Below are positions 1-64,000 of a stretch of 64,000 bases of DNA, piece after piece (position 1 is the stretch's first letter; each line of letters opens with the position of its first letter). The notes under the pieces are model-generated. The model was not told where the DNA came from and made no database searches. It saw only the letters and a list, made by a program, of their open reading frames with translations. The stretch spans positions 16,566 through 80,565 of IMG/VR virus record IMGVR_UViG_3300017527_000123, one strand, 5' to 3'. The position numbers were made by a program, and so were the translations under genes. The stretch is from a virus.

Positions 1-306
1 GCATTCTTCACAGGCATTCAAATATTCATCAAAGGCTTTTTCATATTTCACGGAAGCAATAATGGCGGATTTTATTCCTGATTCAGTGGGCTTGTCTTTC
101 AGGCCAAACTCTGTGGGGTTCTTTCGGATTTCAATGTCCAACTCCGCTTGCACCAATTCCATCTGCTGTTTGATCTTGTCTCTGTTCTTGATGGCCTTGA
201 CAGAAAGTTCCGAATAACTCAAATAAAGGTTGTATTGTTTTTCAAGATCCTCATCCAGGTTGAAGCGGTCAACCTCTGTGTCAATGTCATAAAGATTTTC
301 CGGCAT
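1..306 (-). CDS. Coiled-coil protein, UvsY-like in pattern (3' part cut off by window edge)
   Basis: Leftward reading frame starting at an ATG at 306 and open to the left edge, so the C-terminus is missing. About 100 residues are visible: charged, helical, rich in Glu, Lys and Leu, with a block reading IRKNPTEFGLKDKPTESGIK near residues 60-80. That block and the helical pattern resemble the UvsY-like recombination mediators found beside phage DNA polymerases, which load recombinase on single-stranded DNA. This rests on pattern only; no catalytic motif exists to confirm it. It lies 14 bp downstream of the DNA polymerase gene in the same direction, so it is probably co-transcribed with the replication genes. 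Confidence 0.6.
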   Translation of the reverse strand, partial: MPENLYDIDTEVDRFNLDEDLEKQYNLYLSYSELSVKAIKNRDKIKQQMELVQAELDIEIRKNPTEFGLKDKPTESGIKSAIIASVKYEKAFDEYLNACEEC

Positions 307-320
307 GTTCTTTCCCTCCC

Positions 321-3155
321 CTATTTTTTCCTGAGATACTTCTTGAAATCCATGTCTTCAATTTCACTCCAAGGTTCATTTATCCTTCCAATCTTCACAT
401 CAATATCAAGAGGCACAATCAACCAATCAAATTTCCTGGCAGGCTTGACCACCATTGATTCATTGATGATCCGACAAATTTTCCCAACCTCTTTTGGATT
501 CACACTGATTCCAATGGAGTCATGGATTTCCCACATTGTTTTTGATTGCAATCCCTGCCTTGCAATTGTGTTGTTGACATCCATCATGGCATAAAGCAAA
601 AGGTGGAAGGCGGTGCCTTGGATCTTGCCATTGACAATCTGGTTGAAGGAGAGATGGCCGGATCTGCGGAAGCCAAATCTCATTTCAACATATCCCAACT
701 TTTTATATCGTTCCACACTCTTCAACTGCCACTCTTTGACAACGGGAAACTTTCCCCAGAAGTCTTGTTCACAATCTTTGATGTGTTCTTCAAAGTCATC
801 ATATCTTCTGATTCCTTCATTCCTCAGATGCTTCTTGACTGTGACTTCCTCTCCGGTCTTCAAGCCCATGCAATTTTGCCAGAGGTTTGCGGCACAGGCT
901 TTGAAATAGCTTCCATAAAATTCAGGGAAGACAAAACCATTCTTGGCAAAGAACCTCAACTCTCCTGTGAGTTGCTGTTCATTGAGTTTGAAAATGTTCA
1001 TGGCCTGATCACGGTGCATATCAGTGGTGGGGTTCAGGATATAGTTCACCAATGTTGGATCTTGTGATTCACAAGCAATGATCCTGACCTCAAGGGAACC
1101 ATAGTCAACCTCTGCAAGCCGATCACCCCAATGAGGAAAGACACCATCCCTGACATATTTCTTTGTCACTTTGTCCCTGATGGGTTGGTTCTGAATGTTG
1201 GGCTTTGAACTGCTGGATCTATAGGAAGCCGCTGTGTGCAAATCAATGAAAGGGTGAACAGTGTCATCCTTTGATTTCTCTTTTCTGAACTGGCTGAGAT
1301 AGGTGTCCCTGATCTTGATCAGCTTCCTTCTCTCAAGCAACTTCCTGGCAACCGGATTTTTCAGGGACTCCAAAACTTCCCTGTCCACAGAATCAAAATC
1401 CTTTGCAGTCTTCTTGATGGATGTCAGGCCAAGAACATCAAAGAACAGTTCCCTCATGTCTTTGGTGCTGTAGTCTTTGGCCTTTCTCTTGAAGGGTCTT
1501 TCCTTCATCTCTTCAAACAGCTTTGCCTCTTTGCTGTTCTCAATTTGGGTTTCTGACTTTGCAATGTTGATAGACAGCTTTTTTTCAACCTCTTCAAAAT
1601 ATACTGGATCAATGCAAAGTCCATTGTGCTGAGTTTCCGCCAATGTCTTCAGCCCTTCAAGGAAGAACACCCTGGCTTCTTCAAGCAATGATCCTGGCCG
1701 GATCTTCTTCCCTTGCACCTCTGCCAGGGCAAAGGTGATCCATGCGTCAAGTCCACCATAGGTCAGCAGATCAGAGAGGGGAGCCTTGTCAAGGTTGTTC
1801 CTGCTCCCTTCACCTGACTTCATGAATGGTCTGATTGATTCATCATAGGGAGGGATTCCAAAATTGACATATCCCTGAAACTTCAGGCCGGAGAAATTTA
1901 TTCTGGAATCAAGAATGTGGGCGGTGTTCATTGTGCAAGTCAGCCAGCCAACAACCGTTCTGACACCGAAGACAACCCTTGACCAGATTTCTTCAAACTT
2001 CAGATTGTGGGCAATCTTGGAAACATTTGGGTTGTTCAGGATTTCAATCCAAAGAGATTTGATTTCATAATAGTCATCATTGGTGAAGCCAGCTTCAGGA
2101 TGGTCAAAGGGAAAAGCAATTGTGAATCTTGAGGTTGACACATTGATTGACCAAACCTTTGGGTCAGGGTCATTGTAGGGAGAAATGGAACTGGTTTCAT
2201 AATCAAAAGCAATTTCTAGTTTTTTGTTGAGGATCTTTTTCAAATAATTCCTGATTGATTCAAAGTCAATCAACAATTTGATTTCATCTTCTGCCAATTC
2301 CCAAAAGGAATAATCACCGTTGAGTGGTCTGCTCTTTTTCCTGGTGACTGAGGCGGCACGTTTGATGTCTCTCTGCCATGTCAACTTCAGGTGGATGTCA
2401 TCCTCATTCCTCAAGATGTATGAAGGATGGTAGATTGGCAAGATCCATGAATTGAATCTGGTCTGCTCCGGCACACAAAGACCTCTCCATCTGGTGATTG
2501 TCAGATTGGAAAACATGCGGTTCCAGAAACTTTCAACGGCTGTTCCGCCAACAAGGATGATAAATTTTGGATTCAACTGGCGGATTTCTTTTTCAAGAAA
2601 AGTTTCATAGCAACACTTTTGTTGCTTGCGGGTTGGCTTCTTGTTTCCTGGCGGTCTGCAACGGACAGCATTGGTGATCCAGCAATCCCTTTGAAGATCA
2701 ATGCCAACCTTTCTCAATTCAAACCTGAGAAGTTTTCCAGCTTCACCAATGAAGGGTTGACCGGCTCTGTCTTCCTCTGCTCCTGGGGCTTCCCCAATTA
2801 TCAGAATTTGTTTCAGCCCTGTCCCAGAGTATTTCATTTCAGGGCTTTTGGCATTCTGAAACAAGCCGCAAACCTCACAGTCATAGACAGTCTTTGACTT
2901 GGCCTTGACCTTTGGCTTTGGCTTCTCAAAATCTGTGTCAGGGATTTCTTCCCAGGTGTCAGGAACCACTTCCTTGGGAATCAATTCTTCATACAAGGGC
3001 AGAGGAACTGAGGCGGCTGGTGTTCGGAACTGTGTGGCGGTTGTTGCTCCTCCGCTGTTCTTCTTTGCCTTGAGTTTTGGTTTGGCTTTTGGGCGTTTCT
3101 TCCCCTGATCTTTGGGCAACCGGATGTCAATTGCCCTGTTCTTTCGGCTGATCAT
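321..3155 (-). CDS. Fusion of family-4-type uracil-DNA glycosylase and family A DNA polymerase
   Basis: The 944-residue protein has two enzymes in one chain. Residues 90-260 match Fe-S uracil-DNA glycosylases: C93, C96, C166 and C181/C182 as cluster ligands, GEAPG at 121-125, CRPPGN at 166-171 and HPSY at 243-246. Residues 310-480 form a 3'-5' exonuclease (DYE at 318-320, AHNLKFE at 382-388). The polymerase follows: NIQNQPIR near 653, motif A around D684, HRDQA near 714, motif B with R734, K738 and Y747-G748, and motif C EIHD at 876-879. The first 90 residues are a basic, Pro- and Lys-rich linker. The protein should copy phage DNA with proofreading. The glycosylase keeps its key motifs, so it may sense or remove uracil during synthesis. 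The Shine-Dalgarno site is weak. It lies 26 bp after the acidic-protein gene. Confidence 0.93.
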   Translation of the reverse strand: MISRKNRAIDIRLPKDQGKKRPKAKPKLKAKKNSGGATTATQFRTPAASVPLPLYEELIPKEVVPDTWEEIPDTDFEKPKPKVKAKSKTVYDCEVCGLFQNAKSPEMKYSGTGLKQILIIGEAPGAEEDRAGQPFIGEAGKLLRFELRKVGIDLQRDCWITNAVRCRPPGNKKPTRKQQKCCYETFLEKEIRQLNPKFIILVGGTAVESFWNRMFSNLTITRWRGLCVPEQTRFNSWILPIYHPSYILRNEDDIHLKLTWQRDIKRAASVTRKKSRPLNGDYSFWELAEDEIKLLIDFESIRNYLKKILNKKLEIAFDYETSSISPYNDPDPKVWSINVSTSRFTIAFPFDHPEAGFTNDDYYEIKSLWIEILNNPNVSKIAHNLKFEEIWSRVVFGVRTVVGWLTCTMNTAHILDSRINFSGLKFQGYVNFGIPPYDESIRPFMKSGEGSRNNLDKAPLSDLLTYGGLDAWITFALAEVQGKKIRPGSLLEEARVFFLEGLKTLAETQHNGLCIDPVYFEEVEKKLSINIAKSETQIENSKEAKLFEEMKERPFKRKAKDYSTKDMRELFFDVLGLTSIKKTAKDFDSVDREVLESLKNPVARKLLERRKLIKIRDTYLSQFRKEKSKDDTVHPFIDLHTAASYRSSSSKPNIQNQPIRDKVTKKYVRDGVFPHWGDRLAEVDYGSLEVRIIACESQDPTLVNYILNPTTDMHRDQAMNIFKLNEQQLTGELRFFAKNGFVFPEFYGSYFKACAANLWQNCMGLKTGEEVTVKKHLRNEGIRRYDDFEEHIKDCEQDFWGKFPVVKEWQLKSVERYKKLGYVEMRFGFRRSGHLSFNQIVNGKIQGTAFHLLLYAMMDVNNTIARQGLQSKTMWEIHDSIGISVNPKEVGKICRIINESMVVKPARKFDWLIVPLDIDVKIGRINEPWSEIEDMDFKKYLRKK

Positions 3156-3181
3156 AATGTTTGTTTTCTTTGTTCTAATGT

Positions 3182-4075
3182 CTATGAATAATAATAGTCA
3201 ATGTCAGACAGCATCTCTTCGATTTCTGCGATTTGATCACCATCAAAAAAGACTTCCAATGACCTCAACCAATCCTTTGCATGGCTTGCATGTTTATCAG
3301 TATCAACCAAGACAGGCATGTTGGTTTGATTCTCTGATCCATCTTCATGGATTGAATAGACAAAGGCATCTTTGATTTCCAGGGCAACGATGGGAGAAGG
3401 AATCTCTTCTTCCTCATCCTCATCGAAGTTGGGAGCATTGACCAACTCTTTTGATTTTCTTTTGGCTGGTTTCTTCTGGGGTTTTTCTTCCTGCTGTTCT
3501 TCCTGCTGTTCATCATCATCAAAATAAACGGTTTCATCTTCTTCCGGTGGTGCATCCTCTTCCGGCTCATCAATGTCACCATATTCAGGATTGTCCACAA
3601 CCTTGCTGGCTGTCTCAATCTCTTCTTCAATGGGATCTTTTTCCGGCTCAACCAGATCCACTTCTTCATCCTTGGCTTCGGCGGGATCTGCGGGAGGTGC
3701 TTGCTCTGATGATTCTTCTTCCACAGTGGAATCAGCATCAACAAGTTCATCTTCTTCAGTGGTGGGCGGCTCATCATCTTCGGTTGAAGGCGGCTCCTCA
3801 GTCTCAACTTCATTCTGGCCTTCGGCTTCAGGATCATAGAAGTTTTCCTCATAGAACTGTTCCATCTCCTTTGTGATGGTGCCTTTGGGAACTTGTCCTT
3901 CATCCTGTCCATCATCAATGAACTCCAAAGCATCCTTGACCTTCAGGGCCAGGGAAAGAAGGTTGCTGGCTTTGAAGTCTTTCAGGTTGATCTTTTTTCC
4001 CTCTGGAACAAATGCAATTTGATTCAATTGTCTTGCAATCTTTTTGAACTCGACAAATGAGGATTTTATGTTCAT
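3182..4075 (-). CDS. Very acidic protein of unknown function
   Basis: The protein has 297 residues. The ends look folded: residues 1-55 are helical and basic, and residues 225-297 have mixed composition. The middle (about 75-220) is almost wholly Glu, Asp and Pro with a short basic patch KKPAKRKSK. I do not recognise a family. The long acidic stretch suggests a disordered, DNA-mimicking or protein-binding segment. Its place between a ParB-like gene and the DNA polymerase suggests a replication accessory role, which is inference. The start has a clear ribosome site (GAAAGGAAAT) 7 nt before the ATG. Antisense frames here are long only because GAA/GAT codons read openly on the other strand. Confidence 0.8.
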   Translation of the reverse strand: MNIKSSFVEFKKIARQLNQIAFVPEGKKINLKDFKASNLLSLALKVKDALEFIDDGQDEGQVPKGTITKEMEQFYEENFYDPEAEGQNEVETEEPPSTEDDEPPTTEEDELVDADSTVEEESSEQAPPADPAEAKDEEVDLVEPEKDPIEEEIETASKVVDNPEYGDIDEPEEDAPPEEDETVYFDDDEQQEEQQEEKPQKKPAKRKSKELVNAPNFDEDEEEEIPSPIVALEIKDAFVYSIHEDGSENQTNMPVLVDTDKHASHAKDWLRSLEVFFDGDQIAEIEEMLSDIDYYYS

Positions 4076-4114
4076 CTTTCAATTTCCTTTCAGGTTGAAG
4101 ATTGGAGAACGGAA

Positions 4115-5296
4115 CTATTCAGGAAATTCTTTTGAAGAGACTTGAACCGATGGGAGCATATAAACAAAGACACCTTTGTCATTTGCTTCAGCATACATTC
4201 TGAAGACATCCTCCCAGGAAAGACCTTCAGCGGCTCCCAAGATCAACCATCTGATTCCGGTCTTGGCAGAATAGAGTTTCTTCAGGTCAAGATATTTGTC
4301 CAGGCTTGAGGCAATCACAAAGTTGGTTCCGCCATTCAGCTTTTTGTTGACAAGGACTTTGCTGGATGTGGTCACTTGGGCGGGAGTGCTGACCTTGACT
4401 CCCAGGAAGATGTTGTCTCCGGTCTGGTTCCAATCAAACTCCTTCAGCCTTGCGGCTTGGGTTGTGCAAACCATGAAGAAGATGTCAGGGGTTTCATTCA
4501 TGGCATTGATGACACTTTGAACAAAGGGCTTCTTGTTTGCCTTCTGCATCAAGTCACCTGTCAGAACAACAATTCTTTCTTCCATTGGTGAATCTGGTTT
4601 GGCAACTGCTTTCTTGAGAAGGGTCAGGGCGGCTTCATCTTCGGGAAGGATTGACCAGATCCAGTTGGCAAAATCAACACCCTTGCCAGCCTTCAGGAAT
4701 TTGGATTTGGTCTTTGGGGTTTGCTTCTCTTTTTTCTTTATGTCCTTGTAGGATTGATCAACGGTCTTCTTCTTGGACTTGACTTCCTCTGCCTTGCCTT
4801 CTTTGACAACCTTCCTTGCACGGTTCACCTTTGAGACTGAGGTTCCCAAAGCCTTTGCGGTTTGTTTTGCTGAAGCCTCTTTCTTCTGACCAGCCTTCCG
4901 CTTGCCGCCAACGGAATCCACCTTCTCATTCTTTTCGATGTATTCAACAATTTCTTGTTCCGTGATGTTCCTTCGGTTCCGCTGATTGGCTATGGCATAG
5001 GCCAGGGCTTCTTCCTCTGTCTCAAATGTTTTGAAGACACAAGGAACTGATTTCCTTTTGCCAACGGCTTCTGCCGCCATGAGCCTTGTGTGTCCATCAA
5101 GGCAGACATGCTTTTTCCTGTCTTTGTTTTTCCGCCAAAGGGCAACCGGAAAGGCTTTGTCAAAGCCGTTCTTCTCCATGTCTTCTTGGATGGTGAAGAG
5201 GGTTTCATCTTCAATGTTGAACAGACCATCAAAAGGTTTCCTTCTCTCAATCTCATTGATTTCAACAAGACTGCTCCCGCCTGCTTTTGTTGCCAT
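4115..5296 (-). CDS. ParB-like nuclease-fold protein
   Basis: This 393-residue protein begins with a ParB/Srx-like domain (residues 1-110). It contains CLDGHTRLMAAEAVG, the hallmark DGHxR box, followed by EEALAYAIANQRNRRN, typical of the ParB N-terminal fold. Residues 110-200 are very Lys-rich with a possible helix-turn-helix (KQTAKALGTSVSKVNRARK, about 144-162). The C-terminal 190 residues are mixed alpha/beta and not recognised. Such phage proteins bind CTP or DNA, or act as nucleases. No specific role can be assigned. It is the first gene after a clear leftward promoter at 5381-5409 and has a strong ribosome site (AAAGGAG). Confidence 0.8.
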   Translation of the reverse strand: MATKAGGSSLVEINEIERRKPFDGLFNIEDETLFTIQEDMEKNGFDKAFPVALWRKNKDRKKHVCLDGHTRLMAAEAVGKRKSVPCVFKTFETEEEALAYAIANQRNRRNITEQEIVEYIEKNEKVDSVGGKRKAGQKKEASAKQTAKALGTSVSKVNRARKVVKEGKAEEVKSKKKTVDQSYKDIKKKEKQTPKTKSKFLKAGKGVDFANWIWSILPEDEAALTLLKKAVAKPDSPMEERIVVLTGDLMQKANKKPFVQSVINAMNETPDIFFMVCTTQAARLKEFDWNQTGDNIFLGVKVSTPAQVTTSSKVLVNKKLNGGTNFVIASSLDKYLDLKKLYSAKTGIRWLILGAAEGLSWEDVFRMYAEANDKGVFVYMLPSVQVSSKEFPE

Positions 5297-5346
5297 CTTG
5301 ACTCCTTTCTTGTTTACTGCTTGGGGTTTTCAAAAAATGAAAAAAC

Positions 5347-5409
5347 GTGCTGATTTTTATTGAGAAAAAAAGAATAGGCCATTATATTGATAATCAGCAC
5401 AAAACACAA
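5347..5409 (-). promoter_or_regulatory. Leftward sigma70-like promoter inside an inverted repeat
   Basis: On the minus strand a TATAAT at 5386-5381 is preceded, with a 17-nt spacer, by TTGTGT at 5409-5404. A 9-bp inverted repeat GTGCTGATT (5347-5355) / AATCAGCAC (5392-5400) surrounds the -10 box and covers the spacer, so it could be an operator. Transcription would enter the ParB-like gene at 5296. The surrounding 5297-5472 stretch is very AT-rich and holds no gene. Confidence 0.6.
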
Positions 5410-5473
5410 TCAATTTTTTTAATAATTTTAATAATATTAAAATGATTTTTTCTCGTTCAATGTGGCAAAGGGT

Positions 5474-5500
5474 TTTCAAAATTTGCGGCAAATTTTGAAA
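5474..5500. repeat. 27-bp perfect palindrome, copy 1
   Basis: Arms TTTCAAAATTTGC and GCAAATTTTGAAA flank a single central base. It starts one base after the TGA stop of the helicase gene. Three further copies occur in the window at 21258, 21312 and 42882. Read in the direction of the gene it follows, the central base is C in every copy. Confidence 0.9.
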
Positions 5501-5501
5501 G

Positions 5502-7115
5502 TCAACTGGTCAGCCATTCAGCATCCAAGATTGGTTGGGATACATACAAATTTTGACAACAAACCAGAAATCTTTTTTCATTGAATCGTTGATGCCGGTG
5601 AAGCAGGCAATTCAATCTGATCAATCCATATTCCCTTTCAATGTCTGAACACTGAATGCCAATCAAGCTGTCAACGGTTCCAGCCTTCCGAATATCTTCA
5701 GCAAGGTTCACGGTTCCAAAGGTGTCCTTCTCCATTCCCTGTCTGTTTGTCTGGGTTGCTGTGGTCACATTTATATTCTTTGTCTGGGCAAGACTCTTCA
5801 AAGATTGCCAGATGTCATTCAACTGATTTCTCAGGGAGTCTTGTCTTGTTGAAGAACTGAGCAGATCAGCATAGTCAATCACCACAAGATCAGGAATGAA
5901 ATTATACATGAGCCGGATTCTGTTCACCTCTTCAATGATGTCATTGACTGATGTGGTGTAGCACGGATGGCAGACATAAAAAAAATTGGAACTGTAGATC
6001 CCTGAGAATGCTTCCGCCTGTTTCATGAGCAGATCATTTGACCATTCATCCAAATCAAAATTCTCCCGATGAAAAGCCAATTGAAAATTCCCTCTGAGCC
6101 TTTCCCTTGTTCGGCAATAATCACAGCGTTGATAATCAGGATCAACATATTTGCTTTGCATGTTGGAGAGAGCAACCTTCAGCTTGTTGACTGCGTTGCC
6201 TTTGGTGATCGGTGAGTCAAGGGTTCCACTGTCAAGGGTGATGTCATTTTCCCTGTAGGGCAATTCACAAGAACCATTTTGATTCTTCATGCAATCAAAG
6301 AGGGTCTGATTGATGTTTGTCTTTTTTCTCAGCCTGCCTGACAGCCTTGTCATGATCCTTGATTCAATGTCAACCTTGCTCATCTCAAGAGATATGAACA
6401 GAACCTTCATGCCACTTTCAACCGCCTGGAATGCAGACTCCATCAAGAGGAAACTTTTGCCGGATTTCATTGGCCCCATGAAGCTGACAAGATGCCCTCT
6501 CTTGAATGGCCCCATGAGTGCTTCAATCTTGTTTCCATAACTGCTGAAACGTGGTGCCATAGAAAACAGGATGTCTGATCCATCGGAGTTCTTCAGCATT
6601 GACAGAACACCTTCAATGGAAACTTGGTTCAAAGGAACTCTCAACTCTGTGATCATTCTTTCAGAGATTCCATCAATGAGTTCCTTGGCATCTTCAACTT
6701 TGTTTTTCTCCAATAGAAAAAGAACATCCTTCGAAGTGATTTCCAAAGTTCTCTTCTGAAAATATTCTCTGGACAAATCCAAATAATATTCAGCATTGAA
6801 AGAGGGATCTTCTGAAAGATCAGAATACATTTCATTGAGGGTGAGAAAGAAATCCTCAATGGATTTTATGAACTCAGGATCATTGATCTTCTTTTTCTTC
6901 TGATCGAATAGAGTTCTGATTGCCCTGCCAGGAGCCTTGGAATATTTGTCATAATATTCAATGCAGGCTTCCACAAGAAAATCCAGATAGGGTGATTTCA
7001 TATAGCCTTTTCGATAGATGGGCCGAATCTCTTCAATATATTTATTTGAGATGATCATCCCAATGGCAATGTTCATCTCTTCACGGACATCAAAGTTTTG
7101 AATTTCCAGATCCAT
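5502..7115 (-). CDS. DnaB-like replicative helicase with zinc-ribbon insertion
   Basis: The 537-residue RecA-fold ATPase has Walker A GPMKSGKS at 214-221, an LFISLEMS strand typical of DnaB near 239-246, Walker B VVIDYADLL at 411-419 and a QTNR sensor-like loop near 455-458. Residues 1-165 are helical, like the DnaB N-terminal domain. Between Walker A and Walker B lies an insertion with two Cys pairs, C331-x2-C334 and C382-x2-C385, which looks like a split zinc ribbon. The protein should unwind the replication fork as a hexamer. It sits directly downstream of the initiator gene, as in other phage initiator-helicase pairs, with 12 bp between them. Ribosome site AAAGGAAG. Confidence 0.88.
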   Translation of the reverse strand: MDLEIQNFDVREEMNIAIGMIISNKYIEEIRPIYRKGYMKSPYLDFLVEACIEYYDKYSKAPGRAIRTLFDQKKKKINDPEFIKSIEDFFLTLNEMYSDLSEDPSFNAEYYLDLSREYFQKRTLEITSKDVLFLLEKNKVEDAKELIDGISERMITELRVPLNQVSIEGVLSMLKNSDGSDILFSMAPRFSSYGNKIEALMGPFKRGHLVSFMGPMKSGKSFLLMESAFQAVESGMKVLFISLEMSKVDIESRIMTRLSGRLRKKTNINQTLFDCMKNQNGSCELPYRENDITLDSGTLDSPITKGNAVNKLKVALSNMQSKYVDPDYQRCDYCRTRERLRGNFQLAFHRENFDLDEWSNDLLMKQAEAFSGIYSSNFFYVCHPCYTTSVNDIIEEVNRIRLMYNFIPDLVVIDYADLLSSSTRQDSLRNQLNDIWQSLKSLAQTKNINVTTATQTNRQGMEKDTFGTVNLAEDIRKAGTVDSLIGIQCSDIEREYGLIRLNCLLHRHQRFNEKRFLVCCQNLYVSQPILDAEWLTS

Positions 7116-7127
7116 AGACAGCTTCCT

Positions 7128-8513
7128 TTATAACTTTTCAAGTGATCCCTTCCTGACAAAATATTTTTCCATCTGATAATAGAAATTTTCACTGGCAAGA
7201 TAATGAAATTGCAGATCATCTTCTTCCACTCTTTCAAGCAAATAAAGGGCGGCATATTCAGAGAAAAATTCCTGGGCATTTGAAAAACAATTCAGGAGCA
7301 GGGTTCCAAATCCGTTGGTGTAAAATTTATATTTTGACTCATAGAGATTTTCCAGAATGGAAACCATCTTTGGCATCAATAGAAGTTTTTCATTGGGCGG
7401 ATCTTCCTGGGCATACTTCTTCCAGACATTAAGGATCAGGGATTCTTTTTCATTGAGGGGTTTTGCCGTTGGGCCGGATGCAAGAATGGCCTTGGCTTGC
7501 ACAAATCCTTTCAGACAGATTGAGAATAGGCTTTTATTTTCAAGAAGGATTTTTGCTTCAGGGAGGGGATTGTTGGAAAGCACCTTTTTGGCATAGGGGC
7601 TGGTGACAAAGAAACCATCAATGCCAATATTGACTGCGGAGTTCAATTGAATGGATGTTTGAGGATAGGTGAAAACGGTGAAGGGTTCTTTCAACAAGTC
7701 ATCATAGACAGCCATTGATTCTTTTATTCTCTCCGGTGGAAATTCTTTCAAGGCTTTGTTCAGTTGGATCATGGCGGTTTCAGTTGACTTCATTTTCCAT
7801 CTGGTCTTCCTGACATTCGGCAGGGTCAACCAATATCGGAACAGGCGGCAAGGGATCGGCCAGTTGTCCAGGCAATAGCGTTCAGTCAGATAATGATATT
7901 TTGGTTTGTTGGCTTCCATCTCAAAGACTCTTTTGTTTCGGATGGACTCCTTCAATCTCTGGGTTCTCTTCTCTTTGGATGGCAAGGAACTTTCATCTCT
8001 TCTGTCAAGGGACATGGCTTCACCTTCTTTCAAGGAATCTTCGGTGAACCCGCAAGGGTTCGAATTATGAAATAATTCCTCCTTGGACTCTTGTTTGATT
8101 AACTCTAATTTTGTGCATAGATTTTCTCTGCTCTTGTCCATAGATTTTCTATGCACCAGTGCATAGATTTCAGCCTCATGAATCCGATAGAAATTCTTGG
8201 CAGGCAGACCTTTCTTGACAACCGTGATGATCCCCAGATCCTTGAGGGTCTTGATGATTCTGAAGTGGGTGTTGTTTGAAATGGTCATGAGGGTTTGGAA
8301 CTGAGGCAGGGTGAAGAAGATTTCAGAGTCCTTGTCAAAGCCTTCCTTTGTTTTGATCAGAGTGGCTTGCTTCTTCAGCAGAATGCAGAGCCATTCAGCC
8401 GCCTTGTTTCCCAAGGATCTGCTCAAGCTGTGGATGTTCAGATAAAAGCCGGAATCAAGAGTCTTGATTCTGTCAAGAGGGGTTTGAACAATAGGGGCAG
8501 GATTTCCGTTCAC
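7128..8513 (-). CDS. Replication initiator (winged-helix, lambda O-like role)
   Basis: The 461-residue protein starts at GTG 8513, 6 nt after a strong AAAGGAGGT. Residues 20-115 look like a winged helix-turn-helix: SLGNKAAEWLCILLKKQ, then TMISNNTHFRIIKTLKDLGI and a KKGLPAKNFYRI wing. The rest is helical with a basic middle (about 170-235) and no recognised motif. Three 15-bp iterons with 23-bp spacing lie inside the gene at codons about 113-133, as origins lie within O-type initiator genes. It is followed by the DnaB-like helicase gene. The function follows from the domain, the iterons and the gene order. It probably binds the iterons and recruits the helicase. Confidence 0.75.
   Translation of the reverse strand: MNGNPAPIVQTPLDRIKTLDSGFYLNIHSLSRSLGNKAAEWLCILLKKQATLIKTKEGFDKDSEIFFTLPQFQTLMTISNNTHFRIIKTLKDLGIITVVKKGLPAKNFYRIHEAEIYALVHRKSMDKSRENLCTKLELIKQESKEELFHNSNPCGFTEDSLKEGEAMSLDRRDESSLPSKEKRTQRLKESIRNKRVFEMEANKPKYHYLTERYCLDNWPIPCRLFRYWLTLPNVRKTRWKMKSTETAMIQLNKALKEFPPERIKESMAVYDDLLKEPFTVFTYPQTSIQLNSAVNIGIDGFFVTSPYAKKVLSNNPLPEAKILLENKSLFSICLKGFVQAKAILASGPTAKPLNEKESLILNVWKKYAQEDPPNEKLLLMPKMVSILENLYESKYKFYTNGFGTLLLNCFSNAQEFFSEYAALYLLERVEEDDLQFHYLASENFYYQMEKYFVRKGSLEKL
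8113..8173. repeat. Iteron array, probable replication origin
   Basis: Three direct repeats of consensus GT[G/C]CATAGATTT plus a TCT or CAG tail lie at 8113-8127, 8136-8150 and 8159-8173, exactly 23 bp apart. A perfect inverted copy, CTATGCAC-CA-GTGCATAG (8149-8166), links copies 2 and 3. A degenerate fourth site, GATAGAAATTCT, is at 8186. Since 23 is not a multiple of three, the repeat cannot come from a repeated peptide. An AT-rich stretch (about 8065-8112) adjoins it. This is the layout of an iteron origin inside an initiator gene. Confidence 0.7.
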
Positions 8514-8577
8514 GGCAAGACCTCCTTTGAAACTTTTATAATGTTTAGAATTTCAACTGAGATGCGGAGCAGAAAGG

Positions 8578-8698
8578 GCCACTTCAGAAAGTGGCTAAAA
8601 GAGGATTGACTTTTTTTTGGGAATATCGGAGAATGTGGGCATCTTTAGGTTTTCCGGCGAAAGAATACCTGGATGAAGAAGGCCCACACAGGCCGATA
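8578..8698. ncRNA. Structured leader of the initiator gene, or small RNA
   Basis: The initiator and the next upstream gene are separated by 197 bp full of complementary segments. One long-range helix pairs TATCGG (8624-8629) with CCGATA (8693-8698) and TGTGGGC (8634-8640) with GCCCACA (8682-8688), separated by matching 4-nt internal loops. Inside it AGGT/ACCT and TTTC/GAAA pair around a 4-nt loop. A separate hairpin GCCACTT-CAGA-AAGTGGC is at 8578-8595. On the + strand the structure runs straight into a terminator (8702-8740), the layout of a small RNA. On the minus strand it is the 5' leader of the initiator mRNA. The sequence alone does not decide between the two. Confidence 0.45.
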
Positions 8699-8701
8699 AA
8701 G

Positions 8702-8740
8702 AAAGCCACTCTACTTCTGAAGAGTGGCTTTTCTTTTTTT
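8702..8740 (+). terminator. Intrinsic terminator, probably bidirectional
   Basis: AAAGCCACTCT (8702-8712) pairs with AGAGTGGCTTT (8721-8731) around an 8-nt loop, followed on the + strand by a T-rich tract to 8740. The stop codon of the small leftward gene lies in its loop. The U-tract is much better on the + strand than on the minus strand. The hairpin shares the GCCACT / AGTGGC core with the hairpin at 8578-8595, so the two could also pair with each other. Confidence 0.6.
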
Positions 8741-8917
8741 ATTCTCAAAAAATAATTTCACTTGTTTGGCAATCAGGTCATCTGGTGCGGCTGTGATCCT
8801 TTTGATGTGAATGTGCATTGCAGTTTCCAAAAAATCTTTCTTGTGGATGTCCTTGATCCCTTCTGCCAAACAGTCAAGCAATTCTTTTATCTGCTCAATC
8901 TTCTCAATTGTTCCCAC
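8711..8917 (-). CDS. Small protein of unknown function
   Basis: A 68-residue helical protein (GTIEKIEQIKELLDCL at the N-terminus, a basic C-terminus). GTG at 8917 is taken as start because GGAG lies 7 nt upstream; in-frame TTG codons at 8923 and 8920 are alternatives. Its last codons form the left half of the terminator hairpin. No family is recognised. It lies between the primase and initiator genes, 78 bp after the primase stop. Confidence 0.6.
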   Translation of the reverse strand: MGTIEKIEQIKELLDCLAEGIKDIHKKDFLETAMHIHIKRITAAPDDLIAKQVKLFFENKKRKATLQK

Positions 8918-8995
8918 CAACAATCTCCGGTGAAAAAAACTATCTATACAAATTATAGATTGATCCGATGATCATACAAATAAACAAGACAAAGA

Positions 8996-9904
8996 TCAAG
9001 AGTCTTTTAGAAAATCTATATACCTTAGTTCCTCACCGTTCAAATTATCGGCATCACCTTTTTTCAACAACACCGCAACTGGAATTATTCCGTGGGAACT
9101 CAGGCGGTTTCCCAAATCTTCTGTTTCCTTTCTGGCATCTGAATCAAGAATGATGATCACCTTCCTGGGATCTTTTTCCAAGATCATGTTGAACTGAGCA
9201 TTGGTGATCTTCTTGCCCATCAACCCAACTGCATTTTCTCCAAGCCGCCACACATCAAGGATGCCTTCAGTGATCAACATTGAATCACCCTGCTTCACTG
9301 AGTCAATGTTGTAGAGAGTTTGCTTTGTGGTGATGATTGAATTTTTCTCAGGGCAATTCACATATTTTGGTTTGCCCTCTTCTCTGATGAGTCTGATTGC
9401 AACATAAGTGACAAGCACACTGTTCAAATAAAAAGGAACAATAATAGACCAAGGAATTTGGGCGGAACTGTGGCTTGGTTTCAGGTCATATTTTTTTATG
9501 GTGGAATCAGGGTTGTGTTTTCTGGATTTCAGAAATTGGATGTGAAGATCAGGCCAGTTGTCAGCCAGGAGGGGAAGTTTGACAAGATGTGTTTTTGGTG
9601 CGGGAGTTTTCCTTTCTCTGTGCAAGAAAGGAACTTGAAATTTTTCTATGATTTCATAAATGACTTGGCGGCTTGGGTTCCCTTCAATTTCTTTTATCAG
9701 AGAATAGAGGGAACCCGAAGCACCACACCGCCAGCAGTTGAAGAACTTCCCTTCAAGATTGATCCCAAAATGGTTTGAAGGGTCATTGCAGAAAAGACAT
9801 TTTGTTCCGATCCAACCCGCTGAAATGTTCTTCCCTTCGGCTTCAAAAGGGATGTCAGAGTCAGTCAAATAGTCTTCAATTGAGAAATTGAGGGTTCTGT
9901 CCAT
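8996..9904 (-). CDS. DNA primase (CHC2-type zinc finger plus Toprim)
   Basis: This 302-residue protein has an N-terminal zinc-binding region with C36-x2-C39 and C57-x2-C60 framing SNHFGINLEGKFFNCWRC, as in DnaG-type primases. The C-terminal half has Toprim features: the LITEGILDVW strand with its catalytic Glu (about residue 205) and VIIILDSDA with the metal-binding Asp pair (about 250). It is about half the length of bacterial DnaG and lacks an obvious helicase-binding domain, like compact phage primases. It would lay RNA primers at the fork with the DnaB-like helicase encoded two genes downstream. Start at ATG 9904 after GAAGGA. A 119-bp gap to the upstream gene shows no convincing gene. 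Confidence 0.88.
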   Translation of the reverse strand: MDRTLNFSIEDYLTDSDIPFEAEGKNISAGWIGTKCLFCNDPSNHFGINLEGKFFNCWRCGASGSLYSLIKEIEGNPSRQVIYEIIEKFQVPFLHRERKTPAPKTHLVKLPLLADNWPDLHIQFLKSRKHNPDSTIKKYDLKPSHSSAQIPWSIIVPFYLNSVLVTYVAIRLIREEGKPKYVNCPEKNSIITTKQTLYNIDSVKQGDSMLITEGILDVWRLGENAVGLMGKKITNAQFNMILEKDPRKVIIILDSDARKETEDLGNRLSSHGIIPVAVLLKKGDADNLNGEELRYIDFLKDS

Positions 9905-10023
9905 AGGATTCCTTCAAAATGTCCTGGGAAACAGCGGAAACGGGTGATCCTGGCGCATATCCTGGCAAGACTATATCAGATGACCTGGGGAAAGCCAAGC
10001 CCTTCAGAACGGCTCCTGCTTGC

Positions 10024-10488
10024 TCACAGGGGAGAGGCAAAAGCCGTTCTATATAGCATCCAATCCAGGGGCTTCCCATTCAGGATGGTGGGAGTTCTGC
10101 CGATCAGGAAAGGGCCAAGGCTGTCAGCGGTTGTGAGTCCATTTTCAATGACTCCTGGCAGGCTCAAATCAAGGATGTTGTTTCCATCCAGTTGAAGCCA
10201 GCAATGAAATTCCAAAGGCGGATTGAAGTGGAATCCATATTCAGATTCCAGGTCAGAACTTTGGATCATGAGGCTTCCAAAACAAATGAAGGCAGAGTTG
10301 GGAAGGAAGCCTGCGGCAATCTTTGCTTTCCTGTCACAGTCAAAGAAACGGTTCAACCCAACCAGCTTGGAAAAGATTCCTCTGATGATTTCTTCCTTCA
10401 GGAAGTCACCCTGGATTTCATAATCTTCATTGCCGGTCAAAACTGGATCATGTTTTTCCCTTGTGGAAAAAGCTGTGGTCACTTTCAT
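10024..10488 (-). CDS. Conserved-looking protein of unknown function
   Basis: This 154-residue protein has a clear ribosome site (GAGAGGG) before the ATG at 10488. The C-terminal half alternates strands and turns: FNPPLEFHCWLQLDGNNILD, then GRTPTILNG. The HxWL..GxxILD pattern recalls cysteine-protease or transglutaminase-like folds in which a His follows a Cys, but I cannot confirm a catalytic triad. It lies between the SF2 helicase gene (18 bp) and the primase gene in one leftward transcript. An overlapping +1 frame continues open past its stop to the primase start. That frame could be a small gene, but it has no ribosome site. Confidence 0.75.
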   Translation of the reverse strand: MKVTTAFSTREKHDPVLTGNEDYEIQGDFLKEEIIRGIFSKLVGLNRFFDCDRKAKIAAGFLPNSAFICFGSLMIQSSDLESEYGFHFNPPLEFHCWLQLDGNNILDLSLPGVIENGLTTADSLGPFLIGRTPTILNGKPLDWMLYRTAFASPL

Positions 10489-10506
10489 TTTGTTGCCCTC
10501 TCTTTT

Positions 10507-11862
10507 TCACAGCCATCCTTGGTCTTGATAAATTTGAAGCCGATGGATGCAATGGCTGGCAAGATAGTGATAGGGATCAAGGAAGTCCACAATGATTGCT
10601 TCCTCTTTGCCTTCGGCCAAACGGAAGGCTCTGCCGATTCCTTGCAACGTGCTGATTTCTGATTTCAACCCTGCGGCATAGACGATGACATCAAGGGTTG
10701 GAATGTCAATGCCTTCCTTCCAGGTTGCCGTTGCAATGACTGTTTTGATTTTCTTCTTGATGAACAGTTGCCGGATCTGCTCCTTGTCTTCGGTTGCATA
10801 CTGAACAAACACCGCTTGCTGTCCTGCGTTCTCAAATAGCTTCAGCAGTTGGTTCCCATGTTCAATCTCTTTGACGATGACAAGACAGGTCTTTCCCTGC
10901 TCGTTGTATCTGGTAATATTTTTCAGGATGATTCTGTTCCTTGTCAGATTCTTCACAACTCCGTTGACATAGATGTCAGAATATTTTCTATAGTTTGCAA
11001 TGGCTGTGTTGTATGGAACTTTTTCAAGTCTCACTTTTGGTTTCACAAGCACCTTCCTTCTCACTCCTTCCTTGATTGAAAATTTGTTGAGAACAGGGCC
11101 AAGCAAGCCTTCAGAAAAAAGAACCTTCTCCTTCTCCTTGTGAAGTGTTGCGGTGAATCCGAACCGTGCGGGTGCTGTGTTGACCTTCAGGAATTTTCCA
11201 TAGGATGATTTGTCAGAGAAACAGTGATGGGCTTCATCAACAATGATCATGTCAAAATAGGTTGAATAGTTCTTGGCAATCCTTGACATGGTTTGAATGG
11301 TTGCACAGACAACTTGACCAGACAAGTCTTTTTCTTTCCCTGTGAACCTTGAGGTCTTGATCCCAAGTTTTTCCATCTCAACTGAAACCTGATTGATGAT
11401 TGCCACACTGTGACAGAGGAACAAAACTTTTTTGGTTGAGCCATATGAATTGATGATGCCCATTGCAATGATTGTTTTGCCTGCTCCTGTGGCGGCTTGA
11501 ATTATTCCTCTGCCTTTGGTGATGGCATTCCTGATGATTGTCTTCTGATAATCTCTCAAGGTGATTTCACCGATGGAATCAACCTTTGGATTCAGGATGG
11601 TCAACTGCTCTGATTCATTCTCAACCGTGATGCCAAAGTTTCGATTGGCAAGGGACTTCTCAACCCTTGGAAGCAGGCCGGTCAAGAACTGGCCTGTCTT
11701 CCGGTTGATGGCATAGGCGGGAACGATCCTCTTCCGCTTGCCCTTGGGACTTGGAAGGATGATTGTTTTTTTGAACTCAAGGAACTTGGCAATGTGTGGG
11801 ATCAGGTCTTTGCTTGCTTGGCAATAGACAGGATTCATGACAGTGATTGTTTTTGTGTTCAT
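10507..11862 (-). CDS. SF2 DNA helicase, UvsW-like
   Basis: The 451-residue helicase has QAATGAGKTIIAMG (motif I), IIVDEAHHCFS (DEAH box), FGFTATLHKE (motif III) and TLQGIGRAFRLAEGKEEAIIVD (motif VI). An N-terminal ~85-residue substrate domain precedes the core. Length and order match UvsW/RadD-like phage helicases, which remodel recombination and replication intermediates. I chose ATG 11862 because AAGGA precedes it by 7 nt. An in-frame ATG at 11877 overlaps the stop of the upstream gene as ATGA and would add five residues. It belongs with the replication genes to its left. Confidence 0.9.
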   Translation of the reverse strand: MNTKTITVMNPVYCQASKDLIPHIAKFLEFKKTIILPSPKGKRKRIVPAYAINRKTGQFLTGLLPRVEKSLANRNFGITVENESEQLTILNPKVDSIGEITLRDYQKTIIRNAITKGRGIIQAATGAGKTIIAMGIINSYGSTKKVLFLCHSVAIINQVSVEMEKLGIKTSRFTGKEKDLSGQVVCATIQTMSRIAKNYSTYFDMIIVDEAHHCFSDKSSYGKFLKVNTAPARFGFTATLHKEKEKVLFSEGLLGPVLNKFSIKEGVRRKVLVKPKVRLEKVPYNTAIANYRKYSDIYVNGVVKNLTRNRIILKNITRYNEQGKTCLVIVKEIEHGNQLLKLFENAGQQAVFVQYATEDKEQIRQLFIKKKIKTVIATATWKEGIDIPTLDVIVYAAGLKSEISTLQGIGRAFRLAEGKEEAIIVDFLDPYHYLASHCIHRLQIYQDQGWL

Positions 11863-11873
11863 TTTGTTTTCCT

Positions 11874-12194
11874 TCATTGGGCGGCGGCTTTCAGATCAGT
11901 CTCAGGGGCTTTCCATTTTTTGATTGGTTCATTGTCTCGAATGGAGTTCTCCTTTGACCATTGCCAGATCCTTCCATAAATTACTTTCGGAGTGATGTGT
12001 CCATCCTTCTTGTAATATTTTTCCTTGAGGATTTCCGCCTGCCTGAAACTTCTGGAATATTTGTCTTGAAATTCTCTGAGCCATCTGCGTTTCATCAACT
12101 CAGGATTATATTTCTTTTTCTCCTTCTCCTCTTTTATTTTGAGAACAGTTTGCTTGGCTTCCGCTTTCAGTTTGTTCAGGTGTTTCATGTCCAT
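11874..12194 (-). CDS. Basic protein of unknown function
   Basis: 106 residues, strongly basic, with a long helix (LNKLKAEAKQTVLKIKEEKE) and a C-terminal part containing PKVIYGRIWQWSKEN. ATG 12194 is the start because GGGAGAG lies 7 nt before it. The frame is open further upstream, but that stretch overlaps a separate small gene in another frame. No family is recognised; the composition suggests nucleic-acid binding. Its stop overlaps the alternative start of the helicase gene (ATGA), so the two are translationally coupled. Confidence 0.7.
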   Translation of the reverse strand: MDMKHLNKLKAEAKQTVLKIKEEKEKKKYNPELMKRRWLREFQDKYSRSFRQAEILKEKYYKKDGHITPKVIYGRIWQWSKENSIRDNEPIKKWKAPETDLKAAAQ

Positions 12195-12231
12195 TGATAC
12201 TCTCCCAGGTTTGGTGTTGCCGGTTGTCTCC

Positions 12232-12378
12232 TTAATTTTCAAGGATGGTTGGAGTTTCCTTCTCTTCATTGATGAACAGGTTGCCAATTGCTTCATCTTG
12301 GCAACCCTTGCAAGCCACATCTGAGCCTTCTGTTCTTCTTGGGCAGGAATCACATTCCGGCCAATCATTTCTTGTCAT
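12232..12378 (-). CDS. 48-residue Cys-pair (zinc-ribbon-like) protein
   Basis: This short frame begins at ATG 12378 after GAAAGGAACC and ends in TAA at 12232. The product starts MTRNDWPECDSCPRR and continues GSDVACKGCQDEAIG: two CxxC pairs (C9-x2-C12 and C23-x2-C26), a minimal zinc-binding module, then an acidic tail. It lies in a different frame from the open stretch upstream of the next gene. The ribosome site, codon use and Cys pairs argue that it is real. The function is unknown; small treble-clef or ribbon proteins are common in phage early regions. Confidence 0.7.
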   Translation of the reverse strand: MTRNDWPECDSCPRRTEGSDVACKGCQDEAIGNLFINEEKETPTILEN

Positions 12379-12401
12379 GGCTGGTTCCTTTCTGAGATTG
12401 A

Positions 12402-12692
12402 TCAGTCAACCTTCCATCCATCATTGATGATTGCTTCAATGGTAGAATAGACAGTTGAGGGAAGGCTTTCAAACTCCTTCATGGTTTTCGGCAACATCAA
12501 GATGTTGGCTTTGTGAACAGTGGTTGGATTGTTTGCATGGATGACACCTTCTTCCATGTCAGGGAATGGCCCTCTCTTCAATGGCAGGAACGGGAAGCAA
12601 GGCCAGAGTTGCGGATTTTTTATCATGCCTACATCATCACGATAGATCATTATTTCTCTTTCTTCTGCTGTCAAATCTTCAGGTTGTTTCAT
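12402..12692 (-). CDS. Small protein of unknown function
   Basis: 96 residues starting at ATG 12692, 6 nt after AAGGAGAA. The first ten codons of the longer open frame lack a ribosome site and overlap the upstream gene's end. The product begins MKQPEDLTAEEREIMIYRDD, has a Pro-rich middle (PCFPFLPLKRGPFPD) and a helical C-terminus. No motif is recognised. It sits in the run of closely spaced small early genes. Confidence 0.75.
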   Translation of the reverse strand: MKQPEDLTAEEREIMIYRDDVGMIKNPQLWPCFPFLPLKRGPFPDMEEGVIHANNPTTVHKANILMLPKTMKEFESLPSTVYSTIEAIINDGWKVD

Positions 12693-12703
12693 TGTGGTTC
12701 TCC

Positions 12704-12892
12704 TTATTCGTTGAGATAACAAACATAAAAAACATCCGAATTGTTTTGAGAGGAATTGCGCCTTGCATATTCCGCTGTTTTTTCCTTTGCTTCTTCTGCG
12801 GAGCCTGTGAAGTGTTCTGTGATTCTGGATTTCTCAAGTGTTGCTTTTCCGGCAATCAGAGTGACTTCAACCACAGTGAGGTTTGCCTTCAT
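12704..12892 (-). CDS. Small alpha/beta protein of unknown function
   Basis: 62 residues, MKANLTVVEVTLIAGKATLE at the start and SDVFYVCYLNE at the end, which reads as strand-helix-strand. The ATG overlaps the stop of the upstream gene (ATGA at 12889-12892), so translation is probably coupled. Nothing further can be inferred. Confidence 0.7.
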   Translation of the reverse strand: MKANLTVVEVTLIAGKATLEKSRITEHFTGSAEEAKEKTAEYARRNSSQNNSDVFYVCYLNE

Positions 12893-13425
12893 GATTCGTT
12901 CTCCTTGTCCAACTCTCTTTGCTTTGCGCCAACTGCTTCAGCTTCTTCCTTCCCTGACACATTCCGCCCATCGTTGAAGCCGAAGGGAAACCTCACCCCA
13001 GGCTTCTTGATGCACCACAAATGATATTGATTGGAAGTGTCAAGCAATCGGGATTCAGCAGGATAGAGTTCAACCGCTTCACACTCCTCACCCACCAACT
13101 CATTCTTGATTCTTTGAAGGTGTCTCCAATCATGAACAGGATGCTTGTCCAGCCGCTTGATTGAAAGATAGATCAGTTCAGGCCAGCCTTCAGGTTTCTC
13201 CGGCTCCCTCTGAACAATGACCTGATAGATGTTGTTGATATAAATTTCATTGTACCTTCTTTGATCTTCGATGATGGAAACAATCCTTGCCCTTGCTCTC
13301 ATCTCACTGATGTCATAATGTTTCATGACCTCTTGAACAAGGGCTTCAAGTTCTTGCGGTGTTTTGTTGGTCATCTCTGCTGGCTGGAACGGCAACCACT
13401 TTTTCACCTTCTTCACTTTCTTCAT
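12889..13425 (-). CDS. Phage protein resembling DUF7694
   Basis: 178 residues with a basic N-terminus (MKKVKKVKKW). Around residues 92-125 is a well-conserved looking block: DWRHLQRIKNELVGEECEAV followed by ELYPAESRLLDTSNQYHLWC. From memory this is the signature of the DUF7694 family, common in phage genomes and without known function; the assignment was not checked by search. The start has a strong ribosome site (AAAGGAG), and both ends overlap neighbours by 4 bp, so it is an integral part of the early operon. Confidence 0.75.
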   Translation of the reverse strand: MKKVKKVKKWLPFQPAEMTNKTPQELEALVQEVMKHYDISEMRARARIVSIIEDQRRYNEIYINNIYQVIVQREPEKPEGWPELIYLSIKRLDKHPVHDWRHLQRIKNELVGEECEAVELYPAESRLLDTSNQYHLWCIKKPGVRFPFGFNDGRNVSGKEEAEAVGAKQRELDKENES

Positions 13426-13700
13426 GGATGGCTCCTTTCTTCAGCCGCAGGATTGCTTTCAGGTTCTCCCCACAACTCCCGAAGGAATCTTGAAGTTGGA
13501 TGTGTCTCTTCAAAGGTCAGGGTTCCCTCTCTCCATCGTTTGTGCCAATAGTCAATTTCCACCTTTGCTCTTTTCAGGGAAGGCACCCAAGACATTTTGG
13601 GATAAAACAGATTCCATCCTTGCTGTGTCTTGCAAGTTTGTCCTGTGCCACTCTTGCTCAAGAAACATCTCTCAATTTTTATTCCCAGATATTCTTTCAT
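13422..13700 (-). CDS. Small protein of unknown function
   Basis: 92 residues from ATG 13700, preceded by AAGGAAGGAA. An in-frame start at 13811 lacks such a site and lies wholly inside the upstream zincin gene. Features: MKEYLGIKIERCFLSKSG, then WHKRWREGTLTFEETHP, rich in aromatic and basic residues. The first 29 bp overlap the end of the zincin gene. Unknown family. Confidence 0.65.
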   Translation of the reverse strand: MKEYLGIKIERCFLSKSGTGQTCKTQQGWNLFYPKMSWVPSLKRAKVEIDYWHKRWREGTLTFEETHPTSRFLRELWGEPESNPAAEERSHP

Positions 13701-14220
13701 GGTTGTTGTTTCCTTCCTTTGTTGAAGTGATCTTTCTGAACCGCTTGCCTGAACTGTCAGGATGTTTTTTGTGATATTGCTTTTTGTTATAGTGATCTTT
13801 TTCTCCATCAATTAGCTTGTAGGCAATCTTGCTGTGTGCAATATAGGCGGCACGTTGAAAGGTTCCATCAACAAGAAGGTTGGCAATCTTGATCACATCC
13901 TTTTTCAATTTGGCGGTCAATGTGGATGTGATCTTTTCCGATCCTTCTTCAATCTTGATATAGATGTGAAGCATTTCATGCAAGATGATTGTGACGGTCT
14001 GAGAGAATGTCCGATCCTTTGCAATTTCAATTTCCATTCCCCTGTGCCAAGCCGTTCCGCCAACACCTTCCGGCATCTTTTTGAATTTCACACTGATTGC
14101 TCTGTTTGGAAACTTCGGTTCCAAGTTGTGATATGACAGAACAGAATCACAGGCATGAAGAATGGCCCTTGCTTCTGGAAGGGAAACCCTTGTTGGCTTC
14201 CCTTTGATTTTGAATCTCAT
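13672..14220 (-). CDS. Zincin-like metalloprotease domain protein (HExxH)
   Basis: 182 residues from ATG 14220 (GAAAGGAATCC upstream). The helix SQTVTIILHEMLHIYIKIEE carries HEMLH at 81-85, the gluzincin/SprT-type zinc-binding and catalytic motif. A third ligand is not obvious; Glu88-Glu89 or a downstream His are candidates. Before it, WHRGMEIEIAKDR forms the edge strand usual in zincins. The basic C-terminus (SSGKRFRK) suggests nucleic-acid contact, as in SprT-like proteases that cut proteins crosslinked to DNA. Host targets and activity are unknown. Confidence 0.75.
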   Translation of the reverse strand: MRFKIKGKPTRVSLPEARAILHACDSVLSYHNLEPKFPNRAISVKFKKMPEGVGGTAWHRGMEIEIAKDRTFSQTVTIILHEMLHIYIKIEEGSEKITSTLTAKLKKDVIKIANLLVDGTFQRAAYIAHSKIAYKLIDGEKDHYNKKQYHKKHPDSSGKRFRKITSTKEGNNNHERISGNKN

Positions 14221-14233
14221 AGTTGGATTCCTT

Positions 14234-14755
14234 TCACCAAGGAAGTTCTGTGATGGGTCTGGAAAGATAGGCGGAGACATAACCTGGATAGACCAGCCGC
14301 TTGAACAATGTCCTTGCGCTTCCTGCTTCCTTCCTGGCTTCCTTCTGGTCTTCATCGTTATAGGTTCCGGCGTTGCTGTGGTGAATGTGTGCAATGTCTT
14401 CACAGGCCAGCAGAACCCTTTCACGGAGTGAACCATAATTGGAAGAAGGGTCTTCACTCTCTGTGTCCCTGTAGACTTCAAGCCAATGATCAATTTCACT
14501 GGAACAGCCTGAACATTTCTTGACATGCTTCATGACAATTTCCTCTGTCATCAACTCAACCCGCTTCTCACCCGTTGCTTTCTCTTCAGCCTGGACACAC
14601 TTCTTGCAGACTGTGTTGTCATAGGGTTGAAGGGCTTCACTGGTTTGCACCAAGCACCGATCAGACACAACGCCACAGTATGATTCTGTTCTTGTGTAGG
14701 TGATCATTCCCTTCATCTCTTTTTCTGTTCCTGGCTTTTGGATGTGTGTTTTCAT
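14234..14755 (-). CDS. Cys-rich protein of unknown function
   Basis: 173 residues with a strong start (GAAAGGAAAG). It has Cys pairs VCKKCVQ (about 50-53) and KKCSGCSSEIDHW (about 80-84) plus single Cys residues near 27 and 34, so one or two zinc sites are likely. The C-terminal third (LFKRLVYPGYVSAYLSRP) is more hydrophobic. No family recognised. It lies 13 bp before the zincin gene. Confidence 0.75.
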   Translation of the reverse strand: MKTHIQKPGTEKEMKGMITYTRTESYCGVVSDRCLVQTSEALQPYDNTVCKKCVQAEEKATGEKRVELMTEEIVMKHVKKCSGCSSEIDHWLEVYRDTESEDPSSNYGSLRERVLLACEDIAHIHHSNAGTYNDEDQKEARKEAGSARTLFKRLVYPGYVSAYLSRPITELPW

Positions 14756-14776
14756 TGTTGCTTTCCTTTCATTTGT

Positions 14777-15058
14777 TTATCCGTTCACTCCGGTCACAGC
14801 ATACATCATCAAGGCGTTGTTCAGTTTGGAAACAGCTTCATGGAAGGTGTTGCCAATCCTTTTGATTCCAGAAGAACGGGTTGCCATGAAGTTTCCATCC
14901 TGAATCTCAGACACAAAGCAGAACAGTTTTCCTGTTTCCTTCATGGTGACTTTCCAAACACCAATGTGATCCTGTTCATAATTGAAAGAGGTTTCCACTT
15001 CTATCCGGTTGAACTCTGCAATCATTGCTTTGATTTCTTCTTCTGTTCTTTTGGACAT
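14777..15058 (-). CDS. Small protein of unknown function
   Basis: 93 residues (MSKRTEEEIKAMIAEFNRIE...), beginning with a helix and followed by strands containing GVWKVTMKETGKLFCFVSEI. Start ATG 15058 follows AGAGGAG. Its composition is that of a small folded alpha/beta protein. No motif. Confidence 0.75.
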   Translation of the reverse strand: MSKRTEEEIKAMIAEFNRIEVETSFNYEQDHIGVWKVTMKETGKLFCFVSEIQDGNFMATRSSGIKRIGNTFHEAVSKLNNALMMYAVTGVNG

Positions 15059-15076
15059 ATCAAAACTCCTCTTTGA

Positions 15077-15271
15077 TTAGAAGTTGCCTTGATACATTTT
15101 CAGAAAACCTTGATAGTCAGCTTCATTCATGTGGTTTTCCAGATAATAGACAATGCCCTCTGTCTTGGTCATCTTCTTCAGCCGCTTGATTGCATCTTCC
15201 TTTGTTGGAATTTCTTCCACAGGGCCGATGGCATCAAATGCCGGAATGAACTCATTGCTGAACCAACTCAT
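15077..15271 (-). CDS. Small protein of unknown function
   Basis: 64 residues from ATG 15271, 6 nt after AGGAGAG; the longer open frame runs back through an RNA hairpin without a ribosome site. It is helical, with KKMTKTEGIVYYLENHMNEA. It follows a 9-bp stem hairpin at 15286-15310 that separates it from the gene at 15334. Confidence 0.65.
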   Translation of the reverse strand: MSWFSNEFIPAFDAIGPVEEIPTKEDAIKRLKKMTKTEGIVYYLENHMNEADYQGFLKMYQGNF

Positions 15272-15285
15272 GTTGTCTCTCCTCT

Positions 15286-15310
15286 GAGGCAGGGTTGCTG
15301 GCCCTGCCTC
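15286..15310 (-). other. Intergenic RNA hairpin
   Basis: GAGGCAGGG (15286-15294) pairs perfectly with CCCTGCCTC (15302-15310) around 7 nt. There is no U-tract. It lies just before the ribosome site of the gene at 15271 and just after the stop of the upstream gene, so an mRNA-processing or stability element is more likely than a terminator. Confidence 0.6.
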
Positions 15311-15333
15311 TGTCATCAAGTGGTTGTGGGTTT

Positions 15334-16242
15334 CTACACAATGTCAATGGCTCTGTTCTTTCGGGTGTTGGAAAGCTGAAGGTCAGGCATGGCTTCGATC
15401 TGGTTGACTGCTTCACTCAATCCCTTTTGCAAGTCAACCTTCAACCGGTCATTGGCCCTGATGTCATCGGCATTGACACCATCCAGATATTTCCGAATGT
15501 CAGAGAGAACAACATCCAATTGCTTCTGGGTATAGAAGCCGCTGAAGAGAGTGTCAACCTTGTCCAGAAAGTTGTTGATGCTCTTGATGGTTCCATTGTT
15601 CACTTTGTCATCTGTGAACTGTGTGGTCAGAGTCTCAACCCGTTTCAGGATTTCATCGGCAATCAAGTTCTTGGTGTCAATCTTGATCTGTTCAACCTCT
15701 TGCTTGAACTTGTCCATCTCTGCTTTCTGGATTCCTGTGGGCAAGCCTCTTGGCGGTGCGTTCAGTCTGATTGTCCACTCAAAACAGAACTTGCTTCTCA
15801 TGGTGTATTCACTTGGATAGTTGGCGGTGATTGCCAACTCAGGGTTGTCACTCTGGAACCTGTTCTTCAGTTGGTTGAAGTTGTTCAGGAACTCTTCAAC
15901 CAAGGCATAATATTCAGCCTTGCATTCATCAAGGAAGGTGTTGGTTTCTTCAACCTTGAACTCAGGGACAAGATAGGTTGCTTCCGCTGGATGCGGGATT
16001 CTCACACCGTTCAAGAAGTTCCTGGCCTTGTCCCTCACCGCTGTCATGTTCTTCAGAAGGGTCTTGTCAGAAATCAGGTCTTGGGTTCCCCAGACATGGT
16101 TCTTGTTGTAGTCATCCTTGATGACCACTGATTCACTCTTGCCAACCGCTGACCACTTCCGAACATTCAGGTTCACAAAGTAGGCAAACTTTTCAGCGTT
16201 GTCAGCGTTGAACTCTTTGTCATTGGCTTTTTGATTCGTCAT
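15334..16242 (-). CDS. Helical protein next to the AAA+ module (DUF3150-like in pattern)
   Basis: 302 residues, mostly helical. The opening FAYFVNLNVRKWSAVGKSES is followed by a central block with LNAPPRGLPTGIQKAEMDKF and a long coiled-coil-prone C-terminus (about 180-290). The N-terminal LNVRKW stretch and the overall layout recall DUF3150 proteins, which phages often encode beside AAA+ ATPases. I am not sure of this. It is 44 bp downstream of the Ycf46-like ATPase gene and shares its direction, so it may be a substrate or partner of that ATPase. Ribosome site AAGGAG. Confidence 0.7.
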   Translation of the reverse strand: MTNQKANDKEFNADNAEKFAYFVNLNVRKWSAVGKSESVVIKDDYNKNHVWGTQDLISDKTLLKNMTAVRDKARNFLNGVRIPHPAEATYLVPEFKVEETNTFLDECKAEYYALVEEFLNNFNQLKNRFQSDNPELAITANYPSEYTMRSKFCFEWTIRLNAPPRGLPTGIQKAEMDKFKQEVEQIKIDTKNLIADEILKRVETLTTQFTDDKVNNGTIKSINNFLDKVDTLFSGFYTQKQLDVVLSDIRKYLDGVNADDIRANDRLKVDLQKGLSEAVNQIEAMPDLQLSNTRKNRAIDIV

Positions 16243-16286
16243 GATTTATTTCTCCTTGAAGATTTGAATTTGGTTTGTTGTGTTCC

Positions 16287-17717
16287 CTAGTTCAGGTTGA
16301 TGCTCCTCTTGCTCTTGGGCTTGGGCTTTGCCAGGGTCAACTTGCTGGCAGAGATGGTTCTCTTCTTGGCCCAAGTTCTCAGCTTGTCAATCTCTTCTGA
16401 CATGGTGTCACTGACCGGAACGATGAAGTCAGAAACTTCACTGATGTCTTCTTCCATCATTGCGGCAATTCGACACATTGCCCGAATCTCTGCGCCTGAC
16501 CAACCTTCCATGTCAGGAGCCTTGCCCTTTACATCATACACTTTGAGATAGTGCTTCAGGATTTCTTCTCTCTCTTCAGCGTTGGGAAGATCAATGAAGA
16601 AAGGTGCTGTGTCCCATCTCTCCGCCCGAACCCATTCAGGCGGCAGGCTGGTGATGTCATTGCATGTTGCAATCACATAGATTCCTTCTGGCCTGTCATC
16701 GGAAAGGAACTTGAGGAACTGCGCCATGCTTCTCTTTGTTGTTCCGCCATCGTTTGCACCCTGACCACCAACACCAGCCAGAGCCTTTTCAATCTCATCA
16801 ACAAACAAGATGCAAGGGGCATTGGCTCTGATGAAGTCCAAGGCGGTCTTCATCAACTTTTCAGATTCACCAACCAAGCCGCCAAACAGTTCAGCAACTT
16901 CCATGACTATCATCTTCTTGCCAGCCTCATTTGAAAGGGCTTTGGCAAACATGCTTTTGCCTGTCCCAGGAGGGCCAAGCAGGATCAAGCCTTTGGCAAA
17001 TGGGGAGTTGATTGTTCGAAGGGTGAAACTTTTCAGCTTTTCATATCCCTTGAGGGAATCAAAGTCTTCTTCATACTGTCCCAACTTCAGGCCAGCAGTT
17101 CTTTCAATCTCAACCGCTTTGATTTCCGCCAGGGTCTTCAGGTTGAACTCACCGCTGTGCTTTATGACACAATAGGCAAGGGCATTTGTGATTTCCCTTT
17201 GAGTCAAACCCTTCATCTCTTGAACGATCTGGTTCCTTGTTTTTTCATCGGGTGAAACATCTGTGGCTTCACAGATGTCATTCACAATTGATTCGATCAC
17301 TTCAGCAGTTGGAAGATCAAAGTTCACTTCAGTGAAGTCCTTCTGAAGGGCTTCAGGAATTGCATCTTCAAACCGTTCGGTGCCAACGATGATCAGAGCC
17401 TTCCGTGATTCCCTGGAAGAGAACTCAATGGCGTTGGCTTGCAGGAAAGCCACATATTCTTTGTTCAGGTCTTTGGCAAAGTCTTGCAGGAACCAGTTGA
17501 AGTTCCTGGCAACCATCACCGAATAAGCGGGAAGGCTTTTCAGGGCTTCAATGACCTGATCAGGATCAGGGCTTGTTGAGAAGTCCCAGAAGTTTGGTTT
17601 GTATTGACCATTGATGTTTTGGAGTTCTTCAACAACTTCCAAAATCTCTGTGGTCTGAACATAAAAATAAACATATCCGGCTCTGAGTTTCATTTCGATT
17701 TCTTTGAGTCCGTTCAT
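16287..17717 (-). CDS. AAA+ ATPase of the Ycf46 type
   Basis: The 476-residue protein has two halves. Residues 1-200 look like a degenerate ATPase domain: the GYVYFYVQTTEILEVVEEL opening, then AYSVMVARNFNWFLQDF and KALIIVGTERFE, without Walker residues. The active AAA+ domain has Walker A GPPGTGKS at 248-255, AELFGGLVGESEKL at 275-287, Walker B ILFVDEIEKA at 303-312, sensor 1 Asn at 353 and an arginine-finger region WVRAERWD at 362-369. This two-part plan and the FGGLVGESE box are typical of Ycf46, a cyanobacterial and plastid-genome AAA+ protein. The next two upstream genes resemble DUF2997 and Ycf35/DUF1257, families that accompany Ycf46 in bacteria. The role is unknown; protein remodelling is likely. 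Confidence 0.85.
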   Translation of the reverse strand: MNGLKEIEMKLRAGYVYFYVQTTEILEVVEELQNINGQYKPNFWDFSTSPDPDQVIEALKSLPAYSVMVARNFNWFLQDFAKDLNKEYVAFLQANAIEFSSRESRKALIIVGTERFEDAIPEALQKDFTEVNFDLPTAEVIESIVNDICEATDVSPDEKTRNQIVQEMKGLTQREITNALAYCVIKHSGEFNLKTLAEIKAVEIERTAGLKLGQYEEDFDSLKGYEKLKSFTLRTINSPFAKGLILLGPPGTGKSMFAKALSNEAGKKMIVMEVAELFGGLVGESEKLMKTALDFIRANAPCILFVDEIEKALAGVGGQGANDGGTTKRSMAQFLKFLSDDRPEGIYVIATCNDITSLPPEWVRAERWDTAPFFIDLPNAEEREEILKHYLKVYDVKGKAPDMEGWSGAEIRAMCRIAAMMEEDISEVSDFIVPVSDTMSEEIDKLRTWAKKRTISASKLTLAKPKPKSKRSINLN

Positions 17718-17781
17718 TGTGATTCTCCTTGTTGCTTTCTGAAAGATTGATTGATTGAATGACTGATTGTTTTGATTTCAT

Positions 17782-17991
17782 CTAATGGCTGTGACCATGA
17801 CCGGTGTGCTGTTTCCTGTGAACATGGACATTCTTGTTCTTCAACTTGGTGGTCTTCCTCTCACCGCCAAGCAACTCTTCAACCTCACTCAAGAACTGTT
17901 CGGCTGAAAGGTGGTTGACACCGCTGATGGAATCGGTCTTGATGCTGATTGTTCCATCTTCCAAAATTTCAAATTCAATTTGATCTGCCAT
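17782..17991 (-). CDS. DUF2997-like small protein with His-rich tail
   Basis: 69 residues. Residues 1-45 (QIEFEILEDGTISIKTDSI, then LSAEQFLSEVEELLGG) follow the DUF2997 pattern: two strands with a DGT turn and a helix ending in LG. The C-terminus is unusual, ending HVHRKQHTGHGHSH, which could bind metal. It has a strong start (GAGGAG) and sits between the Ycf35-like and Ycf46-like genes, the order in which these families are found in cellular genomes. The family assignment is from pattern; context raises confidence. Confidence 0.7.
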   Translation of the reverse strand: MADQIEFEILEDGTISIKTDSISGVNHLSAEQFLSEVEELLGGERKTTKLKNKNVHVHRKQHTGHGHSH

Positions 17992-18011
17992 TGCTTGTTC
18001 TCCTCAGATGA

Positions 18012-18317
18012 TTAGAATTTTTTGGCAACGATTTTGTTTCCCACTCTCTTCAGCAACCACTTCTTTTTCTCAGCAACTTTCTGGATTGCTTTCATTGAAT
18101 AGGCTTTCTTGATTTCATTTCCGATCTGTTCCCTTCTCTCTTCAATGTTCAGCTTGCCTTTCTTCAGGTCAATCTCTCCAAACCTGAAGTTGATGGTTTG
18201 CCTTCGTTCGTTCAGTCTTGCTTCATCAAACCCAAGTGACTTGATTGCTTCCACCAGAAGAAGCGGGTCTGAGACTGAAAGGTCAATGCTGATCAAGTTG
18301 ACTTCATAGCATGGCAT
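18012..18317 (-). CDS. Ycf35/DUF1257-like protein
   Basis: 101 residues. The opening strand CYEVNLISIDLSVSD leads to LLVEAIKSLGFDEA, the LxxALxxLG helix of DUF1257. The C-terminal part (AYSMKAIQKVAEKKKWLLKRVGNKIV) matches the family's AYxxVxxxAxxKGW...DGxIxL ending. DUF1257 proteins (Ycf35) have no established biochemical role. Directly upstream of DUF2997-like and Ycf46-like genes with short gaps (20 bp and 64 bp), it completes a three-gene module that is surprising in a phage. Confidence 0.7.
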   Translation of the reverse strand: MPCYEVNLISIDLSVSDPLLLVEAIKSLGFDEARLNERRQTINFRFGEIDLKKGKLNIEERREQIGNEIKKAYSMKAIQKVAEKKKWLLKRVGNKIVAKKF

Positions 18318-18347
18318 GGTTCTTTTCTCCTCTCTGTTTTGTTTTTG

Positions 18348-18656
18348 TTAGTTGTCCAAAGTTCTGAAACCGCAACCGCAAACAATGTGGAACTCACCAG
18401 TGTTCTCTTCCCAGATCACATCACCGCAGGAAGTTGAACGTGCTTCTTTGTGCCAAGACACACTCTGATTTTCCCACCACTCCCAATCAATGTGGTTGGT
18501 GTCATGGAAGACAGAGTTCAGGCCAGAATCAGGAGAGTCAGGAAAAATCAATGTGGCAACATGCTGATAGTCTTCAGGGTTGAAGCCTTTGATTTCTTCA
18601 TAATCTCCAAACATCATCCTGCCATCCGTTGCATGGTACACTTTGAACTGTTTCAT
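18348..18656 (-). CDS. Small protein of unknown function
   Basis: 102 residues from ATG 18656 (AAGAAGGAGAA upstream). An in-frame start at 18758 would read through the RNA repeat element and is rejected. The protein is rich in aromatic residues (DWEWWENQSVSWHKEARS) and ends with two close Cys (HIVCGCGFRTL), possibly a metal site with an earlier Cys (STSCGDVIW). Unknown family. Confidence 0.7.
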   Translation of the reverse strand: MKQFKVYHATDGRMMFGDYEEIKGFNPEDYQHVATLIFPDSPDSGLNSVFHDTNHIDWEWWENQSVSWHKEARSTSCGDVIWEENTGEFHIVCGCGFRTLDN

Positions 18657-18702
18657 TGTTGTTCTCCTTCTTGTTGGTTGTTTAGAAATCCAATTGACAT
18701 TC

Positions 18703-18749
18703 ACCATCAACTGAGTTGCCCAAGCTGGTTGGGCAACCGGATTGTTGGT
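18703..18749 (-). repeat. RNA hairpin repeat, copy 1
   Basis: A 47-nt element between two small genes. Read leftward it begins ACCAACAATCCG, forms a perfect 9-bp stem (GTTGCCCAA / TTGGGCAAC) with a 5-nt loop, and ends CTCAGTTGATGGT. The outer segments pair with a single mismatch. Two more copies occur at 19132 and 19884. It follows the stop of the upstream gene by about 5 nt. Confidence 0.8.
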
Positions 18750-18754
18750 GCTGA

Positions 18755-19087
18755 TCAAACATCCATCTCACCACACCTTCGGCAGAAGGAAAGGGCATCA
18801 TCATTTCCATGACTGTCAATGAACTCTCCCTCATCAACATCATGCCCTTCATCTTCACAGATCCTTTCAAGGGCTTTCATGGTGAAGCCATCACGGAGCA
18901 TCCTGCAACCGTTGACCATGACATGAGTGAAGCGGTTGAACTTCTCTTCCTCTGCTTCCAGGGAAGGAATGTCATCTTCCAGATCCCTCAGAGAAGGCGG
19001 GTTGTTCATGTCAAAACACACATCACAGTTGGGAACACCGTTGATCTTCCGGTCAGCTTCTCTGAGTCCACAGATTTGGCATTTCAT
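18755..19087 (-). CDS. Small zinc-ribbon-like protein
   Basis: 110 residues. The N-terminus has CQICGLREA and, 15 residues on, NCDVCFDM: two CxxC pairs (C3-x2-C6 and C21-x2-C24). A third pair, SFCRRCGEMDV, lies at the extreme C-terminus. The middle is acidic and helical. This resembles small treble-clef or ribbon proteins; whether it binds nucleic acid or protein is unknown. Start ATG 19087 follows AAGGAGAG. The stop lies within the conserved edge of the hairpin repeat. Confidence 0.75.
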   Translation of the reverse strand: MKCQICGLREADRKINGVPNCDVCFDMNNPPSLRDLEDDIPSLEAEEEKFNRFTHVMVNGCRMLRDGFTMKALERICEDEGHDVDEGEFIDSHGNDDALSFCRRCGEMDV

Positions 19088-19131
19088 TTTTTCTCTCCTT
19101 CTTGGTTTGGTTTGGTTTGTTGTTTCAGTTC

Positions 19132-19179
19132 ACCATCAACTGAGTTGCCCAACCGGAGTTGGACAACCGGATTGTTGGT
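19132..19179 (-). repeat. RNA hairpin repeat, copy 2
   Basis: Same element as at 18703. Read leftward the stem is GTTGTCCAAC / GTTGGGCAAC (10 bp, one G-U wobble) capped by TCCG, a UNCG-type tetraloop closed by C-G. On the + strand the same position would be an A-C mismatch, so the structure is sensible only in leftward RNA. Confidence 0.8.
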
Positions 19180-19184
19180 TCTGA

Positions 19185-19412
19185 TCAACCAAAATATTCA
19201 TCCACATAGTCTTGGCCCCAAGCCTGCCTTGCCTGCTCCTTCTCCCTGGCAAGTTCATATTCAAAATCACACTTCATGTCATACATCTGAACCAACTTCT
19301 CTCTGTCCTTGATGTTGAACTTCTCAATGGTTTGGAACTCTGCTTCAGGAAACTCAACTCCGTTGCTGATCAGGCTGTCCAGGTGGTTGACTGCTTTTGA
19401 ATACTTGCTCAT
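19185..19412 (-). CDS. Small charged helical protein
   Basis: 75 residues from ATG 19412, preceded by AAGGAGAG. Highly charged and helical (KFNIKDREKLVQMYDMKCDF, then EYELAREKEQARQAWG), likely one or two long helices. The longer open frame upstream overlaps the preceding gene and has no ribosome site. Function unknown. Confidence 0.7.
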   Translation of the reverse strand: MSKYSKAVNHLDSLISNGVEFPEAEFQTIEKFNIKDREKLVQMYDMKCDFEYELAREKEQARQAWGQDYVDEYFG

Positions 19413-19425
19413 GATGTCTCTCCTT

Positions 19426-19827
19426 CTAGTTAGTGGCCCAATGGTCATTGTTGCTGGCATCCAGGTTGAACTTCTTGAGTCCTGCGTTCTGGTAGATTGA
19501 AGCAACTTCTCTTTGGTCTTCAGGAAGGTCATCAAAGGCATCCTTTGCATCTTCCCGATATTCCCAACCGGAGTGAATCCTGTTCTTGTTGATGACCAGA
19601 TAAAACCTATAGTCTTTCTGATTGATCGGCTCCGTGCTGATGGTCTTCTCTGCTGTCTTCACCTTGGCGTTGTTCTCCATGATCTGCTTGCCAAGTTCAG
19701 CAACCTGGATGGCATGTTTCTTTGTTTTGCAAGTCCAGATTCCTTTGGGCATTTGAACCTTCCAGATGTTCTTGCTTCCATACTTCTCTTTCCAGATTTC
19801 ATGCAGTTCTCTTTTGATTGTTTCCAT
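19426..19827 (-). CDS. Small protein of unknown function
   Basis: 133 residues (METIKRELHEIWKEKYGSKN...). A strand-rich middle contains DYRFYLVINKNRIHSGWEYR and a C-terminal helix FDDLPEDQREVASIYQ. The HSGWEY segment plus the following acidic helix suggest a small globular domain. Ribosome site AAGGAGA. Unrecognised. Confidence 0.72.
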   Translation of the reverse strand: METIKRELHEIWKEKYGSKNIWKVQMPKGIWTCKTKKHAIQVAELGKQIMENNAKVKTAEKTISTEPINQKDYRFYLVINKNRIHSGWEYREDAKDAFDDLPEDQREVASIYQNAGLKKFNLDASNNDHWATN

Positions 19828-19883
19828 TTGCTGTCTCCTTCTTGTTGGGTTTGGTTTGTGTTGCTGTGCTGTTCATGGTTCTG

Positions 19884-19933
19884 ACCATCAATTGAGTTGC
19901 CCAACCTTTCAGTCAGGCAACCGGATTGTTGGT
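19884..19933 (-). repeat. RNA hairpin repeat, copy 3
   Basis: Same element as at 18703 and 19132. Read leftward the stem is GTTGCCTGAC / GTTGGGCAAC (10 bp with two adjacent G-U wobbles) around a 6-nt loop. The flanks ACCAACAATCCG and TTGATGGT are kept while the upper stem varies, a pattern expected of a conserved RNA structure. Confidence 0.8.
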
Positions 19934-20196
19934 CAGCCACTCTGGGTGACTGCCTTGCTGTGAATGTTGAACCAACCGTGATTCCTTTCGGATTCACCTG
20001 AAGGCTTGGTGTAGATAAAATCAAAATAGCGTTCATCCTCTGGGGAAGAATCCCCTGAGTGCCAATTGTAAAGATCCACAAACTTGGCAACCTGATGAAG
20101 CAGGATGTCTTCAGAGAAGATGGCTCCGCAGGCTTGGCAAGTTTCGATCAGGGAGCCGTGATTGATGTTGTTGCTGGAACAAGCTGGACAGTTCAT
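19933..20196 (-). CDS. Small zinc-ribbon-like protein
   Basis: 87 residues from ATG 20196, 6 nt after AAGGAGAA. It begins MNCPACSSNNINHG and continues LIETCQACGAIFSED: C3-x2-C6 and C21-x2-C24, a classic zinc-ribbon spacing. The rest contains aromatic segments (FVDLYNWHSGDSS, RYFDFIYTKPSG). The longer frame runs back through a hairpin and is rejected. Unknown role. Confidence 0.72.
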   Translation of the reverse strand: MNCPACSSNNINHGSLIETCQACGAIFSEDILLHQVAKFVDLYNWHSGDSSPEDERYFDFIYTKPSGESERNHGWFNIHSKAVTQSG

Positions 20197-20219
20197 GTTG
20201 TTCTCCTTGTTGCCGATGT

Positions 20220-20245
20220 GGAGCAGATGATCAGCCATCTGCTCC
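20220..20245 (-). other. Intergenic RNA hairpin
   Basis: GGAGCAGATG (20220-20229) pairs perfectly with CATCTGCTCC (20236-20245) around a 6-nt loop, in the gap between the genes at 19933 and 20261. No U-tract follows in either direction. It belongs to the set of intergenic stems in this operon but does not share the copy 1-3 sequence. Confidence 0.6.
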
Positions 20246-20260
20246 GGTGGATTTTGATGA

Positions 20261-20632
20261 CTACCTATTATTGTTTCTCTTCTCATTCATCTTCTCTCTG
20301 TGTGCCTCTGCCTTCTGGAAGGCTTTGCTCACTTCACTGTGGAAGATGTTGTCAGGTGTGATTCTCACTCTGTCCTTCTCAAAGTAGTCAGTCATTGAAT
20401 CTGTGTCATTGTGAATGGTCAGGCCAGGAACCTTTGGAAGTCTCTCATAATCTTTTGCATACATTGTGAAGGTGCCTTCAGGATAGTTGCAGAGTGTTCC
20501 GTTGGAATAATAGATCCGGTGAAGTTTGCCGCCATTCACTTTGATTCCGTTCCAGAAGAATTGAATGTGAAAGTTGTTGCCTTCCTTGGTGATGAAGATG
20601 TCATTGTTGATTTTGGTTTTTCTGTTCGCCAT
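20261..20632 (-). CDS. Protein of unknown function, first gene of the leftward operon
   Basis: 123 residues, strand-rich at first (NDIFITKEGNNFHIQFFWNG, YYSNGTLCNYPEGTF) and ending in a basic helix with many Asn and Arg (KMNEKRNNNR). Ribosome site AAGGAGAA. No family recognised. Its position nearest the control region suggests very early expression. Confidence 0.7.
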   Translation of the reverse strand: MANRKTKINNDIFITKEGNNFHIQFFWNGIKVNGGKLHRIYYSNGTLCNYPEGTFTMYAKDYERLPKVPGLTIHNDTDSMTDYFEKDRVRITPDNIFHSEVSKAFQKAEAHREKMNEKRNNNR

Positions 20633-20690
20633 GATTGTTCTCCTTGTTGATGATTGATTGAATGATTGATTTTGTTTTTCCTGTTATTGG

Positions 20691-20721
20691 GACAGCCAAC
20701 TTGATGTTGATGTTGGCTGTC
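20691..20721 (-). other. Leader RNA hairpin
   Basis: GACAGCCAAC (20691-20700) pairs with GTTGGCTGTC (20712-20721), 10 bp, 11-nt loop. It lies in the leader of the first leftward gene, about 60 nt before its ATG. Confidence 0.55.
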
Positions 20722-21202
20722 TGGATAATGAGAAAAACTTTTGAGAGGATTCTTTGTGGGCAATGTTAGTTGTTCTCGCTTTGAACAACTTTGACATTCC
20801 CTGGAAGGTGTCTGAACTTCTGGTTGTTAAAATCTGCGGTTCCCGATCTGAAAGCACCGTTGTGATTTCAGCGTCCCTGCCTACCCAACCACCCTTGCTT
20901 TATTTCCGCCCCACCCGATCTGTTTGGCTGTCCTGCCTCTCTTGCTCCGTTGGTCGCTGACAGCCGCCCAACCCCCCACTCCCCATCTGATTGTCAAAGA
21001 ACTTTTTGCTGTGTTGCCTGCCGTGCCTTCTAATGTTTACTTCTATATATGTTATCGGATTTCTTGATGAAAATCTTTAGGATTCTGAGAAAAAAATCTA
21101 AAATATTCTAGTGAATATGGTTTTTTCTAGCCTAACCTGCTGAAATATAAGGGGAAAAAATATTTTAATTTTTTTAGAATTTTTTCACTTTTTTCGGGAA
21201 AA
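20722..21202. other. Non-coding control region
   Basis: No convincing gene here. A 7-bp inverted repeat GTTGTTC-N7-GAACAAC at 20769-20789 looks like an operator. A C-rich tract at 20967-20984 makes a G-rich leftward strand. About 21031-21190 is very AT-rich. A leftward promoter for the small-gene operon must lie in or near this stretch. The best -10-like candidate, TATATA near 21046-21051, has a poor -35, so none is called. Confidence 0.5.
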
Positions 21203-21222
21203 CACCCGCTGTTCATCGGGTG
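21203..21222 (-). terminator. Terminator-like hairpin, leftward
   Basis: CACCCG (21203-21208) and CGGGTG (21217-21222) form a 6-bp stem; read leftward it is followed by TTTT. Short but well placed, about 140 nt beyond the stronger terminator of the HTH gene. Confidence 0.4.
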
Positions 21223-21257
21223 AGATTGGGATTCAGGGGAGGTTGCCAGGAAGCCGT

Positions 21258-21284
21258 TTTCAAAATTTGCGGCAAATTTTGAAA
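21258..21284. repeat. 27-bp perfect palindrome, copy 2
   Basis: Identical arms to copy 1 (TTTCAAAATTTGC / GCAAATTTTGAAA), central base G on the + strand. It lies downstream of the leftward HTH gene and its terminator. Confidence 0.9.
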
Positions 21285-21311
21285 GGTGTTGAAGACCATG
21301 CAACAAAATCA

Positions 21312-21340
21312 TTTTCAAAATTTGCGGCAAATTTTGAAAA
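21312..21340. repeat. 29-bp perfect palindrome, copy 3
   Basis: Same core as copy 2, extended by one matching base pair (T/A) on each side. Centre-to-centre distance to copy 2 is 55 bp. Confidence 0.9.
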
Positions 21341-21361
21341 ATAAATTGGAGAGGAGAAAAG

Positions 21362-21400
21362 AAAAATCCCCTGACCATCAATGACAGTCAAGGGATTTTT
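21362..21400 (-). terminator. Intrinsic terminator of the HTH gene
   Basis: Read leftward, AAAAATCCCTTGAC pairs with GTCAGGGGATTTTT (14 bp including one T-G wobble) around 11 nt and ends in a T-run. On the + strand the wobble would be a C-A mismatch, so the hairpin is tuned to leftward RNA. It starts 25 nt after the stop of the gene at 21425. Confidence 0.75.
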
Positions 21401-21424
21401 TTTGTTGGGTGCGTTGAATGAAAA

Positions 21425-21694
21425 TCAGACTCTAATGATTTCCTGACAGTTCACTTTGCTTTCAACTTCATCAAGGTTGGCAAGCATTGCACCTTTCGGA
21501 AATTTGATTGCTTTGATTTGTTCGGAGAGGAAAGCAAGATAGATGGTTTGCTTTGAAACTCCTGTGAGGAATCCAATCGTTTCGAATGACAACCAAGTCC
21601 CTTCAGGAATGTCTTCTCTCTTCTTGCAAAGGAGAGGCTTGACCTCTCTCTTCTTCTCTTTATAGTCTACATTGTGAAGGCCAGGGAACAACAT
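21425..21694 (-). CDS. Small helix-turn-helix DNA-binding protein, candidate switch regulator
   Basis: 89 residues with a strong ribosome site (GGAGG). Residues 37-75 read LSFETIGFLTGVSKQTIYLA then LSEQIKAIKFPKGAMLANLD. This is the excisionase/MerR-like winged pattern: a helix, GVSKQT turn, recognition helix, then a wing with KFPKG. The basic N-terminus adds DNA contacts. It is transcribed leftward from a promoter whose -10 box overlaps that of the rightward late-arm promoter, and it has its own terminator. An autoregulator or switch protein is the natural reading, but no target has been shown. Confidence 0.7.
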   Translation of the reverse strand: MLFPGLHNVDYKEKKREVKPLLCKKREDIPEGTWLSFETIGFLTGVSKQTIYLAFLSEQIKAIKFPKGAMLANLDEVESKVNCQEIIRV

Positions 21695-21719
21695 ATTTTT
21701 CCTCCATGTTTATTTTTTC

Positions 21720-21772
21720 TTGACCTGGAAAAAGTATGCCGTTATTATACAGAAATCAAAATGCTAATTCAA
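21720..21772. promoter_or_regulatory. Opposed promoters sharing one -10 box
   Basis: Rightward: TTGACC (21720-21725), 17-nt spacer, TATTAT (21743-21748). Leftward: TTGAAT (21772-21767), 17-nt spacer, TATAAT (21749-21744). The -10 boxes overlap by five base pairs, so polymerase can use only one at a time. The rightward promoter leads to the ParB-like gene and packaging genes, the leftward one to the HTH gene. Confidence 0.75.
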
Positions 21773-21796
21773 TTTAATTTTATATGGAAAGTGATT

Positions 21797-21943
21797 ATGG
21801 AAATTTGCCAATCCTTCTTTCAAGAAGAAACCATCTTCAACCAACTCCTTCCGTTCTTCATTTCAAAAACCACTCCTGAACAACATTGCTTTTCTTCTGA
21901 TCACATTCACAGATCAATGAGGTTTTCTATTCATGGAAAATAA
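21797..21943 (+). CDS. Possible 48-residue leader protein
   Basis: ATG 21797 follows GGAAAG by 5 nt. The product (MEICQSFFQEETIFNQLLPF...) ends 11 nt inside the next gene, whose own ribosome site is weak, so translational coupling is plausible. It is the first frame on the rightward transcript. Alternatively the region is only a leader. No motif. Confidence 0.4.
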   Translation: MEICQSFFQEETIFNQLLPFFISKTTPEQHCFSSDHIHRSMRFSIHGK

Positions 21944-22484
21944 AATCATCAAAAGCCAGAAGGTCAATTGGAAGGAACTGAAACTCTTCCAACCGGCAGA
22001 GATGAAAAGGATGAGCAAAGCACAATTGAAAAAGCTGAAGCTGTCTCTTTCAAGGAATGGATTCCGTTCTCCTTTCTATGTCTGGGAAGATGAGAACGGT
22101 GAACTCTATTGCCTGGATGGTCATCACCGAATCCCCACATTGTTTTTGCTTGAGAAGGATGGTGAACCCATCCCTGAAAAACTCCCTGCCAACTTTGTCA
22201 GGTGCAAAGACATTCAGGAAGCCAAGAAGACAGTTCTCATTTTCAATTCCCATTATGCAAAAATTCAAAAGGAATCCCTCCTTGATTGGGTTGAGGATCT
22301 TGATTTTGATGAGATGATGGAAGAGATTGATTTGCCCAACATCAACTTTGATCTGTCACCAACCAAAGAGGAAACAATTCAACCAAACTTTCAGATCATT
22401 ATAGACTTTCAGAACCAGCAGGATCTTGAACAAGCCTATGGCAAACTGATTGAAGAGAAATATCAATGCAGGATCATTGTCTGA
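21933..22484 (+). CDS. ParB-like nuclease-domain protein
   Basis: 183 residues. The N-terminal ParB/Srx-type domain shows VNWKELKLFQPAEM, then LKLSLSRNGFRSPFYVWED and LYCLDGHHRIPTLFLLEKDG with the DGHHR catalytic or CTP-binding box at about residues 63-67. The C-terminal half is acidic and then ends in a strand-rich QPNFQIIIDFQNQQD segment. Phage ParB-like proteins beside terminase can nick DNA or modulate packaging; which applies is unknown. It is the second ParB-like protein here (the other is at 4115) but differs in length and C-terminus. Confidence 0.8.
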   Translation: MENKIIKSQKVNWKELKLFQPAEMKRMSKAQLKKLKLSLSRNGFRSPFYVWEDENGELYCLDGHHRIPTLFLLEKDGEPIPEKLPANFVRCKDIQEAKKTVLIFNSHYAKIQKESLLDWVEDLDFDEMMEEIDLPNINFDLSPTKEETIQPNFQIIIDFQNQQDLEQAYGKLIEEKYQCRIIV

Positions 22485-22816
22485 ATGGGTGATGCCCTGC
22501 TTTGATTCCCTCTTGAACTTCTTTGTGGCTCTGTCATCTATCCTGAACAGATCAATCCATCAAGCATTCTGATCAAGCAACCAGATCAAACCAAGCACAT
22601 CACCGTTTGATTCCTTGGTGAGGCTTTTCCTGACAGAAAGGTTCTCACCTGTGGAAAACACATTGAAAGGTTTGTTGGCTGTTTGCATGAAGGGGATCAC
22701 AGAGAATTTCACAGGTGTCAGCAGAGGATCAGGCTCATGGATTGTGAGGAGATTTTATTTCAGACATAACCAGATGAGCCAGATTCCGGCACCATATAAA
22801 AAAGGGCTGGTGAAGG
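22485..22816 (+). other. Unresolved 332-bp gap before the terminase genes
   Basis: No clear gene. An ATG directly abuts the stop of the ParB-like gene at 22485, and its frame continues to a TAA at about 22770 but is broken by TGA at 22503 and 22608. A second frame is open from about 22573 through 22914 with only a TTG start (22615) and would overlap the small terminase gene by 98 bp. Both have ordinary codon composition. The stretch may be a decayed gene, a recoded gene or leader sequence. Confidence 0.4.
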
Positions 22817-23233
22817 ATGTCATCAAAAGGATTCAAGAAGATTCCAATTCAAGCTGTGCTGGTTGCCATAGATGGAACAATGGGAAGGCTGACCAACATT
22901 GCAACAAGGCTTGATTGTTCCGTTTGGCTGGTCAAAGAATACATCAACAAGGTTCCTGAAATCAGAGAGGCATATGAATTTGAATGCACAAGGGTTGGTG
23001 ATTATGTAGAAGGCGCATTGATGGGCTTGATCAAGAAGGGCAACTGTGCGGCCACAATCTTCTATTGCAAAACCAAACTCAGGGAACGTGGCTATATTGA
23101 GAAGCATCAAGAGAAACCCACTGATGAAGATCAAGCAAGGAAGGCGGCTGAACTGCGGCGTTGGTATCGGGCCATTGAAGATTCCGTTCCCAAGCCGCCT
23201 GAAGAAGAGAATGGAAATGGGGAGGGAAGTTGA
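22817..23233 (+). CDS. Terminase small subunit
   Basis: 138 residues. An N-terminal helix-turn-helix (AIDGTMGRLTNIATRLDCSV then WLVKEYINKVPEIREAYEFE) is followed by VGDYVEGALMGLIKKGNCAA and TIFYCKTKLRERGYIEK, the oligomerisation pattern of small terminases. The C-terminus is acidic. ATG 22817 is the earliest possible start because an in-frame stop lies six bases before it; AAAGGG lies 10 nt upstream. It recognises phage DNA and delivers it to the large subunit encoded three bases downstream. Confidence 0.88.
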   Translation: MSSKGFKKIPIQAVLVAIDGTMGRLTNIATRLDCSVWLVKEYINKVPEIREAYEFECTRVGDYVEGALMGLIKKGNCAATIFYCKTKLRERGYIEKHQEKPTDEDQARKAAELRRWYRAIEDSVPKPPEEENGNGEGS

Positions 23234-23235
23234 GG

Positions 23236-24567
23236 ATGCCCAAGTCAGACAGGGAGAGGAGATTCACCCTTCCCAAGTTGCGCCCACACAAGATTCAATA
23301 TCGGTTGTTCACTGAAGACTTCCGCTTCAAGGTGACTCCTGCCGGAAGGCGGTCAGGCAAGACAGAGATTTCCAAGAGGAAGATCCTGAAGGAAGCCATC
23401 CGTGGGACAAGGCACAGTGTCAGCCGCTTCTTCTGTGCGGCTCCCACAAGGGATCAGGCCAAGAGAATCTTTTGGGCGGATCTGAAAAGGAAACTGAGGA
23501 AGCCGTTTGTCAAAGATGTCTCTGATGGGAATCTGGTGATCACCCTGGACAACAACAATGAGATTCATGTCCTGGGGATGGACAAGCCTGAACGGATCGA
23601 AGGTCTTCCTTGGGATGGAGGTGTGTTGGACGAATACGGAAATATGAAACAGGATGTGTGGCCGGAGCATGTCAGGCCAGCCCTGTCAGATCGAATGGGT
23701 TGGTGTTGGATGATTGGAGTTCCTGAAGGGCGCAATCATTATTATGATCTATTCAGAGAAGCGGGAAAGAATGAACTGAGGGATTGGTCAACGTACACTT
23801 GGCCCTCTGCTGACATCCTGCCGCCTGAAGAGATTGAAGCCGCCCAACGTGATCTTGATCCCTTGACCTTTGATCAGGAATACAATGCTTCCTTTGTTAC
23901 ATTTGAAGGGCGGTGTTATTACTGTTTCACTGATCGGAACAAGAGGCGGAGTGATTATGATCCTGAAGCTGATCTATATATTTGCTTGGACTTCAATGTC
24001 AGCCCTGGCGTTGCCGCAATCATTCAAGAAGAAGCGGTGATGTCAATGGGTGTTCCGGTCATTGGAGAATCAAAGACTCAGGTGATTGATGAAGTCTACA
24101 TCAAAAGGAACTCCAACACCATGAAAGTCTGCCAGGAAATCATTGAGAAGTATGGCAGACACCAAGGGGATGTTCTGGTCTATGGGGATGCAACCGGTGG
24201 GGCAAAGGGAACCAGCAAGATTGTTGGATCTGATTGGGATCTGGTTGAAGAAATCCTCAGACCTGTTTTCGGCAGGAGAATATCTTTCGATGTCCCAAGG
24301 GCAAACCCAAGGGAGAGGAGCAGAGTCAATGCCGTGAACAGCAGGCTTTGCAATGTGAAGGGACAGCGGCGGTTGTTCGTTGATCCGGTCAAGGCTCCCA
24401 ATGTTGTGCAAGACTTTGAAGGTGTCAGGTCAATGCCTGATGGTTCCATTGACAAGAGGAAAGATCCAATGCTGACTCACATCTCTGATGGCATTGGATA
24501 TTATATTGCAAGAGAGTTTCCGGTCATTGATGTTCAGGAAGGAATGATCAAGGTTGTTGGCCTATAG
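23236..24567 (+). CDS. Terminase large subunit
   Basis: 443 residues from ATG 23236 after GGAGGG. The packaging ATPase has Walker A PAGRRSGKT (about 39-47), an adenine/coupling segment FFCAAPTRDQAKRIFW and Walker B GGVLDEYGNM (about 136). The nuclease half has YICLDFNVSPG (first catalytic Asp), VYGDATGGAKGTSK (second) and DPMLTHISDGIGYY (third), the standard RNase H-like set. It cuts concatemers and drives DNA through the portal encoded 2.8 kb downstream. TGA stop of the small subunit and this start are separated by two bases. Confidence 0.95.
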   Translation: MPKSDRERRFTLPKLRPHKIQYRLFTEDFRFKVTPAGRRSGKTEISKRKILKEAIRGTRHSVSRFFCAAPTRDQAKRIFWADLKRKLRKPFVKDVSDGNLVITLDNNNEIHVLGMDKPERIEGLPWDGGVLDEYGNMKQDVWPEHVRPALSDRMGWCWMIGVPEGRNHYYDLFREAGKNELRDWSTYTWPSADILPPEEIEAAQRDLDPLTFDQEYNASFVTFEGRCYYCFTDRNKRRSDYDPEADLYICLDFNVSPGVAAIIQEEAVMSMGVPVIGESKTQVIDEVYIKRNSNTMKVCQEIIEKYGRHQGDVLVYGDATGGAKGTSKIVGSDWDLVEEILRPVFGRRISFDVPRANPRERSRVNAVNSRLCNVKGQRRLFVDPVKAPNVVQDFEGVRSMPDGSIDKRKDPMLTHISDGIGYYIAREFPVIDVQEGMIKVVGL

Positions 24568-24583
24568 ATAAAAGGAGAGAGTC

Positions 24584-25003
24584 ATGTTGGCAAAACTTTT
24601 GGAACTATTGACAACAAAGACCAGCAAGAGTGTTGGCATTGGGATCATCTGTCTGGTTGCTGGCGTTGCTGTCTTCTACTATTCCAATCAATACTTTGTT
24701 TCCAGGTCAGCCCACAGCCAGGAGGTCAAGGCCATCAAGGTCAACTGTTCAACCAACAAGAAGGAACTGAAGAAGGAAATCAAAGTGGGTGATGCCAGCC
24801 AGCAGATCAACACCTTGTATCTTCAGAAGGGCATGGCAGAGAAACAGGTGTGGGATATTGATGCAAGGATTGAAGACCTTGAGAAGAACGGTGCTGGCCC
24901 AGAGCAGAAGGCCAAGTGGAAGAGAAGGCTTGAACGAACAGAGGAAGAAGTCAAAGAGATAGATGGAAAGATTGAGACAGAGAAAAAGAAACTCACCGAA
25001 TGA
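24584..25003 (+). CDS. Membrane-anchored coiled-coil protein
   Basis: 139 residues. One transmembrane helix (GIGIICLVAGVAVFYYSN, about 18-35) is followed by a charged periplasmic-type region and a strong heptad pattern from residue 65 to the end (MAEKQVWDIDARIEDLEKNG, KRRLERTEEEVKEIDGKIET). The layout suits an inner-membrane spanin or another lysis accessory protein. The companion outer lipoprotein is not next to it, so this is tentative. The next gene is holin-like. Confidence 0.7.
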   Translation: MLAKLLELLTTKTSKSVGIGIICLVAGVAVFYYSNQYFVSRSAHSQEVKAIKVNCSTNKKELKKEIKVGDASQQINTLYLQKGMAEKQVWDIDARIEDLEKNGAGPEQKAKWKRRLERTEEEVKEIDGKIETEKKKLTE

Positions 25004-25016
25004 AAGGAGACAGATC

Positions 25017-25307
25017 ATGTTGAAGGAAATGTTTGGAGAGGGAGGTCAAGTCAGCATGATGAGGGCAATGATGTTTGCTGTGACTGCCAACATCATGGCG
25101 GTGTGGACTGCCATCTCAATTCAGGATGGTGCCTTTGCAGACATGCCGCCTGAGATGATTGCAATCATGGCAACCTTTGTGACAGGCAAGGTTGTTCAGA
25201 AGTTTCCTGAAGCCAAAGGCAACGGCAACATCATCATTGAGAGGGTTGAGAAGCCAACTCCAACTGGAACCGGACAGCCGCCCATTGTTCCGCTGTCTGA
25301 TATGTAG
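25017..25307 (+). CDS. Holin-like small membrane protein
   Basis: 96 residues from ATG 25017 (AAAGGAGAC upstream). It starts MLKEMFGEGGQVSMMRAMMF, a pattern shared by a class of small phage membrane proteins often annotated as holins. A first membrane helix is AVTANIMAVWTAISI and a second, weaker one is MIAIMATFVTGKVV. The tail is Pro-rich and soluble. Whether it triggers lysis cannot be decided from sequence; the endolysin gene is far away at 44347. Confidence 0.6.
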   Translation: MLKEMFGEGGQVSMMRAMMFAVTANIMAVWTAISIQDGAFADMPPEMIAIMATFVTGKVVQKFPEAKGNGNIIIERVEKPTPTGTGQPPIVPLSDM

Positions 25308-25321
25308 AGAGGAGAAGCCCA

Positions 25322-25438
25322 ATGGCAAAGGCAGTCAAGGGAGTTCCCAAAAGGGATGGCTCCGGCAAGGGCAAGAGAATGAACAGAGGCAGAGGCGGTT
25401 GCAAGAAGACACAACCCAGAGGCAAAGGCAGGAAATGA
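25322..25438 (+). CDS. 38-residue very basic protein
   Basis: Begins at ATG 25322 after AGAGGAGA and ends in TGA 25438. The sequence is almost entirely Lys, Arg and Gly (KGKRMNRGRGGCKKTQPRGK). The good ribosome site and tight spacing in the operon support it. It would bind nucleic acid or acidic surfaces. No family. Confidence 0.6.
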   Translation: MAKAVKGVPKRDGSGKGKRMNRGRGGCKKTQPRGKGRK

Positions 25439-25439
25439 A

Positions 25440-25514
25440 ATGTGGACAACCACACTTGTCTTGCTTGGCCTGATTGCTCTGGTTCTAATCTATCAAATCT
25501 ATAAAGGGAACTGA
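25440..25514 (+). CDS. 24-residue single-span membrane peptide
   Basis: ATG 25440 lies one base after the previous stop. The product, MWTTTLVLLGLIALVLIYQI plus four residues, is one hydrophobic helix with a short basic end, and it stops two bases before the thymidylate synthase start. A possible ribosome site AGGAA lies 6 nt upstream. Such miniproteins occur in phage lysis or membrane functions, but chance cannot be excluded. Confidence 0.45.
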   Translation: MWTTTLVLLGLIALVLIYQIYKGN

Positions 25515-25516
25515 CC

Positions 25517-26350
25517 ATGCTGGATCAAACAATCATCAAAGGCAGATCAATCAATGACACTTGGTTCAAAGCAATGAAGGCAACAATGGAGTTGGGTGTT
25601 GATTACCGAATAGACAAGGGAGAATATGAAGGCCAGTTCAGAAGGGAACTTGACCTTGCGGTCATCACCCTTTCAGATCCAGGCCAAAGACCTCTTGCCT
25701 GCCAGATGCAAAACATCCTGCCAACCACTGATGCCAAGATCCACAAATATTTTCAGAATTATATTCTTGATCCTGACTTCACTGGTGATGGTGATCAAGC
25801 CTTCCTTGAATATTCACTCAATGAATATAAATATTCAACATGGATTGGCCCAAGCTGGCAACATTGCTGTGACCTTCTGCTTCAAGGTGAAGGCGGGTGC
25901 AACCAAGCAACCATCTCAATCGGATCGGCAATGAAGCCTGATCAGAGCCGGAACTTTTATGATGTGACAAGGGTGACTGACCTGAACACCATGAACACAA
26001 GGAGAGGGCCGGTTGTCTTCACTGGTGAGGTGATGCAGTTTGAGAAGCCGCCCTGCTTGCGGTTGGTTGACATGCGGATCAGGGAGGGAACCCTTCACTT
26101 CATAATCTATTTCCGTTCATGGGATTTGGTTGGTGGATTCCCTGAGAACATTGGCGGTCTTCAACTGCTGAAAGAGTTCTGCCTTGAGTATATGAATCTG
26201 AAGGGAAGAGAATATGAAGATGGATCAATCATTGCAGTCAGCAAAGGCTTGCACATCTATGATCACTATTGGGACACCATCAACAACTATGTTGGGAATG
26301 AAGAGGTTGCCAAGGTTGAAATGAATGACTTCGGAATCTGGACAGTCTGA
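25517..26350 (+). CDS. Thymidylate synthase family enzyme, archaeal-type
   Basis: 277 residues. The catalytic region reads EKPPC with the nucleophile C180, then the phosphate-binding RSWD at 200-203, GGFPENIGG with the base-recognition Asn211, and GLHIYDH with H246 and Y248. The RSWD and GGFP variants are those of archaeal-type synthases rather than the common bacterial RSxD...LGLPFN form. Asn211 points to dUMP rather than dCMP as substrate. It would methylate, or possibly hydroxymethylate, dUMP. Next to a dNTP diphosphohydrolase-like gene it suggests nucleotide-pool control or a modified base. Confidence 0.85.
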   Translation: MLDQTIIKGRSINDTWFKAMKATMELGVDYRIDKGEYEGQFRRELDLAVITLSDPGQRPLACQMQNILPTTDAKIHKYFQNYILDPDFTGDGDQAFLEYSLNEYKYSTWIGPSWQHCCDLLLQGEGGCNQATISIGSAMKPDQSRNFYDVTRVTDLNTMNTRRGPVVFTGEVMQFEKPPCLRLVDMRIREGTLHFIIYFRSWDLVGGFPENIGGLQLLKEFCLEYMNLKGREYEDGSIIAVSKGLHIYDHYWDTINNYVGNEEVAKVEMNDFGIWTV

Positions 26351-26561
26351 CAATGGGAAGCCCAGGATCTTCATGCAGGGTCAATGGCGGTTTGGCTTCA
26401 CCCTTTATATTTCTGAACGTCATTCTCTTGAACGGTTCATGAGTGGTGAGGTTGCGTTGCCTGCTGACATGAAGGTTCCTGATCAACCGGAATCATTAGA
26501 TGCTTTATGGGAAGAACAATCATGGAAGATCAAAACTGTGAGAAGTGCAAAAGACTTTTGA
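26325..26561 (+). CDS. Small protein of unknown function
   Basis: 78 residues beginning 26 bp inside the previous gene (ATG 26325, AAGG upstream). It has an aromatic core, MQGQWRFGFTLYISERHSLE, a Pro-rich loop and a C-terminal helix SLDALWEEQSWKIK. Another in-frame ATG at 26373 would give 62 residues. Codon use matches its neighbours. No family. Confidence 0.6.
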   Translation: MTSESGQSDNGKPRIFMQGQWRFGFTLYISERHSLERFMSGEVALPADMKVPDQPESLDALWEEQSWKIKTVRSAKDF

Positions 26562-26722
26562 AGATCATTGAGAACTTGGTTGGTGGTGGGCCGATGGACA
26601 AAGTTGAATTGGAGAAGATGGAAATCCTTCTCAGGTCATCTGAAGCACCATTGAGAGACAGAACCCATGCCATTGATGCTGTGCATGTTTTGCTTGAGGA
26701 GCAAGGACAATATGAGCAATGA
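26522..26722 (+). CDS. Small helical protein
   Basis: 66 residues from ATG 26522, 7 nt after GGAAG; the in-frame ATG at 26507 lacks spacing for a ribosome site. A CEKCKRLLKIIENL start is followed by acidic helices (VELEKMEILLRSSE). It overlaps both neighbours by a few bases, so it is translationally coupled within the nucleotide-metabolism block. Function unknown. Confidence 0.6.
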   Translation: MEDQNCEKCKRLLKIIENLVGGGPMDKVELEKMEILLRSSEAPLRDRTHAIDAVHVLLEEQGQYEQ

Positions 26723-27323
26723 GAGAGAGGGTGACAAGAAGGATCAAGGCAAGTTGAGGTTCAACCTTTTTCCTGTCAGGGCATTGAGAGAACTGGTGAA
26801 GAATTACACACAAGGAGCAGAGGTCAACGGTGATCGGAATTGGGAGAAGGGCTTTGAGTTCACCCGTTGCTTTGATGCCATTCAACGCCATGCCTGGGAT
26901 TGGCTTGATGGTGAAGACTATGACATCACAGGGCCAAACCCTTCCGGCATTCACCACATGGCCTGTGTTGCTTTCTGGTCATTGGCTCTGGTTGAGTTCC
27001 ACTTCACCCATCCTGAGTTGGATGACAGGGCAAAGGTGACAGTTGAAGATATGTTTGCCGGAATGGATCGGGTGATTGAACACCAGAAGACAATGGAGAA
27101 GCTGAACAGGCTGAAGAAGATTGTGCCTGATGTTGAAGATGACTATCCAACTGTGGTTGATGAGCCTGAAGAAGATTGCTGTTCATTGAACCTGGAAGAC
27201 TTTGAGGAAGAAACCAAAGATGTCCTTCCGATCAGTGAAGAGTGTTCCACCTGTTCACCCGTTGAAGTCATTGAGGAAGAATCCAATGTTGGAGTCAGAG
27301 AAAGTGAAACTGCTGATGCCTAG
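26712..27323 (+). CDS. dATP/dGTP diphosphohydrolase-like protein (DUF5664 type)
   Basis: 203 residues from ATG 26712 after AAGGA. Residues 8-105 carry the family pattern: KDQGKLRFNLFPVRALRELV, GDRNWEKGFEFTRCFDAIQR, HAWDWLDGEDYD, then HHMACVAFWSLALVEFHF. Proteins of this all-alpha, MazG-related type hydrolyse dATP or dGTP to monophosphates, and relatives take part in phage base replacement. The acidic C-terminal half (about 120-203) is an extension of unknown role. It follows the thymidylate synthase gene by two small genes. No adenylosuccinate synthase-like PurZ is present in the window. Confidence 0.75.
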   Translation: MSNEREGDKKDQGKLRFNLFPVRALRELVKNYTQGAEVNGDRNWEKGFEFTRCFDAIQRHAWDWLDGEDYDITGPNPSGIHHMACVAFWSLALVEFHFTHPELDDRAKVTVEDMFAGMDRVIEHQKTMEKLNRLKKIVPDVEDDYPTVVDEPEEDCCSLNLEDFEEETKDVLPISEECSTCSPVEVIEEESNVGVRESETADA

Positions 27324-27368
27324 CAGAAAGAAATATTTCACATTTTATTTTGATAAGGAGTCAGGCAA

Positions 27369-29093
27369 ATGGCAACCGTAAAAAGCACGGACAGTTTGTT
27401 GGAAGGTGTTGACAGCACCCACACAGAATATTCCCTCTATGAAAATGATTGGCAATTGATTTCTGACATCAAGGAAGGGGAGAGGCAAGTCAAGAGTCAA
27501 GGCACACTATACTTGCCGAAACTCCAAGGCCAGGATGACAAAGAATATAAAGCCTATCTTCAGAGGGGTGTCTTCTACAACGCCACAGCCAGAACAGTCA
27601 GTGGCTTGACCGGTGCCATCATGCGGAAGCCTGCTGTCATTGAAGCACCGAACAAGATTGAAGGCTTCTTTGATTCCATCACTCCCGATGGTTACAACAT
27701 ACAGGAGACAATCAAGTCCACAGCGGAAAGCCTTCTGACCTATGGGCGGCATGGGATCTTGGTTGACTTCAATGATCTTCAAGAAGTCTATTACACTGAA
27801 TACACAGCCCAAGAAATTCTCAACTGGCGAACAGAGTTGATTGATGGCAAGAAGGTGTTGACCTTCCTGACACTCTCTGAGATTGATGAACGGCAAGATC
27901 CTGATGATGAGTTCAACACAAACTATTATGAACAGATTCGGGTTCTGAAGCTGGACTCTGAAACTGGATACTTGGTTGTGAATCTTTTTGAACGGCAAGT
28001 GGCTGACACCACAGCGGCAGACAACAACAAGAAAGTTTCTGAAGGCGGCTGGACTCAAGTGGCTGTGTCAGGAGAAAACAAAGATCATTATCCAACCAAG
28101 ATGGGCGGAGAGAAGTTGGACTATATTCCTTTTGTTTTCTTCGGTGCGGTCAGGAACACCGCTGACATCAACAAGGCTCCTCTGCTTGATCTGTCATATG
28201 TGAACATTGGTCATTGGAAAGTGACCTGTGATTATTATCATGGCCTTCACTTCTGCGCCTTGCCCACTCCCTATGCTTTAGGGATTCGAAGCAAAGAGAA
28301 CTTCAACATTGGCCCTTCCGTTGCCATTGTCAGTGAGAACGAACAGGCAAAGGTTGGGATGCTTGAGTTCACTGGTCAAGGGCTGTCTGCTGTTCGGGAT
28401 GCCCTGAAGGATCTTGAAAGCAAGATGGCTGTCCTGGGTGCAAGGCTTTTGGAAGAACAGAAAAGGGCGGCAGAGGCGGCAGAGACATTGGTGATCCGAT
28501 CTGCCGGAGACTCCGCCACACTCTCTTCCATCTCAGGCAATCTTGACAGAGGTTTTGAAGAGGCCATCCTCTACACAATGTTGTGGTTCAATCTTCCTGA
28601 GACAGAGGCATCAAACATTTCTGTGAAGTGCAACAAAGATTTTGTTGCCGCCCAACTTGCTTCTTCTGAAATCACCGCCCTGCTGAAAGCCCTGCAAACA
28701 GGGAACATCTCTCAGAGAACTTTCCTCTACCAGATGAAGCAAGGTGAAATCCTTCCTGACAACTGGACAATTGATGATGAGATGGAAGAGATTGAGGTGG
28801 AAAGCTACACTCCTTTTCTCACCTCCCGAACAGGAGAGGAAGACCTTGATGATGATTCCACTGTGGAAGATGTTGTGATCATTAAGGACAAAGAGAAGGA
28901 AGAGGAAGAAGAGGATCTGACTCTGAAGAAGAAGGATGAAGATGATGATGAAATAAAGCCTGATGATGATGAAGAGATGAAGAAGAAAAAGAAGGCACGG
29001 CAGGATCAGAAGGAAAAAGAAGAGAAGGAAAAGAAAACCAAGAAGCCCAAGAAAGATAGGGGCAAGGGAACTCCTCCGAAGGGAAGGAAATAA
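27369..29093 (+). CDS. Portal protein (DUF4055 type)
   Basis: 574 residues. The portal core shows LYENDWQLISDIKEGERQVK, YLQRGVFYNATARTVSGLTG, TAESLLTYGRHGILVDF and a C-terminal helix segment KDLESKMAVLGARLLEEQKR, as in DUF4055 portals. The last 95 residues are alternating acidic and basic runs (EKEEEEEDLTLKKKDEDDDE, then Lys-rich) and are probably disordered. The dodecamer forms the DNA entry ring. It lies downstream of terminase and just upstream of the head morphogenesis gene. Ribosome site AAGGAG. Confidence 0.92.
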   Translation: MATVKSTDSLLEGVDSTHTEYSLYENDWQLISDIKEGERQVKSQGTLYLPKLQGQDDKEYKAYLQRGVFYNATARTVSGLTGAIMRKPAVIEAPNKIEGFFDSITPDGYNIQETIKSTAESLLTYGRHGILVDFNDLQEVYYTEYTAQEILNWRTELIDGKKVLTFLTLSEIDERQDPDDEFNTNYYEQIRVLKLDSETGYLVVNLFERQVADTTAADNNKKVSEGGWTQVAVSGENKDHYPTKMGGEKLDYIPFVFFGAVRNTADINKAPLLDLSYVNIGHWKVTCDYYHGLHFCALPTPYALGIRSKENFNIGPSVAIVSENEQAKVGMLEFTGQGLSAVRDALKDLESKMAVLGARLLEEQKRAAEAAETLVIRSAGDSATLSSISGNLDRGFEEAILYTMLWFNLPETEASNISVKCNKDFVAAQLASSEITALLKALQTGNISQRTFLYQMKQGEILPDNWTIDDEMEEIEVESYTPFLTSRTGEEDLDDDSTVEDVVIIKDKEKEEEEEDLTLKKKDEDDDEIKPDDDEEMKKKKKARQDQKEKEEKEKKTKKPKKDRGKGTPPKGRK

Positions 29094-29108
29094 AAGGAGG
29101 AGAGTCAA

Positions 29109-30242
29109 ATGGCTAATGACAAAATAAAAGATGATCTGCTGACTGCCAGCATCCAGTTGGAAAAGTTTGCCGCAGGCATTGACAAGAAGGCGGAGACAGT
29201 TCTGAAGGGAACCCAGGATCACATCATCAATGAACTGGTGAAGATGGACTTTGAAGATCCCAACTCTTCCGCCTTCAAGAAGAACAGATTGGGCGGTCTA
29301 TATTCCCGCATTGACAAGATCCTGAACAAGGAATATGAAAAGATGGGTGAGGTTCTTGAAGCGGAGTTGAGTCAGATCCCTGGCCTTTCTCAAGACATGG
29401 TTGCCAACATCATGAATGATGCAATGGGTGTTGATGTCATGACCATCGGCTTGAGTGAGGAGCAACTGAAATCCATTGTGAAGAATGGAACCGTTGATGG
29501 CGGTGTCCTGGGTGATTGGATGGCAACCCAGGCTGACAATCTTTCCAAGGCAATCAGGGCGCAGATTGCAGATGTTGTGGCGGAAGCCAGCATTGGGATT
29601 CTGGCAGGAGAAACAACCGCAGAGATGGTGAAGAGAATCAGAGGCACCACAACCATTCCTGGCCTGATGAACAAATCCAAGAAGGATCTTTATTCATTTG
29701 TTAGAACCTACACAGCCCAGGTTGCCCATGATGCAAGAATGGCAATGTATGAAAAGTATGACTACCTTTTGAACGGATATGAAATTGTGGCTGTGCTTGA
29801 TCAAAGAACCACTCCGCTTTGCAGGGGATATGATGGTTTGCAATATACGTTGAAATACAAACCCATTCCGCCCAACCGGAAGAAATATCCCAGAGCCGGT
29901 GGCCCACCATTCCACTTCAATTGCAGAACGGTGCTTGTTCCTATCACAAAAACCTTTGAAGAACTATCGGAAGGAGGAAACCTGACAAAGCAACAACGGA
30001 AAGACTTTGACAAACTCACCAATGCGGAGAGGGCCGCATTAGGTGGGCCGATTGAGCAAACCAAGAATTATGATCAGTGGCTCCGCAAGCAATCGAAGGC
30101 AAGACAGATCCAAGTTCTTGGGCCAAAGAGATGGGAAATCTGGAAGAAGAGAGGCTTGACGATGGCGCAAATGTTGGATCAAAGAGGGAACACTTTGACC
30201 ATTGAACAACTCAAGAGAAAGTATCCAAGAAAAGTGAAGTAG
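29109..30242 (+). CDS. Head morphogenesis protein (SPP1 gp7 / Mu gpF-like)
   Basis: 377 residues. The diagnostic domain is at about 200-275: AHDARMAMYEKYDYLLNGYE, VAVLDQRTTPLCRGYDGL and GGPPFHFNCRTVLVPI, with the conserved Cys and His-x-N-C-R of this minor head family. The N-terminal 190 residues are helical, and a C-terminal basic region ends at 377. These proteins join the portal and are often injected or needed for infectious heads. Ribosome site AAAAGGAGG; 15 bp after portal. Confidence 0.92.
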   Translation: MANDKIKDDLLTASIQLEKFAAGIDKKAETVLKGTQDHIINELVKMDFEDPNSSAFKKNRLGGLYSRIDKILNKEYEKMGEVLEAELSQIPGLSQDMVANIMNDAMGVDVMTIGLSEEQLKSIVKNGTVDGGVLGDWMATQADNLSKAIRAQIADVVAEASIGILAGETTAEMVKRIRGTTTIPGLMNKSKKDLYSFVRTYTAQVAHDARMAMYEKYDYLLNGYEIVAVLDQRTTPLCRGYDGLQYTLKYKPIPPNRKKYPRAGGPPFHFNCRTVLVPITKTFEELSEGGNLTKQQRKDFDKLTNAERAALGGPIEQTKNYDQWLRKQSKARQIQVLGPKRWEIWKKRGLTMAQMLDQRGNTLTIEQLKRKYPRKVK

Positions 30243-30281
30243 CAGAATTTTGTCTTTATCTACATTTTATTTTTTTTTGTC

Positions 30282-30310
30282 TTTACACACATTTCAAATC
30301 TTGGTAAATT
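30282..30310 (+). promoter_or_regulatory. Candidate internal late promoter
   Basis: TTTACA (30282-30287), a 17-nt spacer and TAAATT (30305-30310) lie in the 93-bp AT-rich gap before the scaffold gene. The -35 box matches 5 of 6 consensus bases and the -10 box 4 of 6. Extra transcription of scaffold and capsid genes would make sense, but the match is only fair. Confidence 0.4.
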
Positions 30311-30335
30311 AGGTTTCTAAAAAGGAGGTTTTAGA

Positions 30336-31121
30336 ATGGCATTAAAATTCAAAATTCAATCATTAGAAGAAGTTGCCGCAGAACAGCAAGGTCTTTATGA
30401 ACCCGCCAAAGATGGAGAAGGCTTCACACTCATGATTGATGGCCTTCCAACGGACACAATCCCCAAAGAAAAACTTGATGAGTTCCGAACCAACAACATA
30501 AAACTGTTCCGTGAAAAAGAAGCCCTGGAAAAGAAGCTGGAAGCCTTCAGGGATGTTGATCCTGAAGAATATGCCAAGCTGAAAGATATGGCTGATAAAA
30601 TCGACACCTCCAAATTGCTTGATGAAGGAAAGGTTGATGAGGTTGTTTCTCAGAAGACAGAACGGATGAGAACAGACTTCATGAACCAGATCAAAGCCCT
30701 GTCCGAAAAGATCAAAGAAGCTGAACAGAATGAAGTGAAACTGAAGAGTGATCTTGGAATCACCAAGATCAACAACGCCATCCAAACCGAAGTGACAAAG
30801 GCTTGGAAAATCAAGCCCAACGCCATGAAGCTGATCATCCAAGAAGGAAAGCAAATCTTCCAACTGGATGACAACAATGAGCCGGTGGCTGTTGACAAAA
30901 GTGGCGGAACGATGGTTGGCAAGGATGGCATGACTCCCCTGTCAATTCAGGAATGGGTTGAGAATCTCCCTAATGATTTTCCGTTTCTGTTTGAAGAAGG
31001 GGAAGGGATCGGATCGAAGAAGGGCGGTCGAAAAGGAGGAAGCACAGAACTCCAACGGATCAAGCAAGTGAAAGATCCACAGGAGAGGTTGAGGCTTGCA
31101 CGGAAAGCGGGTCTTGCCTAA
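30336..31121 (+). CDS. Scaffolding protein
   Basis: 261 residues, highly charged and helical, with long heptad stretches (FREKEALEKKLEAFRDVDPE, FMNQIKALSEKIKEAEQNEV). The C-terminus is basic (GSKKGGRKGG, then helix RLRLARKAGLA), the usual capsid-binding end. Its position directly before the major capsid gene and its composition are typical of phage scaffolds, which shape the procapsid and then leave. Strong ribosome site AAAGGAGG. Confidence 0.88.
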   Translation: MALKFKIQSLEEVAAEQQGLYEPAKDGEGFTLMIDGLPTDTIPKEKLDEFRTNNIKLFREKEALEKKLEAFRDVDPEEYAKLKDMADKIDTSKLLDEGKVDEVVSQKTERMRTDFMNQIKALSEKIKEAEQNEVKLKSDLGITKINNAIQTEVTKAWKIKPNAMKLIIQEGKQIFQLDDNNEPVAVDKSGGTMVGKDGMTPLSIQEWVENLPNDFPFLFEEGEGIGSKKGGRKGGSTELQRIKQVKDPQERLRLARKAGLA

Positions 31122-31248
31122 GAAGTAAGAAAATCGAATCCAAAAAAATCCTCTTTACTGCGGAGTGGTGAGAGGTAGGCACGGAGTGCTTCGGTTCACA
31201 AGTATTCACTGTTTACTCTAAACCAAATCCGATAAGGAGGATTTTAAT

Positions 31249-32184
31249 ATGGCTCTCACACTTTTAGAATCTGCCAAGATTGCATTGGGGCGGGATGAGA
31301 TTGCAAAAGCAACGATCATGGAGCTTTATGCAAAATCCAGCCAGATCCTTGATGCAACCCGTTGGGACAACATCTCTGGAAATGCCCTCAAGTTCAATCG
31401 TGAAAAATCACTTCCCAATGCTGGCTTCCGTGGTGTCAATGAAGGCTACACCGAAGGAACCGGTCAGGTTGATCCCATCATTGAATCACTGTGCATTGCA
31501 GGCGGTGATCTTGATGTGGACAAGTTCCTTGTTGATACTGCTGGCAATGATCAGCGAACAATCCAAGAAGGTCTGAAGGTCAAAGCCCTGGCTGGTGCTA
31601 TGACCAAACAGATTGTCAAAGGCTCTGTGCTGACCGATCCCAAAGGCTTTGATGGCCTTCAGGTTCGTTCGGTTGGTGATCAGTTGATTGCCGCTGGATC
31701 AACTGCCAGTGGTGATGCCCTGTCCCTCACCAGCCTGGATGAACTGATTGATCAGGTTGATGATGCAACTCATCTGATCATGAACAAGACCATGCGCCGG
31801 AGATTGATTGCGGCGGCAAGGAATCCTGCCATTGGCGGTGACATCCAGTTTGAGTTGAACAATTGGGGTGCAAGGATCACCTCCTTCAATGGCCTTCCCA
31901 TCATCGTTGTTGAGAAGGATGAAACCTACACAGAGATAATGCCCTTCACTGAGGCATGTCCTGGCGGCGGTTCCAACCTGGGAACCTCTGTCTACTGTGT
32001 GTCAATCACTGACGATGGTTTCACTGGCCTTCAGAACGGTGAGATGGATGTTCGGGATCTTGGTGAACTGGAAGACAAGCCTGTTTACCGGACAAGGGTT
32101 GAATGGTATGTCACCATTGCCGCCATGAGGGAAAGATCAATCAGCAGACTTTGGGGAATCAAGGATGCGGCTGTGACTGCCTAA
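31249..32184 (+). CDS. Major capsid protein (HK97 fold expected)
   Basis: 311 residues. It starts MALTLLESAKIALGRDEIAK and has GFRGVNEGYTEGTGQVDPII, the E-loop-side region, a helix spine LTSLDELIDQVDDATHLIMN and the C-terminal AMRERSISRLWGIKDAA. Order (after scaffold), length and these blocks match HK97-type capsid proteins of phages with DUF4055 portals. The 127-bp leader can form several short stems and has a very strong ribosome site (AAGGAGG), which suits the most abundant virion protein. Confidence 0.92.
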   Translation: MALTLLESAKIALGRDEIAKATIMELYAKSSQILDATRWDNISGNALKFNREKSLPNAGFRGVNEGYTEGTGQVDPIIESLCIAGGDLDVDKFLVDTAGNDQRTIQEGLKVKALAGAMTKQIVKGSVLTDPKGFDGLQVRSVGDQLIAAGSTASGDALSLTSLDELIDQVDDATHLIMNKTMRRRLIAAARNPAIGGDIQFELNNWGARITSFNGLPIIVVEKDETYTEIMPFTEACPGGGSNLGTSVYCVSITDDGFTGLQNGEMDVRDLGELEDKPVYRTRVEWYVTIAAMRERSISRLWGIKDAAVTA

Positions 32185-32252
32185 TCTTTTTTCACCAAGT
32201 GAATGCAGTTGATTGATGACTCAAACCAAAGAGACTTTCGGAGGGATTGAAT

Positions 32253-32705
32253 ATGTCTACCACAAAAGTTGAAAACAGAGGCAAGATTTTTGATGCTCTG
32301 TGTGAACTGAAAGATGCGGGTGCAATCACGGCATCTGCGGCAGGAACCGTTGGCGGATCTGCGGCTGTCTATGATGCGGATTCGGCTGAACTGCCTGACA
32401 ATGCTTGTGCGGTGATTGATGTCTCCGCCTGTGAAGTTGATGACACCGATGAACTCTATCACATTGCTATTGAAGGTTCAGATGTTGAGGATTTTTCTGC
32501 AACTCTGACTGAACTGGCTGTGCTGGAAGTCGGTGCTGTCGCAACCTATCCAGGTGACATTGAGAACACCGTTGGCAGATACATTCTGCCTTTCAGCAAC
32601 AACAAGGGCGGCGAGTGTTACAAATATCTGAGGGTGAATTGCACCATTGCTGGAACGGTGACTCCCGATGGTATCAACTACACTTGTTTCCTGTCCAAGA
32701 TGTGA
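32253..32705 (+). CDS. Probable capsid decoration (cement) protein
   Basis: 150 residues from ATG 32253 (GGAGGGA upstream). Strand-rich, with an Ala/Gly-rich start (TASAAGTVGGSAAVYD) and AVIDVSACEVDDTDELYHIA followed by EGSDVEDFSATLTELAVLEV. Its position right after the capsid gene and this pattern fit Bbp16-like cement proteins that stabilise the shell. Without a structure this remains probable only. Confidence 0.7.
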   Translation: MSTTKVENRGKIFDALCELKDAGAITASAAGTVGGSAAVYDADSAELPDNACAVIDVSACEVDDTDELYHIAIEGSDVEDFSATLTELAVLEVGAVATYPGDIENTVGRYILPFSNNKGGECYKYLRVNCTIAGTVTPDGINYTCFLSKM

Positions 32706-32804
32706 TGATTGTTCTTGGGAGAAAGGCAGACATTGGATGAAGAAAGGCTGGTGTCTGCCTCTCTCCTTCACCTAATCTTTTTTTAATTGCAAGGAGAGAA
32801 AATC

Positions 32805-33182
32805 ATGGCTGTCACTCCCAAAAGAAATCCATTAGTGTCCATCATTGAGCCTGACGGAACAGAAATTCAAGTCCATCCAATTGATGCCATCGAGATAACC
32901 AGAAATGGCCTTGGCAAATACAAGAACATTGCCCAGGCTCCCGCAAAAGTTCAGGAAGAACTCCAACGAATTGAAAGGCAAGTTGCTTCCGCTGTCACTC
33001 CGGCAACTGCTTCCACTGATACACCTTCGGCTCCTCCCCAAGTGGCTCCTCCTGTAGAGGCTGACACTCAAGGAGAAGATTCACCTGATGGAAAAGGTGA
33101 TGACTCCGAAGGTGAAGAAACTGCTCCTGCTCCAAAACTCAAACGAAAAGGGCAGGCAACGGCAGGAACCAAGGAAGGATAA
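32805..33182 (+). CDS. Small virion-region protein with disordered tail
   Basis: 125 residues from ATG 32805 (AAGGAGAG upstream). Residues 1-65 look folded (NPLVSIIEPDGTEIQVHPID then IEITRNGLGKYKNI). The rest is low-complexity Pro, Thr, Glu and Asp with a basic end (KLKRKGQATAGTKEG). Proteins of this shape occur between capsid and connector genes; the role is unknown. Confidence 0.65.
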   Translation: MAVTPKRNPLVSIIEPDGTEIQVHPIDAIEITRNGLGKYKNIAQAPAKVQEELQRIERQVASAVTPATASTDTPSAPPQVAPPVEADTQGEDSPDGKGDDSEGEETAPAPKLKRKGQATAGTKEG

Positions 33183-33188
33183 TTTTTC

Positions 33189-33467
33189 ATGACTAATAAA
33201 GTGACTGCAATAATAGATGGGGCGGATCAATGGTCTGACACAATATCAATTCCAGCAGGCAACTTCAGCATGTCAGTGGCAGGCACATTCGTTGGAACTA
33301 TAACTGTGCAAAGAACCTTTGACAGCGGTGTCACTTGGGGAGATGCAGGAACTTTCACAACCCCAGAAGAGAACACTGGCTTTGAAGGTGCTGGCGCAGA
33401 TTATAGGATTGGAGCAAAGGCAGGAGAGTTCACTTCAGGTGAGGCAAAAGTTCTGCTCCTGATTTGA
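33189..33467 (+). CDS. Small beta-rich head-associated protein
   Basis: 92 residues, all-beta in pattern: GNFSMSVAGTFVGTITVQRT then FDSGVTWGDAGTFTTPEENT. The TVQRTFDSGVTW motif recurs in small phage head or fiber proteins with an Ig-like or jelly-roll fold. It starts 6 bp after the preceding gene and lies before the fiber gene. Likely a surface decoration or fiber base; not proven. Confidence 0.6.
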   Translation: MTNKVTAIIDGADQWSDTISIPAGNFSMSVAGTFVGTITVQRTFDSGVTWGDAGTFTTPEENTGFEGAGADYRIGAKAGEFTSGEAKVLLLI

Positions 33468-33523
33468 TTTCAATTCTCTTCCTTCTGCTTTTAATTTAAT
33501 TTTAACCAACGGAGGTGTTCCCG

Positions 33524-35020
33524 ATGGCAGGAAATATTTTCAATCCAGGCGGAGGAGTTTTTGGCGGCGGCGGTGGTGTGTCAACCTTCCTGGCTTTGTC
33601 AGATGTTGTTCCAACCGCATACACAGGACAGGCAGGCAATGCCGTTGTTGTCAATGGCGGTGAGTCTGGGTTGATCTTTGGATCTGGCCCAACCGCACCA
33701 AAGTTGGGAACCTGGGATGTCTCCGAAACCTATTCAGCCTTGGACATGGTGAACTATCAAGGTGTGATCTATAAGTGCATTCTTGGTTCCACTGGTGACA
33801 TTCCTTCTTCCTCTCCAACCTATTGGGAAAGTTTTGGTGGAACTCCTGCGGGTGCTGATTCAAATATTCAATACAACAATGGTGGTGTGTTCGGTGGGGA
33901 TGCTTTGCTCATCTGGGATGATGTAGCAAAGAAGATGGGCATTGGAATATCTCCCACCGCAACTTTTCATGTTGCTGGCGCACAGGATGAAAATGCACAG
34001 ATTGCCATCAAAGCCTTCACAGGGGATGTTGGTGAAAGCGGTGTTGTCAATATCATTCGGAGCCGTGGAACGGTTGCCTCTCCCGTTGCCCTCACTTCAG
34101 GAGACAGGATTGGTTTGCTTGCTTGGAGAGGTCAGGCGCAGGCTGGTGATGAACAGATGGCGGCATCCATTGAAGCCTTCACCTCTGAGGCTTGGGATGC
34201 TGACAACAATGGAACCTATCTTCTATATAAGATTTGCAAGGAAGGGGAAAATGCTCCTTCTCTTTATATGAAGGTTGATGAAAATTCCCAGATTGCCGTT
34301 GGTGATAGTTCAGCCATTGATCCTTCTTCTGCTTTTGATATTGCTGGCGTTGGTGGGTTGGCGGCTGTTCTCACATTGAAGAGGATGGATGCAACCACTT
34401 CCACAAATGAACCTCTTGGCACAATCCGATTCACAAGCACCGATGGCGGAGCAACATCCAATCCGCAAGTGGGTGCAACGATCACTTCCGAAGCCACAAG
34501 TGCTTGGTCATCTGGTGTCTGTCCTGCTCGAATTGAGTTCTCAACTGTTCCCGCTGGATCAGATGTCTTGTCAGTCAGAATGACAATCAAAGAAGATGGT
34601 GATGTCAATTTCACTGGCGGAATAAAATTGGGAACCAGAGCCTCTTTGGTTGCCGGAAGTATGCAATGGACAGGTTCCAACTTCCAAGGATATGACGGAG
34701 CCTCATGGATTGATTTGGATCAATCAGGTGGTTCTTCATTCACTCCGATGATCAAGACAACAACCTACACAGCTTCAGCCGGTGATGAAGTCTATGCTTC
34801 AACTGCCGGAGGCATCTGGACACTCACTCTTCCACTCACACCTTCCTTGGGTGACACTGTGAGAATTGTGAATTTGGACAACTCCTTTGAAACTTACAAT
34901 CTAACCATCAACCGCAATGGAAGCAACATCATGGGAGTTGGGGAGAACATGACGGTCAACATCAATGCTTCCTTTTCACTGAAATATTCTGATGCAACCA
35001 ACGGTTGGGTGATTTTTTAA
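33524..35020 (+). CDS. Virion fiber protein with carbohydrate-binding-like segment
   Basis: 498 residues from ATG 33524 (GGAGGT upstream). The Gly-rich start is followed by a CBM5/12-like segment at about 58-95 (DVSETYSALDMVNYQGVIYK ... SSPTYWESF), typical of sugar-binding modules. Next comes ADSNIQYNNGGVFGGDALLI, a repeat motif of phage fibers, a long beta-rich shaft, and a C-terminal domain with IWTLTLPLTPSLGDTVRIVN as in fiber tip domains. It probably projects from head or tail and binds host polysaccharide. It lies among the appendage genes, far from the tape measure gene. Confidence 0.7.
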   Translation: MAGNIFNPGGGVFGGGGGVSTFLALSDVVPTAYTGQAGNAVVVNGGESGLIFGSGPTAPKLGTWDVSETYSALDMVNYQGVIYKCILGSTGDIPSSSPTYWESFGGTPAGADSNIQYNNGGVFGGDALLIWDDVAKKMGIGISPTATFHVAGAQDENAQIAIKAFTGDVGESGVVNIIRSRGTVASPVALTSGDRIGLLAWRGQAQAGDEQMAASIEAFTSEAWDADNNGTYLLYKICKEGENAPSLYMKVDENSQIAVGDSSAIDPSSAFDIAGVGGLAAVLTLKRMDATTSTNEPLGTIRFTSTDGGATSNPQVGATITSEATSAWSSGVCPARIEFSTVPAGSDVLSVRMTIKEDGDVNFTGGIKLGTRASLVAGSMQWTGSNFQGYDGASWIDLDQSGGSSFTPMIKTTTYTASAGDEVYASTAGGIWTLTLPLTPSLGDTVRIVNLDNSFETYNLTINRNGSNIMGVGENMTVNINASFSLKYSDATNGWVIF

Positions 35021-35029
35021 GGAGAAAAT

Positions 35030-36523
35030 ATGAGTACACTACAACAACATATTGGGGCGGTTCCTGATGTTAGAACTTTGCACACAGCCATAGGTTCTGG
35101 TTCCAAAGGTGATTGGCTGTTCCTTGATTCCAACACTGACAAGGTTGTTGGTGTCAGTGAGTTTGAATCACCCAATTGGTTCAGTGAATATCAGGACACA
35201 CCCATGTATTCGGCTTGTTGCAAGTTGGATTCTAACAGGGTGATGGTATTTTTTTATGTGACCAACATTGCTGATTATTTTCTCTTTGCCCGTGTTCTCA
35301 ATATCAGTGGTGATAAAGTCAGTGCTGGTCAAGCCTATGTGATAGAGTTGACCAGGGCTTTGAGTTTGGATTGTTGTTTGATTGATACTAACAAAGTGGC
35401 CTTTGTTTATAGGGATCAAGGTGATTCGGATATTGGCAAGGCTATAATTTTGACTGCTTCCGGTGATATTATTTCTCATGGCGATCCGGTGGCATTCACA
35501 GCCAAAACAACCGCCCGATATGGTCATGATATAGATGTTTGCAAACTCGACACCAATAAATTTTTGGTGTCATATTCAGACAGGACAACACCCTATCATG
35601 GATTTGTTGTGGCTGGCACGGTGTCTGGAACTGTTCCCACCTTTGGTTCTGAGGTGGATGTCAATTCTGGTGCGGCGGCTGAAGTCCTTCGGTGTTGTCC
35701 ATTGGGAACGGACAAGGCTCTGACTGTTTTTCGTGATCCAGGCACAAGCGGTTATCCAAGTGCGGTTGCTTTGACTGTCAGTGGAACCACAATCACACTT
35801 GGCACAAAGCAAACATGGGATTCTGTTTATGGAACTTATTTTGGGCCGGTTCAAATATCAACTGATAAATTCTTCATAGCTTGGGGCAAAAATTATGCCG
35901 CCAATGGTTATGGCATTGTTGGAACTGCTTCTGGGACTGTTCTTTCATTTGGAACTGAGCAACAATGGTATAGCGGAGCCATTGGCAATGAGCAACTGAC
36001 TTCTTTTCTAATCGACACTGACAAAGTTGCTATTGTTGGGGAAGGCCCAACCAATGATCACAACATCACGGTTGGCACCATCTCTGGCACCGTGATGACT
36101 TTTGGTTCCGGTGCTTCCTTCCTGTATGAATCTGACACAACGGTGACTCATGTTTGGGGATGTCCTTGTGGTGCTTCGAATAAAGTTTTGACGGTGTGGA
36201 CAGAAGGCTCCGGCAACACTGGCAGAGGCACCACCCGCATAGGAAGTGTTTCTGGAACAACGGTGTCATTGGCTGATTATAGATACACAGGAATTGCCGC
36301 ACAAGATTATACGGATGCCGGAACGGTTGAAGTCATGCACAGTGGGGTTTTGTCTGGGATAAGCAAACCAGGAATGGACAGGTATTATTTGCCAAGCACA
36401 ACAATGGATCTTGTTGTCCCTAGAATTTTACAACGGCTGGATCTAAATGCCATTTATCTTGGATATGATTCAATGCCAGGAACAAGGGTGTTGTTTTCAA
36501 GAGGCAGAATTTCAGAGGAGTGA
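35030..36523 (+). CDS. Repeat protein, propeller-like, paralog A
   Basis: 497 residues made of about seven repeats of roughly 55-60 residues. Each has a strand with a D/T-[TN]-[DN]-K-[VFA] turn (LIDTNKVAFVYRD, KLDTNKFLVSYSD, PLGTDKALTVFRD, QISTDKFFIAWGK, LIDTDKVAIVGEG) and a second strand VSGTxxxxG. This is what a beta-propeller made of short blades looks like. The gene has a close paralog directly downstream. A role in the virion surface or host binding follows from location only. Confidence 0.7.
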   Translation: MSTLQQHIGAVPDVRTLHTAIGSGSKGDWLFLDSNTDKVVGVSEFESPNWFSEYQDTPMYSACCKLDSNRVMVFFYVTNIADYFLFARVLNISGDKVSAGQAYVIELTRALSLDCCLIDTNKVAFVYRDQGDSDIGKAIILTASGDIISHGDPVAFTAKTTARYGHDIDVCKLDTNKFLVSYSDRTTPYHGFVVAGTVSGTVPTFGSEVDVNSGAAAEVLRCCPLGTDKALTVFRDPGTSGYPSAVALTVSGTTITLGTKQTWDSVYGTYFGPVQISTDKFFIAWGKNYAANGYGIVGTASGTVLSFGTEQQWYSGAIGNEQLTSFLIDTDKVAIVGEGPTNDHNITVGTISGTVMTFGSGASFLYESDTTVTHVWGCPCGASNKVLTVWTEGSGNTGRGTTRIGSVSGTTVSLADYRYTGIAAQDYTDAGTVEVMHSGVLSGISKPGMDRYYLPSTTMDLVVPRILQRLDLNAIYLGYDSMPGTRVLFSRGRISEE

Positions 36524-36526
36524 ATT

Positions 36527-37981
36527 ATGCTTTTATCCGATCAAATCAGAAGCGGTTCAAGGATTGCCAATTCAACGGCTGTGGGTTCCGGCTCCAAGGG
36601 TGATTTTGTTGCCATGAATCTTGGTGATGGCAAGGCAACCAAAATAATTATTGATGAGTTCATGAACACCTTCAATGATGCCAGCACCGATTTTATTGCC
36701 TGCTGTAAGATGGACACCAACAAATTTCTGGTGGTCTATAAAAACAATGGTGATACTTTTGGCTATGGCAGAATTGGGGTTGTGTCTGGTGCAACAATTC
36801 GTTGGGGAACAGCGGTTGCTTTTCATTCTGCCGCAGGCGGCGCACAATACTTGGCTTGCTGTTATGTCAGTGCTGACAAGGCTCTCATAGCCTTCAGCAA
36901 AGCATATACATATCCAGGGAATGTGATTGTTGCCTCTGCAAGTGGAGACACAGTTTCCTATGGCACAGCCGTTGAGTACAATTCCACAAACACAACTGAG
37001 GTTGATTGCTGTTTGATAGGAACTGACAAGGTTGCCGTTGCTTTCCGTGACACAACTGCTCACGGTGAGGTTTGTGTTTGTACTATATCAGGCACAACCA
37101 TCACGGCTGGAACTCCGGTGACTATTGATTCCGGCAATGATGCTTTTGATTTGGGCATCTGTCCACTTGGCACGGACAAGCTGATGATTGTTTACCAAGA
37201 AAATGCAAGCACCGATGATGGCAAAACGGTTGTGGCAACGGTGTCAGGCACAGTTCCAACGGTTGGAACTCCGGTGACATTTCATTCTGACAAGTGCTTC
37301 ACACCTCATGTTTGCCAACTTACAACGGACAAGGCTTTGGTCTTTGCTGATATTAAAACGAACAGCAAACAACGGTGTTCGGCTTGGGTTGTCAATGTCA
37401 GTGGGACGGTTCCCACATTTGCGAAGGAGCATGTTGTTCGCATTGCCAACAATCAGTACACAAAAGTTTTGGCATTATCCAGCACAAAAGTAATATTTGT
37501 TTACAGGGACAGCGGCCAGAATTTTTTTGGCATTGCTATTGGAGCAACTGTCAGTGGGAATGATATTGTCTTTGGAAAGCCCACCGTTTTCAATCACTAT
37601 ACCACAATGAATATTTGGCCTTGTGCAATTGATACGGACAAAGCGGTTGTTTGTTGGGAAGATGATGGTGGTGATGATCATGGACAGTCTGGTGTGTTGA
37701 GCATTTCAGGCAATGACTTGACTTTGGGTGTCTTCCGGTTTGGTGGTTTGGCCGCTGATGATTTTACTGACACCAATCCGGTCAGTGTTGTTCTCAGTGG
37801 CATTGTTAAAAATATCAGCAGTATGACCTTCAACCATGTCTACCTTCTTGAAGAGGGAGGCAACCGAATATCAGCACGGCAATCCCATGTCAGCTATACA
37901 TTTGATGGATATGCAATTGGGAGTGATGTGGACAGTGATGCAAGAATGGTCACTGATAGTTTGCTGGCAACTGCTGATTAA
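36527..37981 (+). CDS. Repeat protein, propeller-like, paralog B
   Basis: 484 residues, with the same repeat signature as the preceding protein (KMDTNKFLVVYKN, YVSADKALIAFSK, LIGTDKVAVAFRD, PLGTDKLMIVYQE, QLTTDKALVFADI, AIDTDKAVVCWED). Both begin with a GSGSKGD segment, and both end with a shared domain (RFGGLAADDFTD here, RYTGIAAQDYTD there). Three bases separate the genes, so they arose by tandem duplication and then diverged. It probably assembles with or beside paralog A. Confidence 0.7.
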   Translation: MLLSDQIRSGSRIANSTAVGSGSKGDFVAMNLGDGKATKIIIDEFMNTFNDASTDFIACCKMDTNKFLVVYKNNGDTFGYGRIGVVSGATIRWGTAVAFHSAAGGAQYLACCYVSADKALIAFSKAYTYPGNVIVASASGDTVSYGTAVEYNSTNTTEVDCCLIGTDKVAVAFRDTTAHGEVCVCTISGTTITAGTPVTIDSGNDAFDLGICPLGTDKLMIVYQENASTDDGKTVVATVSGTVPTVGTPVTFHSDKCFTPHVCQLTTDKALVFADIKTNSKQRCSAWVVNVSGTVPTFAKEHVVRIANNQYTKVLALSSTKVIFVYRDSGQNFFGIAIGATVSGNDIVFGKPTVFNHYTTMNIWPCAIDTDKAVVCWEDDGGDDHGQSGVLSISGNDLTLGVFRFGGLAADDFTDTNPVSVVLSGIVKNISSMTFNHVYLLEEGGNRISARQSHVSYTFDGYAIGSDVDSDARMVTDSLLATAD

Positions 37982-38010
37982 ATTTCCCAAGGAAGAAAGG
38001 GTGAAAAATT

Positions 38011-38373
38011 ATGGCGGGTTTATTTTCATACCCAGGATTTCTGGGAGATATAGTCAGGGGTGACACAAGGGATTTCATGATTGCCATCACACAGGATGGA
38101 TCTGAGGTTGACATCACTGGTGGAAAATTTTATGTCACCATTGCCGCTGATCTTGATCCTGACACAACTCCTGAGTTGGAAATCCTGATTGATCCTCCCA
38201 CAGATCCCACTCATGGAAAAACCAGTGGGACAATCTCTGACACTGAAACCTATGCCTTGGAAGCAAGTGTCTATTTCTATTCTGTTCGGTTCATCAATGC
38301 CGCAGGAGCCGCCTATGTTTTGGACATAGGGCAAATCAATATCTATGACGGTGTTTCGAGCAGAATTTCATAG
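38011..38373 (+). CDS. Beta-rich appendage protein, BppU-like in pattern
   Basis: 120 residues. RGDTRDFMIAITQDGSEVDI near the start, an acidic middle and SVYFYSVRFINAAGAAYVLD near the end are the pattern of small Ig-like N-terminal domains of baseplate or fiber proteins (BppU type), here as a stand-alone protein. Structural role inferred from fold and place. Confidence 0.6.
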   Translation: MAGLFSYPGFLGDIVRGDTRDFMIAITQDGSEVDITGGKFYVTIAADLDPDTTPELEILIDPPTDPTHGKTSGTISDTETYALEASVYFYSVRFINAAGAAYVLDIGQINIYDGVSSRIS

Positions 38374-38385
38374 GGGGTTTTTATT

Positions 38386-38880
38386 ATGGGCTGTGGATTA
38401 GAAGGTGACATTGATGTCAGGAATCTAAACATTGGAATCATTGACACCAATGTTTCAGGCGGTGTTGATGTTGATTCTTTGGAAATTGATTTCTCCGGTG
38501 ATGCCTATGGCGGAACGATGACTGAAGCCGCCTTGGAATCTCAGATTGTCATTGATGCTTTGGAGATTCAGCTTGTTCAGGCGGTGGATTTCCAGCCAAC
38601 TGTTTTGCCTTCTATCAGAACAACTCTCTTGACCATCACCCAGGCAATTCCAACTGGTCAAGATTTTTATACAAACAGTGGGGGAACCTACTATGTCAAG
38701 GAAAGGGATGATGGTGACTTGAGAGATACTTCAACAAAATTCTTGGAAGATGAATCAGTTCAGTTCTATCTTAACGGATCAAATCTTGTAAAGGGCGAGC
38801 ATGTTATTTGGACAAGCCAATGGTCTTTTGTCTTCGGCTTTGCAGTTGATGTTGGTGACTTTCTAAAAATATTAACCTAA
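38386..38880 (+). CDS. Virion protein sharing a C-terminal domain with its downstream neighbour
   Basis: 164 residues. An acidic N-terminal half is followed by a C-terminal segment (QFYLNGSNLVKGEHVIWTSQ then WSFVFGFAVDVGD) that matches the C-terminus of the next protein (VYLNGARALKGTEVTWLSTT). This suggests a shared beta-sandwich tip or oligomerisation domain. Otherwise unrecognised. Confidence 0.65.
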   Translation: MGCGLEGDIDVRNLNIGIIDTNVSGGVDVDSLEIDFSGDAYGGTMTEAALESQIVIDALEIQLVQAVDFQPTVLPSIRTTLLTITQAIPTGQDFYTNSGGTYYVKERDDGDLRDTSTKFLEDESVQFYLNGSNLVKGEHVIWTSQWSFVFGFAVDVGDFLKILT

Positions 38881-38896
38881 AAAAGGAGAATGAAAA

Positions 38897-39808
38897 ATGG
38901 CGTTGATCAATGAAAGGCATGTTATTGCTGACAGAGCCGGAGATGAAAAAGGCTTCGGGAACTTTGCAACCCTGATGGACTTCCTGAACAGGCGCAGAGT
39001 TCAAATTCAGAATTTTGTGGACACTGACATTGTGGTTTCTGCGGCTCAGTTCGTTTTGATCAATAGTGCCTTGGTGTCAGGCAACCTTGCGGTTGGAACT
39101 GCCACTGAGGAAACTGATGGTGGAACGATGGCGGCAGAACTGGTTGGTGCGGTTGGGACTGCGGCAACCACAAGCATTGCGGATTCCATTGGCAATGTTC
39201 TCAACCTTTGTGACATCCGTGATGCCACAACCCATGATCCGATTTTGGATGGATCAAACCGGAAGGTCTTTGCTCTTTTCCAATCAGCCAATGGCGTTGC
39301 TGATGGAACGGCAATTGGTGCGGCGGCTTCAGAGAACTGCCAGATTTCCTTTGTCATCGTTGATGCCACAGGTGCCTTTGCTCTGACCTCTGTGAACGGA
39401 ACCATTGAACTGGCTTCTCCGAAGGTCTATGCAGAACGGCATCTGCCAACGATCTACAAGGAAGGCATGTGGGTTGAGTCAGAAGTTCTTGATCCTTCAG
39501 CCATTGCTCCTCTGATCCGTTCCTATATTGTCACGGCGAAGTATGCCAAGGATGAGGTCATCACCGTTTCCACTGGTGCTGGTGGGGTTTCGGGAACGTC
39601 AACTCCTTCTGGAGACACAATCGCTTCCCTTGGTGCAAGTGCCGCCATCTTCAATGCCTCAACCACAACCCATGTCTATCTGAATGGGGCAAGGGCGTTG
39701 AAGGGAACTGAAGTCACTTGGTTGTCCACCACAACTTTCAGCTTCAGCGTGAAGCTGGATGTTGGTGGGACTTCACCCGATTGGTTCCAGGTTGAGGTTG
39801 CGGCATAA
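38897..39808 (+). CDS. Virion appendage protein
   Basis: 303 residues with a good start (AAAGGAGAA). Residues 1-45 are charged; the main body is beta-rich and Ala/Thr/Val-rich (TSIADSIGNVLNLCDIRDAT, QISFVIVDATGAFALTSVNG), followed by ERHLPTIYKEGMWVESEVLD. The C-terminal 45 residues repeat the domain found in the preceding protein. Probable head or tail surface protein. Confidence 0.65.
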   Translation: MALINERHVIADRAGDEKGFGNFATLMDFLNRRRVQIQNFVDTDIVVSAAQFVLINSALVSGNLAVGTATEETDGGTMAAELVGAVGTAATTSIADSIGNVLNLCDIRDATTHDPILDGSNRKVFALFQSANGVADGTAIGAAASENCQISFVIVDATGAFALTSVNGTIELASPKVYAERHLPTIYKEGMWVESEVLDPSAIAPLIRSYIVTAKYAKDEVITVSTGAGGVSGTSTPSGDTIASLGASAAIFNASTTTHVYLNGARALKGTEVTWLSTTTFSFSVKLDVGGTSPDWFQVEVAA

Positions 39809-40168
39809 ATGATTTCACAACGCCAAGTCAATGATCTGGTTGTGCCGGAAGTTTCTCTTGCTCAAGGGACAGGGAGAGAGGATGAAGTTCTCTTTGTCCT
39901 TGAGCGAGAAACAACCTACCGGTTCAGGACTTCCTTGGCTCTTGCTGTCAACGGCTATTCCATTCTTTCCACAGGAGTGAATGGTTTCAGCCGTTGGCAA
40001 GCAATCAGTGGCCGCTATGCCAAGTCATATAGAAAGCACAGGATTCCAACGGATGAATATGCAGAGGTGTTTTCTTCTGACAGGCTTTCGGTAAGAAATC
40101 AACCATTAAAAATTGAAGCAGGAGGTCGCCTTGTTCTGAGGGAAGATTCCTGTTTTTATGGCGGGTGA
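39809..40168 (+). CDS. Small virion-region protein
   Basis: 119 residues starting immediately after the previous stop, so translation is coupled. It starts MISQRQVNDLVVPEVSLAQG and has RYAKSYRKHRIPTDEYAEVF in the middle. Mixed alpha/beta with a basic patch; no family. The gene overlaps an in-frame upstream GTG of the next gene by 4 bp. Confidence 0.6.
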   Translation: MISQRQVNDLVVPEVSLAQGTGREDEVLFVLERETTYRFRTSLALAVNGYSILSTGVNGFSRWQAISGRYAKSYRKHRIPTDEYAEVFSSDRLSVRNQPLKIEAGGRLVLREDSCFYGG

Positions 40169-40173
40169 TTTTT

Positions 40174-40806
40174 ATGACAATTCCAGCATCTATCTATATG
40201 AGGGTTGGAGATGAAACTCCGGCAAGTCCAGAAACCAATCAACTTTTAGTTTTCTTTGATGATGCCGGAAAGATGTATATTTCTTTTGATGGTTCAACTG
40301 CTGAAGTCTATACCACAGAAGATCCTCCTTCTGGCGGTGGTTGGGCTGTCGGTGCAACTCCTCCTGTTTCACCTTCTGATGGTGATGGTTGGTACAACAC
40401 AGGTGACAACATTCTTTATGTCTATGATGGATCAAGATCAAAGTGGCTTTCTTCAAGTGATGTTGTGGTCACACTGGCAAGGAATGGCCTGATCAATAAT
40501 GGAACCTATGCCTATAGTGGATTGGTGAAAAATTCTAGTTGTGCGGGAGCAACTTTTCCAAGGGATGCCACTCTTTGCGGAATGTATATAAAGACAAGAA
40601 ATGCAACGGCAACTTTTGCTTTTTCCTATGAAATAAATTTATCAAATGAATGGAGTGACACAATCAGTTCCGCAGGTGAATATTCTGATGATACATTGGA
40701 CACTGATTTGGATGAAGGTGATCGGGCAAACATTTATTTTTCGGGGTCTGACACACAGCGGGATGCAGTCTGTCATTTGGTTTTTCGTTGGAGGTACACA
40801 CCATGA
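40174..40806 (+). CDS. Fiber-like protein with short sugar-binding-type segment
   Basis: 210 residues from ATG 40174; an in-frame GTG at 40165 would add three residues. Residues 70-95 (DGDGWYNTGDNILYVYDGSR then SKWLSSSD) resemble the short W-Y-W turns used in phage fiber peptides. The C-terminal half is beta-rich and ends FRWRYTP. The stop overlaps the start of the glycosidase-like gene (ATGA), linking their translation. Confidence 0.6.
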   Translation: MTIPASIYMRVGDETPASPETNQLLVFFDDAGKMYISFDGSTAEVYTTEDPPSGGGWAVGATPPVSPSDGDGWYNTGDNILYVYDGSRSKWLSSSDVVVTLARNGLINNGTYAYSGLVKNSSCAGATFPRDATLCGMYIKTRNATATFAFSYEINLSNEWSDTISSAGEYSDDTLDTDLDEGDRANIYFSGSDTQRDAVCHLVFRWRYTP

Positions 40807-42272
40807 TTCGAGAGTTGAAAAATGTCAGTGGTTCGGAGGTCACTATAAATGACCTTGGGATCAAGCTGGCAAACAATCAAGAGAAAGAGATTGAACAAGA
40901 TCAGTTGGGATCATATTTGGCAAGCACCGATTTGGAAACACTCATTGATGATGGTGACATTCAGGTTGGTGATGGAACAACCTTCTACACCAACGCCAAT
41001 GAAGGCCAGTGTTATTTTCGGACAATGTTTGGTGATGAGTTCTATCTCATTGATGGAAGTTCCCTTGACCAGTTTGCTCCTGTGATTGTCACCGATTCAT
41101 TGACAAGCAAAAAAGCAAGTAGCATGGCAATGAACATGCTCACCATCATGCGGGAATTATACAATGATCCAGGTGATCCACTTTATGATTCAGGCTTCAC
41201 TCCCATTCTTGGATCAACTGGTTGGGGTGAGGCTCAAGCTGACAGGATTTTGAATCTGGAAACAATTCACGGTGATCTTGGCTGGCACACTCAAATGATT
41301 GTTCAGGCAACCTACAAGAAGCCTAGTGACATTCTCTTCTATTATGGTTGGATGAACTCTTTCAATTCGGCTGTGAACAGTTGGAACAATGAATTGGTTG
41401 CTCATGACATGGCAAAATTCCAGCTTGTTGTTTTGGGTGATGGCATTCAGGAATCAAGTCATGGTGATTATGCCAACACACAGATCATCATTCCAAGAAT
41501 CCAAGCCCTGAACCCCAACACAAAAATTTTCGGATATGTCACAGTGAATCAAAGTCTTGCAAACTTTGAAGACAAGTGTGATGAATGGGAAACTCTTGGT
41601 GTTGATGGAATCTTCTTGGATGAGGCTGGCTATGATTACGGAACAACCACAACAAATGGAAGGGCGGCATTCAATACAAAGGTTGATTATGTTCATGCCT
41701 TGACGAATGCCAACCTCTGCTTTGCTAATTGCTGGAACATGGATCACATCATTGGAACGGAGAATGATGTTTCCTATCCAAACACCACCTGGAACCCAAG
41801 CCTTGTGGCTTCCAACCTCACATTCAATGATTGGTATTTGCTTGAAAGCCTTGCTGTGAACACCACAGCCTATTCTTCTGCTGGTGGATATGCAACCAAA
41901 GGGGAATGGGCGGCAAGGGGTTTGAAGGCCACAGGCCACAGAGGAACCTATGGAATCAATGTTGCTTCCGTTGGGATCATTGCCAACACTGATTCCGATG
42001 CCCAAGACCTTTTTGATTTCTGTTTTGCTTCTGCCTGCATGTGGTCTTTGGAAGCCAACGGAAGTTCTGACACAGCCTATGGAGCAAGTTCAGCAAAGGT
42101 TGATTTTCACACAAGGCCGGATGTTTCCCAGATGGGCCGGATATATAGTTGTTGCCCAACTGTTCAAGTTGATGTTGGTGACAATGATGTCTATTGGAGA
42201 TATGTGGATTTTGGAAGATTCAGTTTGGATTTTTCTGCGGCGGCTCAAGACAGTGACATTGAAAAATGGTAG
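40803..42272 (+). CDS. TIM-barrel glycosidase-like protein, candidate depolymerase
   Basis: 489 residues from ATG 40803 (GGAGG upstream). The N-terminal ~150 residues look like a virion-attachment domain. From about 175 on the sequence reads as a TIM barrel: DILFYYGWMNSFNSAV, FQLVVLGDGIQESSHGDYAN, NPNTKIFGYVTVNQ, LGVDGIFLDEAGYDYG and NANLCFANCWNMDHI. The strand ending GIFLDEAG matches the catalytic Asp/Glu strand of spherulin-4-like and GH114-type families. A polysaccharide-cutting tail or head spike is the likely role. Family membership is from recognition of pattern, not search. Confidence 0.7.
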   Translation: MIRELKNVSGSEVTINDLGIKLANNQEKEIEQDQLGSYLASTDLETLIDDGDIQVGDGTTFYTNANEGQCYFRTMFGDEFYLIDGSSLDQFAPVIVTDSLTSKKASSMAMNMLTIMRELYNDPGDPLYDSGFTPILGSTGWGEAQADRILNLETIHGDLGWHTQMIVQATYKKPSDILFYYGWMNSFNSAVNSWNNELVAHDMAKFQLVVLGDGIQESSHGDYANTQIIIPRIQALNPNTKIFGYVTVNQSLANFEDKCDEWETLGVDGIFLDEAGYDYGTTTTNGRAAFNTKVDYVHALTNANLCFANCWNMDHIIGTENDVSYPNTTWNPSLVASNLTFNDWYLLESLAVNTTAYSSAGGYATKGEWAARGLKATGHRGTYGINVASVGIIANTDSDAQDLFDFCFASACMWSLEANGSSDTAYGASSAKVDFHTRPDVSQMGRIYSCCPTVQVDVGDNDVYWRYVDFGRFSLDFSAAAQDSDIEKW

Positions 42273-42353
42273 AGGTCAAAAAATAAAAGATCATTAGCAA
42301 GAAGCAAGATCGGCAATGGTGCCAAAACATGATCAGTCAAAAGGAGAAGATCA

Positions 42354-42881
42354 ATGAGCAATGACAGGAGTGAGAAAGACAGGATGGTTCCCAGGAAAGA
42401 TCCAGCAGAGAAGGAAGGTGAGATGGTGCAAGAGGAATTGTTTCCCACTGATGAAAATACATTTCCCACTGATGAAGAAGTTCAGACTGATGGGAAGATC
42501 ACTCTTGGTGCTTTGAACATCATCACACCAACACTGACAAAGGTGTTCAATGCTTCCCTGCCGGTCAAGGATGCCTACAAGATTTCCAAGGCCATTGACC
42601 GGCTGAATGTGGAATTGAAAAAGGTTGAAGAACATCGGGTCAACCTTGTGAAGAAACATGGCAAAAAAGATGAGAACAAAAACATGACTGTGGTTCCTGA
42701 AAATATGGAAGCCTTCTCAAAGGAATTTCAAGAACTGATGAATATTGAGGTTGAAGATTTTCAGCCGGTTCCAATGTCCTTTGCAACTTTGGAGGATTCC
42801 AAGATTGAACTGACTCCAATTGAAGTGAACAATCTGATTGGCCTTGGCTTCCTTGAGGAGCCAATTTTTGAAGATGGATAG
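42354..42881 (+). CDS. Conserved-type phage protein of unknown function
   Basis: 175 residues with AAAGGAGA before the ATG. The core (LTKVFNASLPVKDAYKISKA then IDRLNVELKKVEEHRVNLVK) and MEAFSKEFQELMNIEVEDFQ follow the pattern of a small helical protein common in siphophages near tail or connector genes. The first 45 residues are acidic and disordered. A perfect palindrome follows its stop directly. Confidence 0.65.
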   Translation: MSNDRSEKDRMVPRKDPAEKEGEMVQEELFPTDENTFPTDEEVQTDGKITLGALNIITPTLTKVFNASLPVKDAYKISKAIDRLNVELKKVEEHRVNLVKKHGKKDENKNMTVVPENMEAFSKEFQELMNIEVEDFQPVPMSFATLEDSKIELTPIEVNNLIGLGFLEEPIFEDG

Positions 42882-42910
42882 TTTTCAAAATTTGCCGCAA
42901 ATTTTGAAAA
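42882..42910. repeat. 29-bp perfect palindrome, copy 4
   Basis: Arms TTTTCAAAATTTGC and GCAAATTTTGAAAA with central C. It begins on the base after the TAG stop. It is the same palindrome as at 5474, 21258 and 21312, here beside a rightward gene and with the central base inverted accordingly. Confidence 0.9.
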
Positions 42911-42944
42911 GCCCTGGCTGAAGATTGAAGAAGGGAAACAGACC

Positions 42945-43103
42945 ATGCCGAAAGTTCTTGATGACTGTGTGAAGAAGTTGAAAGCCAAGGGCCACAGCCA
43001 ATCTTCCGCCTTTGCCATCTGCTCAAAGCAGACCGGATTTGTCAAGGCCAAGGGCGGCAAATGGGTCAGGAAGGGCGGATCAGGAAGGAAGAAGGCAAAG
43101 TGA
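42945..43103 (+). CDS. 52-residue protein of a common phage small-protein type
   Basis: ATG 42945 to TGA 43103. The product begins MPKVLDDCVKKLKAKGHSQS and continues SAFAICSKQTGF, a pattern (KVLDDCVxKLxAxGxSxSxAxAIC) seen in many phages, with conserved Cys at positions 8 and 26. The C-terminus is Lys/Gly-rich. Function unknown. It is too short for many gene-length cut-offs but is well supported by this pattern. Confidence 0.75.
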   Translation: MPKVLDDCVKKLKAKGHSQSSAFAICSKQTGFVKAKGGKWVRKGGSGRKKAK

Positions 43104-43149
43104 ACCAGAAAACACCTCTGATTTTCCTGGCAGGCTTCAGAATCCTTGA

Positions 43150-43183
43150 TCTGACAGGGGTTCGGGGTCTTCCAGGTGTCAGA
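43150..43183 (+). other. Intergenic hairpin
   Basis: TCTGACA (43150-43156) pairs with TGTCAGA (43177-43183) across 20 nt in the 128-bp gap before the gene at 43232. CCTCTG and CAGAGG further out offer a competing pairing. No U-tract; processing or leader structure possible. Confidence 0.35.
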
Positions 43184-43231
43184 GGATAGGTTTCCAGGGG
43201 AACGGCTCAGAAACGATTTCAGGAGGTCAAA

Positions 43232-43441
43232 ATGGCAAAGAGTAAAACAACCAAGACAAAATCTATAACACCAACCGTTGATCAACGATGGATGGCGGAG
43301 TCAGATGCTCACACCCTGGCTGAAGCGGAGTCAATCAAGATGGACAAGGGGAGGTTGGGAAGGGCCAAGAAAGCGGCAGGGAAATTGGCAAAGGAAGCAG
43401 AGAAGAGAACAAAGGCAATGAAAAAGATTATCAAGAAATGA
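43232..43441 (+). CDS. Small basic helical protein
   Basis: 69 residues with a strong AGGAGGT ribosome site. Lys-rich, with a C-terminal amphipathic basic helix (LGRAKKAAGKLAKEAEKRTK). The stop overlaps the next start (ATGA). DNA or membrane binding possible; unknown. Confidence 0.65.
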   Translation: MAKSKTTKTKSITPTVDQRWMAESDAHTLAEAESIKMDKGRLGRAKKAAGKLAKEAEKRTKAMKKIIKK

Positions 43442-43650
43442 TCTATTGGGTGAGGTTGGGGCGGCGATCACCAAGAAGCCTCTTGCCGGATTTGAATGTT
43501 CTGGTGATGACTGAGGAAATGTTGCTTGCCATTCTCCCCTGCCTTGAATTGGAAAACTCAAACTATATCGTTCAAGAAGTTGCAGAAGTATCAGAGGAGC
43601 AGACAATCAAGGATCTATTATTGAGGAGCAATCAAAATGGGCAACCCTAA
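43438..43650 (+). CDS. Small protein of unknown function
   Basis: 70 residues translated by coupling from the previous gene (ATGA overlap). It starts MIYWVRLGRRSPRSLLPDLN, followed by a hydrophobic helix (VMTEEMLLAILPCLEL) and an acidic tail. It overlaps the following gene by 14 bp. Support is the coupling and neighbours rather than any motif. Confidence 0.5.
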   Translation: MIYWVRLGRRSPRSLLPDLNVLVMTEEMLLAILPCLELENSNYIVQEVAEVSEEQTIKDLLLRSNQNGQP

Positions 43651-43882
43651 CAACACAAGCAATGTTCCGGCGTTGCGGAAGACCACTGACATTTGGTTCA
43701 TGGCATACCTTCAATCAAGAGGATATGATCTTTTGGATTTTGAAGTTTTGAATCCTGGCAAGTCAATCTTTCAGGTGAAAATATCGGAAGAGGATTGGAA
43801 GAAATACAAAATGGAATTTCATCAACATGAGGTGAACACCATTCGAAGGTTTGTAGAAGGGCTGAAGGATTTGAGCTTTTGA
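43637..43882 (+). CDS. DUF5659-like protein
   Basis: 81 residues (GAGGAG upstream). The pattern TTDIWFMAYLQSRGYDLLDF then GKSIFQVKISEEDWKKYKME is that of DUF5659: a short helix, a strand with YDL.D, a strand with F.V and a C-terminal helix. The family is small, phage- and mobile-element-associated and uncharacterised. Confidence 0.65.
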   Translation: MGNPNNTSNVPALRKTTDIWFMAYLQSRGYDLLDFEVLNPGKSIFQVKISEEDWKKYKMEFHQHEVNTIRRFVEGLKDLSF

Positions 43883-43912
43883 TTGGAGCAGAAATGAAAG
43901 GGCATCAAATAA

Positions 43913-44350
43913 ATGGATCAAACCACCCTTGGGATTTGGCTTGGGCCAATAATTACTCTGATAATCTTTGCCGTGGGTGTTTTGATTGGTTACGGAAAGT
44001 TGAGGGCAATTGTTGTGACCAAAGACGAATGCCGTGACAATCAAATGGGCTGTTCAGACAGAACCTTGTCTGAGATAAAGGATGACATTCAGGAAGTGAA
44101 GGATCTGGTGGTTGATCTACATGACAAGCAATCTATTCGGATCGAAGAGTTGGACAAGAAGAGGCATGACCTCAACAACAAATATCAGGAATTATTTTTG
44201 GGTGTTCAGATGCAGTTCACGGAAACACAAAAAGAGATTTCAGAATTGATTCAGAAAAACCAAATCAGTTTCACCAAGTTGCAAAAACAGGTCAGTGAAA
44301 TCAGTGGCTATGTGAAAGCAGTTGGAAAGAACGGAGGGAACTCTATTTGA
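43913..44350 (+). CDS. Membrane-anchored coiled-coil protein, holin/lysis-associated candidate
   Basis: 145 residues. A single N-terminal transmembrane helix (LGPIITLIIFAVGVLIGYGK, about 10-29) precedes a CRDNQMGC loop and about 100 residues of heptad-rich helix. It overlaps the endolysin gene start. Small one-span proteins with a cytoplasmic or periplasmic coiled coil often neighbour endolysins; a pinholin or spanin-like role is possible. Confidence 0.6.
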   Translation: MDQTTLGIWLGPIITLIIFAVGVLIGYGKLRAIVVTKDECRDNQMGCSDRTLSEIKDDIQEVKDLVVDLHDKQSIRIEELDKKRHDLNNKYQELFLGVQMQFTETQKEISELIQKNQISFTKLQKQVSEISGYVKAVGKNGGNSI

Positions 44351-44799
44351 AATCCTCAGACTTTGTTGGCTTTCAACCATACTTTTCAGCCCAAGAAGAT
44401 TGGGGTGATTTGGAAAGAGTCAATTGGTTGATTCCTTGGGCATGTTACCAGATCAGAACAGGTCTGATTGACATTGGGTTCAATTGGCCCATGCACATTC
44501 ATTGTGCCTTTGAACTTGGTGGTCATAGTGCAAATTCATATCACTATAAAGGGTTGGCGGTTGATTTCCATTTCAGCAAAACCTATTCCACATTGGTCAA
44601 TGAATATGTTGCTTTGGAAGCTGTTCTGAAAGAAATGAAGCTGGACAAGTTTGTTGGCCTGGGAGTCTATCCCTATTGGAACAGCAAAGGCTTTCATCTT
44701 GACTTGAGGGGTGTTGGCATTCGTTGGGTCAAGGTGCGGGAAAAATATGAATATGGAAATGAAATCAAAATCAAAAGATTGCTTTTCGAAAATAGTTAG
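44347..44799 (+). CDS. Endolysin, M15-type peptidase
   Basis: 150 residues from a TTG at 44347 that overlaps the previous stop. The zinc motif is GGHSANSYHYKGLAVDFHF, giving His-x6-Asp (His at about residue 66, Asp at 73), with the third ligand in GFHLDLRG (about 118). This is the D-Ala-D-Ala carboxypeptidase/L-Ala-D-Glu endopeptidase signature used by many phage lysins to cut peptidoglycan cross-bridges. There is no signal peptide, so release depends on a holin. The membrane protein gene directly upstream is the best candidate. Confidence 0.85.
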   Translation: MKSSDFVGFQPYFSAQEDWGDLERVNWLIPWACYQIRTGLIDIGFNWPMHIHCAFELGGHSANSYHYKGLAVDFHFSKTYSTLVNEYVALEAVLKEMKLDKFVGLGVYPYWNSKGFHLDLRGVGIRWVKVREKYEYGNEIKIKRLLFENS

Positions 44800-44811
44800 G
44801 AGGTTTTTAAT

Positions 44812-45312
44812 ATGGCTACATTGATTGTGGAAGATGGTTCTGGTGTGGCAGATGCCAACACATATATTGATGTGGCCTTTGCAAATACCTATTGCCAAGA
44901 TTTGAATTATACTTCTTGGACAATGCTGGCAGGATCGGCAAAGATTCAAGCCATCCTTCGGGGCATGAGTTATATTGAAGCCTTGAATTGGAAAGGTCAG
45001 AAGGCAGAGGAGGATCACAGCCTTGAATGGCCCAGGAAACAGGTGACAGATCGGAACGGCTATGTTCTTGACACTGACTACATTCCACCGAACCTGAAGA
45101 AGGCTTTGGCTGAAGCGGCATACAGGGAATCAAGTGAAGCTGGATCAACTCAACCGGATCTTGCTGGCCCAAGCAACATTCAAAGCATGAAGGCGGGTTC
45201 CTTGGCCCTGAGTTATTTTGACAGCAAGTCAGAGTCAGGAGCAATCTATTCAATCATTGAAGGTCTTCTGAAAGGTCTTCTGCTTGATGGTGCCAAATGC
45301 AGGAGAACATAA
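44812..45312 (+). CDS. Head-tail adaptor (DnaT-like family)
   Basis: 166 residues with a strong TAGGAGG site. The start MATLIVEDGSGVADANTYID and the block LRGMSYIEALNWKGQK, EWPRKQVTDRNGYVLDTDYI then PPNLKKALAEAAYRES are the signature of proteins labelled putative DnaT-like ssDNA-binding in databases. In siphophages they occupy the head-tail adaptor position. It is followed by three more connector genes, so an adaptor role is more likely than replication. Confidence 0.8.
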   Translation: MATLIVEDGSGVADANTYIDVAFANTYCQDLNYTSWTMLAGSAKIQAILRGMSYIEALNWKGQKAEEDHSLEWPRKQVTDRNGYVLDTDYIPPNLKKALAEAAYRESSEAGSTQPDLAGPSNIQSMKAGSLALSYFDSKSESGAIYSIIEGLLKGLLLDGAKCRRT

Positions 45313-45313
45313 A

Positions 45314-45703
45314 ATGAGCCTGAGAGCCAAGTTTGCCAAAGCCGCTGAAACCATCTTTGATGCCTTTGGGGATGTTGTTGAATCTGTCACATATACCAGC
45401 CTTGGTGTTCAAGAATACAATGCAACCAGTGGTGACATTGAAAGGGAAGACACCAACATCACCTGTGACATGGTGCGGGAAAAATTAGACTCTGAAAAAC
45501 TCCGTGCCTATGCCACTATGGACAGCGAAAGAAAAAAGGTGATGATGTATGAGTGGGTTCAAGGAATTTTCAGAGCAGAGCAACTTGGTGTGTCTCCGAA
45601 AAATGGAGACTATATCACCAGAGCAGATGGGGCGGTTTGGATGGTCATTGATTTCTTCACAGATCCAGCGGGAGCAACCTGGACAATTGTTTTTAGGAAA
45701 TAG
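45314..45703 (+). CDS. Head-tail connector (stopper-like)
   Basis: 129 residues from ATG 45314 (AGGAG upstream). Beta-rich with FDAFGDVVESVTYTSLGVQE and DGAVWMVIDFFTDPAGATWT near the end, the small SH3-like barrel pattern of stopper proteins. Identified mostly by position between adaptor and tail-completion genes. Confidence 0.7.
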   Translation: MSLRAKFAKAAETIFDAFGDVVESVTYTSLGVQEYNATSGDIEREDTNITCDMVREKLDSEKLRAYATMDSERKKVMMYEWVQGIFRAEQLGVSPKNGDYITRADGAVWMVIDFFTDPAGATWTIVFRK

Positions 45704-45706
45704 ATT

Positions 45707-46132
45707 ATGCCTGTGAATGTCAGAGGGATGGACAACACCATTGTGTTTCTCGAAAATTTCGAAAGCAGGATGGGTTCCTCTGTCTTCAATATAGTCACAA
45801 AGTTTGGAATGGATCTATATGGTTCAATTGTGAAGATGTCACCAGTGGGAGAAGTTCACGGTGGAAGGTTCAGAGGTGATTGGCAGTTTGACGTTTCTTC
45901 CTCCCCAAGGTCTTTGGTCATCTTCACCATCTTCAACCGGATGCCCTATGCAGGGCCGGTTTCATATGGTTCGGTTGTGGGAAAAGCACCCTGGCCTTCA
46001 GCAGGGCCAAGGACTGTGGAAAATGCTGGAAGGGTTTATTCAAGCCAAGCACCCTTTGGAGTTGTTGAGCCTGCTTTCAACTCTCTCCCAATTGACAAAT
46101 TGAGGAATGAGATTTTGAGAGCATTGACCTGA
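45707..46132 (+). CDS. Tail completion protein (HK97 gp10-like)
   Basis: 141 residues. VFNIVTKFGMDLYGSIVKMS then PVGEVHGGRFRGDWQFDVSS and NRMPYAGPVSYGSVVGKAPW carry the gp10-family features: a helix, T/SPVxxxxGxFRxxW, a strand pair and YAxxxxYG. The protein caps or joins the tail to the head. It starts 3 bp after the preceding gene. Confidence 0.85.
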   Translation: MPVNVRGMDNTIVFLENFESRMGSSVFNIVTKFGMDLYGSIVKMSPVGEVHGGRFRGDWQFDVSSSPRSLVIFTIFNRMPYAGPVSYGSVVGKAPWPSAGPRTVENAGRVYSSQAPFGVVEPAFNSLPIDKLRNEILRALT

Positions 46133-46156
46133 TAGATTTTAATGGAGAGGAAATAA

Positions 46157-46588
46157 ATGGAAAAGAGAACCGAAGGATTGACTGAAATATATGACAGACT
46201 CAAACCTCTATTTGTTTCCTATCCACTAACATTTCTTGACATCTCTCCTGACTTCAAGGTGGAAGCCATAAGTATTCCGGCTGTGATAATCATTGAGGGA
46301 ACGGATGAGATTCAGAAGAGAACCCAAAGAACATATTTGGGCTATCCTGCCAAGAGGCAGTTGGAGGTCATCATTGAGTGTTGGGACAACACTCTTGATG
46401 CAGTTCGATCCCTTTACCAAGAGGCACGGAGTGCCGTTCTCGCCAACTCAGGAATCTTGATTCCTGATGAGGTAATCATTAGGGAAGATAAGGTCATTGG
46501 CCCTTTCAATTTGGACATTCCGAACATCAAGGGGATGAGGATCATTTTCTTGATGACCTATGAGGATGCAGGGGTCAACACAAGTTAA
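46157..46588 (+). CDS. Tail terminator protein
   Basis: 143 residues, ribosome site GGAGAGGAA. YPAKRQLEVIIECWDNTLDA and IKGMRIIFLMTYEDAG give the alpha/beta pattern of siphophage tail terminators, which stop tube growth and bind the connector. Location just before the tail tube gene supports this. Confidence 0.75.
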   Translation: MEKRTEGLTEIYDRLKPLFVSYPLTFLDISPDFKVEAISIPAVIIIEGTDEIQKRTQRTYLGYPAKRQLEVIIECWDNTLDAVRSLYQEARSAVLANSGILIPDEVIIREDKVIGPFNLDIPNIKGMRIIFLMTYEDAGVNTS

Positions 46589-46619
46589 AAGTCACTGATT
46601 CATTATAAGGAGAATCAAT

Positions 46620-47630
46620 ATGCCTATTGCCGCAAACCCCGAAAACTATACCCTTGGAAGAGGTGTAGTTTATTTTGACAAAGAGGTCAGCGGAGCCTAT
46701 GAAGGGGAACGGGACATGGGGAATGCTCCCGCCTTTGCAGTTTCCCTTGCTGTGGAAAAGCTAGACCACTATTCTTCCAGATCAGGCTTGAGGGCAAAGG
46801 ACAAGATTGTTGTCACTGAGGTGACACCAACGATGACCTTCACCCTTGATGAAATCAACGTGGATAATGTGGCGTTGATGTTCATGGCAGAAACCACCGC
46901 TGTCACCCAAGTTGCCGCTGATGATCTTTCCGTTGTTCTTGCAACTGCCGTCACTGGCAATCGCTTTTTCAGCCTGGGAGATTATAAGGATGTTGGAATC
47001 TGGACTCTGGCCTATGACAGCGGAGTTGGCGGTGCGCCCACCATTGCTGAAGTTGTTTCAGGAGCAACCGGAGTTGGCACAGTGATTGGCTTCAATGGTG
47101 ATGCTGTTTCAGGTGTTCTCTTCATTGAAGTGACCACACCTGGCTTCATTGATGCTGAGAACATCACAGGAGATGGAACCTTTGATGCTGATGCCGTTGG
47201 AACTGAAACCTTCGACACCACTCAACTGTCTGTTCATGACACCGCAACACCCACAACAATGTATGCTGTGGATACTGACTACACTGTGGACTCTGCCACT
47301 GGCAGGATCTTCATTGTGGCTGGTGGTGGGATCGAAACGGCAGGGCTGTCAATCACCGTTTATTTCGGTGTGGCGGCGGCAAGCTATACCACAATCAATG
47401 CGTTCGAAGAGACTTCCATTGAAGGTCGGGTTCGGTTCGTACCTGACAACCCTGTTGGGAACAACATGGAACTTCTCTTCTGGCGGGTTGACCTCACTCC
47501 TGCGGGTGAAGTGGGCATGATTGCCGATGAGTGGCAGGTGTTGGAGTTCACTGGTGAGATTCTGAAGGATGAGACAAATCATCCAACAAGCCCTTATGGA
47601 AGGATCATCACTGACGACACCATTGCATAA
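46620..47630 (+). CDS. Major tail tube protein
   Basis: 336 residues, ribosome site AAGGAGA. The N-terminal tube fold shows ENYTLGRGVVYFDKE, KLDHYSSRSGLRAKDKIVVT and PTMTFTLDEINVDNVALMFM; the C-terminal portion GRVRFVPDNPVGNNMELLFW completes the barrel. The middle (about 95-255) is a large beta-rich, Gly/Thr/Ala-rich insertion, probably a domain displayed outside the tube. It comes directly before the chaperone genes, as expected. Confidence 0.88.
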   Translation: MPIAANPENYTLGRGVVYFDKEVSGAYEGERDMGNAPAFAVSLAVEKLDHYSSRSGLRAKDKIVVTEVTPTMTFTLDEINVDNVALMFMAETTAVTQVAADDLSVVLATAVTGNRFFSLGDYKDVGIWTLAYDSGVGGAPTIAEVVSGATGVGTVIGFNGDAVSGVLFIEVTTPGFIDAENITGDGTFDADAVGTETFDTTQLSVHDTATPTTMYAVDTDYTVDSATGRIFIVAGGGIETAGLSITVYFGVAAASYTTINAFEETSIEGRVRFVPDNPVGNNMELLFWRVDLTPAGEVGMIADEWQVLEFTGEILKDETNHPTSPYGRIITDDTIA

Positions 47631-47650
47631 ATAAACCCAGAACAAAGGTC

Positions 47651-47679
47651 AAGCCAGGAGGGGTTGTCCCTCCTGGCTT
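47651..47679 (+). terminator. Strong hairpin after the tail tube gene
   Basis: AAGCCAGGAGGG (47651-47662) pairs perfectly with CCCTCCTGGCTT (47668-47679), 5-nt loop, 20 bp after the tail tube stop. No U-tract follows, so it may be a weak terminator or an mRNA-stabilising stem that raises tail tube output over the downstream genes. Confidence 0.55.
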
Positions 47680-47697
47680 CAGGCCATTCGGACAAAC

Positions 47698-48201
47698 ATG
47701 GCAAAGAAAAAATCAAAGAGGGATCTGATGAGTCAAAACGGAAAGGTCAAGCTGTCAGAAGGAGATTGGGAACTGCTCCTTCCTTCAAAGTCGGTGACTC
47801 TGGGAGGAACAGTTGTGGACATCAAGCCATTGGGCTTGGAAGAGTTTGTGAAGGCGGTGACAAGAATCACAACAATACGGGAGGACTTTGCACAGGCGGG
47901 TGTCACTCTTGAAAATTTTAACACAGGTGAGGGCTTGACAAAATTTGCAACCATCTTGATTGAGAAACTTCCAGATGTTCTTTCCGATGCAACCAAACTT
48001 GAGGTCAATGACCTCAAGCGGCTTCCCCTAGCTTCAGCAGTTTGTCTTCTTGATGCGGTGCTGGAAGCTAACATTGAAAGCCAGGACGGTCTATTAAAAA
48101 ACTTCGAAGCCTTGGCGGGGAAGGTGAGCAGACTGATGGGGTCGATGTCGGAGACATCGCCCAACTCCTTGTCGAGGCCGGACACAACTGGCGAGATGTG
48201 A
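47698..48201 (+). CDS. Tail assembly chaperone, short form (gpG-like)
   Basis: 167 residues. VTLGGTVVDIKPLGLEEFVK and LEVNDLKRLPLASAVCLLDA are typical of gpG-type chaperones, which coat the tape measure before tube assembly. At codons AAA-AAC (48097-48102) lies the heptamer A AAA AAC, where part of the ribosomes should shift to -1 and make the long form. After the slip site the zero frame adds only 32 residues of Ser/Gly-rich sequence. The ribosome site is weak (CGGAC). Confidence 0.85.
   Translation: MAKKKSKRDLMSQNGKVKLSEGDWELLLPSKSVTLGGTVVDIKPLGLEEFVKAVTRITTIREDFAQAGVTLENFNTGEGLTKFATILIEKLPDVLSDATKLEVNDLKRLPLASAVCLLDAVLEANIESQDGLLKNFEALAGKVSRLMGSMSETSPNSLSRPDTTGEM
48096..48102 (+). promoter_or_regulatory. 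Programmed -1 ribosomal frameshift site
   Basis: Heptamer A AAA AAC in the correct phase of the zero frame (AAA at 48097, AAC at 48100). It is one of the strongest known -1 slippery sequences. Both frames around it are open, and the -1 frame continues through a chaperone T domain. Confidence 0.88.
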
Positions 48202-48455
48202 AAGAGTATTCACTTGGTGAGATAGGGGTCTTCATTCGGGTTGTTGTAGGGAACCGAACATCAAAGATGGTCAATGATGTCACCTTGCATTGGGTTGCTA
48301 ATAATGCGGATAAAAAATCTTTGCAGAAATTCATTGATGGTCAATACAGGGACAGCAACCTTCCGAAGCCCAAGCCTCAGACTCCACCTCCTGCACAAGT
48401 CCAAACTGATTGGAACAGATTGGCCCTGGCTTTCAAAAGTGGGGCTTTGAAATAG
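48102..48455 (+). CDS. Frameshifted extension of the tail assembly chaperone (gpGT-like)
   Basis: After a -1 shift at 48096-48102 the ribosome reads LRSLGGEGEQTDGVDVGDIA, QLLVEAGHNWRDVKEYSLGE and a C-terminal domain with Pro-rich tail (PKPKPQTPPPAQVQ), ending at 48455. The fused product would be 252 residues (135 from the zero frame plus 117). The segment upstream of GTG 48198 is fully open in this frame and shows the LVEAGHxxxDxxxYSLGEI motif of T domains. Independent initiation at GTG 48198 is therefore the less likely reading. Confidence 0.85.
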   Translation, partial: LRSLGGEGEQTDGVDVGDIAQLLVEAGHNWRDVKEYSLGEIGVFIRVVVGNRTSKMVNDVTLHWVANNADKKSLQKFIDGQYRDSNLPKPKPQTPPPAQVQTDWNRLALAFKSGALK

Positions 48456-48466
48456 GGTGAAAATTT

Positions 48467-51400
48467 ATGGCTAATTCTGTGACAAAAATGGTGGACATTG
48501 TTCTCAAGGTTTCCAAGCAGGGACAAGATGTCTTTGGTCAGGCTTCCGTTCAAGCCAAGAAGTTGACTCAGGATCTTTCCGGTCTTGAGAATCAACTGAA
48601 AAAAATTGAAGAGTTCAAAACTCTGAAGAAGGATGTTGATTCCAGCAACAAGGCTTTCAAGGATGCTGAAGCCAGGGTCAAGGAACTCAGTGTTGCAATC
48701 AAGCAGGCTGGTGTTCCCACCAAGAAGATGTCACAGGATTTCGACAAGGCCAAGGCAAGTGCCAAGGCTTTGAAAGAAGAATATAAACAGAATGAAGTTT
48801 CCTTGCAGAAGTTGAGGAATGAACTCTCCCAGGCAGGCGTTTCCACCAACAAGCTGGCTGAAGATGAAAAGAAACTGAAGACACAGCTTCAGGCAGTTGA
48901 AAAAGAGATGAAGGACATTTCCAATGTTGACATCTCTTTCAAGCAGTTGGATGTCAGGCCAATTTCAAGAATCAAGCAAGAGATAAAAGAAACAGAAGAT
49001 GCTCTGGATAAAATGCGCCGGAGTGGGAAGGTTGCAGGCAAAGACCTTGAGAGGGCAACCACAGCCGCCAAGCTGAAGGTTGCCGCATTGAACAAGGAAA
49101 TAAAAGAAGGCCAGAGGGCCAAGGGGTTTGGCAAAGTCACCCAAGGCTTCAAGAGTATGAAGGGAAGCATTGTTGGTGTGACTGCCGCCATTGCCAGTGC
49201 AACTGCGGCTCTTTATACCTTTGCAAAAGCGGCAGGAATCTTTGCAACTTTTGAAAGGCAGATGGCAGAGGTTGCGGCAATCAGTGGTGCCACAGGTGAA
49301 GCATTGCAGGGCATGACTGACATTGCCAGGGAAATGGGTGCAACCACAGAGTTCACCGCAACCCAGGCCGCAGAAGGTTTGAATCTTCTCTCAAGGGCTG
49401 GCAACACAGCAGAACAATCAATTGCCGCCCTTCCTGCCGTTCTCAGGACAGCCCAAGCAGGAAACATTGGCTTGGGTGAGTCAGCAGATATTGTCACCAA
49501 CATCATGAAAGGCTATGGGTTCCAAGCAAGTGAGACAGGCCGGATTTCTGATGTTCTGGTGAAGACCTTCACAAGTTCCAATGTCACCCTTCAGGAATTG
49601 GGTGACTCCTTCAAATACATTGCGCCAATTGCCAGAGGTGCTGGCATTGAGTTTGAAGAGATGGCGGCAATGATTGGGTTGCTTGGTGATGCTGGTCTGA
49701 AAGGATCACAGGCAGGAACAGGACTCAGGGACGCAATCACCCGCTTGCTGAAGCCCACCAAAGAAGAAGCAAAAGAAATGAAGAGGCTGGCAAAGTCTCT
49801 TGGCATTTCTGGTGATGCTTTCAAAGATGCCAAAGGAAATTTGCTTCCCTTCAATGAAACTCTGAAAACTTTGGAAGATGCCGGAGCAGATGTTTCCACC
49901 ATGCTTGAACTGTTTGCAAAGCGTGGTGGTCTTGCAATGCAGACTCTCAGCCAGCAGGGATCAAAGAGGCTTGAAAAGTTCACCCAGGCATTGAGAGATT
50001 CAGGCGGAACCGCTGAAGAAATTTCAGCGATAATGACAGACAACTTGGTTGGTGCAACAAGACAGGTGAAGTCTGCAACTGAGGCTTTCATCATTGAACT
50101 TTTCAATGGTGGGGATGCCCTGAAAGAGTTTCTATACATCATCCGTGATTATATTGTCATTGCAAAAGATTGGGTGAAAGAGAACAAAGGTGTTTTTGAA
50201 TCTATAGGACAACTGATCAAAAATATTGCCCTCCTGGTTGCAAGAAATCTTGATCTGAAGGGTGCCTTCAGACTCACTGGTCAAGCCCTTGATCTTTTGT
50301 GGAAGGCTCTTTCCGGTGTCATACTTATCCTTGAAAAAACCGTTGGGCTTTTTGTGGATATGGGAAGCACCGCAGAAGGCACAAAAGACAGCATGGGCAG
50401 GACTGCAAACTCTGTCAGAGATTTGACCAGTGCATTCACCTTCATGGCGGATATGATTGAGGCTTTGAAGATAGGTCTTGAGAAGGGTGTCAACTATTGG
50501 CTGACCAAGATTGGCAAAACAATGGCTTGGCTCCGTGGGGAAAGCACGGACATTTGGGATGAGATGACTCAAGAAGTTCTTGAGCATGGGAAGGTTCTTG
50601 ATAAACATGCCAAGGATCAAGACAAGAGGGCAAAGCAAGAAGAGAAAGCAGAAATTGCCCGAAAGAAAAAACTGGATGATGAAATCAAAGCCGCCCAGGA
50701 AAGAAAGCGGTTGCAGGATCAGTTCACTGAATCACTGGCAGACACAAAGACAGCCTATGACACATTGTATCAGACTGTTTCTTCCACAATGGAAAGTCTT
50801 GCTTCCCAAACTGAACAGCAAGCCAATAGGATTTGGGAATCCCTTGCAAGCAATGAGAGGATTGAAACACTCAAGGAAAATCTGAGACAAGTCAATGCCG
50901 CCTATGATTTGTCAGGAACCGAAAGAATCCAAAAGGCGCAAGCAATAGAAAAAGAACTGACCAAAGTGACAGTGGCGGAGATGACTGAATCCGCCAAGAA
51001 ACAGGTGTCCTTGTATTCGGATCTTTATGACAAACAAAAGGCTCTTGCTGATTCCCACTATGCACAGCAAAAGGAATTTGCTCTGAAGGGAATCACCGAT
51101 GAGGAAGAACGATTGGCAACCCTTCAAAGACTTCAGCAAGAACATGCTGAGTCACTGAGGAAGATTGCCAACAAAACTGCCGATCATCAAAAGAAAGCCT
51201 ATGAAAGGGTTGAAGCATATCTCAAAACTGTTCTGGAAAAATCACAAAAGGAATACAACAAATATGCTTCTGAAGTTGCAAAGATCCAAGCTGAAATTGC
51301 TCAGATGGAAAAAGACCATGCGGCAGAGAACAGAGAAATTGCCCGTATGTCTATGGATGATGAGGAAGTCTATTATGACCGGAAGAAGGAATTTGCTGAA

Positions 51401-53545
51401 GGTCTTGCTGATGCTGAAAGCATGGTCAATGATCGAACGATTGAGGGACAGAGGGAAAAGCTGAAACAACTTGGTGAACTGAGAACCAAGGCCAACACCT
51501 ACAACAAGGAAGTCACAGATGGTCAGAATGTAATTATTTCCAAGGATGAGGCAAGGGCCAACCTTCAGAGGGACATCAAAAAGATTCAGGATGAAGAGGC
51601 AATTGCAAGACAGACCATTCTTCAACTCACCCAGGAGAAGGCGCAAGCTGAAGCGGCAAATGCAGAAGCGGCAAGAAAAGAACTGGCTGTCATTGAGCAG
51701 ATACAAAAGGCAACGGCTAAAATCACACCGATGGAAGTTGGCATTGATCCAAAATCGGTTGCCGCCTATGAAGCACAGATGGCAAAGCTGACTGAAACCA
51801 GAACCCAGATCATCAAATTGGAACTTGAGACTTCCAAGGGTGCGGCAGAAGCGGCGGCTCCTGATGGTGGTGGGGAAGGAACTCCTGCGGCTCCCGCTGA
51901 AGGTGGTGGGACAGAAATTTCCATCACGGCAAAGGATGACACCGCTGAAGGAGTTGCTGAAGCCAAGACAGCCATTGAGACTTTCAAAACAGAAGAAGAA
52001 GCCAAGGAGCCGGTCAAGGCTCAGTTCAAATTGACCGGTGATCAGGGACTCCCTCTCAATGAAACATTTTTGCTGGCCCAAAATGAACTGACAATGTTCA
52101 GGGATCAGGTCACAATGATGTTCGGTGAGGGAATCAGAATAATTTTTTCATTCATGGGAAATGTCACTGGTGAACCACAACCATTGACAGGTGCCATGAC
52201 TTCCATCACAGAAATGTTCTCCGCCCTTGGTGAACAGATGGCAGAGCAGGGCGGAGAATATATTGTCAACTTCATGGGAGTTGTCAGCAAGAAGACAACC
52301 CTGATTAAGGCAATCAAAGAAGCCACAGATGCTCTGGATGAATTGTCTGAGGTCTTGAAAGAAGAACATGAGTTCATAGTTGAAAATGAAGAAGCCGTTG
52401 AGAAGATTGATGAGGTTGAGGAAGAATATGAAGAAGCCGCAAACTTCATTGCAGAGAATCCCACCAAATTTATTTTTGATGCCTCTGAAGCATTGGAAAA
52501 TATTGCCGCTATAAAGGCGGAACTTGATTCCATCCCCAGAGAAATCATCACTGTTCACAAAACCATTCATGTCAGTGAAGGTTCTTCAGAAAAACCCTTC
52601 ACTGAAAAGCTGATTGAACTGACAAAGAAGTTCAAAGCCTTCACCGATCTTCTTGAGGAGCCTTCCGTTCACAACTTGCAGATGGAAACAGGTGGTGAAA
52701 GTTTCACAGAAGCCCTGGAAAAAACTCAAGAGAAGATGGATGGTCTTTCAGGGGCGGTTGAAAACTTTTCAAAGGTTGGTGCTGGTGGAACGGATGGCGG
52801 TTTTGATTATATAGATTATTTCACTGATCCAAACAGAGGCGGTGGTGATCCAAGGCTGACACAATATTCACTGGCGGAAACTCTTCTTCAGCAAATCATC
52901 TGGAAGCAAGATGTTCAGATGATGGAATGGCGGGAACACACCGCTGAAATTATCAGTGAAATATCAAAACTTTTCAATGATCTGATTCAAACCATCAAGG
53001 GAAGCATCATTGAAATTGACACAGGCCCAGGCACAGAGCCTTTCAATTTTGAATATCCTGATGGGGCAACCATTGTTCCTGAGTCTGCTTTGGAAGTCAT
53101 CCTTGTTGAGATTCGATATAAATTAGGTGAGTTTGTTTTTTATCTGAAGGCTTTCATCCAGCAATTCAAAACTCTGATTGTTGATCTGACAAATGCTTTG
53201 ACAGGTGCGGCAAGATACGGTGTTGGAAATCAGTTGATCAGTGGTGGTGGTGCTGTCAGCCCTGCTGATGAAGCGGTGCGCCTTGCCATTCTAAATTCAG
53301 CAGATAATTTGGTGAACATCCTGAATGTTTTGACCACTGGATTCCGAAACATCGGAGCCATTGGCTTCCCTGATGATGTCACCTACACTCCGCCATATCA
53401 GGGCGGAGATATTGGTGGAACTGGCGGCAATAGGATTGTTGTTGATTTCAATATAGGTGGGAATGTTTTCTCTGGCATCTTCAATGAAGATGATGCCATG
53501 AACATGGTGGAAACTTTACAAAGGGCGCAGGAAAGCACCCTATAA
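48467..53545 (+). CDS. Tail tape measure protein (TP901 type)
   Basis: 1692 residues, the longest gene. Residues 1-220 are coiled coil (KLTQDLSGLENQLKKIEEFK, VSLQKLRNELSQAGVSTNKL). A TP901-type core follows: KAAGIFATFERQMAEVAAIS, GATTEFTATQAAEGLNLLSR, DIVTNIMKGYGFQASETGRI and MIGLLGDAGLKGSQAGTGLR. After about 620 come further coiled coils (to about 1130) and a Glu-rich region, ending with a Gly-rich, strand-forming tail. It sets tail length and is ejected during DNA entry. There are a few hydrophobic segments but no clear lytic domain. Confidence 0.95.
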   Translation: MANSVTKMVDIVLKVSKQGQDVFGQASVQAKKLTQDLSGLENQLKKIEEFKTLKKDVDSSNKAFKDAEARVKELSVAIKQAGVPTKKMSQDFDKAKASAKALKEEYKQNEVSLQKLRNELSQAGVSTNKLAEDEKKLKTQLQAVEKEMKDISNVDISFKQLDVRPISRIKQEIKETEDALDKMRRSGKVAGKDLERATTAAKLKVAALNKEIKEGQRAKGFGKVTQGFKSMKGSIVGVTAAIASATAALYTFAKAAGIFATFERQMAEVAAISGATGEALQGMTDIAREMGATTEFTATQAAEGLNLLSRAGNTAEQSIAALPAVLRTAQAGNIGLGESADIVTNIMKGYGFQASETGRISDVLVKTFTSSNVTLQELGDSFKYIAPIARGAGIEFEEMAAMIGLLGDAGLKGSQAGTGLRDAITRLLKPTKEEAKEMKRLAKSLGISGDAFKDAKGNLLPFNETLKTLEDAGADVSTMLELFAKRGGLAMQTLSQQGSKRLEKFTQALRDSGGTAEEISAIMTDNLVGATRQVKSATEAFIIELFNGGDALKEFLYIIRDYIVIAKDWVKENKGVFESIGQLIKNIALLVARNLDLKGAFRLTGQALDLLWKALSGVILILEKTVGLFVDMGSTAEGTKDSMGRTANSVRDLTSAFTFMADMIEALKIGLEKGVNYWLTKIGKTMAWLRGESTDIWDEMTQEVLEHGKVLDKHAKDQDKRAKQEEKAEIARKKKLDDEIKAAQERKRLQDQFTESLADTKTAYDTLYQTVSSTMESLASQTEQQANRIWESLASNERIETLKENLRQVNAAYDLSGTERIQKAQAIEKELTKVTVAEMTESAKKQVSLYSDLYDKQKALADSHYAQQKEFALKGITDEEERLATLQRLQQEHAESLRKIANKTADHQKKAYERVEAYLKTVLEKSQKEYNKYASEVAKIQAEIAQMEKDHAAENREIARMSMDDEEVYYDRKKEFAEGLADAESMVNDRTIEGQREKLKQLGELRTKANTYNKEVTDGQNVIISKDEARANLQRDIKKIQDEEAIARQTILQLTQEKAQAEAANAEAARKELAVIEQIQKATAKITPMEVGIDPKSVAAYEAQMAKLTETRTQIIKLELETSKGAAEAAAPDGGGEGTPAAPAEGGGTEISITAKDDTAEGVAEAKTAIETFKTEEEAKEPVKAQFKLTGDQGLPLNETFLLAQNELTMFRDQVTMMFGEGIRIIFSFMGNVTGEPQPLTGAMTSITEMFSALGEQMAEQGGEYIVNFMGVVSKKTTLIKAIKEATDALDELSEVLKEEHEFIVENEEAVEKIDEVEEEYEEAANFIAENPTKFIFDASEALENIAAIKAELDSIPREIITVHKTIHVSEGSSEKPFTEKLIELTKKFKAFTDLLEEPSVHNLQMETGGESFTEALEKTQEKMDGLSGAVENFSKVGAGGTDGGFDYIDYFTDPNRGGGDPRLTQYSLAETLLQQIIWKQDVQMMEWREHTAEIISEISKLFNDLIQTIKGSIIEIDTGPGTEPFNFEYPDGATIVPESALEVILVEIRYKLGEFVFYLKAFIQQFKTLIVDLTNALTGAARYGVGNQLISGGGAVSPADEAVRLAILNSADNLVNILNVLTTGFRNIGAIGFPDDVTYTPPYQGGDIGGTGGNRIVVDFNIGGNVFSGIFNEDDAMNMVETLQRAQESTL

Positions 53546-53564
53546 TTTTTGGAGGAATTTCAAT

Positions 53565-55136
53565 ATGCCAACTTTCGATTATCCATATGACACTCCACTT
53601 GATTATACCTATGACTCTGATGAGATTGAAGTGGCTGGTGGAATAGCAAGTCTCAAGCAAGACTTGACAAATGTTTATGCTCGTTGGCATCTGAATGAAT
53701 CCACAGGAACAAACTGTCCTGATGATGGTGGGAGCAGTAGAGATGGAACCGGCCAAAATATCGGTGCGCCAAATTGGGTGACAGGCAAGTTGAACAACTG
53801 CCTCACCCTGAATGGAACAAATGAATATGTTGATTGCGGTGCCATTGCTTCCTTTGAAAGAACACAGCCCTTTTCTTGTGCGGCTTGGGTGAAGACCACC
53901 GATGTTGCTTCCACTGACATAAACATTGTGACCAAGGGCGGCGGTGCCAACCTGGGATGGGCTTTCACATATCATCCCTCTGCCGGAAGCCTTGAGGTCA
54001 ACCTTGTGAACACAGCCGCCACAAACCTGATCACTGTGACTGTCACAGGCATTGGGGCAACGATCAGTTCAGGGGCTTGGCATTTTGTGGCCTTCACCTA
54101 TGATGGAAGTTCAACTGCGGCAGGGGTGAAGATTTATCTTGATGGTGTTCTTCAAACCATGAACGTGATCAACAACACCCTTTCAGCTACAATCATTTCA
54201 GGAACCAATTGCCAGATTGCCGCCCAGAATGCTTTGAACCTTTGGGGCGGTGATGTTGATGAGGTTGTCATTTGGGACATGGAAATCACAGGGCCAAATG
54301 TCACTTGGCTTTGGAACACAGGAACAGGAAGGGAAGAGTGGTATTATTACACAACAAGCCCAACCATTGAACCAACCGATCTTTTGAACCCAAGCAATGT
54401 GGTTGAATGGACAGCCTTCACAGAAACTCTTGGCGGCGGCAATGAGGGAACGGTCAGCTACACCGTATATAAAAACACAAAGAACCATGAATATTATTGG
54501 ACAGGTTCAGCATGGTCAACTGGCGGATCATCTGCAAACAGCAACACTGACACTGAGATTGATGACAACATTGACACCTTGGATGTTTCTCCGCAGGGGA
54601 TCGGCTTTGTTGCATACCTGACTTCCAACGGTGTTCAGAAAGTTGAGATTGATCTGAACTCCATTTCCTATGATCAAGCAGATGCTTCGATTCAGCCAAC
54701 TGACATTCATCTCTATGAATCAGAGAACATGACTGACACAGGTTCAAGTGGTGGGCCAATGAGCAACACCCAGATTGCTTGTGGAACCATGAACAATATT
54801 TTTCCAAACATCTCAAGATTGGATCGGCTATATGGGCGGGTTCAGTTCAGAAAAATTTATGCCAAGGTTGATTCAGAAAACCTTGACACCTATTCCGGCG
54901 CACACATAGCAATCAAGGAAATTCCCTTTGATGAAAATGTTTCCATCATGTATTTGCCTGCCGCTGATGCCGCTGAAACAAGAGATGACTTGATGCCAGA
55001 GATGGAATCCTTTTATGAGATTGGAGAAATTGCAGGGGATGCGGAACTCTATTCTGCCGCAAGTGCTGGCAACACTCTCCTGGTTTTTCATACCATTTTG
55101 GTAAATAGAATTTTTACCGCTGTAGGACTTTATTGA
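53565..55136 (+). CDS. Tail protein with LamG/concanavalin-like domain
   Basis: 523 residues, ribosome site GGAGG. Residues 40-240 form a LamG-type jelly roll: LNESTGTNCPDDGGSSRDGT, LTLNGTNEYVDCGAIASFER, FSCAAWVKTTDV, WHFVAFTYDGSSTAAGVKIY, LDGVLQT and WGGDVDEVVIWD. The Asp/Gly-rich turns suit calcium-dependent sugar binding. The C-terminal half is beta-rich and resembles the distal-tail and fiber parts of siphophages. It lies directly after the tape measure gene, where distal-tail proteins are expected. Confidence 0.8.
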   Translation: MPTFDYPYDTPLDYTYDSDEIEVAGGIASLKQDLTNVYARWHLNESTGTNCPDDGGSSRDGTGQNIGAPNWVTGKLNNCLTLNGTNEYVDCGAIASFERTQPFSCAAWVKTTDVASTDINIVTKGGGANLGWAFTYHPSAGSLEVNLVNTAATNLITVTVTGIGATISSGAWHFVAFTYDGSSTAAGVKIYLDGVLQTMNVINNTLSATIISGTNCQIAAQNALNLWGGDVDEVVIWDMEITGPNVTWLWNTGTGREEWYYYTTSPTIEPTDLLNPSNVVEWTAFTETLGGGNEGTVSYTVYKNTKNHEYYWTGSAWSTGGSSANSNTDTEIDDNIDTLDVSPQGIGFVAYLTSNGVQKVEIDLNSISYDQADASIQPTDIHLYESENMTDTGSSGGPMSNTQIACGTMNNIFPNISRLDRLYGRVQFRKIYAKVDSENLDTYSGAHIAIKEIPFDENVSIMYLPAADAAETRDDLMPEMESFYEIGEIAGDAELYSAASAGNTLLVFHTILVNRIFTAVGLY

Positions 55137-55177
55137 TTGGTGGGTCATCTGCCTTTTATTTTTAGAAAGGATTGAAT

Positions 55178-58100
55178 ATGTCTGTTCCAGTTGCTCCAAG
55201 AATGGGTTGGGTGAATACAGGAATTTACTTCACCAGAACCTTGAATGTTGTGGTGGGGGATGTCATCTACCTTGATGATGGAATCAATCAAGAGTTTGCC
55301 CAGGTCGCTAGGATTTCTTATTCCCATGTGGTGAATGAGAACACTTGGGGCAAATACAGTGCCTCAACCTTCATGAATCTTCATTTGGTTGAGGGATTGG
55401 AAAATGATTATGTGGTGGGATGGACTCCTTGGAGGGTTTATAAAAATCCCTATTGGGAGTCATTCGGTTGCTTCGAAGTTTCCGAAGACATTGAGGTTGG
55501 TGACAACACAATCCATGTTGACAGCACACAGGTTCGATTGATTCCAACCATCTATGCTGAAGGATCGGTTGAGGATGCTTCCATTCTTCCCGTTGCAACC
55601 ATTGGTGCAGACTATGTGGCAGGGACGGATGATTGGCAATGGGATGTTGTAGGTCAGTTGTCCTATTGGACTTCAGAAAATCTCACCGTTGTTCCAAGTG
55701 CTTTGGCCTATGCCTTTTCACTTCTCAATGCTCCCATTATTGCAGGGACATTGACAGTCTGGTTGAGGAAGGAAGGGCGTTGGGAATTTTTGAAAGATGA
55801 TGGCGCAGGAGTTTTTACAACCTATAGTTATGGAAATGGAACGGTTGATTACACTTCAGGATTGACTCTAATAAACTTAACGGGTGCGGCTGATCCCAAC
55901 ACCCACATAATTATTCAATACCAGATGGCTAGTCCCTTCAAAGCATACACAGGATTGACTATAGGAACAAGCACAGGCTCCTTGCCCGTTGCTCTTGATT
56001 GGGGTGTTTCCATCCCGCTTCAGGAAATTGGTTTGAAAATTTTCTATCAGGATGCCTCTGGAAATTATTGGTATGGAACAGATGGCCCAGACAATAAACT
56101 TTATTGGGATGATGCCAGATGGCTTCCTCCTTCACTTAGTTGGACTAATGAAAGCGGGCCAACTGGAAGTAATTCTGATCAAGGCTATTTCTATGACGAC
56201 TATGCCAACCTTTATTATATGTTATCTTCACAAGGCTACAAATCTTCTGATGGGTATGTCTGGATTATAGATCAGGCGTTTCCATTTACTTCTTGCATCG
56301 GCTGGACAACGAACCATGCTGGCGTTCAAATGTGTACCAGAGGAAGCACAACCGATTTGATAGGCTATAGGACAAACATAGCGGGGGCATGGTCAACTAA
56401 AACCATGACTGATTCTGCAATATGCAGGGTTGCTCTTTACGGTGATGGTTACTTCTGGACAGTGAGAAGTGATGGAAGGGTTTGGTACACTGACGATGAT
56501 TTTGCCACTATAACTGATGGCGGAGTGATAGGCGGAGGAGCAGTTGATTTTTATTACGGATTGGCAAATGATACCGCTGACAAGTTCCTGATCTTTGGTG
56601 ATCAATCAGGATGTTATTTTCTTGATATGTCAGGCGGTGGTGTTTCACCTGCCGCAGGGAATTGGGTTTCCCGTGCCTCTTGGGTCTTATCAGGTGATAT
56701 AAATTTTGGTTGCTATGATGCCAGCACCGGAGCTTGGTTGGTGGTTGGTGACAGCATATCTGCCGCAATTAGTTGGGATGATGGCGCAACCTGGACAACT
56801 TTGGATTCAGTCTTTGAGCCAATGTTTGGAACAACCCTTGCCCTGTTCACTTGTGCTACCGATGGCGATGGTAGGATAATTGTCATGGCGCAAAATACCA
56901 GAACCGTTGCCGTCAGTTCTGATGGTGGTGTGACTTGGTATCAAACTGGTGATCTGGGAGGGGAGGCAAATTGGGAAACTAATCAAAAAGCTATCTGGAA
57001 TCCAGATACCAATGAAATGCTTATTGGACGATTTGGAGGTGGAGCGCAGGGCTACAATTCCACTTGGACAAAATGGGGAGTGTTAGGTCAAACGGGTCTG
57101 ACTGATCAAATCATTGGTGATATTGATTATGAAGCTGGAACTGGTGAAATCAATGATGGTGCAATTCCAAGTGGGGTTGTAACAGCGGAATGGTATGCAA
57201 CTTCAAAAGGCATCACCGAAATCACCGCCTATTTGAATGGGGCCACAGGAATCACCATCAACACTTTTCGGATCAGGGCAAATATGTTGCAATCACCATA
57301 CACACCGATGGAAATTTATGAAGATGGTGGGGCAATTGTCGGTGATGGAACAGCAACCTTGGACAGAGAGAATGGATATGCCCTTGTCACTTTTGATCAG
57401 GAATATAATTCTGATTCCGTGGAAGCTGACTATTCCTTCTATGCAATTATCACCACAGAGTTTGAGTTCAACTATGATCTGATTGACCGGTCTTTGTTTC
57501 CCACTGATGGATTCATCCCAGGGGTGAAGACAGGGGATCTGTGTGTCATCTATGACAAGACCAATCCAAAACTCTCTTTGCAGTTTGATCAGGCAACCTG
57601 GGATCTGACCACCTGGACTGATGATGATGGTGGAAGTCCTGGCCCTGGCAATTATGATTTTATTGGATACCCACTTGTGACTTTCTTGGCAGGAACAACC
57701 ACTGACCGCTTTGCTGTCTATATCAAATCGGTGACAACTCCTGATCTTCTTTATGTTGCTGACATCTATCAAGAGAGCCAAGGGGCAACTCCCATTGCTA
57801 CTGACCAGCAAGTTGGGACAAATGCCGCAGGGGATCTGACTGTCTTGAATCCTGTCACTGGCATTGGATATTGGACATTGGACAAAGATGGTTGGGGTGC
57901 AAATTGGGTTGCCGGAAATATGTTGAGGATCAATTGCTCTGCCAATGATGACATGATGGTTGTTCAGGATGTTTACTCTGACAGGCTGGTCATGCTTCAA
58001 CAAGCCTCAAATGATTATCTGGCAATCAACACCCATGTCAGCAATGCTCCCATCTTTGGTGATCTGGTTGCTGACAAGGGGATTGACTTTGACCAGAACA

Positions 58101-58549
58101 CTTGGGACACAACCACTTGGTCTGATGTTCAACAAGGGGCGGCGGCTCCGGCCAACTATGATTGGACAACCTATCCTCTGGTGATGACAAATGCAGGAGG
58201 GATCACTGAAAGGTGGGGAGTCTATTTCACTTCGATTGTCACACCTGATCAGGAATACATTGTCAGTGTCTATTCTGAACACCACAGTGTTCTTCTGGCT
58301 GGTGTTCACATTGGCCCAGGAGTTGCGGGAGGTGGTTCTGATCTGGCTCCTTTGAACCCTGCCACTCTTGTTCCCTATTTCACAATGAGAAATGATGGAT
58401 GGGGCGCAGGATGGGCGGTCAACAATTTTGTCCGGTTCAACACAGAAGGCGCAATGTCTCCTGTCTGGATTGTTCGTGTGATCAATGCCAGAAGTTCTGC
58501 TCAGATTGATGACAGTGCTGAAATCCAGGTCAGAGGTGATGTTGCCTAG
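55178..58549 (+). CDS. Large tail-tip protein with Asp-box repeats and a duplicated domain
   Basis: 1123 residues from ATG 55178 (GAAAGGA upstream). Residues about 360-640 include sialidase-type Asp boxes (SDGRVWYTDDDF, SWDDGATWTTL, SSDGGVTWYQTG), so a beta-propeller is likely. Residues about 800-1120 contain two copies of a ~150-residue domain (LQFDQATWDLTTWTDDDGGS against DFDQNTWDTTTWSDVQQGAA; YWTLDKDGWGANWVAGNMLR against YFTMRNDGWGAGWAVNNFVR). The N-terminus (MSVPVAPRMGWVNTGIYFTR) is probably the attachment part. Receptor or glycan binding is likely; an enzymatic role cannot be claimed from Asp boxes alone. Confidence 0.75.
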   Translation: MSVPVAPRMGWVNTGIYFTRTLNVVVGDVIYLDDGINQEFAQVARISYSHVVNENTWGKYSASTFMNLHLVEGLENDYVVGWTPWRVYKNPYWESFGCFEVSEDIEVGDNTIHVDSTQVRLIPTIYAEGSVEDASILPVATIGADYVAGTDDWQWDVVGQLSYWTSENLTVVPSALAYAFSLLNAPIIAGTLTVWLRKEGRWEFLKDDGAGVFTTYSYGNGTVDYTSGLTLINLTGAADPNTHIIIQYQMASPFKAYTGLTIGTSTGSLPVALDWGVSIPLQEIGLKIFYQDASGNYWYGTDGPDNKLYWDDARWLPPSLSWTNESGPTGSNSDQGYFYDDYANLYYMLSSQGYKSSDGYVWIIDQAFPFTSCIGWTTNHAGVQMCTRGSTTDLIGYRTNIAGAWSTKTMTDSAICRVALYGDGYFWTVRSDGRVWYTDDDFATITDGGVIGGGAVDFYYGLANDTADKFLIFGDQSGCYFLDMSGGGVSPAAGNWVSRASWVLSGDINFGCYDASTGAWLVVGDSISAAISWDDGATWTTLDSVFEPMFGTTLALFTCATDGDGRIIVMAQNTRTVAVSSDGGVTWYQTGDLGGEANWETNQKAIWNPDTNEMLIGRFGGGAQGYNSTWTKWGVLGQTGLTDQIIGDIDYEAGTGEINDGAIPSGVVTAEWYATSKGITEITAYLNGATGITINTFRIRANMLQSPYTPMEIYEDGGAIVGDGTATLDRENGYALVTFDQEYNSDSVEADYSFYAIITTEFEFNYDLIDRSLFPTDGFIPGVKTGDLCVIYDKTNPKLSLQFDQATWDLTTWTDDDGGSPGPGNYDFIGYPLVTFLAGTTTDRFAVYIKSVTTPDLLYVADIYQESQGATPIATDQQVGTNAAGDLTVLNPVTGIGYWTLDKDGWGANWVAGNMLRINCSANDDMMVVQDVYSDRLVMLQQASNDYLAINTHVSNAPIFGDLVADKGIDFDQNTWDTTTWSDVQQGAAAPANYDWTTYPLVMTNAGGITERWGVYFTSIVTPDQEYIVSVYSEHHSVLLAGVHIGPGVAGGGSDLAPLNPATLVPYFTMRNDGWGAGWAVNNFVRFNTEGAMSPVWIVRVINARSSAQIDDSAEIQVRGDVA

Positions 58550-58560
58550 TTGGGAGAGAA

Positions 58561-59049
58561 ATGAAACTGCAAACAGGAGATATAATTCTTGGTTCAAGCA
58601 GATCCCAAAAAGTTTATGATCATGCAATCTTGGTGATCAATGAAACTGAAACGATTGAAGCCAAGGGCAACGGAGTCAAGAGAACACCTTTGGATGAGGC
58701 TTTGGATGGTGACAAGCAGAGGAAAATAATTCGGTTGAATGGGAAGCACACTCTGACAGAAAAGCAAACCTCTGTGATGATCAAAAGTGCTTCAAGCCTT
58801 GTGGGTCTTCCTTGTGGCAAAGAGGGAATTTTCTTGCAGGCGTTTGATGCCCTCCTCAACACCAACCGGTTCACCCGAAGATTGAGAAGCAGAAAAAACC
58901 AAGTGCGTTCAAGTCTTGTTGCCTGGATCTATTTTGTTTCCTGCAAAATCAAATTCAATGGCGTTGATTGGCAATCCTGTGAACCTGATGACATTGACAA
59001 AGAAAGTTTGAAGAATCCAAACAAATGGAAAACTCTGGAAGAGATATAA
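58561..59049 (+). CDS. Permuted papain-like (YiiX/NlpC-P60-related) tail protein
   Basis: 162 residues. It begins LQTGDIILGSSRSQKVYDHA then ILVINETETIEAKGNGVKRT PLDEA: the GDIIL strand, the His of DHAILV and the EAxGxGV strand of circularly permuted NlpC/P60 folds. The position that normally holds the nucleophile reads VRSSLVAWIYF, with Ser where Cys is expected, so activity may be lost or altered. Tail-associated members help cut peptidoglycan during entry. Located between two tail-tip genes, which fits. Confidence 0.7.
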   Translation: MKLQTGDIILGSSRSQKVYDHAILVINETETIEAKGNGVKRTPLDEALDGDKQRKIIRLNGKHTLTEKQTSVMIKSASSLVGLPCGKEGIFLQAFDALLNTNRFTRRLRSRKNQVRSSLVAWIYFVSCKIKFNGVDWQSCEPDDIDKESLKNPNKWKTLEEI

Positions 59050-60534
59050 ATGGGACTTGTATGTTCAACCGGATGTTCCTTGCCATTCTCAAGAACGGAG
59101 GCTATTGATTCCGGTTGTGGTTTGCCGTTTGCAAAAACCAGAGCCATTGATCCTGCTTGTGCGGCTCCCTGGTTGAAGACATATCCGATGGACACCGATT
59201 GTGAAGCACCTTGGGAAAAGACAAGGCCCATTGATGTTGATTGTGAAACTGTTTGGCAAAAAACCAGACCGATAGATGTTGAGTGTGAAACACCTTGGAG
59301 CAAGACCACTCCTCTTGATCCTGTCTGCCTCATACCTTGGCAGAAAACCAATGCCCTTGATCCTGTCTGTCCTGCCATCTTTGCAAGGGCTGAACCCGTT
59401 GACAGTCAATGCACCACAGAATTTTCACCAGAGGAAAAGCCTTGGGTGCAATGTGAAATTCCATATCTTGATCTTGGAGGAAGAATTGTGATTGCACAAG
59501 AAATTGAATTTTATAGAACTTCAGATGACCAACCAATTGAGTTGGTTCAGGGTTCTATCACGGCAGACAGGAATCAATGGTGCTGGACATTTGAGGGAGT
59601 GGTTGCCAGCAGGGTTGATGCAAACTATTTGAGACTTGATTCAGGGCCGGTTGAGTGCATCCTTGGAATCAACGGCTATTATTGGAAAATCTATGTTGAA
59701 AAGATTTCTGACAACTATGCCCATGCTTCTTCAACATATACGATTCAAGGAAGATCCAAATCAATTGAGATGTCTGCTCCCTATGCTCCACAAATGACTG
59801 ACACCTATGGTTCAGCATATACCATTCAGCAATTGGTTGCAGATCGAATCAACACAGGTGGATATTCCTGGGGTCAAATTTGGGGTGATGGTGCAAACCT
59901 GAAGAACTGGACAGTTCCGGCAGACACATATTCCTATGCCAATTTCACAAGGATGGCGGTGGTTCAAGACATCTGCAAAAAGATTGGAGCCTTTGTTCAG
60001 ACTGAGGGAGGGACAACCACAGATCCGGCAACGATAGTTGACCGGCTGGTTTTCAATTCTCTCTATCCCACTTCACCACATCAATGGGGAACGGCAACGA
60101 TTGATGAATATATTTCACCAAGTCACATATTTTCACAAAGCTATTTTTGGTCGCCTGGAAAGGGTGTTGATTATGTTTATATTTCTGGGATGGGAACGAA
60201 TGCTATTCTCAGGAAAATGTATCGGCTTGCATATGCTCCCACAACTGCATATCCAACCCAGACCAATGAACTGATGTGCCATGAAGATGCAACCTTCCAG
60301 CTTGGCCGATCAATTCTTGATACCCACCAATGGGACAAGACAGTTCACACTTTGATGCTTCCTCTGCCTCTTGCTTCAATGTCTATCAGGCCAGCTTTGA
60401 TTCTCCCTGGAAATCTTTTGGAAATCACTGATTTGTTTTCCACTTGGAGAGGTCAGGCAATTAGTGTTAGGATTGCAATGGGTCAAAAGGTTGGAGTCAC
60501 ACAATCAATCAAGGTTGAACAGTTTCACACATAA
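59050..60534 (+). CDS. Tail-tip hub protein with eight 14-residue Cys repeats
   Basis: 494 residues. The first 121 residues are tandem repeats of pattern C-x2-[PV]-[FW]-x-[KR]-x-x-[PA]-x-D-x2, with Cys at 9, 23, 37, 51, 65, 79, 93, 107 and 121, exactly 14 apart. The rest reads as a tail hub: EIEFYRTSDDQPIELVQGSI, WCWTFEGVVASRVDANYLRL, YTIQGRSKSIEMSAPYAPQM, LVADRINTGGYSWGQ and the C-terminal LPGNLLEITDLFSTWRGQAI. Hub proteins of siphophages have this late-barrel organisation. The repeats may form an extended, metal-bound or disulphide-ladder stalk. Ribosome site GGAAGAG. Confidence 0.8.
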   Translation: MGLVCSTGCSLPFSRTEAIDSGCGLPFAKTRAIDPACAAPWLKTYPMDTDCEAPWEKTRPIDVDCETVWQKTRPIDVECETPWSKTTPLDPVCLIPWQKTNALDPVCPAIFARAEPVDSQCTTEFSPEEKPWVQCEIPYLDLGGRIVIAQEIEFYRTSDDQPIELVQGSITADRNQWCWTFEGVVASRVDANYLRLDSGPVECILGINGYYWKIYVEKISDNYAHASSTYTIQGRSKSIEMSAPYAPQMTDTYGSAYTIQQLVADRINTGGYSWGQIWGDGANLKNWTVPADTYSYANFTRMAVVQDICKKIGAFVQTEGGTTTDPATIVDRLVFNSLYPTSPHQWGTATIDEYISPSHIFSQSYFWSPGKGVDYVYISGMGTNAILRKMYRLAYAPTTAYPTQTNELMCHEDATFQLGRSILDTHQWDKTVHTLMLPLPLASMSIRPALILPGNLLEITDLFSTWRGQAISVRIAMGQKVGVTQSIKVEQFHT

Positions 60535-60545
60535 GGGAAGAGAAG

Positions 60546-60791
60546 ATGGGAACGAACACTTTCAATCCATATGCAATCTTCAGGCAGATTTTTCCCACAG
60601 CGGATTATCTGATTGTTGAAGTGACAGCGGTTCTTGGGGATGGTAGGTATGAAGTTCAAAATCCTGAAGGGGATGTTTTCATTGTTGAAGGGCCGGATGG
60701 TTACATTGTGACTGACAAAGTTTCCATCTCTTTGGGAAATATTGTGGGATCGGCTCCCACTCTTGTTTCACAGGACAGGCCGATTCCATAG
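60546..60791 (+). CDS. Small beta-barrel tail-tip protein
   Basis: 81 residues after AGGGAAGAG. ADYLIVEVTAVLGDGRYEVQ then DVFIVEGPDGYIVTDKVSIS read as an OB-fold-like or spike barrel, similar to small proteins that follow hub genes. Position between hub and SPRY-domain gene supports a tail-tip role. Confidence 0.65.
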   Translation: MGTNTFNPYAIFRQIFPTADYLIVEVTAVLGDGRYEVQNPEGDVFIVEGPDGYIVTDKVSISLGNIVGSAPTLVSQDRPIP

Positions 60792-60801
60792 GAGAAAAAG
60801 G

Positions 60802-61779
60802 ATGTATGCCAAAATTTCAGATATTACTCTGACACAGGATACCATCTACACAAATGAATGGGACTTCACACCTGTTCCTCAGATGGTCAAGCCCACTGTC
60901 CAAGGCAATGTGGTCATTGAGGTGATCAACCCTGTCAGCTATTCAGGCAGACCAATGACTTTGCAGTTGGGTTGGATCAATGCTCAGACTCTTCGATATT
61001 TGACAGCCCTTCGGGACACCTATGATCAGAAGGCCAGGATCACAAGGCTTTGTGATGGCAGAGAGTTCACCACTGTCTTCAATCATGCAATGGGCAACCC
61101 GCTTCAGGTTGCTTCAATTGTTCCCAGGCCGGATCACTTCAATCAGGTCAGCCCTGATTGGTATGATGCAACCTTGAATCTTTTGCAGGGAGAAATTTCT
61201 GACACCACTTCTTTTTCATATGGAACATTCAATCCCTCTGACAAAGATGGCAACATCACTTTGAGCAATGGGGATCTGACAGTTGAGTCAACCTTGATTG
61301 GCTTGCGTTCTGTCCGGTCAACCTTCAGCAAGAACGATGATGGAACAGCCTATGCGGAGTTCACCATTGATGCTGATCCGGTTGGTGATGGTGAGATTGT
61401 GATTGGCATTGGCAACCCTTCTGCCAACCTTGCAACCTATGCCGGAGCAGACACAAATTCCTATGGCTATTATGGAGCAGATGGCAAGAAACTTTATGAT
61501 GGTGGATCAGAAACAATGGGTGACACCTACACAGTAGGTGACAAGATTCAAATGGCCTATGACATGAACAACGGAAATCTTTGGTTTGGAAAGAATGGAA
61601 CTTGGGTTGGTGATCCAGTTGGAAGATCAGATCCAGCCTTCACAAGCATCTCAGGTGACATGCACATCATGATTTCCATTGGCAGGGTTGGGAATGAAGT
61701 GACTGCAAACTTTGGAGCCACAATTCTTGAGTATATGTTCCCACAAGGATTTCTCCCTGGCTTGATTGAGGAGGCATGA
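60802..61779 (+). CDS. Tail protein with SPRY-like domain
   Basis: 325 residues from ATG 60802, 6 nt after AGGAG; an upstream in-frame start lies inside the preceding gene. Residues 1-135 form one domain (ITLTQDTIYTNEWDF ... LRYLTALRDTYDQKARITRL). Residues 165-320 resemble SPRY: RSVRSTFSKNDDGTAYAEFT, GDGEIVIGIGNPSANLATYA, SYGYYGADGKKLYDGG, YTVGDKIQMAYDMNNGNLWF, KNGTW and DMHIMISIGRVGNEVTANFG. SPRY domains bind proteins and occur in phage tail appendages. The N-terminal domain is shared with the next protein. Confidence 0.8.
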   Translation: MYAKISDITLTQDTIYTNEWDFTPVPQMVKPTVQGNVVIEVINPVSYSGRPMTLQLGWINAQTLRYLTALRDTYDQKARITRLCDGREFTTVFNHAMGNPLQVASIVPRPDHFNQVSPDWYDATLNLLQGEISDTTSFSYGTFNPSDKDGNITLSNGDLTVESTLIGLRSVRSTFSKNDDGTAYAEFTIDADPVGDGEIVIGIGNPSANLATYAGADTNSYGYYGADGKKLYDGGSETMGDTYTVGDKIQMAYDMNNGNLWFGKNGTWVGDPVGRSDPAFTSISGDMHIMISIGRVGNEVTANFGATILEYMFPQGFLPGLIEEA

Positions 61780-61780
61780 A

Positions 61781-62218
61781 ATGGGTGATGCCCTTCTGCA
61801 AGATTTGACCTTGCCTGTCACAGCCAATCTTGGCCTTCATGCTATGTGGGAAAACCAATGGGGAACCACACCCATTCGGCAACAAATGAAAACAACTCTT
61901 GATGGTGCGGCTGTCTTTGAATATTTATATCCTGTGAAGAGTGGAAGCCAGATCATTGTTGATTGCTCCTGGCTGACAAAGGCAGAACTTCAAAACCTGA
62001 TCACTCTGAGGGATCGGGTTGTTCAAGAGATTATGCAGTTGACCTTCTGTGATGGAATTAGATATGAAGTTATGTGGGATCATGGAAGCACAAGACCAAT
62101 CGAAACAGTTCCAGCAATTCCCCGCCCTGACTATGACGTTGAACTTTGGCCTGACGTTTTCATCACAAAAATCTATTTGATTGATGCTGGCTTTGGGCCA
62201 ATCACAGGCTTGCCATAA
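61781..62218 (+). CDS. Tail protein related to the N-terminal domain of its upstream neighbour
   Basis: 145 residues from ATG 61781 (GAGGAGG upstream). LTKAELQNLITLRDRVVQEI then MQLTFCDGIRYEVMWDH matches LNAQTLRYLTAL...ITRLCDGREFTTVFNH of the preceding protein, and PAIPRPDYDVELWPDVFITK matches SIVPRPDHFNQVSPDWYDAT. So this is a stand-alone paralog of that domain, probably part of the same tail-tip complex. Confidence 0.7.
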   Translation: MGDALLQDLTLPVTANLGLHAMWENQWGTTPIRQQMKTTLDGAAVFEYLYPVKSGSQIIVDCSWLTKAELQNLITLRDRVVQEIMQLTFCDGIRYEVMWDHGSTRPIETVPAIPRPDYDVELWPDVFITKIYLIDAGFGPITGLP

Positions 62219-62235
62219 TCGGGAGGATTTATAAT

Positions 62236-62418
62236 ATGATGAACCCAATTGGAGTGGCCGCAATAATATTGGTTGTGGTGTGTATGCTTTCAATCTATTT
62301 GCTTTTGGTATCTAACAAGGAGGTGAACAAGTATGAGAAACAGAAATGCAATAACAAACCAACAAATTGTCCTGGGAATGATCCTGTCAATCTGCCTGAT
62401 GATGGTGGTGGGATGTAA
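62236..62418 (+). CDS. Small membrane protein, spanin-like arrangement
   Basis: 60 residues after GGAGG. One transmembrane helix (GVAAIILVVVCMLSIYLLLV) and a short polar, Cys- and Pro-containing tail. Its last 86 bp overlap the start of the lipoprotein gene in another frame, the nested layout of two-component spanins, although here the membrane member is the shorter one. Lysis function is therefore only suggested. Confidence 0.6.
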   Translation: MMNPIGVAAIILVVVCMLSIYLLLVSNKEVNKYEKQKCNNKPTNCPGNDPVNLPDDGGGM

Positions 62419-62782
62419 TTCAAAATTTGTTCCGGTGACATACAAGTCAATGCTGGTGATGGAGACAACCTATGACACCGCCCTGACAATCTGTGGTGAT
62501 CTTTACAAGCAGGGGATCATTGAAGAATCACAGAAGGAAAAAATCATCCAGGGTGCAAGGGTGTTCCAAGAAACATATGATTTGCTTGGCGTTGCCCTTC
62601 TCAATTATGAGAGGGCCAAAGACAAAGACAACTTGGAAAAGGTGATGCTTGCAATGGGTGAGTGTCTTGCAAACTATGACCGGTTCATCACTCTGTTCGA
62701 ATTGTTCACACATAAGACATTGCCCAAAGGCACAATCCCTGACAGAGAATACATTGTGGACAGGGTTGCCACAGTTCAATAG
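62333..62782 (+). CDS. Lipoprotein, possible outer-membrane spanin
   Basis: 149 residues with a strong GGAGGTG site. The signal sequence IVLGMILSICLMMVVGCNS ends in a lipobox VVGC (C28), so the mature protein should be lipid-anchored. The mature part is helical (YERAKDKDNLEKVMLAMGEC). Overlap with the one-span membrane gene upstream suggests a spanin pair. At about 120 mature residues it is longer than Rz1-type spanins, so another periplasmic role such as superinfection exclusion is possible. Confidence 0.65.
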   Translation: MRNRNAITNQQIVLGMILSICLMMVVGCNSKFVPVTYKSMLVMETTYDTALTICGDLYKQGIIEESQKEKIIQGARVFQETYDLLGVALLNYERAKDKDNLEKVMLAMGECLANYDRFITLFELFTHKTLPKGTIPDREYIVDRVATVQ

Positions 62783-62799
62783 TTCCTGGGGCGGGAAGC

Positions 62800-62997
62800 A
62801 TGATCGGTGAAAAATTAGTCAGGAAACTCATGACCGAATGGTTTGAATATGTTGACAGCATTGTTGACAACTTTCTTTCCGCCCTGGAAAAAATTTATGG
62901 CAAGTTGGTGAACATAGAAAACATCCTCATCAATATTCAAAAGGAGAATGAAGATGGAAACAGCCCTGATTTTGGAAATCATAAGGATTGCCCTTGA
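62800..62997 (+). CDS. Small helical protein
   Basis: 65 residues (MIGEKLVRKLMTEWFEYVDS...) with amphipathic helix FLSALEKIYGKLVNIENILI. Overlaps the next small gene by 44 bp. A GGGAAG ribosome site is present but close to the ATG. Unknown function. Confidence 0.55.
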   Translation: MIGEKLVRKLMTEWFEYVDSIVDNFLSALEKIYGKLVNIENILINIQKENEDGNSPDFGNHKDCP

Positions 62998-63124
62998 CAG
63001 AGGTGTTCCGGCAGTTTTGAAAATTCTGTCAACGTGGTCAGCGATCAATGAAGATGACATCACAGAGGAAGACATTCAAGCCTTGATTGGAAAACTGAAA
63101 GATCCAGCTTCCTATTTTGAATAA
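62954..63124 (+). CDS. 56-residue acidic helical protein
   Basis: ATG 62954 follows AAGGAG by 8 nt; it stops at TAA 63124. The product starts METALILEIIRIALDRGVPA and ends EEDIQALIGKLKDPASYFE. The strong ribosome site and well-formed helix pattern support it despite its size and overlap with the previous frame. Unknown role in the late cassette. Confidence 0.65.
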   Translation: METALILEIIRIALDRGVPAVLKILSTWSAINEDDITEEDIQALIGKLKDPASYFE

Positions 63125-63130
63125 AAGATC

Positions 63131-63517
63131 ATGTTGTCTCTTCACTTAGAATTGCACGGTGTTGACTGCCTTGATAATAACAAGGTGATGAGCAGAGTTT
63201 TCTATTTGATCGAGTCTCTTCACCTTCATGTTCGGAACTCTCTCCGGTGTGAATATTATCCCTATGGAATAACCTTCACCGCCCATCTCTCTGAAAGCCA
63301 CATCACAGTTTCAACATGGCCTGAGAAGTCACTTGTTCAGCTTGATCTTTTTCTTTGTTGTGAAGATGGATTGAAGGTTGCTGGAAAAGCAATCAAACTT
63401 TCCGCTGAAGTTTTTCATGCGGCTTGCTACAACTCAGCAATCTTGAACAGAGAGGGAATGACAGTGGCCTCCCTTGACAGAAAGGATGGTGATTCCAATG
63501 TGCAATCAAGGCAATAA
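63131..63517 (+). CDS. speD: S-adenosylmethionine decarboxylase proenzyme
   Basis: 128 residues. HLELHGVDCLDNNK at the start, then the self-cleavage block HLSESHITVSTWPEKSLVQL with the Glu-Ser cleavage pair and the TWPE box, and LDLFLCCEDGL with the second Cys region are diagnostic of bacterial-type SpeD. After autocleavage a pyruvoyl group decarboxylates AdoMet for spermidine synthesis. Length matches the class 1B enzymes (about 120-130 residues). It is the last gene of the rightward arm, followed by a terminator. No other polyamine gene is in the window. The ribosome site is weak. Confidence 0.85.
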   Translation: MLSLHLELHGVDCLDNNKVMSRVFYLIESLHLHVRNSLRCEYYPYGITFTAHLSESHITVSTWPEKSLVQLDLFLCCEDGLKVAGKAIKLSAEVFHAACYNSAILNREGMTVASLDRKDGDSNVQSRQ

Positions 63518-63543
63518 AGACTGAGGGCTTTTTTATGCAGAAG

Positions 63544-63584
63544 GGCCATCCCTGTTCAGACTTTTCAGGGATGGCCTTTTTTTA
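63544..63584 (+). terminator. Strong intrinsic terminator between converging genes
   Basis: GGCCATCCCTG (63544-63554) pairs with CAGGGATGGCC (63566-63576), 11 bp, 11-nt loop, followed by seven T. It ends the long rightward transcript and overlaps the stop region of the leftward gene at 63582. Confidence 0.9.
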
Positions 63585-63983
63585 TAGGATAAATTTTTCG
63601 AAGTCATCAATGAAGGATTTTCTCAGGGGTTCTTTCTTCTGCTTCTCAGTCACCATCCTGAATCTATAGATTCCATTTGAATATTGCTGACAAATATTCT
63701 TGAACTCTATGAGTGAAAACAACCAAGCTGAAGTTGCATGAAAATTCACAGCGGCAACATAGTCAGCCTTGGCGTTGTCTCTGATCTTCCAGACCAGTTC
63801 AGGAACACTCTTCGGTTTCTTCTGCTTTGGCCCTTGTCTCACAAGCACCCTGATTGTTTCTTTCTTTGTGAATGATTTGATCAACAAGATGTTCCTTGTG
63901 ATCAATTCAGTCTCAACACCTTTTGCCAGCAGTTTTTCTTTGACGATGTTTGTTCCTGCTTCTATCAGTTTTTGATTGATCAT
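63582..63983 (-). CDS. Protein of unknown function, nuclease-like fold possible
   Basis: 133 residues read leftward toward the terminator, with GGGAGAG before the ATG. LIEAGTNIVKEKLLAKGVET then TRNILLIKSFTKKETIRVLV and DYVAAVNFHATSAWLFSLIE follow the helix-strand-strand order of small restriction-endonuclease-like folds, but the usual D...E/QxK catalytic set is not evident. It may be an inactive member or something else. It is the first gene of another leftward block beyond the window. Confidence 0.65.
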   Translation of the reverse strand: MINQKLIEAGTNIVKEKLLAKGVETELITRNILLIKSFTKKETIRVLVRQGPKQKKPKSVPELVWKIRDNAKADYVAAVNFHATSAWLFSLIEFKNICQQYSNGIYRFRMVTEKQKKEPLRKSFIDDFEKFIL

Positions 63984-64000
63984 TTTTCTATTCTCTCCCA

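Follow-up and report, generated by a model that had tools for sequence, protein, structure and literature searches.

A Ycf46-type ATPase with DUF1257-like, DUF2997-like and DUF3150 proteins as a possible remodelling module of a phage

The window analyzed here, a 64,000-nucleotide stretch of viral DNA, contains four consecutive minus-strand genes running from 18317 to 15334, which encode a DUF1257-like protein, a DUF2997-like protein, a Ycf46-type tandem-AAA ATPase and a DUF3150 protein. We tentatively propose, with a probability of about 0.42, that the four form a remodelling module in which an ATPase of the Cdc48/p97 kind would act with a DUF1257-DUF2997 adaptor and with a fourth protein recruited through its tail. 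The proposal draws on a C-terminal motif common to the ATPase and the fourth protein and on a matched Cys/His pair in the two small proteins, both of which are apparently unreported before. The set also occurs on bacterial chromosomes and plasmids and in other viral loci.

The four genes and their families

The features of the module, with their coordinates in the window, are the following:

18012..18317, minus strand: DUF1257/Ycf35-like protein, 101 aa, MPCYEV subtype (hhalign, iterative HMM, AF2)
18309..18311, minus strand: Cys3 codon of the DUF1257-like protein, standing for His3 of canonical MSH... proteins (sequence, switch table)
17782..17991, minus strand: DUF2997-like protein, 69 aa (Pfam below cut-off; hhalign)
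17911..17913, minus strand: His27 codon of the DUF2997-like protein, aligned to the invariant Cys of canonical DUF2997 (hhalign register, switch table)
17785..17835, minus strand: His-rich C-terminal tail of the DUF2997-like protein, KNVHVHRKQHTGHGHSH (sequence; recurs in subtype relatives)
16287..17717, minus strand: Ycf46-type tandem-AAA ATPase, 476 aa (Pfam AAA, phrog_8638, AF2, Foldseek, cyanobacterial homologues)
16953..16976, minus strand: Walker A motif GPPGTGKS in the C-terminal AAA half (sequence; G251 and K254 are invariant in the alignment)
16794..16811, minus strand: Walker B motif in the C-terminal AAA half, with its final DE at residues 307-308 (sequence and alignment)
16290..16310, minus strand: C-terminal docking-type motif of the ATPase, KRSINLN (motif pattern; AF2 disordered)
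15334..16242, minus strand: helical DUF3150 protein of 302 aa, the variable fourth partner (Pfam; has relatives next to the ATPase in 25 further viral loci)
15337..15357, minus strand: C-terminal docking-type motif of the DUF3150 protein, NRAIDIV (motif pattern; pairing with the ATPase tail)

All four open reading frames are present. Based on the intergenic gaps of 20, 64 and 44 bases, in gene order from the DUF1257-like gene, and on a purine-rich ribosome-binding site that can be read ahead of each start, it is plausible from the sequence that the genes form one operon. Helicase and primase genes lie on the same strand, with the module upstream of them.

The first-pass annotation had proposed that the ATPase has Ycf46 architecture, with a degenerate N-terminal half and an active-type C-terminal AAA half, and this was borne out. 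The protein matched Pfam AAA (PF00004, E=1.2e-26, residues 244-370) and phrog_8638 (3.5e-62). Its AlphaFold2 model (pLDDT 91.3) has two AAA-like halves; Walker motifs are present in the C-terminal half and none was found in residues 1-205. The best PDB matches of the model in Foldseek were the tandem-AAA proteins p97/Cdc48, Rix7 and Drg1. In addition, a profile of the phage ATPases found matches in all 59 cyanobacterial genomes searched, with best E values of about 1e-112 to 1e-137. There were usually two full-length copies per genome, often adjoining DUF1257, and the name Ycf46 for these cyanobacterial genes is based on size, architecture and neighbor rather than on an annotated record. An identity as FtsH was rejected: FtsH models matched the AAA domain alone (residues 241-421; 68 bits against a cut-off of 600), and the phage ATPase has no FtsH-type C-terminal zinc metalloprotease domain. 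The pore-loop segment GGLVGESE is without an aromatic residue, so strong threading by this ATPase is not certain.

The family identities suggested at first pass held for all four genes, those of the ATPase and the DUF3150 protein by direct Pfam matches (for the latter PF11348, E=1.1e-10, 41.8 bits, above the cut-off of 24.9) and those of the two small proteins by profile-profile comparison. In the Pfam search suggested there, the DUF2997-like protein scored 13.5 bits against PF11211 (E=0.07), under the gathering cut-off of 24.1, and DUF1257 (PF06868) gave no match to the 101-aa protein in the window, nor in related phage records. By hhalign, window-type sets matched annotated DUF1257 at 93.8% (E 1.7e-7) and annotated DUF2997 at 94.6% (E 6.9e-8); a negative control reached 1.1%. 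An iterative HMM connected the DUF1257-like protein to MSH-type members, and in two related phages true PF11211 matches adjoin the ATPase, scoring 49.1 bits in L004 and 38.9 bits in JP1. Judged by sequence, the two small proteins are homologous to DUF1257 and DUF2997, the DUF2997-like protein being a switched subtype and not a canonical member. AF2 gave an alpha/beta model of the DUF1257-like protein (pLDDT 84.5) for which Foldseek found no significant fold match in the PDB; a PDB sequence search with the DUF1257 query returned noise only, and neither the DUF1257-like nor the DUF3150 protein gave a tblastn match in annotated phages. One locus, L005, was excluded because its match to the DUF1257 query spanned 17 residues and was spurious. 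The His-rich end noticed earlier in the DUF2997-like protein recurs in its subtype, with at least four His in the last 28 residues in 14 of 20 proteins, compared with 4 of 72 in the other subtype.

A further 25 viral loci contain all four genes, and in Rhizobium phage RHph_I4 the ATPase, DUF1257 and DUF2997 are already annotated in GenBank; the earlier view that such a set is unexpected in a phage was therefore not supported. The set is also held by Planctomycetota chromosomes, and on the Candidatus Manganitrophus (Nitrospirota) plasmid CP114554 all four families are annotated within one short stretch. On several plasmids its neighbors include 4Fe-4S proteins.

C-terminal tails and the Cys/His pair

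The ATPase and the DUF3150 protein end in a common motif, R-x-hydrophobic-x-hydrophobic, and they are the only two of the phage's 118 called ORFs to carry it. These common tails were absent from the first-pass annotation and were found in the follow-up. The ATPase tail is disordered in the AF2 model (pLDDT about 50). The strict motif was present in 24 of 50 ATPase tails, compared with about 5% of shuffled tails, and the motif in 29 of 33 DUF3150 tails, compared with 6-11% expected from shuffling. Tails from the same locus also resembled one another: over 24 non-redundant loci with ATPases less than 60% identical, the similarity of own ATPase/DUF3150 pairs was 13.25 versus 9.97 when permuted, and none of 10,000 permutations was as high (P about 1e-4), a nominal value that overstates the evidence since the loci are related by descent.

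Elsewhere the fourth position is held by unrelated proteins, some helical, some beta-rich and some membrane proteins, and those that replace DUF3150 often bear the motif. In L086 such a protein ends in NRKIKI and its ATPase in TRKVLV, and in L102 the two tails are GRTLDL and GRRIDF; further non-DUF3150 tails are RRAVKL (L082), NRKLKL (L083), GRKITI (L084), RRALDL (L107) and KRVIRL (L103). The ATPase retains a tail of this kind in sets without DUF3150, which suggests a receptor within the core components. About half of the ATPase tails do not conform to the strict motif, and in several Agrobacterium-, Rhizobium- and Pseudomonas-type phages the ATPase tail itself is without it. The simple pattern separated the ATPase tails better than a PSSM trained on DUF3150 tails did, because the distance from the motif to the end of the tail varies.

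The two small proteins are matched at one residue each. Canonical DUF2997 has an invariant Cys (G-x-x-C-x-x-A), in place of which the window protein has His27, invariant in 16 of 16 members of its subtype. DUF1257 proteins that begin MSH occur with Cys-type DUF2997 and those that begin MPC with His-type DUF2997, and no mismatched pair was found where both residues were readable. When placed on the ATPase tree, at least four or five coordinated switches are needed, four of them forced by well-supported branches. This lends indirect support to the adaptor role that the first-pass annotation had suggested for the small proteins, although the two genes might instead have been exchanged together in a linked cassette, without contact between their products.

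Proposed mechanism and its rivals

In the mechanism that we favor, the Ycf46-type ATPase would be a tandem-AAA ring machine whose first ring is inactive and whose second ring is active, the fold coming from the model and the hexamer being presumed. The DUF1257-like and DUF2997-like proteins would be an obligate pair, as their coordinated switching suggests, and probably a heterodimeric adaptor if they are in physical contact; the Cys/His site would then be split across their interface and might bind a metal. The ATPase and the fourth protein, here DUF3150, would each present one short peptide on a flexible tail, which may dock on a core component, either DUF1257/DUF2997 or the N-terminal half of the ATPase. 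Docking could plug the fourth protein into the machine as a dedicated client or cargo adaptor. From its position upstream of, and on the same strand as, the helicase and primase genes, the module would probably act early, with a replication or host complex as its target.

More speculative, and somewhat doubtful, is the wider idea that the Ycf46 ATPase and the DUF1257-DUF2997 pair are a general mobile machine that recognizes its clients by the R-x-hydrophobic-x-hydrophobic tail, so that phages, plasmids and chromosomes need only add this tail to unrelated proteins to plug them in as clients, with the adaptor pair sensing metal or redox state via the split site. Ycf46, Ycf35/DUF1257, DUF2997 and DUF3150 are widespread, with Ycf46-type genes in every cyanobacterial genome searched, and no mechanism for any of them was found in the literature searched; searches on Ycf46 with phage, on DUF3150 and on AAA+ ATPases with a C-terminal motif likewise found nothing relevant. 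The common docking tail and the matched pair predict binding partners, residues and unannotated client genes. If correct, they would describe an AAA+ system of bacteria and phages that recruits its clients by a tag, and would give a handle on an old open question of cyanobacterial and plastid biology.

The fourth protein might instead be a structural or regulatory subunit whose tail mimics that of the ATPase and takes its site to cap, tether or inhibit the ring. The ATPase bears its tail even without DUF3150, so the fourth protein may indeed be a mimic, and DUF3150-type proteins also occur next to plasmid-borne MoxR and VWA genes, as a regulator associated with AAA+ proteins would be expected to do. 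We nevertheless consider this rather unlikely, since the diverse unrelated fourth proteins are easier to picture as clients than as one regulatory subunit. Slightly less probable again is that the module is a common Ycf46/Ycf35/DUF2997 chaperone of bacterial stress type, which the phage captured as an auxiliary means of protecting redox proteins or the metabolism of its host. The chromosomal relatives in all 59 cyanobacterial genomes and the 4Fe-4S neighbors on plasmids are consistent with this, as are the association of the cyanobacterial DUF2997-ycf35 pair with the ferredoxin fed7 (PMC4284462) and the description of slr0374/Ycf46, in a passage of PMC7496141 citing Jiang 2015, as stress-responsive and affecting the activity of the carbonic anhydrase EcaB. 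However, DUF3150 accompanies the phage copies, and in many lineages these have diverged deeply, which argues against a recent capture, and no Fe-S gene was recognized adjoining the set in the window.

A role in conflict, as a toxin-antitoxin, defense or counter-defense module like the related AAA ATPases of IetAS and SgiAT, is improbable. PADLOC IetA models matched the ATPase domain (5.9e-23), PMC10954446 assigns the SGI1 antitoxin to the SpoVK/Ycf46/Vps4 superfamily of ATPases, and the set is common on plasmids and phages; yet the IetA match is limited to the generic AAA domain, the other three proteins had no PADLOC defense match at or below 0.001, no subtilisin-like protease or other effector was recognized among the neighboring ORFs, and the set is also chromosomal. 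Membership of IetAS/SgiAT or of a defense system was rejected on these PADLOC results and on the lack of a recognized subtilisin-like serine protease among the adjacent ORFs. It is slightly more improbable still that the tail likeness is a functionless by-product of basic, low-complexity C-termini and shared ancestry. The tails are rich in lysine and arginine and predicted to be disordered, and the loci are related, but the motif frequencies of 48-88% against 5-11% in shuffled tails, the within-locus pairing that beats permutation among diverged ATPases, the restriction of the motif to two ORFs of this phage and the lack of the tail in DUF3150-type proteins of MoxR systems all speak against this.

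Comparison with known systems

The Ycf46-Ycf35(DUF1257)-DUF2997 group of cyanobacteria, red-algal plastids and other bacteria resembles the phage set in its degenerate N-terminal half, in having both small partners and in the adjacency of ATPase and DUF1257. Some chromosomal Ycf46-type ATPases end similarly, with EYQR[ML]EF in cyanobacteria and RKIDI, RKLEL and RRKIEF in the Planctomycetota set. The phage differs from the cyanobacterial and plastid group by the addition of DUF3150 with its matching tail, by the switched pair (MPC with His) and by the His-rich tail. The Manganitrophus plasmid differs from the phage in its canonical Cys-type DUF2997, a DUF3150 in two reading frames and a longer ATPase tail, QRRLRGG.... 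In Rhizobium phage RHph_I4, Agrobacterium phage JP1 and Aeromonas phage HJ05 the ATPase likewise has DUF1257 and DUF2997 members for neighbors, which follow it there, whereas the fourth gene encodes an unrelated protein of 208-243 aa that nonetheless ends in the motif (RRAVKL, KRRLRLS, NRKLKL).

Among more distant systems, the MoxR-DUF3150-VWA sets of Burkholderiales and Acetobacteraceae plasmids also place a DUF3150-type gene beside an AAA+ ATPase gene, but the ATPase is of another AAA+ class, no DUF1257 or DUF2997 is listed and the C-terminal motif was not found in the DUF3150-type partners. The whole-ATPase fold is similar to p97/Cdc48, Rix7 and Drg1 over more than 500 alignment columns, although the phage protein lacks a ubiquitin-binding N domain and its N-terminal AAA-like half lacks Walker motifs; by fold similarity, a Cdc48/p97-like remodeller is our favored reading of the modelled ATPase. 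The tails resemble, by analogy, the tethering tail of SspB-ClpX, in which a partner is docked on an AAA+ machine through a short peptide at its C-terminus. Unlike the phage ATPase, ClpX does not itself carry the docking peptide.

Gene order, identity and distribution of the module

The open reading frame listing of the window confirmed the four minus-strand genes of the first-pass annotation, in both presence and position:

18317-18012, minus, DUF1257-like gene (first in order)
17991-17782, minus, DUF2997-like gene (second)
17717-16287, minus, ATPase gene (third)
16242-15334, minus, DUF3150 gene (fourth)

The intergenic gaps are short and each start is preceded by a ribosome-binding site. The source IMG/VR record comprises 80,565 bases. 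Because the window encodes terminase, portal and head morphogenesis genes, and helicase, primase and helicase-loader-like genes lie downstream of the module on the same strand, we regard the module region as early-type, from a tailed phage. Upstream is an intergenic hairpin repeat (18704-18760, 19130-19187 and 19883-19940) containing three exact copies of the 16-mer CAACCGGATTGTTGGT (0.04 expected). For one copy, the folding energy on the transcribed strand is -26.9 kcal/mol (z -3.3), and the repeat may serve the early operon in regulation or processing. The opposite strand encodes a ParB-like protein where the early and structural regions meet (21933-22484), and an ORF at 13672-14526 contains a HEMLH metallopeptidase-like motif and matched no PHROG.

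The family assignments were also right. The AAA and DUF3150 proteins had direct Pfam matches, the DUF2997 match was sub-threshold and the window's DUF1257-like protein had no Pfam match. Profiles of the window-type small proteins, built from module relatives on viral contigs, aligned with annotated DUF1257 and DUF2997 at probabilities of 93.8% and 94.6%, respectively (negative control, 1.1%). In phage locus L004 and Agrobacterium phage JP1, above-threshold DUF2997 matches adjoin the ATPase. In the predicted model (pLDDT 91.3), the ATPase consists of two AAA-like halves plus a disordered tail, and its best solved-structure matches were p97/Cdc48, Rix7 and Drg1. A profile of 38 ATPases identified full-length homologues in 59 of 59 cyanobacterial genomes, usually two per genome and often adjoining DUF1257. 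Based on this architecture and neighbourhood, we infer that the family is that called Ycf46.

The phage location, which the first-pass annotation had considered unexpected, is less surprising than it suggested, as 25 other viral loci carry the complete set of four families, arranged in several orders. They are also together on a Candidatus Manganitrophus plasmid, with all four products annotated, and on Planctomycetota chromosomes. Three-gene sets without DUF3150 were found on plasmids of Geminocystis, Paenibacillus, Bacillus, Trichormus and Rhizobium, in genomes from the Planctomycetota search and in annotated phages (e.g., RHph_I4). The phage set is thus one member of a widespread, partly annotated, unstudied group.

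A C-terminal tail shared by the ATPase and its neighbours

A new feature of the module is a tail, R-x-hydrophobic-x-hydrophobic, which follows unalignable linkers and terminates both the ATPase and the DUF3150 protein across loci (KRSINLN and NRAIDIV in the window). Among 118 called ORFs of the window's phage, only these two fit a terminal form of it. The pattern, derived from inspecting the same data with only the Planctomycetota and annotated-record sets coming later, was present in 29 of 33 DUF3150 tails (6-11% when shuffled) and 24 of 50 ATPase tails (about 5% when shuffled), leaving roughly half of the latter outside its strict form. In 24 loci with ATPases less than 60% identical, same-locus tails were more alike than permuted pairs (13.25 versus 9.97, the former unmatched in 10,000 permutations), although kinship among the sequences means that nominal P values for the tail statistics overstate significance. 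Examples are KRAIDY/KRALDY (locus L064) and KRSLEV/KRSLEF (L013).

In loci lacking DUF3150, unrelated proteins adjoining the ATPase often bear the motif:

Streptococcus satellite phage, 573-aa protein: NRKIKI (ATPase, TRKVLV)
Paenarthrobacter plasmid, membrane protein with helix-hairpin-helix region: GRTLDL (ATPase, GRRIDF)
Paenibacillus, two membrane proteins: SRVIHF, KRVIRL
Agrobacterium, Rhizobium, Aeromonas and Rhodobacter phages and a Rhizobium plasmid: 208-243 aa proteins with the motif

Across ten annotated records, the pattern fell within the last 8 residues for 13 of the 157 other genes, compared with an internal rate of 2.8%, and most of the 13 were ATPase-side partners. Further unrelated near-ATPase proteins with matching tails are KKRTIRI (L016 9531-9998), KKRAIII (L016 10001-10645) and PKRKFNLE (L047 12432-13370). 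Three small unrelated proteins of one phage end in PLRKINI (L004 5470-5826), PLRKINV (L004 9446-9736) and ERKIDV (G003:C1:28516-28734), and its ATPase has the similar tail LRKINV; they are candidate extra clients of the machine.

Since three-gene chromosomal sets without DUF3150 retain ATPase tails (RRKIEF, RKLEL, RKIDI and RQIEI, with QRMEF and QRLEF in cyanobacteria), the tail receptor is probably inside the module core. DUF3150-type proteins whose genes accompany those of MoxR and VWA lacked the motif. On plasmids, such proteins are flanked by a MoxR-type ATPase and a VWA protein (L204 4926-5843, L205 4917-5816), and the helical family therefore serves two AAA+ machine classes.

A matched Cys/His switch in the small proteins

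The second new feature is a coordinated Cys/His switch. MSH is the start of canonical DUF1257 proteins, and a Cys is invariant in canonical DUF2997; in the window type the start is MPC and the aligned DUF2997 residue is His. Where both residues were readable, MPC occurred with His in 20 loci and MSH with Cys in about 40, and inspection left no mismatched Cys/His pair, a few truncated N-termini being unreadable. In Paenibacillus, position 3 of DUF1257 is Phe and the DUF2997 partner has Cys. The ATPase tree requires at least five changes of pair type, of which well-supported branches force four. Together, the lack of mismatches and these repeated changes indicate that the DUF1257 and DUF2997 genes behave as a matched unit, whether by switching or by exchange.

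In structural terms, these sequence patterns are most simply read as a site common to both proteins, which would place them in contact and possibly binds metal. A His-rich tail recurs in His-type DUF2997 (14 of 20, versus 4 of 72 in the other type), which fits metal binding but is no proof of it. The main alternative to a common site is that the genes are exchanged as a linked cassette without contact of their products.

A putative remodelling machine

Alongside the established gene set, predicted folds, shared tails and matched pair, we propose that the ATPase would be a Cdc48-like remodeller, presumably hexameric, with the DUF1257-DUF2997 pair as its adaptor. The fourth protein would be a client attached by a C-terminal docking peptide, which the ATPase also carries, and the target may be in early replication or the host. 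The finding has more value than an annotation, since the tail and Cys/His rules open an uncharacterised family to testing.

Synechocystis Ycf46 has been reported to respond to stress and to influence carbonic anhydrase activity (PMC7496141), and DUF2997 and ycf35 are reported to be located with the ferredoxin gene fed7 (PMC4284462). Both are compatible with a remodeller, without identifying it. Several plasmids encode proteins with a 4Fe-4S single-cluster or cluster-binding domain close to the ATPase set (L101, L102, L103 and L104), reminiscent of the cyanobacterial pair with fed7 alongside.
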